Shown here in pieces: positions 1 through 43,207 of a stretch of DNA of 43,207 nucleotides. The position numbers and the translations under genes are program-made. Position 1 is the stretch's first letter; each line of letters starts with the position of its first letter. This DNA is from Candidatus Polarisedimenticolia bacterium (GTDB taxonomy: Bacteria > Acidobacteriota > Polarisedimenticolia > Gp22-AA2). Under the pieces are notes generated by a model. It saw only the letters and a program-made list of their open reading frames with translations, did not search any database and was not told where the DNA came from. The stretch spans positions 1 through 43,207 of the forward strand of contig DASYUH010000020.1 of the NCBI GenBank assembly GCA_036001465.1, read 5' to 3'.

Positions 1-783
1 CTCGAGGGGCGGAAGCGCCACCCCCGGCCCGCGCCGCGGCGGCGCCTGCGGCCCCCTGTCGGCGGCGGCGAGGACGGCGGCCCGCTCCTTCACGGCGGCG
101 TCGAAGCGGCTCTTCGGCGCCACCGCGTCCACCAGCCGCCAGTCCACCGCCCGCTGCCCTTTCACCCCCTCGGCGAGCGTGCAGAAGATGTCGGCGTGGT
201 CGCGGCGCACGCGCCGCTTGTCCACCACACGGGTCAGACCGCCGGTGCCCGGGAGCACGCCGAGGAGCGGCACCTCGGGGAGGCTCACCGCCGAGTTGCC
301 GTCGTCCACCAGCAGGATCTCGTCGCAGGCGAGCGCCAGCTCGTAGCCGCCGCCGGCGGCGATGCCGTTGCACGCCGCCAGGTAGCGCTGCCCCGAGGCG
401 GCGGAGGCCTCCTCGATGGCGAGCCGGGTCTCGTTGGTGAACTTGCAGAAGTTCACCTTGAAGGCGTGCGAGGACGACGCCAGCATGTGGATGTTGGCGC
501 CGGCCGAGAAGACGCGCTCCTTGCCCGAAACGATGGCGACCGCCCGAACCTCCGGATGCTCGAAGCGCAGGCGCCTGACCGCGTCGGCCAGCTCGATGTC
601 GACTCCGAGATCGTACGAGTTGAGCTTGAGCGCGTACCCCGGACGGAACGGCTGGCTCTCCTGCACGTCCCACACCAGCCGGGCGGTGTCCCCCTGCAGC
701 TCCAGCCGCCAGTGGCGGTAGCGATCCGGGGCCGTCTCGAAGAGAACCGGCGCCGACGCCTGCTCGGTCTGAGGTTGTGTCAC
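1..783 (-). CDS. boxC: Benzoyl-CoA-dihydrodiol lyase, N-terminal half (truncated by window edge)
   Basis: BoxC is the crotonase-superfamily enzyme of the aerobic box pathway. It opens the ring of 2,3-dihydro-2,3-dihydroxybenzoyl-CoA (equivalently the 2,3-epoxide) with loss of formate. About 261 residues are visible, read leftward and running off the window; the family is about 550 residues. Diagnostic blocks are RYRHW near the N-terminus, KLNSYDLGVDIEL, FSAGANIHML, the NFCKFTNETR segment peculiar to BoxC, NGIAAGGGYELALACDE (oxyanion-hole region) and LPEVPLLGVLPGTGGLTR. I chose the GTG at 783. A perfect TATAAT lies at 796-791 on this strand, exactly 7 nt before it, and the in-frame ATG at 792 overlaps that hexamer. 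If the ATG is used, the protein gains three residues. The gene is divergent from cstA. Partner genes boxA, boxB and boxD, if present, lie outside the window. The family call is firm; the start is inferred. Confidence 0.9.
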   Translation of the reverse strand, partial: MTQPQTEQASAPVLFETAPDRYRHWRLELQGDTARLVWDVQESQPFRPGYALKLNSYDLGVDIELADAVRRLRFEHPEVRAVAIVSGKERVFSAGANIHMLASSSHAFKVNFCKFTNETRLAIEEASAASGQRYLAACNGIAAGGGYELALACDEILLVDDGNSAVSLPEVPLLGVLPGTGGLTRVVDKRRVRRDHADIFCTLAEGVKGQRAVDWRLVDAVAPKSRFDAAVKERAAVLAAADRGPQAPPRRGPGVALPPLE

Positions 784-790
784 GGGAGGC

Positions 791-796
791 ATTATA
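791..796 (-). promoter_or_regulatory. -10 hexamer TATAAT of boxC, leaderless type
   Basis: A perfect TATAAT on the minus strand, followed by 7 nt and then GTG (783). No TTGACA-like element lies 16-18 bp upstream, and there is no Shine-Dalgarno before the start. The spacing puts the predicted transcription start at the GTG. Confidence 0.55.
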
Positions 797-821
797 ACCT
801 CTCACCGCCGGTCTCTTCTGG

Positions 822-827
822 TAGCAT
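822..827 (+). promoter_or_regulatory. -10 hexamer TAGCAT of cstA, leaderless type
   Basis: TAGCAT is followed by 6 nt and then the ATG of cstA at 834. No Shine-Dalgarno is seen. It is the mate of the divergent boxC promoter 26 bp to the left. Confidence 0.45.
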
Positions 828-833
828 CACGCC

Positions 834-2634
<1,801 letters not shown>

Positions 2635-2663
<29 letters not shown>

Positions 2664-3684
2664 AGGGAATGGCCTCCGCCAAGAGCCCGCGGTTGGTGGC
2701 GAGCAGGGCGTAGTGACCGCGGTTCATCCAGCGTATCCGCGGGCGCCCCCAGGCGCGCCACAGGCGGCGGACCGAGGCGGGCAGCATGATCCGGTCGTAT
2801 CGCCCGGCGATCATCAGAATGCGCTCCCTGGGCACGCGGGGCGAGAAGGCCGCGGGGGAGATGACCTTCCAGGCGCGCGACAGCCGGCCGCGATCGAGCA
2901 TGCCGCACGCGGCGAGATCCTCCCGGATGTTCCTCCCGAGCGGCGTGTCGAGGATGGGCGAGACCGGTGAATCGCCTCCGCCGCCGAGAACGACGAAGGC
3001 CCAGTCGTCCCTGACCGCCGCCATGATCCCCGCGAGGTAGGCCCCGAGCGAGTACCCGAACACCCCGATGGTCCCGTGTCCCTCGGCGCGCAGCCAGTTG
3101 ACGGCGCCGATCATGTCGACGATCCCCTGGCGGAACGCCTCGACCGTGAGCACCACGTCGGCCGAGACCACCAGCTCGCCGCTGTACGTCCCGGGCGGCG
3201 TGCGCTCGAAATGCAGCGGATGCGCCACGAAGACGACCGAGAAGCCGGCGCGGACGAACGGCCGCACGTACAGGTGCTCGATCGTCTTGAGGGTCTTGTG
3301 CGCCCAGCCGTGGCTGATCACGACGACCGGGGCTCCCGGTGCGCGCCGGTTGCGGTAAAAGCGGCCGACGGCCACGTTGCTCTCGGGGAACGGCAGCGGA
3401 TGCAGCGTCGGAAAGGTGAACCGGATCACTTCCGCCCCGGGAATCCGCCCGACGCTCTGCCGGCTCACCTTCGGGACCGTGCCGTTTCCGTGATAGAAGA
3501 GGGACGGGTCCTCGAAGTGGGCCGTCGCGTCGAGCGCCTGCCAGGCATCCCCCTCGGTGGCCAGGACCCGCCCGCGCCGGTAGGTGATCTTGTACCAGAC
3601 GCGGAAATCGTCGAAGCGGACGTTCAGCGCCCTCCACAGCCGCGCACCCGCCTGGCGCGGCGATCGTCTCGAGTTCGACTTCAT
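2635..3684 (-). CDS. Alpha/beta hydrolase of the ABHD18-like type
   Basis: This is a 349-residue alpha/beta-fold hydrolase with no obvious signal peptide. An oxyanion-type HGW motif lies near residue 125, the nucleophile elbow GYSLG has its serine at about 212, an acidic member is in GRYDRIM, and the catalytic histidine is in NRGHYALL near the C-terminus, so the triad appears complete. The N-terminal part ([14 protein letters not shown] to [13 protein letters not shown]) resembles the lead-in of ABHD18-like proteins; this subfamily assignment is moderate. The ATG at 3684 lies 9 nt after TAGAAT, with a weak AGGAG just before it. The gene is divergent from the YdjM-like gene (starts 24 bp apart) and convergent with cstA, overlapping it by 29 bp. 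The substrate is unknown; an ester or lipid is plausible. Confidence 0.8.
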
Positions 3685-3707
3685 GCTCCTGGCATTCTAG
3701 CAGGCCG

Positions 3708-4859
3708 ATGGAGAACGTCAGCCACACGCTCGCCGGTCTCGCGCTCGCCCGCGCCGGACTCGGCAGGGCCTCGCGCCTTGCGACCACCGCCCTGGTGGTC
3801 GGCGCGAATCTTCCCGACGTCGACCTGGCCTGGAGCAGCTTCCGGAATCCCCTGACCTATTTCCACCTCCATCGCGGCGTCACCCACGCCCTTGCGGGAC
3901 TCGTCCTGTTGACCCTGGGCCTCTGGGCGGCCCTCCTTCTGATCGACCGCCTTCTCGCCGGCCGCGGAGAGGCCGCGAGGGCGCGCTCCGGCCCCCTCCT
4001 CCTCGCCTCGGCGCTCGGCGTCTTCAGCCACGGGGCGCTGGACGCCCTCAACTCGTACGGCGTCCGCCTGCTCCTTCCCTGGAGCGGAACCTGGTTCTAC
4101 GGAGACCTTCTGGCGATCGTCGACCCGTGGCTCTGGCTCGTCCTCGGAGGCGCCGTCTTCGTGACGGCGCCGGGGACGCGCCGCCGCAACCTCGCGTGGG
4201 GGATGGGGGCGGTCGCCGCGGCGATCGTGGTGCTCTCGACGCCGGTCGTGCCGGTGGCCAGCCGCGCGGCGTGGGCCGCCGGACTGGCGGTGACCGTGGC
4301 CCTCTGCCGGGGCGTGGCGCGGCGCTCCCGCCCGGCCGGCCCCGGGGTCGCCGTCGCCGCCATCGGTGTCGTCCTCGGCTACGTCTCTTTGTGCGCCGTC
4401 GCGCACGATGTCGCGCTCGCGCGTCTCGGCCAGCTGGCCCTCGCCGAGGCGCGCGGGCCGTCCATCCCATCCGGCGGCGTGATGCGAATGGAATTCGCCG
4501 CCCTCCCGCGTCCCGCCGATCCGCTCCGCTGGGAGGGGATGGTCATCGACGAGCGGACCATCCGCCACCGCGTCGTCGGAGTGTTCCGGGCGCTCGATCC
4601 AGGGGACGCGACCTGGACGCGTTTCGAGCGCCGGCTCGACGATCGGGCGGCCGAGGCGCTCTGGGCCGGCTGCGCCGGCGGGGCCATCCGTGAGTTCTTC
4701 CGTTTCCCCTTCGTCGCCCTCGAGCCGGGAGCGGATGGCGGGCGCGACATCGTGGTCCGGGACGCGCGCTACGCGCGGCGGGGTCGCGGATTCGCGGTGT
4801 TCTCGGCGCCCCTGGGGGCGGACGGCCTGCCCCGGGTCGACCCGGGCCGGTGTCCCTGA
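3708..4859 (+). CDS. YdjM-like membrane-bound metal-dependent hydrolase
   Basis: This is a 383-residue integral membrane protein of the YdjM/LexA-binding inner-membrane hydrolase family. Family landmarks are the N-terminal SHTLAGLALARAG, then GANLPDVDLAW, the histidine-rich FHLHRGVTHALAGL and FSHGALDALNSYG, followed by PWSGTWFYGDLLAIVDPWLW. These His and Asp residues are the presumed metal ligands. Several hydrophobic helices follow. The soluble C-terminal region from about residue 260 (EFAALPRPADPLRWEG onward) resembles the lumenal tail that many family members carry. The start is the first ATG, and no Shine-Dalgarno is obvious. Its role in the cell is not established; family members have been connected to membrane stress. 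Confidence 0.85.
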   Translation: MENVSHTLAGLALARAGLGRASRLATTALVVGANLPDVDLAWSSFRNPLTYFHLHRGVTHALAGLVLLTLGLWAALLLIDRLLAGRGEAARARSGPLLLASALGVFSHGALDALNSYGVRLLLPWSGTWFYGDLLAIVDPWLWLVLGGAVFVTAPGTRRRNLAWGMGAVAAAIVVLSTPVVPVASRAAWAAGLAVTVALCRGVARRSRPAGPGVAVAAIGVVLGYVSLCAVAHDVALARLGQLALAEARGPSIPSGGVMRMEFAALPRPADPLRWEGMVIDERTIRHRVVGVFRALDPGDATWTRFERRLDDRAAEALWAGCAGGAIREFFRFPFVALEPGADGGRDIVVRDARYARRGRGFAVFSAPLGADGLPRVDPGRCP

Positions 4860-4866
4860 ACTGGCT

Positions 4867-5763
4867 TCAGGACGGCCCGCCGCTGTAGAACGTCTCGACG
4901 GGAATCGACGGGACGCGCCGCCGCACTTCCTCGGCGATCCGCTCCACCTCCGGATCGGCAAGCGGCGCGACGAAGGTCTCGGCGGGCGGCCGGGCCACGG
5001 TGTAGACCTGGACGAGGCTGACGCGCCCGCCCCCCGACACGATCTCGGAGACCCGGTCGCAGTAGGCCGCGATCTCGTCCGGCGCCGGCCCCTGGCCCCG
5101 GACCCGCATGAACAGCGACTGCAGGACGACGGGCCGCTCGCGCGCCGCGTCCAGGATGTTGGCGAGCACTTTGGCGAACGGGATCGTCGTCCGGTCCACC
5201 AGCCGATAGTAGTCCTCGGTGCCGGCGTCGAGCTTCAGCCAGAACTCGCCGTGGTCCCGATCCATGAGGCGCATGGCCTCCTTCACCTTGGGGCGATCGA
5301 TGAGGGTGGCGTTGGTGAGCAGGATGACCTTGAGGTCGCCGAACCCTTCCGCCTTCTTGATCGCCAGCACGTCCTCGACGACCCCCTTGAAATTCGCGTA
5401 GGAGGGGGGCTCGCCGTCCCCCGCGAAGGTGATGTCGCGCACGATCCGGAGCGGGTCCGGCACCGATCGGAATTCCGGCCGCTCGAACAGGGCGCCGCTC
5501 CGCGCCTCCCGGAGGAGCGCCACCAGCTCGAGGCGCAGGCGCTCTTCGTCCACGCGGCGCACCCGGGGCTCCGTCGTCCGGTCGACCTGGCAGTAGATGC
5601 AGTCGAAGTTGCAGATCGTGTCGGGATTGAGGTTGATGCCGATCGAGATGCCGCGGGCCCGGCGCGACAGGACCGGGTAGACGTACGTGCTTCCCCGGTA
5701 GCTCCGGGGATGCAGGGTCACGGAGAGATCCGGCCCGGCGGGGCGTCCGGAATCGTCGGCCAT
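4867..5763 (-). CDS. Radical SAM protein, COG0731/TYW1-like
   Basis: This is a 298-residue radical S-adenosylmethionine enzyme. The cluster-binding CxxxCxxC is CNFDCIYC at residues 51-58, preceded by SIGINLNPDTI. The following TFAGDGEPPSYANF matches the glycine-rich SAM-contacting stretch, and a conserved LLTNATLID strand follows. This layout is closest to the COG0731 group related to wyosine-type tRNA modification enzymes; that placement is by motif memory. It is not QueE, which has a different cluster context. The ATG at 5763 was chosen because TATAAT lies 6 nt upstream; a longer reading frame extends far past it, but only as a shadow of mutY and queD. It shares its promoter with mutY. With queD and queC nearby, a tRNA-modification role is plausible but unproven. 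Confidence 0.85.
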   Translation of the reverse strand: MADDSGRPAGPDLSVTLHPRSYRGSTYVYPVLSRRARGISIGINLNPDTICNFDCIYCQVDRTTEPRVRRVDEERLRLELVALLREARSGALFERPEFRSVPDPLRIVRDITFAGDGEPPSYANFKGVVEDVLAIKKAEGFGDLKVILLTNATLIDRPKVKEAMRLMDRDHGEFWLKLDAGTEDYYRLVDRTTIPFAKVLANILDAARERPVVLQSLFMRVRGQGPAPDEIAAYCDRVSEIVSGGGRVSLVQVYTVARPPAETFVAPLADPEVERIAEEVRRRVPSIPVETFYSGGPS

Positions 5764-5769
5764 TTCGTC

Positions 5770-5777
5770 ATTATAAT
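5770..5777. promoter_or_regulatory. Palindromic bidirectional -10 element ATTATAAT
   Basis: ATTATAAT is its own reverse complement, so it presents a perfect TATAAT to each strand. On the minus strand TATAAT (5775-5770) lies 6 nt before the ATG of the radical SAM gene. On the plus strand TATAAT (5772-5777) lies 7 nt before the GTG of mutY. There is no recognisable -35 on either side and no room for a Shine-Dalgarno: only 21 bp separate the two start codons. Both transcripts are predicted to be leaderless. Confidence 0.65.
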
Positions 5778-5784
5778 CGGCGGC

Positions 5785-6822
5785 GTGACCCTTTCGCCGC
5801 GCGACGCCGGTGTCCTGCGAAGAGCCCTCCTGGCCTGGTACCGATCGGGGCGGCGCGACCTCCCGTGGCGCCGAACCCGCGACCCCTATCGTGTCTGGAT
5901 CTCCGAGATCATGCTGCAGCAGACGACCGTCGGCGCCGTCGTCCCGTATTACCGGCGCTTCCTGCGCGCTTTCCCGACCGCCCGGGCACTCGCCTCGGCG
6001 AGGCTGGACGACGTCCTCGCCGCGTGGTCCGGCCTGGGCTACTACCGCCGCGCCCGTCACCTGCACCGGGCCGCCCGGATCGTCGTCGCGCGACACGGCG
6101 GCCGCTTCCCCCGCCTCCTCGAGGAGGCCCTCGCGCTCCCCGGCATCGGGCGGTATACGGCCGGCGCCATCCTGAGCATCGCCTACTCCCTCCCCCTGCC
6201 GGTGGTGGACGGCAACGTGGCCCGCGTCCTGTCGCGGCTGCTGCTCGTCAGGAACGGGCGCTCCGCCGCCGGGCGGAGACGACTGTGGAGCGCCGCGGCT
6301 GCCCTCGTCGCGGGGGAGTCGGCCACGCCGGGCGATCTGAACCAGGCCCTGATGGAGCTGGGCGCAACCGTCTGCCTTCCCCGGCGCCCCGCCTGCGTTC
6401 GCTGCCCCGTCGCCCGCCGCTGCGCCGCGCGCGCCGCCGGCCTGGAAACGACCGTTCCGCCCCCGCCGCGCCGGAGACGGCCGGTCGAAGTCCGATCCGC
6501 CGTGGCCCTGGTGTCGCGTGGTGGGCGGCTCCTCCTGATCCGGCGTCGGGACGGGTCCCTGATGCAGGGGCTCTGGGAGCTCCCGGCGGCAGGACCGGGC
6601 GGCTCCGCCGACGGACTTCGCCTTCATCTGGAGAGGCCTCTGGCGACCGTACGCCATGCGATCACCTATCGCCGCCTCCGGATCGACGTCCACGCGGCCC
6701 GCCTCCTGTCGGAGCCCGTGAGGGGCCGCTATCGCTGGGTCGCCCCGAAGGACCTGCACCGCGTCCCGACCTCGTCGATCGTCCGCAAGGTCCTCGCCGC
6801 CATCCCCGGAGATGCGGTTTGA
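5785..6822 (+). CDS. mutY: A/G-specific adenine DNA glycosylase
   Basis: MutY removes adenine mispaired with 8-oxoguanine or guanine. The 345-residue protein has the N-terminal LPWRRTRDPYRVWISEIMLQ with the catalytic glutamate, QQTTV, the helix-hairpin-helix LPGIGRYTAGAILS followed by the catalytic aspartate in VVDGNVARVL, and the [4Fe-4S] pattern CLPRRPACVRCPVARRC (C-x6-C-x2-C-x5-C). A C-terminal NUDIX-like domain (AVALVSRGGRLLLIRRR to YRWVAPKDL) is the part that recognises 8-oxoG in known MutY proteins. The length is typical. The GTG start at 5785 is chosen by its 7-nt distance from TATAAT and by the match to the family N-terminus. It is divergent from the radical SAM gene, and queD follows 36 bp downstream. 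Confidence 0.95.
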   Translation: MTLSPRDAGVLRRALLAWYRSGRRDLPWRRTRDPYRVWISEIMLQQTTVGAVVPYYRRFLRAFPTARALASARLDDVLAAWSGLGYYRRARHLHRAARIVVARHGGRFPRLLEEALALPGIGRYTAGAILSIAYSLPLPVVDGNVARVLSRLLLVRNGRSAAGRRRLWSAAAALVAGESATPGDLNQALMELGATVCLPRRPACVRCPVARRCAARAAGLETTVPPPPRRRRPVEVRSAVALVSRGGRLLLIRRRDGSLMQGLWELPAAGPGGSADGLRLHLERPLATVRHAITYRRLRIDVHAARLLSEPVRGRYRWVAPKDLHRVPTSSIVRKVLAAIPGDAV

Positions 6823-6858
6823 CCGGTCTTCCGGGACTGTGTTAGCGTTCCTGTCTCC

Positions 6859-7272
6859 ATGTACCGGGTCACCGAAAGCATCGAGTTCTGCTACGGGCAT
6901 CGCCTGCTCCGCTACAAGGGGAAGTGCGCCCACCTGCACGGTCACAACGGCCGGGTCGAGATCGAGCTGACCTCGCCGAGCCTCAACGATCAATCGATGG
7001 TGGCCGATTTCTCGGACATCAGCCGGATCGTCAAGGAGTGGATCGACCAGAACCTCGACCACCGCATGCTGCTCCACAAGGACGACCCCCTGGTGCCGCT
7101 GCTCCTGAAGCATGACGAGCCGGTCTTCCTCATGGAGAACGATCCCACCGCCGAGGCGATTGCCCGGGTGGTCTTCGACCATGCCGTCTCCCGCGGCCTC
7201 CCTGTCTCGGCGGTCCGCCTGTGGGAAACCAGCAGCTCGATCGCGTCGTACTCCCCCTCTCTGTCCCGGTGA
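6859..7272 (+). CDS. queD: 6-carboxy-tetrahydropterin synthase / PTPS family
   Basis: This is a 137-residue member of the QueD/6-pyruvoyltetrahydropterin synthase family, which converts 7,8-dihydroneopterin triphosphate to a tetrahydropterin; QueD is step 2 of 7-deazaguanine (queuosine) synthesis. Zinc ligands are His14 (YGHR), His27 and His29 (HLHGH), and the nucleophilic cysteine is Cys23 (KGKC). The later ETSSSIASY segment carries the conserved glutamate. Substrate split between QueD and PTPS cannot be read with certainty, but queC lies 0.7 kb away. Given the pterin genes at the far end of the window, a pterin role is a fair alternative. The ATG lies 10 nt after TAGCGT, and no Shine-Dalgarno is obvious. 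Confidence 0.88.
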   Translation: MYRVTESIEFCYGHRLLRYKGKCAHLHGHNGRVEIELTSPSLNDQSMVADFSDISRIVKEWIDQNLDHRMLLHKDDPLVPLLLKHDEPVFLMENDPTAEAIARVVFDHAVSRGLPVSAVRLWETSSSIASYSPSLSR

Positions 7273-7307
7273 CGGCCCGGCCGAATACTCGGGCAGGCTC
7301 CTAGACG

Positions 7308-8076
7308 GTGACGTTGCGCGAGAGCTTCTCCGCGATCAACGCCCATTTCCACCTGGTCGGCATCTACACCCTCGTCGAGCTGTTCCTGCGCTTCGCCGTG
7401 CACTGGTCCGGGGAAGACCCCGAAGGGCTGCCGCTCATCCTGGCTTCCTTCCTGGTCTTCTTTACCACGGTCTGTTGCATCCTGGGGCTGGTCTACCAGT
7501 CGGCCGCGGGGGGTGCGGTGAGCCACACCGCCGTGCGCTGGGCGATCGGACTGTTCCTGCCTCTCGTGTGGCTGTCGATCAAGATCGATGTCGCGGTGTA
7601 CGGCGTCACGGCGCTTGCGGCGGCCGTCTACCAGTTCGCCGGTGGGGGGGGGTGCGCCGTTCGACAAGTCGTTCGCGCAGGTCGTGTACTGGGCAGGGCC
7701 CTTCCTGGGCTTCGGAACGCAGATCCTCGCCCTCTACGCCACCCCGCTGTGCGTCCTGTCGCGCACCCGGGGGGAATGGCGCCCGAATATCCGCGAGGGC
7801 CTGCGGCTCCTCCGGGCCTGTCCCGTCGAATCGCGGCGGCTCCTGCTGATTCTCATGGTGATGATGGTGCTCGGAGGGGCGCTGCATTTCGCCCAGGGGC
7901 CGGACGGCCTCAAGGCCCCGCCCGGGATTCCTGAAGGGTTCGTCCTCTTCGCCAATTCCTACCTGGCCCTCGTCGCGTTCTTCGGGGCGACGCGGGTCGT
8001 CCTGTCGCGCCAGCCCGCCGGCCGGAGCGAGGTGCCGGTCGATCCCGGCACGGCCGCTCCCGGACCCCGCGCATAG
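7308..8076 (+). pseudogene. Polytopic membrane protein of unknown function, frameshifted at a G9 run
   Basis: Two overlapping reading frames join into one membrane protein. Residues from the GTG at 7308 (TLRESFSAINAHFHLVGIY) give three hydrophobic segments up to about 7640. The reading then continues one frame over (APFDKSFAQVVYWAGPFLG) with about three more segments and ends at 8076. The break is a run of nine G at 7644-7652. With eight G the frames fuse into one protein of about 255 residues, giving AGGGGAPFDKSF. This may be a homopolymer sequencing error, a true null allele, or a slippage-prone phase-variable site. I recognise no family. As read, the first frame gives a 208-residue product with an aberrant tail. 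The 3' end overlaps the antisense tail of queC by 118 bp. Confidence 0.65.
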
Positions 8077-8774
8077 TCAGTCCGGTCCGGCACTCCGGCC
8101 CGGCCGAACGCCCACACCCTCTCGGCGCACTTGCAGCAGCGGCCGCAGTGCCGCCCGTGCCGTGGATTGGCGCACGACAGGGTGAGCTCCAATGGCAGGT
8201 CGCGGCCGCGGCGGATCACGTCGTCCTTCGCCAGGCCGCGGAAGGGGGTCAGGATGCGGATCGGCGTCCCGAGTCCCCGTCGCAGCGCCTCCTGCATGGC
8301 GCGGAAGAACCCCGGCGTGCCATCCGGAAACGGGTTCAGGTTCAGGATGCCGGATCCCAGGACCGGGATGCGGCGCAGGGCGCAGAAGGTTCCCGCCTTC
8401 GAGAGGAGCGAGAGGTTCCGGCCCGGCAGGTAGATCGACTCGTCGCCGGCATGGAAGCCCGGCGTGTGGCGGCCGGTCGTGCTCCAGTGGCCGGCGTACA
8501 GATCGGACATCGGAACATGAACGAAGGCAAGGGGCAGGAGCCGGGGCGACCGCAGGGCGCGCAGGAAGGCCCGAAGGCTCGCAATCTCCGCCCTCTCCCA
8601 GCGCAGGCCGGCGCGCACGTAAAGGGGCTGGACGCGGCGATAGCGGCGGGAGAAGTCGCGGAGCAGCACGGCGGAATCGAGGCCGCCGCTGACCAGGACG
8701 CAGGCGGTCCCGGCGCGCGGACGCGGGGAGAACCGCCGCGGGCGGCGGCGCAGGCGGCGGCGTGGAAGGGTCAC
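7959..8774 (-). CDS. queC: 7-cyano-7-deazaguanine synthase
   Basis: QueC converts 7-carboxy-7-deazaguanine to preQ0 using ATP and ammonia. The product is 271 residues from GTG 8774. The PP-loop SGGLDSAVLL is at about residues 24-33, the family motif LPGRNLSLLSKAG sits in the middle, and the zinc-binding CANPRHGRHCGRCCKC is near residue 215. The usual QueC end is about 15 residues past the zinc site (here VPDRTDYA). This reading frame continues about 36 residues more, antisense to the 3' end of the membrane-protein gene, so the tail may be unusual or reflect a small sequence error. The start has AAGGGA upstream and lies 20 bp after the ferredoxin stop, suggesting one operon. The longer frame above 8774 is a shadow of the ferredoxin gene. 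Confidence 0.88.
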   Translation of the reverse strand: MTLPRRRLRRRPRRFSPRPRAGTACVLVSGGLDSAVLLRDFSRRYRRVQPLYVRAGLRWERAEIASLRAFLRALRSPRLLPLAFVHVPMSDLYAGHWSTTGRHTPGFHAGDESIYLPGRNLSLLSKAGTFCALRRIPVLGSGILNLNPFPDGTPGFFRAMQEALRRGLGTPIRILTPFRGLAKDDVIRRGRDLPLELTLSCANPRHGRHCGRCCKCAERVWAFGRAGVPDRTDYARGPGAAVPGSTGTSLRPAGWRDRTTRVAPKNATRAR

Positions 8775-8794
8775 GGCGCTTCCCTTCGAGGAGA

Positions 8795-9109
8795 TCAGCC
8801 GCGCAGCTTGTTCTCGGGTCTCCGTGGAGGGTCGTTCGCCGGCCGCGGAACGACGGCCGGGTTGGGCTTGAAGGACGGCGTCAGGTCCTTGTTGATCACG
8901 GCCCACTCGGGAGATTCCTCTTCCGTTTCCACGATGGCCTCGATCGGACACTCCGGCAGGCAGGCCCCGCAATCGATGCATTCCTCGGGGTTGATGATCA
9001 TGAACTCCTGCCCCTGGTAATCCCCCGGATGGATGCAATCGACGGGACAGACGGCGACGCACGTCGCGTAGCGCTCGCCCAGGCATTTTCCCGTGATGAC
9101 GTAGGACAC
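8795..9109 (-). CDS. fdxA: Seven-iron-type ferredoxin (3Fe-4S/4Fe-4S)
   Basis: This is a 104-residue electron carrier. The first half has Cys9, then Cys17, Cys21 and Cys25 (GKC, then ATCVAVCPVDC). The second has CIDCGACLPEC, giving C-x2-C-x2-C-x3-C. The first motif lacks the extra cysteine two residues after Cys9, as in FdxA-type seven-iron ferredoxins, so one [3Fe-4S] and one [4Fe-4S] cluster are likely. A proline-rich basic tail follows. The GTG start at 9109 is supported by GAGGAGGT seven nucleotides upstream and by the family N-terminus SYVITGKC. It leads queC by 20 bp. It could supply electrons to the neighbouring radical SAM enzyme or to a QueE-type step, which is inference. Confidence 0.9.
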   Translation of the reverse strand: MSYVITGKCLGERYATCVAVCPVDCIHPGDYQGQEFMIINPEECIDCGACLPECPIEAIVETEEESPEWAVINKDLTPSFKPNPAVVPRPANDPPRRPENKLRG

Positions 9110-9280
9110 GGTGACGACCTCCTCAAAGGTGTTGAAACCACGGACCCGAGGCGGGATCGTATCACACAGAATCCCGGCCTTGTAAAGACCAAACCGGATG
9201 GCCCTCCGAAGTCAGGCTGCCTATATTGGCTGCCGTGAGCCGGCGACAGTGATTTCACGATTGTAACGGGAGGGAACTTC

Positions 9281-10672
9281 GTGCCCACCGCACGCGCGCG
9301 TCGCACCATCCTCGTCTTTCTGATCATCCTCACGATCATCGTGGTCGCGCGCGTCGCCTCCTCCGCGGAGGGTGGCTCTCTCGCGCCCGAATGCGGACAG
9401 TCAGGGAGCGGGGACGCGGCTCCGGCGCAGGACCGGACCGGCCTGTTCCACCGCGCCCGGGTGGCCCTCTTCGATCCCTATGGCAAGGCGGCCCCCGCGC
9501 TCCGGGCCCTGGGGATCCAGAGCGAGACCTTCACCGCTTTCGAGGGGCTCGCCCTGTTTCGGGGCGACGTGATCGTCATCGGCCCGGGGGGATTCGCGCG
9601 CGGGCGCGAGGCGCTGGGGCCGATCCTCGCGGCGCGCGCCCGCTCCGGGATGCGCCTGTTGCTTCTGGAGCAGCCCTCACTCCCCGGCACGCTCAGCGAG
9701 GATCTGCGGCTGTGGCCCTCGTTCGCCCGTTCGGCGGACAGCACGGCGGTGTTCGCGGCGCACCATCCGGTCCTGCGCGGCGTCGCGCCCGCGAGCCACG
9801 CCGCCGGCGTCGCCGGCGCTCCGCGGGTCCGGCCCCTCCTGCCGCCGGCCCACGGGAATTTCCGGGTCATCGCCGGGATCCGGACGCGCAGCGGGACATC
9901 CTGGCAGGAGGGAGTGACCCTGCTCGAGGTCCCGATCGGCGAGGGCCTGGTGCTGGCCGCCCAGGAATCGCTCTGCTCCGACTTCGACCTGGACCCCGTG
10001 GCGCGGACGGTCCTTGCCAACACCCTGGCCTATCTCCTGGGAGAGCGACCCGTGCTGAAGAAGACGTTCATGTACGGCGGCTCTCCGGACGACCTCCCGG
10101 CCTGCCTTGCGCCCCTGGCTCCGGCCGCTGCCAGGGCCCCCCGCGACCTCGAGGGGGTCGAGGCGCTGCTCGTTCCGGGCGATTGGCGCGCCCCGCGCCT
10201 GTCCGGGACGCCGGGCCTGCCGCCGCTCGCCGAGATGGCCCGCTTCCTGCGCCAGGGAGGGACCGTCGTGCTCCTCAATCCCCAGCCGATGTCGGGGAAT
10301 TACCTGCGAGCCGTCACCGGCTTTCCGGTCTATTTCGAGTCATCCACCCCGTTCCGCCCGCATCTGGATCCGGACGCGGCCCTGTTCGAAGGGATCAGCT
10401 TCGACGACATCGACCCCCTGTGGCGCGATGGACGCCCGGAGTTCCGGCTGCGGAGCGCGGGCGACGCCGTGACGCCGGTGGTCATCGCCCCCGGCATCGC
10501 CCAGTACAGGGTCGGGCTGGGCACGCTCGTGGCGCTGACCCTTCCCGACGCCTCCGACTGTGCCGCGCCGCGCACGTCGAGTCTTCTGGCCCGGCTCCTC
10601 ACCAACCTGGGCGTCCCGCTCGACCACCGCCCCGGCATCGATCCCGAGGCCATCTCGCTCCTCGACGAGTAG
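9281..10672 (+). CDS. Membrane-anchored or secreted protein of unknown function
   Basis: This is a 463-residue protein with a basic N-terminus and one strong hydrophobic segment (ILVFLIILTIIVVARVA, about residues 10-26) that acts as signal peptide or anchor. The rest is periplasmic or extracellular. Two similar halves each carry alternating strand-helix stretches ending in a hydrophobic strand (GDVIVIGPGGFARGREAL, MRLLLLEQPSLPG; then VEALLVPGDWRAP, GTVVLLNPQP). This layout is like class-I glutamine-amidotransferase-type domains found at the ends of bacterial beta-galactosidases and DUF4350-type proteins, but I see no catalytic triad, so the link is weak. The GTG start has GGGAGGG six nucleotides upstream. 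A TATATT at 9222-9227 could be its -10. Downstream lies the MITE-like element. Confidence 0.75.
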   Translation: MPTARARRTILVFLIILTIIVVARVASSAEGGSLAPECGQSGSGDAAPAQDRTGLFHRARVALFDPYGKAAPALRALGIQSETFTAFEGLALFRGDVIVIGPGGFARGREALGPILAARARSGMRLLLLEQPSLPGTLSEDLRLWPSFARSADSTAVFAAHHPVLRGVAPASHAAGVAGAPRVRPLLPPAHGNFRVIAGIRTRSGTSWQEGVTLLEVPIGEGLVLAAQESLCSDFDLDPVARTVLANTLAYLLGERPVLKKTFMYGGSPDDLPACLAPLAPAAARAPRDLEGVEALLVPGDWRAPRLSGTPGLPPLAEMARFLRQGGTVVLLNPQPMSGNYLRAVTGFPVYFESSTPFRPHLDPDAALFEGISFDDIDPLWRDGRPEFRLRSAGDAVTPVVIAPGIAQYRVGLGTLVALTLPDASDCAAPRTSSLLARLLTNLGVPLDHRPGIDPEAISLLDE

Positions 10673-10688
10673 AGGCCGGCGGAACCCC

Positions 10689-10699
10689 GTATAATCCGC
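10689..10699 (+). repeat. Left 11-bp direct repeat (possible target-site duplication)
   Basis: GTATAATCCGC directly abuts the outer end of the left inverted repeat. The same 11 bases occur at 10915-10925, directly outside the right inverted repeat. Confidence 0.7.
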
Positions 10700-10914
10700 A
10701 TAGTGGCGCTCAGAGTGTGGAAACGACCATCACCAGCTCGACGGCTGCCCGGGCCATGTCATCCAGTTATCAAGCTTCAAGCCAGCCCCCACCTCAAGCT
10801 GCAGCCGGGTTTGGCAGGCGACATCCCCTCGCACCGCGTTCGCGGATGAACACTTGACCGCGACCAGCTCCTGCCCGTGAACGGGTCTCTTCTCCACACT
10901 CTCGGCGCCACTAT
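10700..10914. mobile_element. 215-bp MITE-like element with 22-bp terminal inverted repeats
   Basis: The ends are imperfect inverted repeats of 22 bp matching at 20 positions. The left arm (10700-10721) reads ATAGTGGCGC, two or three variable bases, then GAGTGTGGA; the right arm (10893-10914) is its complement. Outside both arms lies the identical 11-bp sequence GTATAATCCGC. The interior codes for no recognisable transposase, so the element would be non-autonomous. Its right end sits immediately before the TATAAT that should drive the TolB-PHP gene, so the duplicated target contains a -10 box. A caution is that the right flank continues with GCCCTCGGAGTGTG, which partly resembles the inner part of the arm. 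A local duplication history is therefore an alternative to transposition. Confidence 0.6.
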
Positions 10915-10925
10915 GTATAATCCGC
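10915..10925 (+). repeat. Right 11-bp direct repeat containing a -10 box
   Basis: This is the second copy of GTATAATCCGC. TATAAT at 10916-10921, preceded by TG (TATGTATAAT), makes an extended -10 for the gene starting at 10955. The predicted leader is about 27 nt. Confidence 0.6.
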
Positions 10926-10954
10926 GCCCTCGGAGTGTGTTCGAGGACGCGCCC

Positions 10955-13516
10955 ATGAGATGCACCGCAAAGAGTTTCGGATGGTTGGCCGCCGCGATCC
11001 TGTTCACGGTGATCGGGACCCCGATCGCCGCCAGACAGAGCTCGGAGGTCCGCGAAATCGTCCTGAAGCAGATCCAGCTGCCGCATCATTACTACTATCG
11101 CGAGATGTACCTGCCGCAGGCGACGACCGGACCCGGCTCGGTCGCCTGGTCCCCCGACGGCGCCGAGCTCGTCTACTCGATGCAGGGGTCCCTCTGGCGG
11201 CAGCGCCTGGGCACGAAGGAGGCCCGCCAGGTCACCTCGGGCCCCGGCTACGATTACCAGCCGGACTGGTCCCCCGACGGGCGGTTCATCGCCTTTGCCT
11301 CGTACCGGGACGACGCCGTCGAGCTCTGGCTCCTCGACACCAGGACCGGCCAGACGCGACCGATCACCCGGAACGGAGCGGTCAACGTCGAGCCGCGCTT
11401 CTCCCCCGACGGCCGGCGCATCGCCTTTGTCTCCACCGTCTTCAACAGGAGATTCCACGTCCACACCGTCACCCTGGACGATCAGGGGGAGCCCGGTGCG
11501 TTCGAGCGGCTGACGGAGGACCACGAGAGCGGGCTGCCGCGCTATTACTACCATCCGTTCGACCATTACATTTCTCCGTCGTGGTCGCCCGACGGCAAGG
11601 AGATCGTCCTCGTCTCCAACCGCGGCCACATCTGGGGGACCGGAGGCCTGTTCAGGATCAAGGCCAGTCCCGGGTCGGAGCTGCGCCCGATCCACGACGA
11701 GGAGACCACCTGGAAGGCCAGGCCCGACTGGTCGCCCGACGGCCGTCGAATCGTCTACAGCTCGTACCTGGGAGGCCAGTGGAACCAGCTCTGGCTCATG
11801 ACCGACGAGGGGGGGGACGTGCTGCCACTCACCTACGGCGATTTCGACGCCACCTCGCCGCGCTGGTCGCGGGACGGGCGGCGCATCGCGTTCATCTCGA
11901 ACCAGGACGGCAACACCTCTCTGTGGACCATCGAGATTCCCGGCGGCCGGCGCGAGCGCGTGGAGCCGCGCGACCGGCGCTACCTGGGCCCGGTCGGCCG
12001 CGTGAAGCTCGCCATCCTCGACGCCCGGACCGGCCGGCCCGTCCCGGCCAGGGTGTCGGTGACCGGGCCGGACGGACGGGCCTTCGCTCCCGACGACGCC
12101 TGGCGGCATGCCGATGAGGCGTTCGACCGGTCGCGGAGCAGGTACGAGTACAGCTATTTCCACACGAACGGGAGCTCGGAGGTGGTGGTCCCGGCCGGCC
12201 CGGTGACGATCGAGATCATCAGGGGTCTGGAGCACCGTCCGGTCGTGAAGCAGGTGACGGTCCCCGCCGGCGGCACCGTGCCGGTGCGCGCCACGCTCCA
12301 GAGGATCGCCGACATGCCGTCCCGGGGTTTCTACAGCGGCGACCTGCACGTCCACATGAACTACGGCGGCACCTATCGAAACACCCCCAAGGGGCTGGCG
12401 TTCCAGGGGCGGGCCGAAGATCTGGCGGTGATTGAAAACCTCGTGGTCAACAAGGAGCAGCGCATCCCGGACATCGCCTACTTCCCCGCCCGGCCCGCCC
12501 CTCCGTGGAACGAGGGGACGCTGGTGGTCCACGGGCAGGAATACCACACCAGCTTCTGGGGCCACACGGCGATCCTCGGGCCGCGCGACTACTTCCTGAT
12601 GCCGGCGTACGCCGCCTACGCGAACACGCCCGCCGGAAGCCCCTACCCGAACAATCCCGCCGTCTTCGACCTGGCGCACGGGCAGGGCGCCCTGACCGGC
12701 TACGTTCACCCGTTCGACGCCCCTCCCGATCCCGCCAGGATGGAGGAGCCGCTCACGCACGACCTTCCTGTCGCCGCGGCGCTCGGCAAGGTCGACTACT
12801 TCGAGGTGGTCGGCTTCAGCGACCACCTCGCCACGTCGACGGTCTGGTACCGCCTGCTCAACTGCGGCCTGCGGCTCCCGGCCGGCGCCGGCACCGATGC
12901 GATGGCGAACTACGCCTCGCTGCGCGGCCCGGTGGGCGTGGATCGGGTCTACGTGAAGACCGGGGGACGGCCCGATCACGCGGCGTGGCTCCGCGGCATC
13001 CGGAGCGGCAGGACGTTCGCGACCAACGGGCCGCTCCTGGAGTTTTCCCTCGGCGGCAAGGGACCGGGGGACGATCTGCAATTGCCGGACGGAGCGCACA
13101 GCGTCCAGGCGCGCGTCTCCCTCCGGTCGATCGTCCCGGTCGACCGGCTGGAGATCGTCGGGAACGGGCGCGTGGTGGCCGATCTGCCGCTTACGGGAGA
13201 CCGGACGTCCGCCGCGGCGACCCATGATCTCTCCGTCACGGCCAGCGGCTGGTACGTGCTGCGCGCCTACGCGGCGCACCCGGAGCACCCGATCCTGGAC
13301 ATCTATCCGTTCGGGACGACGAGCCCCGTCTACGTGAGGGTGGGACACGGCAAGGTCCGGTCGCCCGACGACGCAGGCTATTTCCTCGCCTGGATCGATC
13401 GTCTGGAGAAGGCGGCCCGCGAGCACCGGGGCTGGAACACCGAGGCGGAGAAAGCCTCCGTCCTGGGCGACTTCGCCAGGGCGCGGGAGTTCTACCTGGC
13501 GCAGATCACTCCGTGA
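10955..13516 (+). CDS. Secreted TolB-type propeller fused to a CehA/McbA-like PHP metallohydrolase
   Basis: The product is 853 residues with a signal peptide (SFGWLAAAILFTVIGTPIAA, cleaved near residue 27). Residues from about 60 to 330 hold six PD40/WD40-like strands of the form WSPDG (QPDWSPDGRFIAFAS, EPRFSPDGRRIAFVS, SPSWSPDGKEIVLVS and others), which build a TolB-like propeller. A carboxypeptidase-regulatory-like beta domain follows (LAILDARTGRPVPARV). The C-terminal half is a PHP-type metallohydrolase: YSGDLHVHMNYGG, VVHGQEYHT, GYVHPFDAP and FSDHLATSTVW carry the metal-binding His and Asp residues, and PAGAGTDAMANY follows. CehA/McbA relatives hydrolyse ester or carbamate-type bonds; the substrate here is unknown. 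The in-frame ATG at 10877 lies inside the inserted element, so the start after the TATAAT was chosen. It overlaps the convergent acvB by 11 bp. Confidence 0.88.
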   Translation: MRCTAKSFGWLAAAILFTVIGTPIAARQSSEVREIVLKQIQLPHHYYYREMYLPQATTGPGSVAWSPDGAELVYSMQGSLWRQRLGTKEARQVTSGPGYDYQPDWSPDGRFIAFASYRDDAVELWLLDTRTGQTRPITRNGAVNVEPRFSPDGRRIAFVSTVFNRRFHVHTVTLDDQGEPGAFERLTEDHESGLPRYYYHPFDHYISPSWSPDGKEIVLVSNRGHIWGTGGLFRIKASPGSELRPIHDEETTWKARPDWSPDGRRIVYSSYLGGQWNQLWLMTDEGGDVLPLTYGDFDATSPRWSRDGRRIAFISNQDGNTSLWTIEIPGGRRERVEPRDRRYLGPVGRVKLAILDARTGRPVPARVSVTGPDGRAFAPDDAWRHADEAFDRSRSRYEYSYFHTNGSSEVVVPAGPVTIEIIRGLEHRPVVKQVTVPAGGTVPVRATLQRIADMPSRGFYSGDLHVHMNYGGTYRNTPKGLAFQGRAEDLAVIENLVVNKEQRIPDIAYFPARPAPPWNEGTLVVHGQEYHTSFWGHTAILGPRDYFLMPAYAAYANTPAGSPYPNNPAVFDLAHGQGALTGYVHPFDAPPDPARMEEPLTHDLPVAAALGKVDYFEVVGFSDHLATSTVWYRLLNCGLRLPAGAGTDAMANYASLRGPVGVDRVYVKTGGRPDHAAWLRGIRSGRTFATNGPLLEFSLGGKGPGDDLQLPDGAHSVQARVSLRSIVPVDRLEIVGNGRVVADLPLTGDRTSAAATHDLSVTASGWYVLRAYAAHPEHPILDIYPFGTTSPVYVRVGHGKVRSPDDAGYFLAWIDRLEKAAREHRGWNTEAEKASVLGDFARAREFYLAQITP

Positions 13517-13518
13517 TC
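13504..13518. other. Small palindrome holding both convergent stop codons
   Basis: GATCAC-TCC-GTGATC, a six-bp perfect stem with a three-nt loop, contains the stop of the TolB-PHP gene (TGA, 13514-13516) and of acvB (TGA on the minus strand, 13508-13506). There is no T run. It might slow polymerase in both directions but is too short to call a terminator. Confidence 0.35.
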
Positions 13519-14969
13519 GCCGCGGCCGGAGCGTCGGCCGCGGGCGCCAGGAGCCTGCCCACGAACGCCGCGCAGGCGTCGCCGACCTTGCGGTAGTCGC
13601 CGCCGAAGTGATGCGCCCCGGGCAGGGTCACCATCTCCACCCCGGCGCCACCGCGCAGGGCCGGGCAGATCGACTCGTCCTCCTTCTCCCCCGAAACGCA
13701 GAGCAGCGGCAGCTGCCCGAGGGCGCGAGCGTGGTCGACGACCTTGTGGGGCGTCGGCTTCTCCTTCGTCCGCAGCCAGTCGAGAACGCTCACCTCGAAG
13801 GAGGCGTTCGGGCCGGGGCCGACCAGGATCAGCCCCGCGAACCGCCCCGCGAATTCGCTCCGATCGAGCACCACCGGCATCACCTCGGCCCCGAACGAAT
13901 AGCCGCCGGCGAAGAGCGGCAGCCCGCGGGGACGGCAGGCCGCGACGAGCCGCTCCAGGTCGGCGGCGACCCGGTCCGGCGGCTTCTCGCTCCAGAAATA
14001 CTTCAGGGTGTTGAGGGCCACGGTGGAGACGCCGCGCTCCGCGAGGCCGTCGACGATGGCGCGGTCGAGGTTCGACCATCCGCCGTCCCCCGAGATGAAA
14101 AAGAAGAATCCGCGGGGCCTTTCGACGAGGCGCAGCTCGAGAGGCAGGTCCAGCGACTCCAGCTGCGCCTCGAGGCCCGGGTCGCCCGCCACGCGCTTCG
14201 GCTTCGGCGCGGCCCCGGGCCCGCCGGAAGCGCGCAGGATCTCCGCGAGGCCGCGATCGAACGCTTCGCCCCACTTCCCGGAGTTTCCGTAGCCGTGCCC
14301 CACTCCGGGGAGCAGGGACACGCGCGCCCCGCGCACGCCGTCCGCGAAGGATCGGGTCGCCTCCGGACGGCAGACGACGTCCTGCGCGCCCTGCAGGATC
14401 TCCCATGTGGAGTCCAGCTCCTCGACGGGGGCCACGTCGGCCTCTCTCTTCTTGGAGTCGTAGAGCGGCCGGAAGCGATCGTGGGAGCAGAGGGGCGGGA
14501 CGCCCGTCAGGTCGGGGCAGAACCCCAGGCTCATGCCGCCCGAAAAGCTTTCCGGCGAGGCCGCGAGGGCCGCGTAGACCAGCGTGGCGCCGCTCGAGTA
14601 GCCGACCAGGGCAGGCCGCGTGTAGGCGGGGAATCGCACCTGCTTCTCGAGCGCCTGGCCGATCCTCTCGAGATCGCCGGCCGGATACCAGCACGACGGG
14701 GCGGCGGTCAGCGCGGCGTGGCGCAGGCGCGGATAGGACAGCCCCGCGACCACCGCGGCCCCGCCGGCGGCGGCGCGGCGCGCCATCTCGACGACCCCCC
14801 GGTTCCACCCGCCGTCGCCGCTGAGGAACAGGACGACCCGGTCGGGCCGCCCGGCCGGCACGTAGACCTTCGAGTCGCCGACGAGCGGCAGCCGGAGCGC
14901 GATCTCGCGGACCGCGGCCTGCGGCGGCGACCCGGCGGCGAGAAGCGCGGCGAGCGCCGCAGCCATCAT
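13506..14969 (-). CDS. acvB: AcvB/VirJ family periplasmic protein
   Basis: This is a 487-residue exported protein with two related alpha/beta-hydrolase-like halves. A signal peptide (MMAAALAALLAAGSPPQA) is followed by VLFLSGDGGWNRG, the nucleophile elbow GYSSG and a GVGHGYGNSG histidine region. The second, VirJ-type half has FFFFISGDGGWSNLD, GGYSFG and LPGAHHFGGDY. In Rhizobium and Agrobacterium acvB/atvA lies directly after lpiA, and AcvB has been reported to hydrolyse lysyl-phosphatidylglycerol; the same order is seen here. The start overlaps the upstream stop as ATGA, with GGAGG just before, so translation is coupled. The reading frame extends upstream to about 19037, but only as a shadow. 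The two GYSxG sites suggest both halves could be catalytic. Confidence 0.9.
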   Translation of the reverse strand: MMAAALAALLAAGSPPQAAVREIALRLPLVGDSKVYVPAGRPDRVVLFLSGDGGWNRGVVEMARRAAAGGAAVVAGLSYPRLRHAALTAAPSCWYPAGDLERIGQALEKQVRFPAYTRPALVGYSSGATLVYAALAASPESFSGGMSLGFCPDLTGVPPLCSHDRFRPLYDSKKREADVAPVEELDSTWEILQGAQDVVCRPEATRSFADGVRGARVSLLPGVGHGYGNSGKWGEAFDRGLAEILRASGGPGAAPKPKRVAGDPGLEAQLESLDLPLELRLVERPRGFFFFISGDGGWSNLDRAIVDGLAERGVSTVALNTLKYFWSEKPPDRVAADLERLVAACRPRGLPLFAGGYSFGAEVMPVVLDRSEFAGRFAGLILVGPGPNASFEVSVLDWLRTKEKPTPHKVVDHARALGQLPLLCVSGEKEDESICPALRGGAGVEMVTLPGAHHFGGDYRKVGDACAAFVGRLLAPAADAPAAAITE

Positions 14970-17497
14970 GCGGTCCCCCTCCTTCGTTGAATGACCGAGC
15001 GCCAGCCGCCGGCGATCAGGACCGACACCTGCGCCACGGCGAGAGGCCACTCCCAGAATCCGGGGTACGCCATGTAGCGCGGAACCCAGGTCGGGTGGAA
15101 CTTGGCCTTGTAGGCCCTGAGGCCCTGGAAATTGTAGAGCCCCTCTCCGTGCCGGAACAGGAGATGGGCCAGCCGCTCTCCCAGGCGCGCCCCACTCGAC
15201 TCTCCGACGGACGCCAGCGGGGCCATTCCCAGATTGAAGGTCTCGTACCCTTCCTGCTCGCCCCAGAGAAGGAGGCGGGCGAACAGGTAGTCCATCACGC
15301 CTTCGGGGGCCTGGCGTGAATGACGCATCAGGTCGATCGACAGCTCCTTCCTGCCGGGTCCCGGCAGGAGGTTGGCGAAGGCGACCGGCCTGCCCCGGGG
15401 ATCGCACACGAGCGCGCAGGGGAAACGGGCCATGTAGGCGTCGCTCCAGGCTCCGATCGAGAACTGCTTCTCCCGCGCTTCCTTGCTCTTCAGCCAGGCG
15501 TCGGAGATGGATCTCAGCTCCTCCATGCGCCGCACCACCTCGTCCGGCGGAACCACGGTGAACGAGAAGCCTTCGCGCTCCTCGACGCGGTTGACGGCAT
15601 GCCGGAAGTGTTTCCAGCGCGCCCCCTCCAGGCTGAATCCCCGGAGGGGGATGATCGCCTCCTCGCCGAGCTTGAAGAAGGAGAAGCCGTGGTCGTGCAG
15701 GAGCGGCAGCCAGTGCGGGGCGATCTGGTAGAAGACCAGCCGCCGGTCCATCTCCTGCGCCCGCGCCATCAGCGCCTCGAGGAAATCGCGCTCCTCCCCG
15801 CCCGGCACGGTCGGATCGCTGAACACCACGAGGTACGCTCCCACCACGCGGTAGGCGCAGAAGGCACGATCCTCCAGAAAGAAGAACGACTTGTCCCCCG
15901 AGGCGATCATGAGGGGGGTCGTCCCCGATCCGCGCTCCTGGTGGATGCGAACGGCGCGCGCGATCTCCTCCGGGGCGGGCGCCTCGAAACGGGCCGGCAC
16001 GCGGAGCCCGACGTACAGCAGGATGGCGACGGTCGAAAACCCCAGAACCGCCAGCGAGCGCAGAAAGCGGGCCGCCTGATCCGCGTGGCCGGCGAAGCCG
16101 AAGGTCCACCAGAGCGCATGCTCGTAGGGGACGGAGGCCTGCGAGCCGAACCCGACGAAGGCGAAGATCGCGACCGCCAGGACGGCGATGCCGATCGCCG
16201 TCCAGCCGAGCCAGGGGGCGCGCCCCTCCCTCTTGAACAGGGCGCCCTGCGACCAGGTGACGCCGCCCAGGGCGAACAGGATGACCGCCTCTTCGTAATC
16301 CAGCCCCTTGAGAAGGGCGATCAGCCCGGCGACGAGGAGGACCGCCACGGTGACCCGCTGGGCCTCGCGGTAGCCGCGCGCCACGCCGCGCGCCAGGAGA
16401 AGCAGCGCGAGCCCCGTGGCCGCACCCGCCAGGTGCGACAGCTCGACGACTCCCACGGGCACCCAGCGTTCCAGGATCCGCAGGCGGTGCGCCAGCGCGG
16501 GCGACGCCGTGCTGGCGAGCATGATGGCGCCGCCTCCGCCGATCAGGATAGCCAGGATCGAGGGGACCGGGCGGAGCCAGCGCGCTCCCGCCCGGGCGCC
16601 GCGCACGAGGAGCGCCAGGCAGGCAAGAAGCCACGGCGCCAGGTAGTACGTCGCGCGATACGCGATCAGGGCGGCTCCGGCCGAGGCGGGACCGACCGGC
16701 AGGCGCGCCAGCCAGAAGGCATCGGCGCTGCCCAGGCCGCCCGGCAGGAGCGACGCCGCGCCGATCAGCTGACCCGTGAAGAACGCCCGGACGACCGGCA
16801 CCAGGCCGGCCGGCTCTCCGGTGGCGCGCACCAGCGCGGCGAAGACCGCCGCGGCCACGACCCAGTCGAGAAACGCCACGGCGAACAGGGCCGCCCAGGT
16901 CCGGCCCCCGCGCGCCAGCCAGCGCGGCGTGCCAGGATGGCGGCCGATGCGCCCGAGCAGGGCCGCGAACAGCGCCAGGATCAGGAGCGCGCCGGCCGGA
17001 GCCAGGAGGGGCGGCAGGAGCCAGACGCTCACCAGGCAGGCCAGGAGCGCGGAAGAGAAGGCGGTGATGTTGGCGACGATGGCGGCGCTGAGGACGGCGG
17101 CATCGACGGCGTAGGGCCGGTAGAGCAGGAATCGGATGGCGTTCCCCGCGATCGGGCCGAGAGTCAGGAAGTTGCTCCAGGCGAAGGCGAGCGTCCCGAA
17201 GATCCAGCGGACGGCGCGGGGCACGTGCGTCCCGCGGAGAGTGATCAGGTCGTAGCAGCCCAGAAGCGCGAAATTCAGGGCGGTCAGGCCGGCGGCGACG
17301 GCCAGCCAGCGGCCCGACAGGGAGCGGAGCGCCTGGCGGACCTGGAGGAAATCGATCCGGCGGAGCTCCTCCCAGCCGATGACCAGGACGGCCCCGGCCA
17401 GCAGGATCGGCCACCATCGGCCGGCGCTGCCCAGGACTCGCAGGGCGAGGATGCCGGCCCTGCCGCGCCCGACCCGCTCGGGGATCCGCTGCTGCAT
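14966..17497 (-). CDS. mprF: Aminoacyl-phosphatidylglycerol synthase/flippase, MprF/LpiA family
   Basis: This bifunctional membrane enzyme transfers an amino acid from aminoacyl-tRNA to phosphatidylglycerol and flips the product. It makes the surface less anionic, which protects against cationic peptides and acid. At 843 residues it has the family's usual length. Residues 25 to about 510 are a dense set of membrane helices (flippase). The cytosolic C-terminal third is the DUF2156 GNAT-like transferase, with SGDKSFFFLEDRAFCAYRVV, DPRGRPVAFANLLPGP, a DLMRHS motif and GLYNFQGLRAYKAKFHPTW. The ATG lies 8 nt after TATACT with no Shine-Dalgarno, so it is predicted leaderless. It forms an operon with acvB (ATGA overlap), as lpiA-acvB does in rhizobia, and is divergent from an ArnT-like gene. 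The amino acid used cannot be read from sequence. Confidence 0.93.
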   Translation of the reverse strand: MQQRIPERVGRGRAGILALRVLGSAGRWWPILLAGAVLVIGWEELRRIDFLQVRQALRSLSGRWLAVAAGLTALNFALLGCYDLITLRGTHVPRAVRWIFGTLAFAWSNFLTLGPIAGNAIRFLLYRPYAVDAAVLSAAIVANITAFSSALLACLVSVWLLPPLLAPAGALLILALFAALLGRIGRHPGTPRWLARGGRTWAALFAVAFLDWVVAAAVFAALVRATGEPAGLVPVVRAFFTGQLIGAASLLPGGLGSADAFWLARLPVGPASAGAALIAYRATYYLAPWLLACLALLVRGARAGARWLRPVPSILAILIGGGGAIMLASTASPALAHRLRILERWVPVGVVELSHLAGAATGLALLLLARGVARGYREAQRVTVAVLLVAGLIALLKGLDYEEAVILFALGGVTWSQGALFKREGRAPWLGWTAIGIAVLAVAIFAFVGFGSQASVPYEHALWWTFGFAGHADQAARFLRSLAVLGFSTVAILLYVGLRVPARFEAPAPEEIARAVRIHQERGSGTTPLMIASGDKSFFFLEDRAFCAYRVVGAYLVVFSDPTVPGGEERDFLEALMARAQEMDRRLVFYQIAPHWLPLLHDHGFSFFKLGEEAIIPLRGFSLEGARWKHFRHAVNRVEEREGFSFTVVPPDEVVRRMEELRSISDAWLKSKEAREKQFSIGAWSDAYMARFPCALVCDPRGRPVAFANLLPGPGRKELSIDLMRHSRQAPEGVMDYLFARLLLWGEQEGYETFNLGMAPLASVGESSGARLGERLAHLLFRHGEGLYNFQGLRAYKAKFHPTWVPRYMAYPGFWEWPLAVAQVSVLIAGGWRSVIQRRRGTA

Positions 17498-17505
17498 GGC
17501 GCGAG

Positions 17506-17511
17506 AGTATA
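17506..17511 (-). promoter_or_regulatory. -10 hexamer TATACT of the mprF-acvB operon, leaderless type
   Basis: TATACT on the minus strand is followed by CTCGCGCC (8 nt) and the ATG of mprF at 17497. No Shine-Dalgarno is present. Confidence 0.5.
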
Positions 17512-17552
17512 GAATGGCGAAGGACTATGGGCGGCACTATCCTCGTACTGTC

Positions 17553-19550
17553 ATGATGCGACCGGTGCTCCGTCGGCTGTGGCCGATCGCGGGATTGTCC
17601 CTGCTGCTCTTCCTCCTGGGCGTGTCGCCCTGGGGATTGTGGGAGAGGGACGAGGGGCGTTATGCCGACGTGGCCAGCGAGATGCTGGCCCGCGGAGATT
17701 TCGTGACGCCCCACGTCGACGGCACGATTTTTCTCGACAAGCCCCCCCTGGTCTACTGGGTGACGGCGGGGTCCCTGGCCATCTGGGGACATAGCGAATT
17801 CGGGGCCCGGTTCGGCCAGCTCCTGTTCGCACTCGGGACGCTCCTGGTCACATGGCGCGCCGGGATCCTGCTTCTGGGTCGTCAGGGCGGCTCGCTCGCG
17901 GTGATCGTCCTGGCATCCTCGGCACTCTTCTTCGCCTCCAGCCACATCCTCACTCTCGACCTGGCCCTCACGTTCTTCGTCTCCCTGACGCTGTTTCTCT
18001 TTCTCAAGGGGCGTCAGGGCGGAAAGGCCGGGACCGCCGCCTATGCGGGGATGTTCGCCGCCGCCGCGGGGGGCGTGCTCACCAAGGGACTCCTGGGAGC
18101 GGTCCTGCCGGCCCTGACCATCGTCTGCTTCCTGTCGGCGAGGAGGGAGTGGCGCGTCGCGCGGCACATTCCCTGGGTGCGCGGGAGCCTCCTCTTCCTG
18201 CTTCTCGCGGCTCCCTGGTATGTCGCCGTGTCGATTGCCAATCCGGAATTCCCGGTCTACTTCTTCCTGCACGAGCACCTGGCGCGATTCACCACCGCGG
18301 TGCACAGGCACCAGGGCGGCTGGTGGTACTACCTGCCGGTCCTGGCGGCCGCCCTGATGCCCTGGAGCCTGATGCTGCCGGCCTGCCTGCGCCGCAGGAG
18401 GACGGACGGCGGGGGGGCCGCCCCGGCCATTGCCCCGGAGGCGCCGGCGTTCCTGTGGTCCTGGATCATCCCGGGATTGCTCCTCTTCACCGTGGCCCAG
18501 TCCAAGCTGCCGCTCTACGTGCTGCCGCTCGTCCCTCCCCTGGCGCTCCTGATCGCCTCGAGCCTCGAGAGCCACCTGGAGCAGGAACGCCATTTGAGGT
18601 TGTTTCTCTGGCCCACGGTCCTGCTGATCGTGCTCGCGGCGGGCGCGGCCGTGATCGAACGTCGGCGCGAGGGCTGGGTGTTCCTCGACGAGGCATGGAC
18701 GGGGAAGGTGGTGGGCGTCGCGGTGGCGTCCCTCGCGCTGGGGGCGCTCCTGCTCGGGCATCGCCTGGCGCGTCGCGGCCGCCACCTGACGGGCCTGGCC
18801 GCGGCGGCCCTCCTGTGGATGGCCGCGTGCTATGCCCTGTTCATGGGGATCGGGCGCGTGAATTTCCTCAACGAGACGAGGAACTTCGCCTCGATCCTGC
18901 GCCAGGAACGGCGTGGGAACGAGCCGGTCTACGCGTATCAGTGCTATCTGCGGGGGCTGCCGTTCTACCTGCGCGAGACCGTCGGACTGGTCCTGCCGCA
19001 CAGCGACGACATCCGGCTTGGCCTGGAATCGGGACACTCCCCCTGGACCTTCCCCGGGGAGAAGGCGTTTCTAGCCTCGCTTCACGGCGACACGCGGATG
19101 TTCGTGGTGGTCCGCGAAGAGGACCTCCACGCGCTGCAGGTCATCGCCGGACGCCCTCTCTACATCCTCGCGCGCTCCGATCAGCATGACCTGGTCAGCA
19201 ACCGGCTGGGGGACGAGCGCGGGCGGGAGCTCCAGGCGCTCCTCGGTCTCGCCGGCGTCGATCTGGACGCCGCGATCGCCCGTGCGGCGAGCATGCTTCC
19301 CGGGTCCGAGGTGGCGCTGATAGAAATCGAGCGGCTCGAGGGGGAGCCGACCTGCACCCTGCTCGTGCGGCGCGGCGGTGAGAGCTCGGAAATCAGCTTC
19401 CCGATCGCCCATCCCGCCGAGGTGACCCTGGAGGAGAGCCTGCCGGCCAGTGAAGAAACCGGCGCCGAGGTCCACCTTCTGCGGGTGGCGCCGCCCGCCG
19501 GTTCACCCGCCGAGATCTCCCGGTTCCTGCGCGCCGCCGCCGGTCTCTAG
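17553..19550 (+). CDS. ArnT-like glycosyltransferase family 39 membrane protein
   Basis: This is a 665-residue polytopic GT39/GT83-type enzyme that uses polyprenyl-phosphate-linked sugar donors on the periplasmic face. It has the hallmark first-loop acidic pair in GLWERDEGRYADVASEML, then FLDKPPLVYWVTAGSL and EFGARFGQLL, about a dozen membrane segments to roughly residue 440, and a soluble periplasmic tail. ArnT adds aminoarabinose to lipid A; this protein may modify lipid A or another envelope glycolipid, and the sugar is unknown. The start is the first of two adjacent ATGs (17553 and 17556), placed just before the first membrane helix. TATCCT ends 9 nt upstream. An in-frame ATG at 17514 is an alternative. 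Being divergent from mprF-acvB suggests a joint surface-charge defence locus, which is inference. Confidence 0.88.
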   Translation: MMRPVLRRLWPIAGLSLLLFLLGVSPWGLWERDEGRYADVASEMLARGDFVTPHVDGTIFLDKPPLVYWVTAGSLAIWGHSEFGARFGQLLFALGTLLVTWRAGILLLGRQGGSLAVIVLASSALFFASSHILTLDLALTFFVSLTLFLFLKGRQGGKAGTAAYAGMFAAAAGGVLTKGLLGAVLPALTIVCFLSARREWRVARHIPWVRGSLLFLLLAAPWYVAVSIANPEFPVYFFLHEHLARFTTAVHRHQGGWWYYLPVLAAALMPWSLMLPACLRRRRTDGGGAAPAIAPEAPAFLWSWIIPGLLLFTVAQSKLPLYVLPLVPPLALLIASSLESHLEQERHLRLFLWPTVLLIVLAAGAAVIERRREGWVFLDEAWTGKVVGVAVASLALGALLLGHRLARRGRHLTGLAAAALLWMAACYALFMGIGRVNFLNETRNFASILRQERRGNEPVYAYQCYLRGLPFYLRETVGLVLPHSDDIRLGLESGHSPWTFPGEKAFLASLHGDTRMFVVVREEDLHALQVIAGRPLYILARSDQHDLVSNRLGDERGRELQALLGLAGVDLDAAIARAASMLPGSEVALIEIERLEGEPTCTLLVRRGGESSEISFPIAHPAEVTLEESLPASEETGAEVHLLRVAPPAGSPAEISRFLRAAAGL

Positions 19551-19574
19551 AAGGCAAGAGCGCGCGATTTGGGT

Positions 19575-20402
19575 TCAGTAGGTCAGGAAGGCCCCGAGCA
19601 GGACTTCGTAGTCGGGGGCGCCATCGTTGAGCGGAATGGCGACGCCACCGCGTATCCCGGTGTGCCCCTGCCTGCCGCGCGACTGCACTCCGAGCGTGAG
19701 ACGAGCGTCGTCCGAGGCCCCTTCGAACCTCTCGGTCTCGTACGTCGCCTCGATGACCAGGGTCAGGGCCGCGGAGGCCGGCAGGATCAGCGCCCCTCCG
19801 AAGAAGAGGGAGTTGTCGGTAGGCGGGACCGGCGGATCGGGATCGCCGTTGAACCGCACCCCCGCGTGGGCGACGATCGACACGGCATCCAGGTCGGCAC
19901 GCCACGCGGCGAAAACCTCCAGGTCGGATTTGCCGGTGCCCAGCCCCTCCTCCTCGTTGGCCGTCGGCACCTTGGCCAGGACGCCGAACGCCGCCCGTCC
20001 CCGGCCACCCGGCAGCCGGTACTTGGCGAACAGGTCGATGTCGGAAAGACCCGATTCCCCCGATCCCGGGTCCGGGTTGACGTCGAGAAAGCCGAAGCGC
20101 AGACCCCCCTCGATGTTGTTGACGATCTTGAAGGCGACGAGCGGGCCCAGGAAATGCTCGCTGCCGTTCGAGAGGTTGGTGTAGCGGTACTGCAGCTCGG
20201 CCCAGCCGCCCGTCGAGATGGCGGCGTCCTCCACGAACCGCTGGAACAGCCTCCGGTCATTGCGGTCGGCCAGGTTTTTCCGTCCGCCCCCGGGACCCGG
20301 CGCCCCGGGAGATTCCCCCGGAGGCGTCTGGGCACCGGCCGGTGGGATTCCGGCCGGCAGCAGCGCCGCGAGGAGGGCGATGACGAAAACGTGACGGCGC
20401 AT
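19575..20402 (-). CDS. Putative outer-membrane beta-barrel protein (MetA phenol-degradation-like fold)
   Basis: This is a 275-residue exported protein. A signal peptide (RRHVFVIALLAALLPAGIPPAGAQ) is followed by a Pro/Gly-rich linker and then alternating amphipathic strands with aromatic girdles: GWAELQYRYTNLS, LGPLVAFKIVNNIEGGLRFG, DIDLFAKYRL, AAFGVLAKVPT, DLEVFAAWRADL and a C-terminal EVLLGAFLTY. The pattern fits the outer-membrane proteins grouped as MetA-pathway of phenol degradation, but the similarity is structural, not functional. The start at 20402 is set by the signal peptide and by AGGGG upstream; a longer in-frame extension to 20522 looks non-coding. It is divergent from the MinD-like gene across 122 bp. 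Its ligand is unknown. Confidence 0.72.
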   Translation of the reverse strand: MRRHVFVIALLAALLPAGIPPAGAQTPPGESPGAPGPGGGRKNLADRNDRRLFQRFVEDAAISTGGWAELQYRYTNLSNGSEHFLGPLVAFKIVNNIEGGLRFGFLDVNPDPGSGESGLSDIDLFAKYRLPGGRGRAAFGVLAKVPTANEEEGLGTGKSDLEVFAAWRADLDAVSIVAHAGVRFNGDPDPPVPPTDNSLFFGGALILPASAALTLVIEATYETERFEGASDDARLTLGVQSRGRQGHTGIRGGVAIPLNDGAPDYEVLLGAFLTY

Positions 20403-20524
20403 CGATTTTTCCCCTGCCGCTTCTACCCCACCTGCGCCCGTTTGACAAGTGCCGCCGCGCCGACGCCGTGTCACGATACCGCCAGTTGCGCGTTTCCCCG
20501 TTCCGGCGTATCTGAAGATCACCT

Positions 20525-21778
20525 ATGAATCCAACCCCTCAGGCGCTGTGCGGCAGGCCGCAGATCTGGGCCGTGGGCGGCGGCAAGGGCGGCACCGGCA
20601 AGTCGCTCGTCGCGGCGAGCCTCGGCATCCATCTGGCCCAGATGGGCCGGCGGGTGATCCTGGTCGATGGCGACCTCGGGGCCCCCAACCTGCACACCGT
20701 GCTCGGCCTGGATCCGCCCGCCCTGGCGCTGAGCGACTTCATCAAGCGCCGATTCGAATCGATCGAGACGGTGGTCCTCGAGACCGGCGTTCCCCGCCTG
20801 TCCCTGATCAGCGGGGCGCGCAACAGCCTGGACATCGAGAGCCTGAAGAATTTCCAGAAGACGCGCCTCCTGCGCGTGCTCCTGGGGCTGCCGGCCGACG
20901 TGGTGCTGCTCGATCTGGGGGCCGGGACGTCCCTGAATGTCCTCGACCTGTTCTCCCTGGCCGATCGGGGCCTCATGGTGATCCTGCCCGAGCCGACCTC
21001 GATCGAGAACTGCTACCGGTTCCTGAAGGCGGCCTTTCTCAGGCGGCTGTACCACCTCGGCCGGACCCTCGGCTACCAGTCGATCATCGACCTTGTCATG
21101 GAGCACCGGGACCAGTCGGACCAGGGGCGCCCCTTCGAAGTCCTGGACGAGATCGCGCGCATCGACTCGTTCGCCGCGGCGGCGATCGCCAGCCACGTCG
21201 AGACCTATCTCCCCCACCTGGTGATCAACCAGGTGCGCTCGCACGAGGACGAGCGTCTCGGGGAGTCCATGGAGTGGATTTCCGAGCGGTTCGTCCGGAT
21301 CCCGCTGCGTTTCGCGGGGGCCATCCCCTACGATCCCACTCTCGTGCAGTGCCTCAAGTCGCGCAAGGCCTATCTGTCGGAGTATCCACGGTCTCGCACC
21401 GCCGAGATGCTGCGCGCCGTGGCCGAGTCGTTCTCGACGCCCCGGCCGGCGGAGGCACGCCCCCAGGCGGCCCCGTGCGGCACGGCCTTGCGCCAGGCGG
21501 ACTGGGACAGGCCGGGATGGGACTCCCCCGCGATGTCCGATCCCTATCGCACTCTCGACCTGTGCCCGGGAGCCATGGACGACGAGATCCTGAACGCCTA
21601 CCTGCGCCTGCGCCGCACCCTGCGCTCCGATTCGCCGGCCCTCGCCTCGCTCGATTGCGAGGCGGAACGCCGCGCGACCGTGGTCGAGGTCGAGGCGGCC
21701 TACCGCTCCCTGTCGCGCAACATCTCCAAGCGGCCGGCCCGTCAGGCCCGGCCGGTCCGCGCCTCGTCCCCGTTGTAG
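20525..21778 (+). CDS. MinD/ParA-like ATPase with C-terminal J-domain-like tail
   Basis: The product is 417 residues. Residues 12-260 form a MinD/FlhG-type P-loop ATPase: the deviant Walker A is GGGKGGTGKS with the signature lysine at 21, followed by VILVDGDLGAPNLHTVLG (switch I/A' region) and DVVLLDLGAGTSLNVLDLF (Walker B region). Such ATPases position cellular structures by ATP-dependent dimerisation on membrane or DNA. From about residue 340 a separate domain follows: PYRTLDLCPGAMDDEILNAY, then a basic stretch and VEAAYRSLS. This mirrors a DnaJ domain, except that the HPD tripeptide is missing. The cargo is unknown; no flagellar or pilus genes are adjacent. Weak promoter elements TTGCGC (20486) and GTATCT (20508) lie upstream. 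Confidence 0.85.
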   Translation: MNPTPQALCGRPQIWAVGGGKGGTGKSLVAASLGIHLAQMGRRVILVDGDLGAPNLHTVLGLDPPALALSDFIKRRFESIETVVLETGVPRLSLISGARNSLDIESLKNFQKTRLLRVLLGLPADVVLLDLGAGTSLNVLDLFSLADRGLMVILPEPTSIENCYRFLKAAFLRRLYHLGRTLGYQSIIDLVMEHRDQSDQGRPFEVLDEIARIDSFAAAAIASHVETYLPHLVINQVRSHEDERLGESMEWISERFVRIPLRFAGAIPYDPTLVQCLKSRKAYLSEYPRSRTAEMLRAVAESFSTPRPAEARPQAAPCGTALRQADWDRPGWDSPAMSDPYRTLDLCPGAMDDEILNAYLRLRRTLRSDSPALASLDCEAERRATVVEVEAAYRSLSRNISKRPARQARPVRASSPL

Positions 21779-21863
21779 GCCGGCTTCCCCTTCGGCTATC
21801 ATCTGCCCCCTCTTCACAGAATGCGGACACATTCGCCCGGAGGCTCGGGTCGGGGGACGGGTC

Positions 21864-23288
21864 ATGCGCAGATCGCGACGTGATTTCCTGGCGGGTTCGG
21901 TGGCGGCGGTTGCCGGCGGCATCGTCGGCGTGGGCCGGGCGGGGGCGGCGTCCCCCGGGACCCCGGCCGCCCCCTCCGGGGTCGCCCCGGCCCCGCCCGC
22001 CGGCGTTTCGGCGGCCCTGCTGAGGCGCAATCCGGAGCATCCCCGGCCGGCCGAGTTCGATCGCCTCGACGAGGTCTGGCACAAGGGGGCCGTCAAGAGG
22101 CTGCAGGCGCGGCTCGCGGAGGAGGGGATCGACGGCGCTCTTCTCGGCGACCGCTGGAACATCATCTACTTCACCGGTCTCTGGCACACCTCGACCGAGC
22201 GGCCGTTCTTCATCTTCATCCCCGCCACCGGCCTCGACCTCACCTGGTTCCACCCGAGCCTCGACCGCGACCTCGTCGACACCTGGTGGATCAAGGACAA
22301 GGAGACCTACTTCGACTTCAAGCACGGCGAGGGGGCCTTCCCGAACCTCGGCCGCGTGCCGATGGGGGCGACGGTCGATCTGACCCGCTGGGTCCTCAAG
22401 GGCCTGCGGAAGCGCGGCTGGGCGGGCAAGGCAATCGGAGTGGACCGGCCGCTGACGTCCGACCTGACCGAGGCGGCGGGCGACATCCTGCCGAAGACGG
22501 CGCTCAGGAAGGCGGGCGATCTCTGCGAGCGCCTGCGCATGGTCAAGACCCCCGAGGAGATCGCGCTGACGCAGCGCGCCATGGACTATTTCAGCCAGAT
22601 CCACGCCTTCGCGCGCGACTACATCCTGCAGCACGGCACCGACAAGACCGACTTCGACGTCCAGATGGCGGCCACCCAGTACGGCGCCGACCTGATCCTG
22701 AAGGACATCCGGCGCGACGGGAAACCGCACACCGCCGTGGGCATCGACGTCGGCATCTACGTCCGCACGGGCGTCGGGACCGCCTACCCGCACCCGAACC
22801 AGTTTCACCACAGCCGCATCAGGAGGGGGGACTCCCTTCAGGTTTCCGGCGACGTCAAGATCGGCGGGTACGGGGGGGAGCTCTATCGCGCCTATCAAAT
22901 CGCTCCTCAAGATGCGTTCCGGGAAAAGGTCTGGGAGGCGCACACGGAGTGCTGCCGGATCCAGGCGGAGGCCTCGGCGGCCGGCGTCACCGGATCCCTC
23001 GTCGCCCGGCAGGTCCACGACTTCCAGGTCAAGAACGGCATGGCGAAGTACGTCTATCACCGTCCCGCCCACGGGGAAGGCTCGGAGGGGCACCAGCCAC
23101 CCTACATCTCACTCGGCGATCACACCCAGCTCGAGGCCGGCATGACGTTCAGCAACGAACCGGGGCTGTATGTCCCCGAGCAGGGGTTCGGATACAACCA
23201 CTCCGATAACGTCCTGGTCACGGAGGCGCGTGGCATCCAGATGAGCAGCGTGCCGTACACCAAGGAGTGGTGCTTCCTCAAGCTCTAG
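21864..23288 (+). CDS. Tat-exported M24 (pita-bread fold) protein, likely altered metal site
   Basis: This is a 474-residue protein with a twin-arginine signal (RRSRRDFLAGSVAAVAGG) and a creatinase-like N-terminal domain (residues about 60-230), followed by the M24 fold. The canonical aminopeptidase-P metal ligands are Asp, Asp, His, Glu, Glu. Here the first Asp region reads VSGDVKIGGYGGELYR, placing Ser and Glu where the two Asp normally stand. His is kept in RPAHGEGSEGH and Glu in FSNEPGLYV, but the last Glu region reads NHSDNVLVTE, with Ser in its place. The protein may therefore be a metal-independent hydrolase like creatinase, or an unusual enzyme. A TATCAT (21797-21802) may be its -10. 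It is transcribed in the same direction as the MinD-like gene, 85 bp downstream of it. Confidence 0.82.
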   Translation: MRRSRRDFLAGSVAAVAGGIVGVGRAGAASPGTPAAPSGVAPAPPAGVSAALLRRNPEHPRPAEFDRLDEVWHKGAVKRLQARLAEEGIDGALLGDRWNIIYFTGLWHTSTERPFFIFIPATGLDLTWFHPSLDRDLVDTWWIKDKETYFDFKHGEGAFPNLGRVPMGATVDLTRWVLKGLRKRGWAGKAIGVDRPLTSDLTEAAGDILPKTALRKAGDLCERLRMVKTPEEIALTQRAMDYFSQIHAFARDYILQHGTDKTDFDVQMAATQYGADLILKDIRRDGKPHTAVGIDVGIYVRTGVGTAYPHPNQFHHSRIRRGDSLQVSGDVKIGGYGGELYRAYQIAPQDAFREKVWEAHTECCRIQAEASAAGVTGSLVARQVHDFQVKNGMAKYVYHRPAHGEGSEGHQPPYISLGDHTQLEAGMTFSNEPGLYVPEQGFGYNHSDNVLVTEARGIQMSSVPYTKEWCFLKL

Positions 23289-23448
23289 GAGCCCGCTGGG
23301 AGCCTGCCCGGGTATCGGGCCGGTCCACTGGATCGTGGACATCCTCCCCGGCCGGACTACATTTGGCCGTGGTGCACGCGGCGCCCCCGCGCGCACGATT
23401 GCACAAATGTATTCCCCATGCCGGCTGGCGTGCGGCAGGGACGGAGCG

Positions 23449-24366
23449 ATGTCGCAGAAGCCTCACGATCGCACCATGGCGATCGACCGGTCGGTGGTGG
23501 ACGCCGGGCGGTTCCAGAAGAGCCACGCGACCCTGGTCGTCCTCCAGGGGGCCGAGATCGGCCGCAACTACCGCCTCAGGCGGGGCCTGATGATCCTGGG
23601 CCGCGGCTTCGGGGCGGAGATCCGGATCTCCGACGACCTGGTCTCGCGCGAGCACGCGCGGATCGATTCCGCCTGGGACCCCGCGAAGCAGTTGGCCACT
23701 TATCACCTCGTCGACCTCGGAAGCACCAACCACACGTACGTCAACAACGCGTTCGTGGAGAGCGTGGAGCTGCGCGAGGGGGACAGGATCCAGGTCGGAG
23801 ACACCGTCCTGAAGTTCGTGCTCCTGGACGACATCGAGGCGAAGTTCCACCAGGAGATCAGGAACCGCATCTCGTTCGATCAGCTCACGGGCCTCCTGAC
23901 CAAGGAGTCTCTCTATCTGGCGCTCGACATGGAGCTCCGGCGCTGCCTGCGTTACGAGCTGCCGCTCACCGTCCTGATGATGGATCTCGACCGCTTCAAG
24001 TCGGTCAACGACACCCACGGGCACTTGATGGGAAGCCACGTCCTCGCCGAGGTGGGCCGTCTCATCCGCGAGTCGATCCGGGGCGACGACGTGGCGGCGC
24101 GTTACGGCGGGGAGGAGTTCGTCGCCTACCTCTCGGAAACCGGCACCCTGGGCGCCATTCAGGCCGCGGAGCGCGTCCGCCGGGCGATCGAGGCCCACCC
24201 GTTCAGCCTCGACGGCAAGACGATCCAGGTCACCATCAGCATCGGCATCTCCTCCTGCCCCGAGCACGGCCGCGACATCCAGGCCCTGGTCGGGCGCGCC
24301 GACCGGGCGCTCTACCGGGCCAAGGAGAGCGGCCGCAACCGCGTCGTGGTCGAGACGCCCGAGTGA
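23449..24366 (+). CDS. FHA-domain diguanylate cyclase (first of tandem pair)
   Basis: This is a 305-residue cytosolic signalling protein. After a short N-terminus containing DRTMAI, residues about 22-120 form an FHA phosphothreonine-binding domain (LGRGFGAEIRISDDLVSREH, LGSTNHTYVNN). The C-terminal half is a GGDEF domain with the catalytic motif written GGEEF and an RxxD inhibitory site (RGDD) five residues before it. It should make cyclic di-GMP and be product-inhibited. The start at ATG 23449 is chosen by alignment with the second copy (MSQ.., TMAI) and by GGAG upstream; the frame is open back to 23335 without similarity. It is followed 10 bp later by a close paralogue. Confidence 0.9.
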   Translation: MSQKPHDRTMAIDRSVVDAGRFQKSHATLVVLQGAEIGRNYRLRRGLMILGRGFGAEIRISDDLVSREHARIDSAWDPAKQLATYHLVDLGSTNHTYVNNAFVESVELREGDRIQVGDTVLKFVLLDDIEAKFHQEIRNRISFDQLTGLLTKESLYLALDMELRRCLRYELPLTVLMMDLDRFKSVNDTHGHLMGSHVLAEVGRLIRESIRGDDVAARYGGEEFVAYLSETGTLGAIQAAERVRRAIEAHPFSLDGKTIQVTISIGISSCPEHGRDIQALVGRADRALYRAKESGRNRVVVETPE

Positions 24367-24376
24367 GCCGGACGCC

Positions 24377-25282
24377 ATGAGCCAACGCGCGTCCGATCGC
24401 ACCATGGCCATCCCCCGGGCGGATATCGAGGGCGTGCGTTTCAGGAAGGCGCACGCCTCGCTGGTCGTGCTTCAGGGAGCGGAAATCGGCCGCGACTTCC
24501 TCCTGCGGCGCCGGACCACGGTGCTCGGCCGCGGGCCGGAGGCCGACATCCGCCTTCCCGACGACCTCGCCTCCCGCGAGCATGCGCGGGTCGAGGTGAG
24601 GTGGGACCGCGGGAAACGAAACGCCAGCTTCCACCTGACCGATCTCGGAAGCACGAACGGCACCCTGGTCAACAACCGTCTCGTCGAGTCGACGGAGCTG
24701 CGGGAGAACGACAAGATCCAGATCGGCATGACGGTCCTCAAGTTCGACCTCCTGGACGAGGTCGAGGCGCGCTTTCACGAGGAGATCCGGAACCGGATCT
24801 CCTACGATCAGCTCACCGGACTTCTCACCCGGGAATCGCTCTACCTGGCCCTGGAGAGCGAGCTGCAGCGCAGCCGCAAGTACCGCACGCCCCTCGCGGT
24901 CCTGATGATGGATCTCGACCACTTCAAGTCGGTGAACGACACGCACGGCCACCTGATGGGCAGCCACGTGCTGAGCGAGGTCGGGCGCCTCATTCGCGGA
25001 TCGATCCGGGAAGATGACGTTTCGGCGCGGTACGGGGGCGAGGAATTCCTGGCCTATCTTCCCGAGAGGGGCGCGGACGAGGCGCTGCAGGCGGCGGAGC
25101 GCATCCGCCGGGCCATCGAGTCGGCTTCGATCGAGCTCGACGGTGTCAAGGTCGGCGTGACCATCAGCATCGGGATCGCCACCTTCCCGGACCACGGCGA
25201 GGACATCAAGTCGCTGGTGGGGCGCGCCGACCAGGCTCTCTACCGGGCGAAGCGGGCGGGGCGAAACCTCGTCCGGCTTTAG
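24377..25282 (+). CDS. FHA-domain diguanylate cyclase (second of tandem pair)
   Basis: This is a 301-residue paralogue of the preceding gene with the same order: N-terminal TMAI segment, FHA domain (LGRGPEADIRLPDDLASREH, LGSTNGTLVNN), and GGDEF domain with GGEEF and RxxD (REDD). The FHA loop here has the usual STNG; the first copy has the unusual STNH, so the two may differ in phosphopeptide preference. The DRTMAI threonine at the N-terminus of both copies could be a phosphorylation site read by an FHA domain, which is inference. The 10-bp spacing argues for one transcript. It is convergent with the synthase gene downstream. Confidence 0.9.
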   Translation: MSQRASDRTMAIPRADIEGVRFRKAHASLVVLQGAEIGRDFLLRRRTTVLGRGPEADIRLPDDLASREHARVEVRWDRGKRNASFHLTDLGSTNGTLVNNRLVESTELRENDKIQIGMTVLKFDLLDEVEARFHEEIRNRISYDQLTGLLTRESLYLALESELQRSRKYRTPLAVLMMDLDHFKSVNDTHGHLMGSHVLSEVGRLIRGSIREDDVSARYGGEEFLAYLPERGADEALQAAERIRRAIESASIELDGVKVGVTISIGIATFPDHGEDIKSLVGRADQALYRAKRAGRNLVRL

Positions 25283-25316
25283 GTTCTCGGGCCCTGCGAA
25301 CCCGCAGGCGGACTTC

Positions 25317-26579
25317 CTACCGGCCGCGCTTTCGGGAGGCGACCCGCTTCCCGCCGGCGAGCGCGAGGATTTCGTCGTCCTCCAGGAGACGGTCGCTGCG
25401 CTTGGCCGCATCGAAGATCCGATCGATCACGGCGTCCTTGGGCTCGATCCCCTGTTGTTCCAGCCAGAACACGACGTTCGACCGACCGCTCATCGGGCCG
25501 ATCCGGATCGCCTGCCGGAAGCCGAACTGGGACGCCGGCACCCCCGAGTAGACCCGGTCCGCCAGCCAGGTGTCGTTCTTGCGCAGCGCCTTGATGACCG
25601 CCGCCGCGTGCACGCCGGTGCCGGTCTCGAAGGCGTCCCTGCCCACGACCGGGTAGTTGGGGGGGATCGGCACGCGGCACCCCTCCGAGACCAGCCGGCA
25701 GTATTCCCCCAGGCCGGACAGGTCCCGGTCGATGAGCCCCATGAGCTTCAGGTTGACCAGCAGCAGATCCATCGGCGCGTTGCCGGCGCGCTCCCCCAGG
25801 CCCAGCGCGCAGCCGTGCACCCGCGTGGCGCCGGCGGCGATCGCGGCCAGGCTGTTGGCGAGGCCCAGGCCTCGGTCGCGGTGGCCATGCCAGTCGATGC
25901 CGACGCTCCCGCCGCACTCCGCCGCGATCGAGGCGACGAAGCGGATCACCTGGCCAACACCGTGCGGCGTGGCGTGCCCGACGGTGTCGGTCACGCAGAG
26001 GCGGCGCGCGCCGCAGCGGATGGCGGTCGAGTACAGGCGTCGCAGGGTCTCGGGATGCGCCCGGGACGTATCCTCGGTCACGTACATCACCGGCAGGCCC
26101 TGTTTCAGTGCGAAGGCGATCGACTCCTCGGTCCGCTGCAACAAAAGGTCAATCGACCAGTCCTCGACGTGCTGCCGGATGGCGGACGATCCGATGAACA
26201 GGCAGGCCTCGACCGGAATGCCGATCGTCGCCGCGATGCGCGCGATCGGCTCGATGTCCCTGACCATGGTGCGCGCCGCGCAGTTCGGGCGGATGGCGAG
26301 CTTCTCCTCGACGATCTGGCGGCAGAGCGCGTCCGAGTCGGCCACCGCCTTGGGGCCGGCCCCCGGGAGCCCGACGTCGGCGGTGTCGATCCCGAGGCGG
26401 TCCATGGCCCTCAGGATGTTCATCTTCATCTCGATGGGGGGATCGGTGACGCTCGGACCCTGCAGGCCGTCGCGCAGGGTCTCGTCGTCGAGGGCGATCG
26501 GCAGGGCCGGCCCGGGGGCCCCGTCGACCCGGTTCCAGTCGTGGATCAAATCATCCCGATCCCCGTCGTTTTGCGGCAT
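25317..26579 (-). CDS. 2-isopropylmalate/homocitrate synthase-like DRE-TIM enzyme
   Basis: This is a 420-residue member of the DRE-TIM metallolyase family, whose members condense acetyl-CoA with 2-oxo acids or carry out the reverse type of reaction. The N-terminal catalytic motif is LDDETLRDGLQGPS, the metal-binding histidines are in DWHGHRDRGLGLAN, and the glycine-rich LGLGERAGNAPMDLLL follows as in LeuA. The region after the barrel (residues about 300-400, ending in a basic tail) is short; the full LeuA leucine-binding regulatory domain is absent, so allosteric control by leucine is unlikely. The ATG is six nucleotides after TAAGAT, predicted leaderless. It stands alone, with no leu or lys genes beside it, so the 2-oxo acid is unknown. 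Confidence 0.82.
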   Translation of the reverse strand: MPQNDGDRDDLIHDWNRVDGAPGPALPIALDDETLRDGLQGPSVTDPPIEMKMNILRAMDRLGIDTADVGLPGAGPKAVADSDALCRQIVEEKLAIRPNCAARTMVRDIEPIARIAATIGIPVEACLFIGSSAIRQHVEDWSIDLLLQRTEESIAFALKQGLPVMYVTEDTSRAHPETLRRLYSTAIRCGARRLCVTDTVGHATPHGVGQVIRFVASIAAECGGSVGIDWHGHRDRGLGLANSLAAIAAGATRVHGCALGLGERAGNAPMDLLLVNLKLMGLIDRDLSGLGEYCRLVSEGCRVPIPPNYPVVGRDAFETGTGVHAAAVIKALRKNDTWLADRVYSGVPASQFGFRQAIRIGPMSGRSNVVFWLEQQGIEPKDAVIDRIFDAAKRSDRLLEDDEILALAGGKRVASRKRGR

Positions 26580-26585
26580 GAACCG

Positions 26586-26591
26586 ATCTTA
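26586..26591 (-). promoter_or_regulatory. -10 hexamer TAAGAT of the synthase gene, leaderless type
   Basis: TAAGAT on the minus strand is followed by CGGTTC and the ATG at 26579. No Shine-Dalgarno or clear -35 is seen. Confidence 0.45.
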
Positions 26592-26616
26592 GGGGGGGTC
26601 CCGGGAAGGTGTCAAC

Positions 26617-26645
26617 TTGCCGATCCGACGTCCGGACATTAAGTT
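26617..26645 (+). promoter_or_regulatory. Sigma-70-like promoter of the outer-membrane protein gene
   Basis: TTGCCG (26617-26622), a 17-bp spacer and TAAGTT (26640-26645). The predicted leader is about 33 nt and ends in a strong GGAGGAGGAG, in contrast to the leaderless promoter on the other strand. Confidence 0.45.
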
Positions 26646-26684
26646 ATGAGCGCCTCGCATTGTGTCTCGAGGAGGAGGAGATCC

Positions 26685-27491
26685 ATGAACTCAGAGCCCA
26701 GGACATCCAGGCCGTTCACGCCCATTTTGACCTGTCTACCGCTGGCGCTCGTCCTGGCCTTCGCGGCGCCGACCCCCGCCCGGGCCCTGGGGGACTGGGT
26801 GGGCGTGGAAGGAAGCATCTGGCGCAACAACCAGGACGGGCAGGCCTCGGTCGACGGCGACCTGTTCACCGGGACCACGTTCGACTTCCAGGACACCATC
26901 GACCTCGAGAAGAGCGACAGCTCGAAGATGGGGCGCGTGTGGTTCAAGCTGGGCAAGACCCGCTTGCTCTTCGACTATCTCGACTCCTCCCGGGAAGGGA
27001 GCAAGACGCTGACCCAGTCGTTCTTCTTCGACGACACCCCCTACGTCGCGACCGAGGACGTCGACAGCCGCCTCAACCTGAAGCTCCTGCAGGCCCAGCT
27101 GCGGTTCACGCTGGCCGATCTGAAGATCGTCGACGTCGGTGTCGGGTTCGGCCTGAACCAGGCGCAGATCAACATGGTGATGGACGGCTCGGTCAGCGGC
27201 CGCACCGAGTTCGACGAGAAGGTCCCCTACCCGACCCTCGCCGCCGCGGTCACCATCAAGCCGATGCCCGGCTTCCACATCCGGGCCGAGGCGAATGGAC
27301 TCAAGGTGAACGTCAGCGGCACCCGTGTGAACGTCCTCGACACGCGGCTTCAGGTCGAAATGTACATTGCCCACGTCCTCGGTTTCTTCGCGGGATACCG
27401 GAATTACCGCTTCGACGCGGTCGATGAGGACTTCGGCTCGATCGAGAACACCTTCAAGGGCCCCTACGCCGGGATCGGCCTGAAGTTCTGA
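26685..27491 (+). CDS. Putative outer-membrane beta-barrel protein, unknown function
   Basis: This is a 268-residue exported protein. The signal peptide is TPILTCLPLALVLAFAAPTPARA. The rest is built of alternating amphipathic strands (WVGVEGSIWRNN, KMGRVWFKLGKTRLLFDYLD, LKLLQAQLRFTLADLKIVDV, VEMYIAHVLGFFAGYRNYRF) and ends in GIGLKF. A C-terminal phenylalanine of this type is the usual outer-membrane insertion signal. I recognise no named family. The start at 26685 is chosen because GGAGGAGGAG lies just upstream and a proper signal peptide follows; the ATG at 26646 would add 13 residues. It appears to be a single-gene unit. Confidence 0.75.
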   Translation: MNSEPRTSRPFTPILTCLPLALVLAFAAPTPARALGDWVGVEGSIWRNNQDGQASVDGDLFTGTTFDFQDTIDLEKSDSSKMGRVWFKLGKTRLLFDYLDSSREGSKTLTQSFFFDDTPYVATEDVDSRLNLKLLQAQLRFTLADLKIVDVGVGFGLNQAQINMVMDGSVSGRTEFDEKVPYPTLAAAVTIKPMPGFHIRAEANGLKVNVSGTRVNVLDTRLQVEMYIAHVLGFFAGYRNYRFDAVDEDFGSIENTFKGPYAGIGLKF

Positions 27492-27543
27492 AGCCCGGAG
27501 AGACCGTCCGCGGCTAGAAGCCTGCTGCCGGGACCCGCTCGTG

Positions 27544-27549
27544 TAGGAT
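27544..27549 (+). promoter_or_regulatory. -10 hexamer TAGGAT, leaderless type
   Basis: TAGGAT is followed by GGCGGCG (7 nt) and ATG at 27557. The upstream in-frame ATG (27548) shares its AT with the hexamer and could not be in the transcript. Confidence 0.4.
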
Positions 27550-27556
27550 GGCGGCG

Positions 27557-28261
27557 ATGCCGCCTCCGACGAGCGTCCGCGTCCTGTTCGGCGATCCGGG
27601 GCGCCCGGTGTCCCGGGACGCCATCGACTGGGTCGCCGTCCGGCAGTCCTACGCCCGCGTCATCCTGCCGCCGGCCCTCCTCGAAGGGGATGCCCTGCCG
27701 GCGCGGGGGCGCCACGAGCCGTTCGAATCGCCCGCCCCCGAGAGCGCCCGGCTGGCGGCCGAGGCCGCGGCCCTCCTGGCGGAGCCGGGATCCGGCGTCC
27801 ACGCGGCGGCGGTGGCGGCGGCGCTGGCGCTTCTCGAGGGGGCCGCCGTGATCGTTCCCGAACGGTCCAGCTTTTCCAGCCTCATCCCGCTGTCCTCCTG
27901 GTCGATGAACCTCCCGCAGCGTCCGACGGACGGCCTCCTGGTGCAGCACCTCGGGATCGCCGGAAGGCTCCCGCGGGACTGGAACGAGAGCGCCGCCGCG
28001 GCCCTCACGGCCATCCTCTCGGGCGACCCCGCGCTGGTCCGGAGGGTGACCCGCACGCGCCGGCTGGCGGCACGGCGCGAGGGCCCCTCGCGCTTCGGGC
28101 GCCTGGCGAAGAAGAGCGCCGGCCTGCGCCCGGCCGTCGTCTACCTCGATCTCCTGGCCGCGGAAGGGGCCGCCGCCCCCGGGTTCGGAGAATGGCTCCG
28201 CGGCGTCGCGCCGGAGCGGGCCACGGACCTGCTTTCCGTCGCGGGCGCGATTTTCATCTGA
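27557..28261 (+). CDS. Hypothetical protein
   Basis: This is a 234-residue protein without signal peptide or clear membrane helices and with no family I recognise. Visible features are an N-terminal strand pattern (TSVRVLFGDPG), an alanine-rich helical stretch (residues about 60-95), a central hydrophobic block (VIVPERSSFSSLIPLSSWSM), and a basic segment RRVTRTRRLAARREG in the C-terminal half. It ends on the hydrophobic LLSVAGAIFI. Third-position GC is high as in its neighbours, and the competing antisense frames look like shadows. The ATG at 27557 is preferred over 27548, which overlaps the presumed -10 box. It is convergent with the ABC exporter operon. Confidence 0.6.
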   Translation: MPPPTSVRVLFGDPGRPVSRDAIDWVAVRQSYARVILPPALLEGDALPARGRHEPFESPAPESARLAAEAAALLAEPGSGVHAAAVAAALALLEGAAVIVPERSSFSSLIPLSSWSMNLPQRPTDGLLVQHLGIAGRLPRDWNESAAAALTAILSGDPALVRRVTRTRRLAARREGPSRFGRLAKKSAGLRPAVVYLDLLAAEGAAAPGFGEWLRGVAPERATDLLSVAGAIFI

Positions 28262-28270
28262 ACGGCGCGA

Positions 28271-28285
28271 TCGGGGCGGCCCCGA
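28271..28285. terminator. Weak hairpin between convergent genes
   Basis: TCGGGG-CGG-CCCCGA, a six-bp GC-rich stem with a three-nt loop in the 27-bp gap between convergent genes. It has no U tract in either direction, so at best a weak terminator. Confidence 0.3.
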
Positions 28286-28288
28286 CCC

Positions 28289-29092
28289 TTACTTCACCAG
28301 GCGCCGCCGCATCAGGTGAAGACCGAGCAGGCACAGGGGGACGGTCATCACCGCCAGGTAGAGCAGGTCCCAGCCGAGATCGCGAGGCACCCGCCCGAGC
28401 CCCAGCTCCCGGATGACGTTGGCGACGTGCGTCAAGGGGAGCAGCCAGGCGAGGCGCTGCGCCCAGACCGGCAGGACGTCCAGGGGGAAGAACGTCCCGG
28501 AGAACAGGAACATCGGCATGATGAACAGGAAGGTGGGGAAGTTGAACGAGTCGATCGCCGGCACGATCCCCGTGAAGCACAGCCCGAGCGCCGCGAAGAG
28601 GAGACCCGCCAGGAGCGAGAACGGCACGATGAGAAGGGCGTGCGGATAGTGCAGCAGCCCGAAGAAGCTGACGGCCACCATCATCACGGCGCACGAGATC
28701 GTCCCCTTGGTGGTCGCCCACAGGAGCTCCCCCGCCATGACGTCTTCGAGCGACAGCGGCGTCGTGATGATGGCGTCGAACGTCCGCTGGTAGTGCATTC
28801 TCACGAAGGTGTTGTAGGTCGTCTCGAAGAACGCCTGGAACATGACCTGCGTCGCCAGGAGGCCCGGAGCGATGAAGGCGGTGTAGCCGACCATCTCGCC
28901 CCGGTATTCCACCTCCTTGACCAGCGCGCCGATCCCGGCTCCGAAGGCCAGCAGATAGAGGATCGGCTCGGCCAGCGGCGGGAACAGGTTCGTCTTCCAG
29001 GTGACGAAATAGACGTCCCGGTTGCGCTGCCAGACGCGCACGGACCGCAGGCTCACGTTCCTGACCAGCCCGGAGACCCCCGCCAGGCTCAT
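28289..29092 (-). CDS. NodJ-like ABC-2 type export permease
   Basis: This is a 267-residue ABC-2 permease with six predicted membrane helices. Family features include WKTNLFPPLAEPILYLLAFGAGIG after a cytosolic N-terminus, FIAPGLLATQVMFQAFFET, and the later PMFLFSGTFFPLDVLPVWAQ, typical of NodJ/DrrB-type exporters. It pairs with the ATPase gene: their stop and start overlap as ATGA (29092-29089). The start at 29092 follows from this coupling and from the family N-terminus; the frame reaching 29224 is a shadow. NodIJ homologues export lipo-oligosaccharides and DrrAB homologues export drugs; the substrate here is open. Confidence 0.9.
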   Translation of the reverse strand: MSLAGVSGLVRNVSLRSVRVWQRNRDVYFVTWKTNLFPPLAEPILYLLAFGAGIGALVKEVEYRGEMVGYTAFIAPGLLATQVMFQAFFETTYNTFVRMHYQRTFDAIITTPLSLEDVMAGELLWATTKGTISCAVMMVAVSFFGLLHYPHALLIVPFSLLAGLLFAALGLCFTGIVPAIDSFNFPTFLFIMPMFLFSGTFFPLDVLPVWAQRLAWLLPLTHVANVIRELGLGRVPRDLGWDLLYLAVMTVPLCLLGLHLMRRRLVK

Positions 29093-30000
29093 TCGCGCAG
29101 CTCCCTGCCGGTCAGCTTCAGGAACAGGTCCTCGAGTCCCGCCATGCGCACGGTGCAGCGCTCCGAGGGGTACAGCCGCGCGATCGCCGCGAACACCGCC
29201 TCGCCCGAGTCGGTGTAGATCCACAGCCGATCGGAGTCGGCCTCGAACGACCAGCCCCTGTCGCGCGCGAACCCCGGCAGCCCGGGCGGGAAGCCCTCAA
29301 CCTCCACGACCTCCTTGCCGACGCGGCTGCGGACCAGGTCGGCCGGCGGCCCCTCGACCAGGATGCGGCCGTGGTCCATGATCACCAGGCGATCGCACAG
29401 CGATTGCGCCTCGTCCATGTAGTGCGTGGTCAGAAGGATGGTCTTCCCCTGCCGGCGCAGGGTGCGGACCCGGTCCCAGACCTGGTGCCTCGACTGCGGA
29501 TCGAGGCCGGTCGTCGGCTCATCCAGGATCAGAAGATCCGGATCGTTGACCAGGGCCCGGGCGATCGCCAGGCGCCTCTTCAGGCCGCCCGAGAGCTCGC
29601 GGATGCGCGCGTCGCGCCTCTCCCACAGCCCCATGAACTCCAGGAGCTCCTTGACCCGTTCCGCCGCCGGCGCGGCCGGAATGCCGAAGTACCGCGCGAA
29701 CACCGTCAGGTTCTTCCGCACCGAGAAGTCGGGGTCGAGGTTGTCCTCCTGCTGGCAGACGCCGATGCGGGCCTTGATGGCCCGGGGGGACGACCGCACG
29801 CCCATCCCGAAGACCGACAGATCCCCCGAGGTGATCGGGATCGAGCAGTGAATCATCTTGACGGTCGTCGTCTTGCCGGCGCCGTTCGGCCCGAGAAACC
29901 CGTAGCACTCGCCGGTCTGGATGGCGAAGCCGATGTCGTTCACCGCCACCAGCGCGCCAAAGGTCTTCGTGAGGCCTCGCGCCTCGATCACGGAGGGCAT
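29089..30000 (-). CDS. NodI/DrrA-like ABC exporter ATP-binding protein
   Basis: This is a 303-residue ABC ATPase. Walker A is GPNGAGKTTT (lysine about 43), the Q-loop is VCQQEDNLDP, the signature LSGGLKRRLAIARAL, Walker B LLILDEPTTGLDP, and the switch histidine LLTTHYMDEAQ. A C-terminal DrrA-like extension of about 80 residues (VVEVEGFPPGLPGF onward) follows. It energises the permease encoded directly downstream with a 4-bp overlap. The ATG is six nucleotides after TAATCT with no Shine-Dalgarno, so the operon mRNA is predicted leaderless while the permease is translated by coupling. Confidence 0.93.
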   Translation of the reverse strand: MPSVIEARGLTKTFGALVAVNDIGFAIQTGECYGFLGPNGAGKTTTVKMIHCSIPITSGDLSVFGMGVRSSPRAIKARIGVCQQEDNLDPDFSVRKNLTVFARYFGIPAAPAAERVKELLEFMGLWERRDARIRELSGGLKRRLAIARALVNDPDLLILDEPTTGLDPQSRHQVWDRVRTLRRQGKTILLTTHYMDEAQSLCDRLVIMDHGRILVEGPPADLVRSRVGKEVVEVEGFPPGLPGFARDRGWSFEADSDRLWIYTDSGEAVFAAIARLYPSERCTVRMAGLEDLFLKLTGRELRE

Positions 30001-30006
30001 GGCCCT

Positions 30007-30012
30007 AGATTA
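30007..30012 (-). promoter_or_regulatory. -10 hexamer TAATCT of the ABC exporter operon, leaderless type
   Basis: TAATCT on the minus strand is followed by AGGGCC and the ATG at 30000. Confidence 0.45.
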
Positions 30013-30057
30013 GGAGAGGTGCCCGGCCATGGGCAAGCGACCGGTGCGGGACGGATT

Positions 30058-30083
30058 CCCGGCGCCCCTTGCGGGGCGCCGGG
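30058..30083 (-). terminator. Strong GC hairpin after the sigma/DUF4097/PDZ operon
   Basis: CCCGGCGCCCC, loop TTGC, GGGGCGCCGGG: an 11-bp perfect stem with a four-nt loop, about 50 bp past the stop of the PDZ gene. No T run follows on the minus strand. It may act as a U-less terminator or as a 3' stabilising hairpin. A run of ten G (30109-30118) lies between stop and hairpin. Confidence 0.5.
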
Positions 30084-30132
30084 CTGCCGACTGCCCGTAC
30101 GGAGAGTTGGGGGGGGGGAGTGGAGGGATCTC

Positions 30133-31176
30133 TTAGATGGATTCGTCCGCCCGGAGGCGCGCCGCCTCGATCCGGGCGTGGGCGGCCTCCAGCCTGGCTC
30201 TGGCGCTTTCCAGCTTCCGCCGGACGCCTTCCTCGATGCGCTTTTCGAACAGGAGATTGCGGGAGGACTCCTCGTCCCCCTCCTCGATCTCCTCGGCCGG
30301 CTCTTCCCGCTTCGGCAGGGTGACCGTGAGGCTCGTCTCGCGCCGGTCGCGCACGACCCCCAGCGGGAACGTCCTGCCGCGCCGCTCGCGCATGGCGCTG
30401 CGCAGATCGGACGAGTCCGCGACCTTTTCGCCGTCCACCTTGACGATGACGTCCCCGGCGCGCAGGCCGCCGGCGTCGGCCGGGCTCCCCTTCTTGACGG
30501 ACCTCACCAGGACCCCCTCGCCGTCCTTCACGCCGAAATACTCCCCGAGCTGCCCGGTGAGGTCCTCCACGGAGACGCCCAGCCGGAACGACGACGGGAT
30601 CCCCTCGAGCAGCGGGATCTCCGGCAGGTCGATCTCGGGGATCTCGATGGGCGGGATGTCGATGCTCGGAATCTCGATCCGCTTGGTGACGATTCTCTTG
30701 TGCCCGGAACCCTCGTGCTCGGTGACCTTGACCTTCACGCTGCGGCTCGCCCCGCCGCGGGAGATGCCCAGCGTCACGGTCCTTCCTGGCGGCGTCTCGC
30801 GAACGAGACGCGTGAGCTGCGCGGCCCCCTCGACCCGGTCCCCCTGGTATTCCAGGATGACGTCCTCCTTCTCCAGGCCGGCCTCCTCGGCGGGGCTTCC
30901 GGGCATGACCCCCTTGATCTCGACACCGGTCTCCTCCTTGAGGCCCAGCTCCTTCACCCTCTCGGCCGTGACGTCGGCGATGCTGACCCCCAGCCACGAC
31001 CCGCCGGAGGAGAAGAAGAGCATGCGGTCGTGGGGAGCATGCGGAGCCCGGCCGGGCCTCGGGGTCGGGGCATCGGCCGGCGGCGACGGGGTCTCGGGGG
31101 CGGGGCGGGCGGCCAGAGCGGCCGCGGCCGCACCGACGATCAGAAGTCCCGTTGCGGCTGCGAGTGCTTTCGACAT
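30133..31176 (-). CDS. Periplasmic protein with two PDZ domains
   Basis: This is a 347-residue exported protein. The signal peptide is ALAAATGLLIVGAAAAALAA. PDZ 1 spans about residues 60-150 (WLGVSIADVTAERVKELGL, VMPGSPAEEAGLEKEDVILE) and PDZ 2 about 190-275 (RLGVSVEDLTGQLGEYFGV, VKKGSPADAGGLRAGDVIVK). They are joined by an unusual Ile/Pro repeat in which IP or LP recurs every four to seven residues. The C-terminus is a charged coiled-coil-like helix (LESARARLEAAHARIEAARL). No protease domain is present, so it is a binding or adaptor protein rather than a DegP-type enzyme. The start at 31176 has GGGAGG eight nucleotides upstream. It is the last gene of the ECF sigma operon, 17 bp after the DUF4097 gene. 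Confidence 0.85.
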   Translation of the reverse strand: MSKALAAATGLLIVGAAAAALAARPAPETPSPPADAPTPRPGRAPHAPHDRMLFFSSGGSWLGVSIADVTAERVKELGLKEETGVEIKGVMPGSPAEEAGLEKEDVILEYQGDRVEGAAQLTRLVRETPPGRTVTLGISRGGASRSVKVKVTEHEGSGHKRIVTKRIEIPSIDIPPIEIPEIDLPEIPLLEGIPSSFRLGVSVEDLTGQLGEYFGVKDGEGVLVRSVKKGSPADAGGLRAGDVIVKVDGEKVADSSDLRSAMRERRGRTFPLGVVRDRRETSLTVTLPKREEPAEEIEEGDEESSRNLLFEKRIEEGVRRKLESARARLEAAHARIEAARLRADESI

Positions 31177-31193
31177 GGAGAGATCCTCCCGTT

Positions 31194-32399
31194 TCAAGGT
31201 TGCGACTTGCTGGCTTTCTGAATCACGATGTTGCCGTCGAGCGTGCGTATCTTGATGAGCGCGCCCCCCCCGCCGAGGGCGCCTTCGGCGATTTCCACGG
31301 GCCGCCCCGCGTCTTCGGCCTCCCGGTAGGCGCGCAGCGGAAACTCGCTCTGGATCCGCCGGCCCTTCGAGTTGTCGACGATGGCCCGGATCGCCACCCG
31401 CGACGACTCCGGAAGCGTCAGCAGGACGTCCCCCTGCCAGGTCTGGATGTCGGAATCGAACAGCGTCCGGCCGGCCGGGAGAATCTCCGCCTGGATGTTG
31501 CCGGCCGAGGTGACCGCCCGGATCGGCCCGTCGAAGACCTTGAGGAAGATCGGTCCGGCGCCGCTCTCGCAGCGCACCCCGCCGCGGGCCGAAGCCACCC
31601 GGATGCTGCCGCCGGCCGTCACCGCGATCACCTCGCCGCGCACGTCTCCGATGCCGATGCTTCCGCCCCGGGTCTGCGCCGAGACGTCGCCGCCGGCCGA
31701 CTCGACGGTCACGTTGCCGCCCCCCGATTCGGCGCGCACCTGCGTCCCCGCGCGGCCGATGAACACGTCGCCGCCCGAGGTCTGCGCCACGACCTCCCCG
31801 GCCGCCGACTCGAGGCGGACGCTGCCCCCGGCGGTGATTAGCCGGGCCGTCCCCCCGGCGGCGCCGACCTCGATGTTTCCGCCACGCGTCTCGGCGCGCA
31901 GCGGCCCGCCGAGGCGGTCGACCGTGATGTTCCCGCCGCGGGTCTGAAGCTCCGCGCGGCCGGGCAGGCCGCGCGCCCGCACGTCTCCGGCGCCTGTGGC
32001 GACCTCGAACTCCTTCACCTGACCGGGCAGCTCGATCTCGAATTCGGCGATCAGATCGCGCCCCGCGCCCGGCGCCACCGCCTGTCCCAGGAACAGGAGC
32101 CGATCCCCGTTCACGGCGGCGCTCACCTGCAGGTCGTCGAGGAGCCTCCGCGTGGCGGCGTCATCGGCGCCCCGCGCCCGGACCCGGATGCGATAGCGCA
32201 GCTCGGGGGTGGCGGCGCCGACGGCGCTGACGGATCCCAGGTCGGTCTCGACCCGGACGCGCGGCGCCGGGTCGCGGAGGAGGCCGGTGATCTCGTGCAC
32301 CAGGAACCGCCCCTCGCGGTAATAGCGCGCCTCCTGGGCGCCGGGGGGCGCAGCCGGCACGAGGGCCAGAACGGCGACGAGAACGAGCCTCCGTGTCAT
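31194..32399 (-). CDS. Exported DUF4097-type beta-repeat protein
   Basis: This is a 401-residue protein with a signal peptide (RRLVLVAVLALVPAAPPGAQ). From about residue 140 to 300 it consists of short strands separated by GG or AG turns roughly every 10-20 residues (GGNITVDRL, GGNIEVGAA, GGSVRLESAAG, GGDVFIGRAG, GGNVTVESAGG, GGSIGIGDVRG, GGSIRVASARG). This is the pattern of DUF4097-family proteins, likely a right-handed beta-helix or related solenoid. Function is unestablished, though such genes commonly sit beside ECF sigma/anti-sigma pairs. Its ATG overlaps the anti-sigma stop as ATGA (32399-32396), giving coupled translation. Confidence 0.85.
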   Translation of the reverse strand: MTRRLVLVAVLALVPAAPPGAQEARYYREGRFLVHEITGLLRDPAPRVRVETDLGSVSAVGAATPELRYRIRVRARGADDAATRRLLDDLQVSAAVNGDRLLFLGQAVAPGAGRDLIAEFEIELPGQVKEFEVATGAGDVRARGLPGRAELQTRGGNITVDRLGGPLRAETRGGNIEVGAAGGTARLITAGGSVRLESAAGEVVAQTSGGDVFIGRAGTQVRAESGGGNVTVESAGGDVSAQTRGGSIGIGDVRGEVIAVTAGGSIRVASARGGVRCESGAGPIFLKVFDGPIRAVTSAGNIQAEILPAGRTLFDSDIQTWQGDVLLTLPESSRVAIRAIVDNSKGRRIQSEFPLRAYREAEDAGRPVEIAEGALGGGGALIKIRTLDGNIVIQKASKSQP

Positions 32400-33295
32400 C
32401 GAATATCCTGCGCCGGCATGTCGTTCACCAGGGCGGCGGAGCGCAGCCGCACGTAGTCGTTCGGATCGCCGTCGGCCAGGCGCTTCAGCACCGCCAGAGT
32501 CTCGGGACCGCGCGCGTCCTTCAGGGCGTCGATGGCGCGCACCCGCATGCCGGGGTTGGTGTCGCGCAGGAGGGCCTGCACGATGGCGCCGCGAACCTCC
32601 GGGTCGCCGGCGGCACGACCCTGCAGCGCCTCGAGCGCCTTCAGGCGGGCGCCTGGATTCTCATCCTCCCGGACGGTCCCCAGGAGCGCTCGTCGCACCT
32701 CCGGATCGTCGGCGTGCCGGCGCAGCGCCTCGATCGCCTCGAGACGCAGCCCGGCGTTCCGGTTCTGCCGCACCGTCTCCAGGAGGACCTGGCGGATGCG
32801 CGGGTCGCCCGCGGTCCCTTCGAGGGCGGTCCGCCTCAGCGTGTCGTACGTCAGGCTGATTCTCTCGCTGCGCGGATCGCTGTCGCGGAAGTCGACATTG
32901 GCAATCGTCGTCCCGGCCTCCGGCGCCCTCGCGTCGACGGCCGATCCCGGCCCTCCGGCCCCCGGGGACAGCCTTCCGGCCGCGAACCCGGCCGCCAGAA
33001 GCGAGAAGGCCCACGCAGGCCACAGCCGCAACCACGGGCGGGCCGGCGCGGTCCGCCCGCCGGGCCCCGGGCCTATGGCCGCACGCAGGTCCCGCCGGCA
33101 CGCCTCCAGGAGATCCGCGGAGGGTTCGACCGCCGGAGCGCTCTCCACGAGCTGGTGGATGCGCCGTGCGTCCGCGAATGACGCCTGGCAGTCGAAGCAT
33201 TCCCGGAGGTGCGCCTTGAGTGCCGCCCTTTCATGGTCCTGAAGCTCCTCGCAGAGCATCAGGACGATCGCCTTTCGGTACGCTTCGCAGTCCAT
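32396..33295 (-). CDS. Zinc-finger anti-sigma factor with periplasmic HEAT repeats
   Basis: This is a 299-residue single-span membrane protein. Residues 1-45 form an anti-sigma zinc-finger (HC2-type) domain: CEAYRKA, then HLRECFDC (H-x3-C-x2-C), the usual sigma-binding module. A membrane helix (WPAWAFSLLAAGFAAG) lies near residue 95. From about 160 onward come repeated helical units (VLLETVRQNRNAGLRLEAIE, ALLGTVREDENPGARLKALE, AIVQALLRDTNPGMRVRAID), which are HEAT-like repeats on the outer side. A HEAT sensor on an anti-sigma factor is uncommon in described systems. The start at 33295 overlaps the sigma stop as TGATG. The 33802 upstream extension is a shadow of the sigma gene. Confidence 0.85.
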   Translation of the reverse strand: MDCEAYRKAIVLMLCEELQDHERAALKAHLRECFDCQASFADARRIHQLVESAPAVEPSADLLEACRRDLRAAIGPGPGGRTAPARPWLRLWPAWAFSLLAAGFAAGRLSPGAGGPGSAVDARAPEAGTTIANVDFRDSDPRSERISLTYDTLRRTALEGTAGDPRIRQVLLETVRQNRNAGLRLEAIEALRRHADDPEVRRALLGTVREDENPGARLKALEALQGRAAGDPEVRGAIVQALLRDTNPGMRVRAIDALKDARGPETLAVLKRLADGDPNDYVRLRSAALVNDMPAQDIR

Positions 33296-33972
33296 CACTC
33301 CGTCCCTCCCAGGGTTCCCGGCGTGTCCCTCAGCGGGGCGCCCCGGGTCACCTTCTCCGTCATGCGCGGGGGGGCCGCAGCGCCCGCTCCGCCGTGCACA
33401 TGCCGCAGCGCCGCGCGCAGCCTCTGATGGGCGCGGTAGAGGCAGTTGCGGGCCGTCTCTTCCGAGGTTTCGAGAATCGCCGCGATGGCGCCGAGGCGAA
33501 GCCCCTCCCCGTGGCGCAACCCGAACACCAGCCGCTCCCGCGGCGGCAGGTCGGCCAGGGCTGTTCCGATCAAACGGCGCAGCTCTCCCGCTTCCACGGC
33601 CTTCACCGGATTCCCCTCGACGCTCCGGTCGACGACCCGAACGGCCGGGCCGGGGCCCCCGGTGTCCCCCCCGGCATCCTCCAGAGGCTCGTCGCGCGCC
33701 GTCCCGCGACGGCGGGCGTGATCCAGGCAGAGGTTCGTGGCGATGCGGAAGATCCAGGTTCCGAACGAGCACTCGTTCCGGAATCGGCGGATCCCCTTCC
33801 ACGCCTTGAGGAACGTCTCCTGGTAGATGTCACGGGCGTCTTCCTCCGACTTCACGATGCCGAGCGCCAGGCGCAGGACGAGTCGGTCGTAGCGGCGCAC
33901 CAGCTCGTCGAACGCCGCCGGGCTGCCCTCGCGGGCCCTCTCGATGAGTGCGTCCTCGTCAGATGGCGGCAC
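33295..33972 (-). CDS. ECF (group IV) RNA polymerase sigma factor
   Basis: This is a 225-residue extracytoplasmic-function sigma factor. Region 2 is FDELVRRYDRLVLRLALGIV, SEEDARDIYQETFLKAWKGI, FGTWIFRIATNLCLDHARRR. An acidic linker follows, then region 4 as LPPRERLVFGLRHGEGL and TSEETARNCLYRAHQRLRAAL. A tail of about 30 residues extends past region 4. It heads the operon with its anti-sigma factor (1-bp overlap), the DUF4097 protein and the PDZ protein. The GTG at 33972 is used because no ATG is in frame nearby. Upstream, CGTCTAA (about 34012-34006 on the minus strand) resembles ECF-type -10 elements, but its spacing to a GAACC is short, so autoregulation is only suggested. Confidence 0.92.
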   Translation of the reverse strand: MPPSDEDALIERAREGSPAAFDELVRRYDRLVLRLALGIVKSEEDARDIYQETFLKAWKGIRRFRNECSFGTWIFRIATNLCLDHARRRGTARDEPLEDAGGDTGGPGPAVRVVDRSVEGNPVKAVEAGELRRLIGTALADLPPRERLVFGLRHGEGLRLGAIAAILETSEETARNCLYRAHQRLRAALRHVHGGAGAAAPPRMTEKVTRGAPLRDTPGTLGGTE

Positions 33973-34039
33973 GGCCTCGATACCCGTCTCCGGCCTGCAT
34001 TCCTGTTAGACGCGGGGTGCGGGGGTTCGTGAGCAAGGA

Positions 34040-34582
34040 TCAAGGAGCGTCGAGCAGACCGGCGTAGATCCGATGATTGCCGGGACCGTAGGTGACGAAA
34101 CGCACCTCGTCGGGCGCGCCGTGCTCCAGGGCGAACGCCCGGACCGCATCCAACGCGATCCGGGCGGCGCGATCGGGGGGAAACCTGTACGCGCCGGTCG
34201 AGATGCAGGGAAAAGCGAGGCTCCGGGCGCCCACGGACAGGGCGAGGTCGAGGCTGTTGCGGTAGACGTCGCGGAGGAGCCCGTCCTCACCCCGGTCCCC
34301 GCCCTGCCAGACGGGGCCCACGGCATGGATGACGTGGCGCGCCCGTAGGCGCCCGGCTCCCGTGACGACCGCCTGCCCGGGCGGGCAGGAACCGATGCGG
34401 GCGACGATGGCCCGGCACTCCTCGAGAATCCCGGGACCACCGGCACGGTGGATGGCCCCGTCCACGCCGCCACCAACGAGGAGCCCCGGATTGGCCGCGT
34501 TGACGATGGCATCCGTATCCTGGAGAGTGAGGTCCCCCTGGACCAGGACGAGCCTCGTCCTGCCGATGATCGTCTCCGTCAT
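34040..34582 (-). CDS. Macrodomain protein (ADP-ribosyl hydrolase/deacetylase, YmdB-like)
   Basis: This is a 180-residue single macrodomain, the MacroD/YmdB type that hydrolyses O-acetyl-ADP-ribose or removes mono-ADP-ribose from protein. Motifs in order are VQGDLTLQDTDAIVNAANPG, LVGGGVDGAIHRAGG (ligand loop 1, with the catalytic-type GGGVDGAI), ARHVIHAVGPVWQGG, and AFPCISTGAYRFPP (loop 2). Its length is typical. The start at 34582 is chosen because it begins the macrodomain. It lies 20 bp after the ALDH stop on the same strand and may be co-transcribed with it; both act around NAD-derived metabolites, but a joint role is inference. Confidence 0.9.
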   Translation of the reverse strand: MTETIIGRTRLVLVQGDLTLQDTDAIVNAANPGLLVGGGVDGAIHRAGGPGILEECRAIVARIGSCPPGQAVVTGAGRLRARHVIHAVGPVWQGGDRGEDGLLRDVYRNSLDLALSVGARSLAFPCISTGAYRFPPDRAARIALDAVRAFALEHGAPDEVRFVTYGPGNHRIYAGLLDAP

Positions 34583-34602
34583 GCTCTTGCCCGGATCGGC
34601 TC

Positions 34603-36189
34603 TTACCCGCGGATCAGCGTCCGGCTCTGCTCGCGCATGAACTGGGCGACGTAGTACGGTCCGCCCGAGGACTTGCCCGACGAGCCGCTCCCCTTCCAGC
34701 CCCCGAACGGGTTGATGCCGGGCCACGCGCCGGTCGTGGCCCCGGCGCGGCGGTTGACGTAGACCACGCCCGCCTCGATGCGATCCAGGAACTTCCTGAT
34801 CTCCTTGTCGTCGGTCGAGAACAGTCCGGCGGTGAGACCGTAGTCGCTCCGGTTCGACAGTTCGAGCGCCTCGTCGAGCGTGCCGAACTCCCACAGGCAG
34901 GTGATCGGCAGGAACATCTCATCGTGCACGAGCCGGTGGTCCTTGGGCAGGCCGCCGATGATCGTCGGCCGGACGAAGAAGCCGTGGTCGTACGGCTCGC
35001 CCCGGAGCGTCTCGCCGCCGGCCAGGATCCGGCCGTCCTGCCGGCCCATCTCGACGAACTTCAGGTACTTGTCGCGGGCCGCCCCGTTGATCACCGGCCC
35101 GAGCCAGTTCTCCTTCTTCACCGGATCCCCGATGGCGATCGTCTTCGTCTTCTCCACCAGCATCTCGGTGAACGCCTTGGCCACCGACTTGTGCACGTAG
35201 ATGCGCGAGCAGGCGCTGCATTTCTGCCCCTGCAGGCCGAAGGCGGATTTCAGGACGCCGTCGCTTGCCGCGTCGAGGTCGGCCGAGGCGCAGACGATCG
35301 CCGGGTTCTTGCCGCCCATCTCGGCGATGCACGGCTTGGGGTAGGCGCGCGCGAACTTGCGGTAGGTCTCGAAGCCGACCTCGCGCGAGCCGGTGAACAG
35401 GATGCCGTCCACGTCGCGGTTGGTGACCAGCTCCTCCCCCACGCTTCCTCCGGGTCCGGTGACGAAGTTGAACACCCCCGTCGGCAGGCCCGCCTCGCGG
35501 TAGCACTCGGCCAGCGCCAGCCCGGTCAGGGGCGTATCGCTCGCCGGCTTGAAGACCACCGTGTTGCCTCCCAGAAGGGCGCCCGCGCTCGGCCCGCCCG
35601 AGAGGGCCATGGGGAAATTGAACGGCGAGATGATGACCCAGACGCCGTACGGCCGCAGGACGTCCCGGTTGTCCTCCTTCTCCGACAACCGCTCCATGGG
35701 AAGCTCGAACCCCTGGTGCCGCTCGACCTGGTCGCAGTAGTAGGTCATCAGGTCGACGGTCTCCTGCGCGTCCCCCATCGCCTCCAGGCGGTTCTTGCCG
35801 ACCTCCATGCCCATCAGGGCGGCGATGTCGAAGCGTCGTTTCTCGATGACGGCCGCCGCCTTGCGGATGAGCTCGACCCGCTCGCGCCACGGCAGGTCCC
35901 TCCAGACGCTCTCGTAGGCCTTGCGCGCCGCGACGATCGCCGTCTGCGCGTCGGCGCGGGTGCCGGACGCGAAGTGCCCCAGGACCACGCGGGTGTCGCT
36001 CGGGCTCGTGTCGGCGAACGTCTCCTTGGAGGGGATCTCCTTGGCTCCGATGAAGTGGCCGTGGGTCTTCCCCAGGGTCGCCTTGACCCGCTCGACCGCC
36101 TCGTCGTACGCCTTGTTGAACTCGGGGGTCTGGCCCGCCGCGAGGGTGGCGTAGGTCACCCTGGGGCCGGCCGCTTTCGTGTCAGCCAT
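34603..36189 (-). CDS. Aldehyde dehydrogenase, delta-1-pyrroline-5-carboxylate dehydrogenase-like
   Basis: This is a 528-residue NAD(P)-dependent ALDH. The active-site cysteine is in LQGQKCSACSRIYV, the general-base glutamate in IAEMGGKNPAIV, and the cofactor region in VISPFNFPMALSGGPSAGAL and VFKPASDTP. The N-terminal GHFASGTRADAQTAIVAARK and YYCDQVERHQGFELPMERLS fit the glutamate-semialdehyde (P5C) dehydrogenases RocA/PutA best. It is not an obvious BoxD despite boxC elsewhere in the window. The start at 36189 has GAGGAGGT nine nucleotides upstream; the frame open to 36231 is not needed. No proline dehydrogenase gene is adjacent. Confidence 0.9.
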   Translation of the reverse strand: MADTKAAGPRVTYATLAAGQTPEFNKAYDEAVERVKATLGKTHGHFIGAKEIPSKETFADTSPSDTRVVLGHFASGTRADAQTAIVAARKAYESVWRDLPWRERVELIRKAAAVIEKRRFDIAALMGMEVGKNRLEAMGDAQETVDLMTYYCDQVERHQGFELPMERLSEKEDNRDVLRPYGVWVIISPFNFPMALSGGPSAGALLGGNTVVFKPASDTPLTGLALAECYREAGLPTGVFNFVTGPGGSVGEELVTNRDVDGILFTGSREVGFETYRKFARAYPKPCIAEMGGKNPAIVCASADLDAASDGVLKSAFGLQGQKCSACSRIYVHKSVAKAFTEMLVEKTKTIAIGDPVKKENWLGPVINGAARDKYLKFVEMGRQDGRILAGGETLRGEPYDHGFFVRPTIIGGLPKDHRLVHDEMFLPITCLWEFGTLDEALELSNRSDYGLTAGLFSTDDKEIRKFLDRIEAGVVYVNRRAGATTGAWPGINPFGGWKGSGSSGKSSGGPYYVAQFMREQSRTLIRG

Positions 36190-36230
36190 CGTCGGATACC
36201 TCCTCACCGGTTGGGCGAGATTGTAGCGCA

Positions 36231-37829
36231 TCAGGGCACCAGGAGGGATCGGGCGGCCTCCTTCGTGCCGGGGTCGGTCTCGGCGTCGACGTACGCCTGG
36301 ATCACCTGGCGCGCCGTCTGGCCGGCGATGGCCACGACCGATCGAGCCGCCGCGAGCCGCACGCCGGAGACAGGATCCTGAAGCGCCGCGCGCAGGGCCG
36401 GGATGCCCGTCGCCAGGCCAAGCTCCCCCAGCGCCTCCGCCGCCGGCAGGCGCGCTTCGGCGGGGCCGTCGCGCAGTACCGCCGCCAGAGGATCGAGCGC
36501 CCGGTCGTCGCCGATGCTCCCCAGGAGGCGCACCGTCTCCACGAGCTGGACCACGGCGGGCGGCCGACCGGCCAGGAGCCGCGCCGCCTCCCCCACCAGC
36601 CCCGGAACCGCGCGCTCGCGGAACTGCGCGAGGGCACCGGACGCGGCGGCGCGCACCTCGGGGACCGGATCCCCCAGCCGCTCGATCAGGGGACCGAGGG
36701 CCGCCTCATCCCCGAGCCGCCCCAGGGAGACGGCCGCGAGACGCCGGACCCGCTCATCCCGGTCCGCGGCCGCGCCCAGGACCGCCTGAAGGGATCGCTC
36801 GACCGGGACGAACCCCAGGTCGAAGACGGCGTCGGCGCGCACCTGCGCCTCGTCGTCGACGAGGTCGCGCAGGAGCGCCTCCACGTGGTCCCGCCGGGCC
36901 GAGAACCCGCGCACCGTCTTCACCCGCACGTCCGGCCGCCCCACCTCGACGCGGACGCGTCGCCGGCGCTTCTCGGCCTGACGCGGGTCGATGTCGTACG
37001 CCAGGTAGTACTGGCTGAGGAACTCCTCTCCCAGGCGCGCGAACAGCCCCGCCAGGTCGCCGCCGGTATAGAGGAGCCGCCCGCCGGTCTCTTCGACGAA
37101 CCCCTCGAACGGCAGCCAGGAGGTGGCGCTCATGCCCGGGCGGATGCCGTACACCACCGTCTGCGATCGGAAGCAGAGGCGCAGGAGGTCCTGCAGGTAG
37201 AGCGACTGGTTGACCGAGCCGCTGCGGCTTATGTCGACGTCGAGACCGTCGCTCACGACCAGGATCACCTTGCGGCCCGGCCGCTCTCTGAGATCTTTCA
37301 GGGTCTCCTCGATCGAGCGGAACAGAGCGGTCCCGCCCCAGGCCTTGCCGATCCGGCCCAGGGTCTTCGAGGGATCGCCGGGGTCGGAGGTGAACTTCTG
37401 GAGAACGGTGAGCTGGTCGTTGAACCGGGCCACCATGATCTCGTCCTTCGGCCGCAGGCCGGCGAGAAGCGCCTGCGCCGCCTCGCGCACCCGCTTCACC
37501 TGCCCCGACATGCTCTGGGACAGGTCGAGGAGCACGGCGACCGACAGCGGGCGATCCCGCCGCTCCCCTTCGGGGCCGAAATCGGCCAGCTCCATCGGGA
37601 CGCCGTCCTCCAGGATCTTGAAATCGTCCCGGGTCAGCCCGCGCACCGGGCGCCCCTGCCGGTCGATCACGGTGACGGTCAGGCCGACTCGCAGGTACGG
37701 CCGCTCCTGGACCCGGACGTATTCGCGGAAGGACGGGACGGCCGGCGCGGCCGATTCCGCCGCGAAGCCAGGTATCGTGGGCGGGAAGCCGGCGATCGCT
37801 GCCAGCAGGATGGGGATGGCGCGCCGCAT
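36231..37829 (-). CDS. Secreted VWFA-related protein (acidobacterial type) with HEAT repeats
   Basis: This is a 532-residue exported protein. The signal peptide is RAIPILLAAIAGFPPTIPGFA. A beta segment RVGLTVTVIDRQGRPVRGLTRDDF follows, the hallmark opening of VWFA-related acidobacterial proteins. The von Willebrand A domain comes next with MIDAS residues DLSQS (D102, S104, S106) and a late SDGLD. Residues about 340-530 carry PBS-lyase/HEAT-like repeats (VRADAVFDLGFVP, VRRLAAVSLGRLGDEAAL, VRAAASGALAQF, LPAAEALGELGLATGI). A function in surface protein binding is plausible but unknown. The start at 37829 has GGTGGAG upstream. A TATCAT at 37862-37857 is its probable -10, overlapping the divergent TAAGGT of the next gene. 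Confidence 0.88.
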   Translation of the reverse strand: MRRAIPILLAAIAGFPPTIPGFAAESAAPAVPSFREYVRVQERPYLRVGLTVTVIDRQGRPVRGLTRDDFKILEDGVPMELADFGPEGERRDRPLSVAVLLDLSQSMSGQVKRVREAAQALLAGLRPKDEIMVARFNDQLTVLQKFTSDPGDPSKTLGRIGKAWGGTALFRSIEETLKDLRERPGRKVILVVSDGLDVDISRSGSVNQSLYLQDLLRLCFRSQTVVYGIRPGMSATSWLPFEGFVEETGGRLLYTGGDLAGLFARLGEEFLSQYYLAYDIDPRQAEKRRRRVRVEVGRPDVRVKTVRGFSARRDHVEALLRDLVDDEAQVRADAVFDLGFVPVERSLQAVLGAAADRDERVRRLAAVSLGRLGDEAALGPLIERLGDPVPEVRAAASGALAQFRERAVPGLVGEAARLLAGRPPAVVQLVETVRLLGSIGDDRALDPLAAVLRDGPAEARLPAAEALGELGLATGIPALRAALQDPVSGVRLAAARSVVAIAGQTARQVIQAYVDAETDPGTKEAARSLLVP

Positions 37830-37856
37830 GATGTATTCTCCACCCGAACCTGTCCG

Positions 37857-37866
37857 ATGATAAGGT
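37857..37866. promoter_or_regulatory. Overlapping divergent -10 hexamers
   Basis: ATGATAAGGT contains TATCAT on the minus strand (37862-37857, for the VWFA gene, leader about 22 nt with Shine-Dalgarno) and TAAGGT on the plus strand (37861-37866, 6 nt before ATG 37873). The two share the TA at 37861-37862. Confidence 0.4.
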
Positions 37867-37872
37867 GGGCCC

Positions 37873-38178
37873 ATGAGAATTCCTGAACAGGTCGGGCGGC
37901 GGCCCCTGAGCGAGGAGCTGGCGTTCGTGTGCCTCAGGCTCCAGGCGGACGAGGCGGACATCCTCGGGAAGGCGCTGAGGCGCGGGGTCTTCGAAATCTA
38001 CAAGGCGGTGGTGCTGCACGAGCTGCAGATCGGGCGCCTCGGTCCGGAGGAGGCCCGGAGGATGCTGGGGAGCCTCGTCGTGGCGCGGGCCGGGTCGGAG
38101 CAGAGGCCACCGGCACGTGGAGGCTCCCGCAAGCCGGGCCGCGCCCGCCGCCGGGCCGCACGCGGCCGCCGGCCCTGA
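37873..38178 (+). CDS. Small hypothetical protein with basic tail
   Basis: This is a 101-residue protein of no family I know. Residues 1-70 look helical (LSEELAFVCLRLQADEADIL, GVFEIYKAVVLHELQIG, LGPEEARRMLGSLVVARA); the last 30 are Arg/Pro/Gly-rich and could bind nucleic acid. The ATG is six nucleotides after TAAGGT, predicted leaderless. The frame shows strong GC bias like real genes, and the convergent corA ends 9 bp later. It is a small gene, so confidence is moderate. Confidence 0.55.
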   Translation: MRIPEQVGRRPLSEELAFVCLRLQADEADILGKALRRGVFEIYKAVVLHELQIGRLGPEEARRMLGSLVVARAGSEQRPPARGGSRKPGRARRRAARGRRP

Positions 38179-38186
38179 TCGAGGCG

Positions 38187-39161
38187 TCAGCGGCTCTTGA
38201 AGATGCCGCGCCGGCGGAACACGAAATACATCCCGGCCCCCACCACGGCCATCAGGACGTAGGCGAACAGGTGGCCGAACTTCCAGTGAAACTCCGGCAT
38301 GTCGAAGTTCATGCCGTAGATCCCGGCGATGAAGGTCAGCGGGATGAACAGCGTGGTGATGACCGTCAGGACCCGCATGATCTCGTTGGTCCGGTTGGAG
38401 ACGATCGACAGGTGCGCCTCGAGCGCTCCCGCCACCAGCTCGCGGTACGAATCGGCCAGGTCGGTGATCCGGACCAGGTGATCGAAGACGTCGCGCAGGT
38501 AGACGGCGGTCTTGTCGTCGATCAGGGGAAACTCGCGACGGCTCAGGCGCAGCAAGATCTCCCTCTGGTGGCCGGAGAAGCGGCGCAGCCGCACGAGGGC
38601 CTTGCGCAGATCGAAGACGTCCTGCAGGATGGCGGACGTGGAGGCGGCGAGGCACTCCTTCTCGATCTCGTCGATCCGCTTCTGGAGGGTCTCCATCAGA
38701 GGCAGGTACAGGTCGACCTGGTAGTCGAGCACCCGGTAGAGGACCATGCCGGGCCCTTCGGCCATCAGGCGGGGGTTGCGGCGGACGCCTTCCAGGGTCG
38801 CCTGGATGCTTCGCGAGGCGTCGCGATGGCAGGTGACCAGGAAGTTCGGACCCAGGAACGCCGCCAGCTGCCGGCTCTTGAATTCGCGCGCCGAGCTCTC
38901 CGGGTGGACGCCGTGGGACAGGATGAACAGGTGCGAGCCGTAATCGTCGATCTTGGGATGGTGCCGGCGGGCCTCGCAGTCTTCGATGGCCAGGGGGTGG
39001 ACATGAAACGTGGACGTCAGGAAGCCGGCCTCGTCGCCGATCGGACCGCTCAGGTCCACCCAGATCGTGGTGCCGGCGGTCTTGAGGAGATCGGGCAGCC
39101 GCTCCTTCGTCACCGCCTCGTCCAGCTTCCCTTCGGCGCTGCAGGCGACGATCGTGAGCAT
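38187..39161 (-). CDS. corA: CorA-family divalent cation channel
   Basis: This is a 324-residue Mg2+ (or Co2+/Ni2+) channel of the CorA family, acting as a pentamer in the inner membrane. It has a long cytosolic N-terminal domain (TIWVDLSGPIGDEAGF, FHVHPLAIEDCEARRHHPKI), a stalk helix, the first membrane helix ITTLFIPLTFIAGIYGMNF with the selectivity motif GMN at about 283-285 followed by MPE, and a second helix (HLFAYVLMAVVGAGMYFVF) ending in basic residues. The length is normal. The start has GGAGGGG upstream. No Mg-sensing leader is visible because the intergenic gap to the divergent amidohydrolase gene is only 33 bp. Confidence 0.95.
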   Translation of the reverse strand: MLTIVACSAEGKLDEAVTKERLPDLLKTAGTTIWVDLSGPIGDEAGFLTSTFHVHPLAIEDCEARRHHPKIDDYGSHLFILSHGVHPESSAREFKSRQLAAFLGPNFLVTCHRDASRSIQATLEGVRRNPRLMAEGPGMVLYRVLDYQVDLYLPLMETLQKRIDEIEKECLAASTSAILQDVFDLRKALVRLRRFSGHQREILLRLSRREFPLIDDKTAVYLRDVFDHLVRITDLADSYRELVAGALEAHLSIVSNRTNEIMRVLTVITTLFIPLTFIAGIYGMNFDMPEFHWKFGHLFAYVLMAVVGAGMYFVFRRRGIFKSR

Positions 39162-39194
39162 GGCGCCCCTCCGTCACACGGTCTGGCGCGGCGG

Positions 39195-40934
39195 ATGATA
39201 GCACGCGCGATCGCCCAGGCTCCCGCCGCGGTCGGCGCGGCGGCGGCCGCGCTCATCGCGACCGCCCTGGCCGCCTGCGCCGGCGCGCCGCCGGAAGCGC
39301 CCGCCGATCTCCTGATCGTCGGCGGTCGCGTGTTCACCGTCGAGCCGGGTCGCCCCTGGGCCGAGGCGGTGGCGGTCAGAGGCGATCGCATCGTCAAGGT
39401 GGGGACCGAGGCGGAGGTCCGGACCCTGAAGGGCCCGAACACCCGCGAGTACGACGCCACGGGCGGCGTCGTCCTCCCCGGGATCAACGACTCCCACACC
39501 CATTTCCTGGACGGCTCTCTCGGCCTGGACCAGGTCGACCTGACGGGGGCCACGACCCTGCCCGAGATCCAGGAGAAGGTCAGGCAGTTCGCGGCCGGAC
39601 ATCCGGACGAGCCGTGGATCCTGGGGACCGGGTGGCTGTATTCCAGCTTCCCCGGGAGGTTTCCGAAGCGCGGCGAGCTCGACGCCGCCGAGGCGGTCCG
39701 TCCCGTGTTCCTGTACTCGTACGACGGCCATTCGGCGTGGTGCAACAGCGCCGCGCTGAAGGCCGCCGGCATCACCGCGACGACACCGCAGCTCGAAAAA
39801 AGCCAGGGGGAGATCGTCAAGGACCCGAAGTCCGGTGCTCCGACCGGCACGCTCAAGGAGGGGGCGACCTCCCTCGTCGAGCGGGTCGTCCCGAAGCCGT
39901 CGCACGAGAAGAAGAAGGCCGCGCTGGTTCAGGGAATGCGGCGGGCCAACAGCCTCGGCGTCACCAGCGTGCAGAACTGCAGCGGCGGCCAGGACGAGAT
40001 CGACCTGTACGCCGAGCTGCAGCGGGAGGGGCTCATCACGGTGCGGACCTCCACGGCGTTCACCATGCCCGACACCCCCGAGGAGCTGACCGACTCCCTG
40101 GTCGCGACGATCGAGGCGGCGCGGCAGGCGCACCAGGATCACTTCGTGCGCGCCGGCACCGTCAAGTTCTTCGCCGACGGGGTGATCGAGTCGAACACCG
40201 CGGCGATGCTGGCCCCCTACTCGAACGATCCGTCGACCCGGGGCGCCGCGCGCTACGATCCCGCCAGGCTCGAGACGATGGTCGATCGGATGGACGCGAA
40301 GGGCTTCCAGATCTACATCCACGCCATCGGCGACCGCGGCGTGCGCATGTCGCTCGACGCCCTGGAGAACGCGATGCGCGCCCGCCCCGGCCGGGACCGC
40401 CGGCACCGCCTGGAGCACATCGAGACGATCGACGCCGCCGACATCCCCCGCTTCGGCGCGCTCGGGATCATCGTCAGCATGCAGCCGTACCACGCCTACC
40501 CCGAGCCGAACCTGCTCTCGGTTTGGGCCGCCAACATCGGCCCCGAGAGGGTCGAGCGCGCCTTCGCCTGGAACGCCATCGCCCGGGCCGGCGGCCGCCT
40601 GGTGTTCGGGAGCGACTGGCCGGTCGTGACGATCGATCCGCTGATCGGCATCCACAACGCCGTGCTGCGACAGAACACCGACGGGACGCCCGCGGGGGGC
40701 TGGGTCCCGGCGCAGCGCGTCACGCTGGACGAGGCGATCGCCGCGTACACGCTGAACGGGGCCTACGGATCGTTCGAGGAGGACGCGAAGGGATCGATCA
40801 AGGAAGGGAAGCTGGCGGACCTGGCGCTCTTCTCGCCGGACCTGTTCAAGGTTCCGGCCGCTGACATCCACAAGAGCCGGGTCATCCTGACGGTCTTCAA
40901 CGGCCGCGAGGTGTATCGCGCGCCGGCACCGTGA
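39195..40934 (+). CDS. Lipoprotein amidohydrolase (YtcJ/amidohydrolase-3 family)
   Basis: This is a 579-residue metal-dependent amidohydrolase. The N-terminus has a lipoprotein signal (AAAAALIATALAAC; lipobox ALAAC), so it is likely tethered to a membrane. The TIM-barrel metal motifs are PGINDSHTHFLDG (HxH), TVKFFADGVIES, the histidines in IYIHAIGDRGV and RHRLEHIETID, and the aspartate in VFGSDWPV. A C-terminal beta domain ends in ILTVFNGREVYR. Relatives remove N-substituents from amides, but the substrate cannot be inferred. The ATG at 39195 is the first before the lipobox helix; the reading frame is open far upstream but only as a shadow of corA. No Shine-Dalgarno is evident. It is convergent with hom. 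Confidence 0.88.
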   Translation: MIARAIAQAPAAVGAAAAALIATALAACAGAPPEAPADLLIVGGRVFTVEPGRPWAEAVAVRGDRIVKVGTEAEVRTLKGPNTREYDATGGVVLPGINDSHTHFLDGSLGLDQVDLTGATTLPEIQEKVRQFAAGHPDEPWILGTGWLYSSFPGRFPKRGELDAAEAVRPVFLYSYDGHSAWCNSAALKAAGITATTPQLEKSQGEIVKDPKSGAPTGTLKEGATSLVERVVPKPSHEKKKAALVQGMRRANSLGVTSVQNCSGGQDEIDLYAELQREGLITVRTSTAFTMPDTPEELTDSLVATIEAARQAHQDHFVRAGTVKFFADGVIESNTAAMLAPYSNDPSTRGAARYDPARLETMVDRMDAKGFQIYIHAIGDRGVRMSLDALENAMRARPGRDRRHRLEHIETIDAADIPRFGALGIIVSMQPYHAYPEPNLLSVWAANIGPERVERAFAWNAIARAGGRLVFGSDWPVVTIDPLIGIHNAVLRQNTDGTPAGGWVPAQRVTLDEAIAAYTLNGAYGSFEEDAKGSIKEGKLADLALFSPDLFKVPAADIHKSRVILTVFNGREVYRAPAP

Positions 40935-40950
40935 GCCTCCCCGAGGCTCA
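40932..40950. terminator. Bidirectional hairpin containing both convergent stop codons
   Basis: TGAGCCTC-CCC-GAGGCTCA, an eight-bp perfect stem. The plus-strand stop TGA (40932-40934) and the minus-strand stop of hom (40950-40948) are the mirror-image ends of the stem. No U tract is present, so its strength as terminator is uncertain. Confidence 0.45.
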
Positions 40951-41967
40951 GGCCTGCGGCGGCGGGATCAACAACCTGCCCCGGCGGATGGCCACCAGAT
41001 CGGCGAGCATCCCGTAGGCGGTCTGCTCGACGCCGGACTCGACGCTGCCGATGTTGATGGTGCCCGCCAGCTCGGTGTCGAGCGTCAGCCCCAGCGAGAA
41101 CCCCCGGAGCGACGCCAGGAAATCTCCCGCCTCCAGGCCGGCCGCGCGCACGCGCGCGGGGCCGTCCGCCGCGGCCTCGGCCAACAGCCGCACGGCCCGC
41201 CCGGCGCGCGCCTGATCCCGTGCCCAGCCGGGGTCGACGTCGGAGAGCGGTGTGCGCTCGACATCAGCCGGCCGCAGATCGCGGCCCATCAGGACGTTGG
41301 CCACGATCACCGCCTTCACCGCCTGGTCCCAGCCGTCGAGATCGTGCGATGGATCGGCCTCCGCGAAGCCCCGCCTCTGCATCTCGCGCACCGCCGCCTC
41401 GGCCGGCTCGCCGCGGGCGATGGCCTGCAGGACGTGGTTGCTGGTCGAGTTCAGGACACCCCGGAAGCCCAGGAGCCTGCCCACCGGCACCGACGCCTCG
41501 AACAGGTTGAACACCGGCATGCAATCGGCCACTGCCGACTCGAAACGGAACCCGGCGCCTTTCGCCAGCGCCGCGGCGAACAGCTCGTGCGCCCCGAACG
41601 CCACCGGCCCCTTGTTGGCGGTGACCACCGACACCCCGCGGCCCAGGGCGGCGCGCACGTGCGACAGCGCAGGCTCTCCGGAGTGAGGATTGAGCGGCGT
41701 CGCCTCGAACAGCAAATCGATCGGCGCCGACGCGATCGCCTCCGGCAGCCGGAGGGCCTGCGACCAGCCGTCGCGCAGCGCCCTCTCGAGGCTGATGCCG
41801 GAGGGTTCGACCCAGGCGCCCCGGCGCGCGCTCGCCAGGAGCGTGACCTCGAAGGTCAGCCCGCAGCGCCGTGCGAGCTCCTCCCGGCGCGCCAGCATGA
41901 GACGCGCCAGCGCCTGACCGACGTTACCAAACCCGGCGAACCCGAGACGGAAGTGGCGGCTCTCCAT
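40948..41967 (-). CDS. hom: Homoserine dehydrogenase
   Basis: This enzyme reduces aspartate semialdehyde to homoserine in threonine/methionine synthesis. The 339-residue protein has the NAD(P) fold GFAGFGNVGQALARL, the nucleotide and substrate motif VVTANKGPVAFG, and the family signature GFAEADPSHDLDGWDQAVK with the catalytic Asp and Lys. The usual GGGIP near the active site is here ADCMP, seen in some short single-domain enzymes, and no C-terminal ACT domain exists, so allosteric threonine inhibition is unlikely. ATG 41967 lies 8 nt after TATCAT; the GTG at 41973 is only 2 nt from that hexamer and was rejected. It is a single-gene unit divergent from the Fae-like operon. Confidence 0.92.
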   Translation of the reverse strand: MESRHFRLGFAGFGNVGQALARLMLARREELARRCGLTFEVTLLASARRGAWVEPSGISLERALRDGWSQALRLPEAIASAPIDLLFEATPLNPHSGEPALSHVRAALGRGVSVVTANKGPVAFGAHELFAAALAKGAGFRFESAVADCMPVFNLFEASVPVGRLLGFRGVLNSTSNHVLQAIARGEPAEAAVREMQRRGFAEADPSHDLDGWDQAVKAVIVANVLMGRDLRPADVERTPLSDVDPGWARDQARAGRAVRLLAEAAADGPARVRAAGLEAGDFLASLRGFSLGLTLDTELAGTINIGSVESGVEQTAYGMLADLVAIRRGRLLIPPPQA

Positions 41968-41975
41968 GGTCACGC

Positions 41976-41981
41976 ATGATA
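41976..41981 (-). promoter_or_regulatory. -10 hexamer TATCAT of hom, leaderless type
   Basis: TATCAT on the minus strand, 8 nt before the ATG of hom at 41967. No Shine-Dalgarno is present. Confidence 0.45.
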
Positions 41982-42032
41982 ACCGCTCGGACGGAGCGCG
42001 GCCCCGCCTGTTTCGCGGCGTGGTCGCACCGG

Positions 42033-42062
42033 GTGACAGGTCTCCCCCGGCTGGGGTAGGAT
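42033..42062 (+). promoter_or_regulatory. Sigma-70-like promoter of the Fae-like/PCD operon
   Basis: GTGACA (42033-42038), an 18-bp spacer and TAGGAT (42057-42062). The predicted leader is about 47 nt and ends in GGAGGG, so this operon uses a conventional leader. Confidence 0.45.
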
Positions 42063-42115
42063 GGCGCCGTTTCCGGCGTAGCGCGCATTCAACACATGTT
42101 CACGGAGGGACGTGC

Positions 42116-42670
42116 ATGCCTGATCGGATCAGGATCCGCTTCGGCGAGGCGATGGGTGCAGGCAGCGAAGACTGGCTCTGGACCGAGCCGGAGATCGCGA
42201 TCGGCGAGCAGGACGGCCCGGTGGGACAGGCCTTCGCCACGCTGATGGGGCAGAGCGCCGGATTCTCGCGCTTCTTCTGCCTGGTGGACGGCGGGAAGAT
42301 GGTCAAGCCGGCCACCATCATGGTGCCGAAGGTCCAGCTGAAGAAGATGGCCGACGTGATGGTCTACGGCGGGCCGGTCCAGGCCGGCATCGCGGACGGA
42401 GTGCTGGACGCCGTGCAGGCGGGCATCATCCCGAAGAACAAGACCGAGAACCTGTGCATCATCGCCATGGTGTGGGTCGATCCGCGCCTGTCGGACATGA
42501 AGGACGCCGACTTCAACGAGCTCTACCGCAACAACCGCACGGCCATGAAGGAGGCGATCGAGAAGGCGCTGAAGGGGAAGCCCTCGGCGCAGGACCTGCT
42601 CAAGGAGGACCGCTCCATGCCGCGGCACATGTACTTCAACCGCGACAAGAAGAAGTGGGTCCTCGAGTAA
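42116..42670 (+). CDS. Formaldehyde-activating enzyme (Fae)-like protein lacking the catalytic histidine
   Basis: This is a 184-residue member of the Fae family, whose model member condenses formaldehyde with tetrahydromethanopterin. The fold is recognisable from the opening FGEAMGAG, GPVGQAFATLMGQSAGFSRF, MVKPATIMVPKVQ, the conserved YGGPVQAGIADGVLDAVQAG, IIPKNKTENLCI and the helix YRNNRTAMKEAIEKAL. In true Fae the N-terminal strand carries the catalytic histidine (AHIDLIIG); here the aligned stretch reads TEPEIAIG, and no histidine occurs until near the C-terminus. The protein is therefore probably not a standard Fae; another pterin-related or carbonyl-binding role is likely. The start at 42116 has GGAGGG upstream. 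It is followed 21 bp later by a PCD-like gene. Confidence 0.82.
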   Translation: MPDRIRIRFGEAMGAGSEDWLWTEPEIAIGEQDGPVGQAFATLMGQSAGFSRFFCLVDGGKMVKPATIMVPKVQLKKMADVMVYGGPVQAGIADGVLDAVQAGIIPKNKTENLCIIAMVWVDPRLSDMKDADFNELYRNNRTAMKEAIEKALKGKPSAQDLLKEDRSMPRHMYFNRDKKKWVLE

Positions 42671-42691
42671 CGCCGCAACGGGAGGTGACGC

Positions 42692-43048
42692 ATGCCCGAA
42701 AAACCCGCCGTCCTGCCGGACGACGTCGTGTCGGCGCGCCTGGAGAAGGAGCTGCCGGGATGGAAGCTGCAGGATGGCTGGCTCCGCCGCAAGTACTCAA
42801 CCGACGGCTGGCCGACCACACTGATGCTGGTCAACGCCATCGGCTTCCTCAGCGAGGCGGCCTACCACCATCCCGACCTGGAGGTCACCTGGGGCAAGGT
42901 CTGGGTCAAGCTGAAGACGCACGCCTCCGGCGGGATCACCGAGAGGGACTTCGCCCTGGCGAAGGAGATCGAGACGCTCGCCCTCTGGCGGCCGCCCGCC
43001 GGCTCGGCGATGGAAGGAACCCCGAACAAGTTCACCCACGGCAAGTAG
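42692..43048 (+). CDS. Pterin-4a-carbinolamine dehydratase-like protein
   Basis: This is a 118-residue member of the PCD/DCoH family, which dehydrates 4a-hydroxytetrahydropterins. The active-site signature is present: AYHHPDLEVTWGKVWVKLKT, then the histidine in THASGGITERDFALA. The N-terminal LPGWKLQDGWLRRKY is also typical. A C-terminal extension (PPAGSAMEGTPNKFTHGK) is not part of the usual fold. No phenylalanine hydroxylase gene is nearby, and pairing with a Fae-like gene suggests action on a folate-like or methanopterin-like cofactor, or on tetrahydropterin from a QueD-type enzyme; this is inference. The start has GGGAGGTG upstream. Confidence 0.9.
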   Translation: MPEKPAVLPDDVVSARLEKELPGWKLQDGWLRRKYSTDGWPTTLMLVNAIGFLSEAAYHHPDLEVTWGKVWVKLKTHASGGITERDFALAKEIETLALWRPPAGSAMEGTPNKFTHGK

Positions 43049-43061
43049 GCGCCCCCGCCGC

Positions 43062-43207
43062 GTGAGCGCGCTCCTGCGAACGGCGCACCTCCTCGCCCTC
43101 GGGATCTGGGTCGGCAGCGTCGTCTTCTTCTCGTTCTTCACCGCGCCGACCCTGTTCGGCGCCCTGCCGCGCGACATGGCCGGCCGGGCGGTGTCGGCGA
43201 TCTTCCC
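43062..43207 (+). CDS. DUF4149-type membrane protein, N-terminal fragment (cut by window edge)
   Basis: Forty-eight residues are visible from a GTG start, 13 bp after the PCD stop. A first membrane helix HLLALGIWVGSVVFFSFF is followed by TAPTLFGALPRDMAGRAVSA, the conserved opening of DUF4149 (TMEM205-like) proteins. The role is unknown. The closeness suggests it is the third gene of the Fae-like/PCD transcript. Confidence 0.7.
   Translation, partial: MSALLRTAHLLALGIWVGSVVFFSFFTAPTLFGALPRDMAGRAVSAIF

Follow-up and report, generated by a model that had tools for sequence, protein, structure and literature searches.

In the window (the whole stretch of 43,207 nucleotides that was analysed), a short element bounded by inverted repeats (TIRs) and flanked on each side by the same target duplication (TSD) lies between two genes read in the same direction. 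The coordinates are listed in Table 1. An earlier note on this DNA named the downstream gene TolB-PHP. Its TolB-like propeller part is recognised by Pfam, while the PHP-like part is that reader's own reading, without Pfam confirmation. Going by named orthologues of this gene, the host is close to 'Acidobacteria gp22' MAGs. The reading frame of the enzyme is open back into the element (10877-10957 of the window), where a GTG at 10877 and an ATG at the end of the TIR (10913) are in frame; gene callers may place the start of this gene too far upstream.

Table 1. Features at the insertion site (window coordinates) and further copies of the element in the host genome (contig coordinates)
Feature	Position	Strand	Length	Remarks
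Upstream gene	9281..10672	+	463 aa	No Pfam match; conserved beside the target in empty-site relatives
Left TSD, TATAATCCG	10690..10698	+	9 bp	-10-like box, reads into the element; single in L092/L094/L118
MITE	10699..10915	+	217 bp	No ORF of its own; TIRs; equal-length sister copies on C32 and C109
Left TIR, CATAGTGGCGCTCAGAGTGTGGA	10699..10721	+		Common to the 3' end of the presumed parent IS
Equivalent of the untranslated 5' leader of the presumed parent IS, up to the transposase start codon	10768..10915	-		Local alignment and ungapped colinearity
Right TIR, reverse complement CATAGTGGCGCCGAGAGTGTGGA	10893..10915	-		Common to the 5' end of the presumed parent IS
Right TSD, TATAATCCG	10916..10924	+	9 bp	-10-like box adjoining the gene; single in L092/L094/L118
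Downstream gene, TolB-like beta-propeller (PD40) / PHP-like enzyme	10955..13516	+	853 aa	PD40 by Pfam
Copy	C32:71873-72089		217 bp	93% identical
Copy	C109:75170-75386		217 bp	75% identical
Copy	C10:4190-4418		229 bp	TSD 9/9
Copy	C75:13655-13884		230 bp	TSD 8/9
Copy	C44		98 bp	

The element is non-autonomous and has the ends CATAGTGGCGC...GCGCCACTATG. Its inverted arms (10699-10726 and 10888-10915) are 28 nt long and 86% complementary, the TIRs agree at 21/23 positions, and the direct repeat GTATAATCCGC is present at 10689-10699 and 10915-10925. The number of 22-bp arm pairs of such quality that would arise in the window by chance with a perfect 9-bp repeat at their flanks is about 6e-7. The inverted and direct repeats are thus present as the earlier note described them, and, as it also stated, there is no transposase ORF inside. 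The lengths it gave, 215 bp for the element and 11 bp for the duplication, are corrected here to 217 bp and 9 bp; the terminal C and G had been miscounted as target. All copies in the host genome have C and G outside the 'ATAGTGG...CCACTAT' of the first reading regardless of what flanks them, so the unit is 217 bp (10699-10915). For example, the C10 copy lies between two perfect copies of GACGGGATC, beyond which the bases differ, and the C75 copy is flanked by TCCAGCGCT and TTCAGCGCT (8/9). Related full-length ISs with C-initial TIRs also have TSDs of this length (9/9 bp in L060, CACGCGCTC, and in L066, GAATCAGTC; 8/9 in L069). The outer G (10689) and C (10925) at the window site equal the last G and first C of the element by coincidence. 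The duplication, which had been considered longer than in most families, is of ordinary length. Note that the empty site by itself is compatible with both 9 + 217 and 11 + 215 (both 226), and it is the sister copies that discriminate between them.

Empty sites with a single repeat before the orthologous gene, which the earlier note proposed to look for, are found in two relatives. At L094 in G002, a genome of the same genus, and at L092 in G007, of the same family, the same upstream and TolB-like genes flank a single CCCGTATAATCCGCGCCCTC. An Acidobacteria MAG (L118), whose locus is apparently the equivalent of L092, also has a single TATAATCCG, and in G006 (L091) the box reads TATAATCCCCTC. 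Because the box is single in relatives without the element, it is older than the insertion and conserved, in agreement with the idea that the insertion copied a -10 box. Among close relatives the TolB-like gene has two neighbourhoods: it follows either a GAPDH-like gene (L088-L090, L093; identity read by eye) or the 463-aa gene (L091, L092, L094).

Copies were searched for in the host genome (4.58 Mb, 114 contigs). The family consists of five copies of 217-230 bp and one of 98 bp, including the window copy on contig C20, and the arm pattern of the earlier note has sister copies at unrelated loci. The TIR pattern read backwards matches nothing in the genome search, so the matches are specific. 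Recognisable TSDs were looked for at the C109, C40, and C44 copies and none was found (decay or rearrangement). Neither a lack of other copies nor conservation of the structure at orthologous loci, which the earlier note had named as grounds against its reading, is therefore found.

The search for a full-length element with the same ends, which had also been suggested, leads to an IS of 1375 bp on C40 (C40:17577-18951) with one 386-aa ORF. Six contig ends (C38, C44, C71, C72, C75, and C94) lie within further full-length copies. Some of these are near-identical (C75 and C71, for example, at 218/219 bases), which suggests recent activity and explains why the contigs break there. Beyond the TIR, the right part of the short element aligns locally to the 5' end of the IS with scores of 36.5-50.5 (shuffle maximum, 27). 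A further 70 bp are colinear without gaps, with an identity of 0.495 at offset 0 compared with 0.26 +/- 0.044 at other offsets, and the homology goes no further than the start codon of the transposase. The left part has only the TIR and a few bases in common with the 3' end of the IS. The element is short, non-coding, and bounded by TIRs, has a TSD and empty sites, and is accompanied by dispersed copies and a resident autonomous element. What had been called MITE-like is thus borne out by the sister copies, by the full-length IS that shares its ends, and by orthologous loci that are empty and have one TATAATCCG. It is very probable that the element is a type I MITE, that is, the resident 1375-bp IS with an internal (coding) deletion, and that this IS is its parent.

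The host has a second IS of the same group (L052, G000:C2:17023-18443), which is 50% identical and has the TIR CATGGTGGTGCGGAGG, and a 133-bp MITE with ends of the general L052 type (G000:C32:26016-26148). L058 (G000:C66:26855-27853) and L078 form a more distant subgroup, 32% identical, whose ends are different (AAAATGCCC...) and whose transposase has N in place of the third acidic residue. Paired-end elements of 99-290 bp with the same TIR type (L205-L213, L222) exist in G001, G003, G004, G005, G006, G009, and the host, and clear 9-bp TSDs are mostly absent from them. Therefore, this IS group gives rise to MITEs habitually.

The transposase has a zinc-ribbon-like (zinc finger) N-terminus, an HTH, and an RNase-H-like core, in the same order as in the IS1 family. 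The core is found in the predicted structure (pLDDT 87, pTM 0.87), with acidic residues on strand 1, strand 4, and the helix that comes next, and the model is similar to retroviral integrase cores (Z 12.7) and to ISCth4 (Z 12.4). As modelled, this is a DDE-type transposase with the RNase H fold. D142 and D228 are invariant in the family alignment. Candidates for the third acidic residue are D275, which most members have at this place in the alignment (three have N), and E291, which is conserved nearby (17/19). Sequence searches against Pfam, NCBIfam, and PDB give no family assignment: the NCBIfam models for IS1 (NF033558) and ISL3 (NF033550) score 28.9-30.1 bits (cut-off, 100) and 26.7 bits (cut-off, 180), respectively. 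Annotation pipelines are likely to miss the group because it falls below the Pfam/NCBIfam cut-offs. In profile comparison, nearly the whole length matches IS1-like proteins of 337-361 aa from Deinococcus/Meiothermus (E 8e-13, 2e-14), which are themselves below the IS1 cut-off (63 vs 100 bits). Relatives of the transposase exist in 29/199 related genomes, nearly all of the same class of Acidobacteriota; elsewhere in a wider scan of the phylum the matches are weak and mostly partial. A scan of named genomes with the transposase found no relative, and the literature searched on Acidobacteria yielded nothing specific to this IS group. A phage or plasmid origin was considered and rejected; there is no meaningful DNA match, and only two distant IS1-like proteins are on Deinococcus/Meiothermus plasmids. 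We conclude that the parent belongs to a group distantly related to IS1 and outside the modelled families, as judged against Pfam and NCBIfam.

The right junction of the element carries a sigma-70-like site (10893..10921, +) composed of TCCACA in the right TIR, a 17-bp spacer, and TATAAT in the right TSD (10/12 matches). It is the only such site in 10500-11100, where 0.1 is expected in shuffles. The -35-like TCCACA matches at 4/6 positions and lies within a motif that is conserved anyway, probably because the transposase binds there. A clear -35 is lacking from the native promoter, which may not need one. From the sequence, a leader of about 27 nt with GAGG ahead of the ATG at 10955 is predicted. 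A hybrid promoter, with its -35 from the TIR and its -10 from the right TSD, has about an even chance of being what these motifs represent, and it is plausible that the right -10 copy still drives the gene, as was first proposed. The insertion could instead weaken or inactivate the promoter so that the gene is silent or is read from elsewhere. The original upstream sequence would now be 226 bp further off, and a long inverted repeat could impede read-through. However, the ORF and the -10 box are intact, as is the distance from this box to the ribosome-binding region, and a -35-like hexamer sits at 17 bp; loss of the promoter is rather unlikely. Owing to its inverted repeats the element folds well as an RNA strand (z -4.0), and it lies directly upstream of a gene, as would a conserved, immobile hairpin that regulates the enzyme gene, or a structured leader in its RNA. 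That reading has a negligible probability: it is refuted by orthologous loci, which have a single TATAATCCG and no hairpin, and copies of the element are at unrelated loci. An Rfam search of the element gave no match.

Another insertion of this kind is found on C32, where a 45-aa zinc-ribbon-like ORF begins about 30 bp downstream of the copy. Its TSD reads TATACTCTC on the right and TTTACTTTC on the left (7/9). Three element-free congeners (L195, L196, and L197) have TATACT at the orthologous place with the same two flanking genes. The TSDs of the C20 and C32 copies start exactly at TATAAT and TATACT, and the C32 copy repeats the geometry of the window copy (TCCACA, 17 bp, -10). Thus, two of the three 217-bp copies sit on conserved -10-like boxes, in the same orientation and register. 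The transposase or the MITE could then prefer -10 boxes, and promoter insertions would be directed. Given how often such hexamers occur in about 62 kb of the host genome, finding two of 12 junction pairs on them has p ~1e-5, a value with serious caveats, as the first case was picked for its TATAAT and the C20 and C32 copies are close sisters. The targets of other copies are GC-rich or unrelated (e.g., GACGGGATC and TTCAGCGCT), and such junctions are absent from all 10 paired elements of the relatives. The same pattern arises by selection if only insertions leaving a -10 box beside the gene survive, which accounts for it as well as targeting does. A preference for -10 boxes is therefore unlikely, and it is not adopted as a general rule given the 0/10 in relatives.

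For the window copy, the following course of events is proposed. The 1375-bp IS would have lost its coding region while keeping the ~148-bp 5' leader and the 3' terminal repeat. The transposase of the parent would then work in trans on these ends (CATAGTGGCGC...GTGTGGA) and cut the target with a 9-bp stagger at TATAATCCG, where the gene at 10955 has its conserved -10 box, so that the box was duplicated. The right box remains about 33 bp ahead of the start codon and the left box now faces the element; the gene would be transcribed from the right box with the TIR providing the -35-like TCCACA 17 bp upstream. More broadly, the parent may represent an undescribed IS1-related group (~1.35-1.5 kb, a single transposase of 380-400 aa, CANNGTGGYGC ends, 9-bp TSD, and possibly a DDD triad), largely confined to one acidobacterial class. 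Between the cut site and a -35-like hexamer in the TIR of this group there would be exactly 17 bp, and its MITEs would thus rewire genes when they land on a -10 box. This picture is offered tentatively, as a possibility that falls somewhat short of probable.

The MITE is ordinary in kind; what adds interest is that its parent belongs to an uncatalogued IS group and that two insertions are on -10 boxes. With MITE, parent IS, sister copies, 9-bp TSDs, and empty sites together, it is an unusually complete case from a little-studied phylum. The filled and empty sites are a natural promoter pair for the question of how a MITE can enter a promoter without destroying it.

Several known systems are comparable. 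MITEAba12 of Acinetobacter is also short, has the TIRs of a resident IS (ISAba12) and a 9-bp TSD, carries outward sigma-70-like promoters, and is thought to be mobilised by a transposase acting in trans (PMC6382973). It differs in being AT-rich and 113 bp long with the TIR GGCTTTGTTGCA, and it is homologous to its IS at the TIRs alone; the present element matches its parent throughout the 5' leader as well. The Correia elements found in Neisseria are likewise MITEs upstream of genes that supply promoters (PMC10969869, PMC9330008), and what they duplicate at the target looks like a portion of a -10 box, as here. Unlike the present element they duplicate TA or 3-5 bp rather than 9 bp, and their ends and transposase have no demonstrated relation to those described here. 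MITE-borne promoters are known from both Correia elements (PMC10969869) and MITEAba12 (PMC6382973), and other elements are known to form fusion promoters, in which an IS contributes the -35 and its target the -10 (PMC9330008). In the present case the -10 box is within the target duplication itself, and the promoter is a prediction from the sequence. As for the parent IS, its N-terminal zinc finger, HTH, and first catalytic D align with those of the IS1 family (NF033558). It is distinguished from IS1 by CATAGTGG ends, a single 386-aa ORF, and, according to the alignment, D275 where IS1 apparently has the catalytic E.
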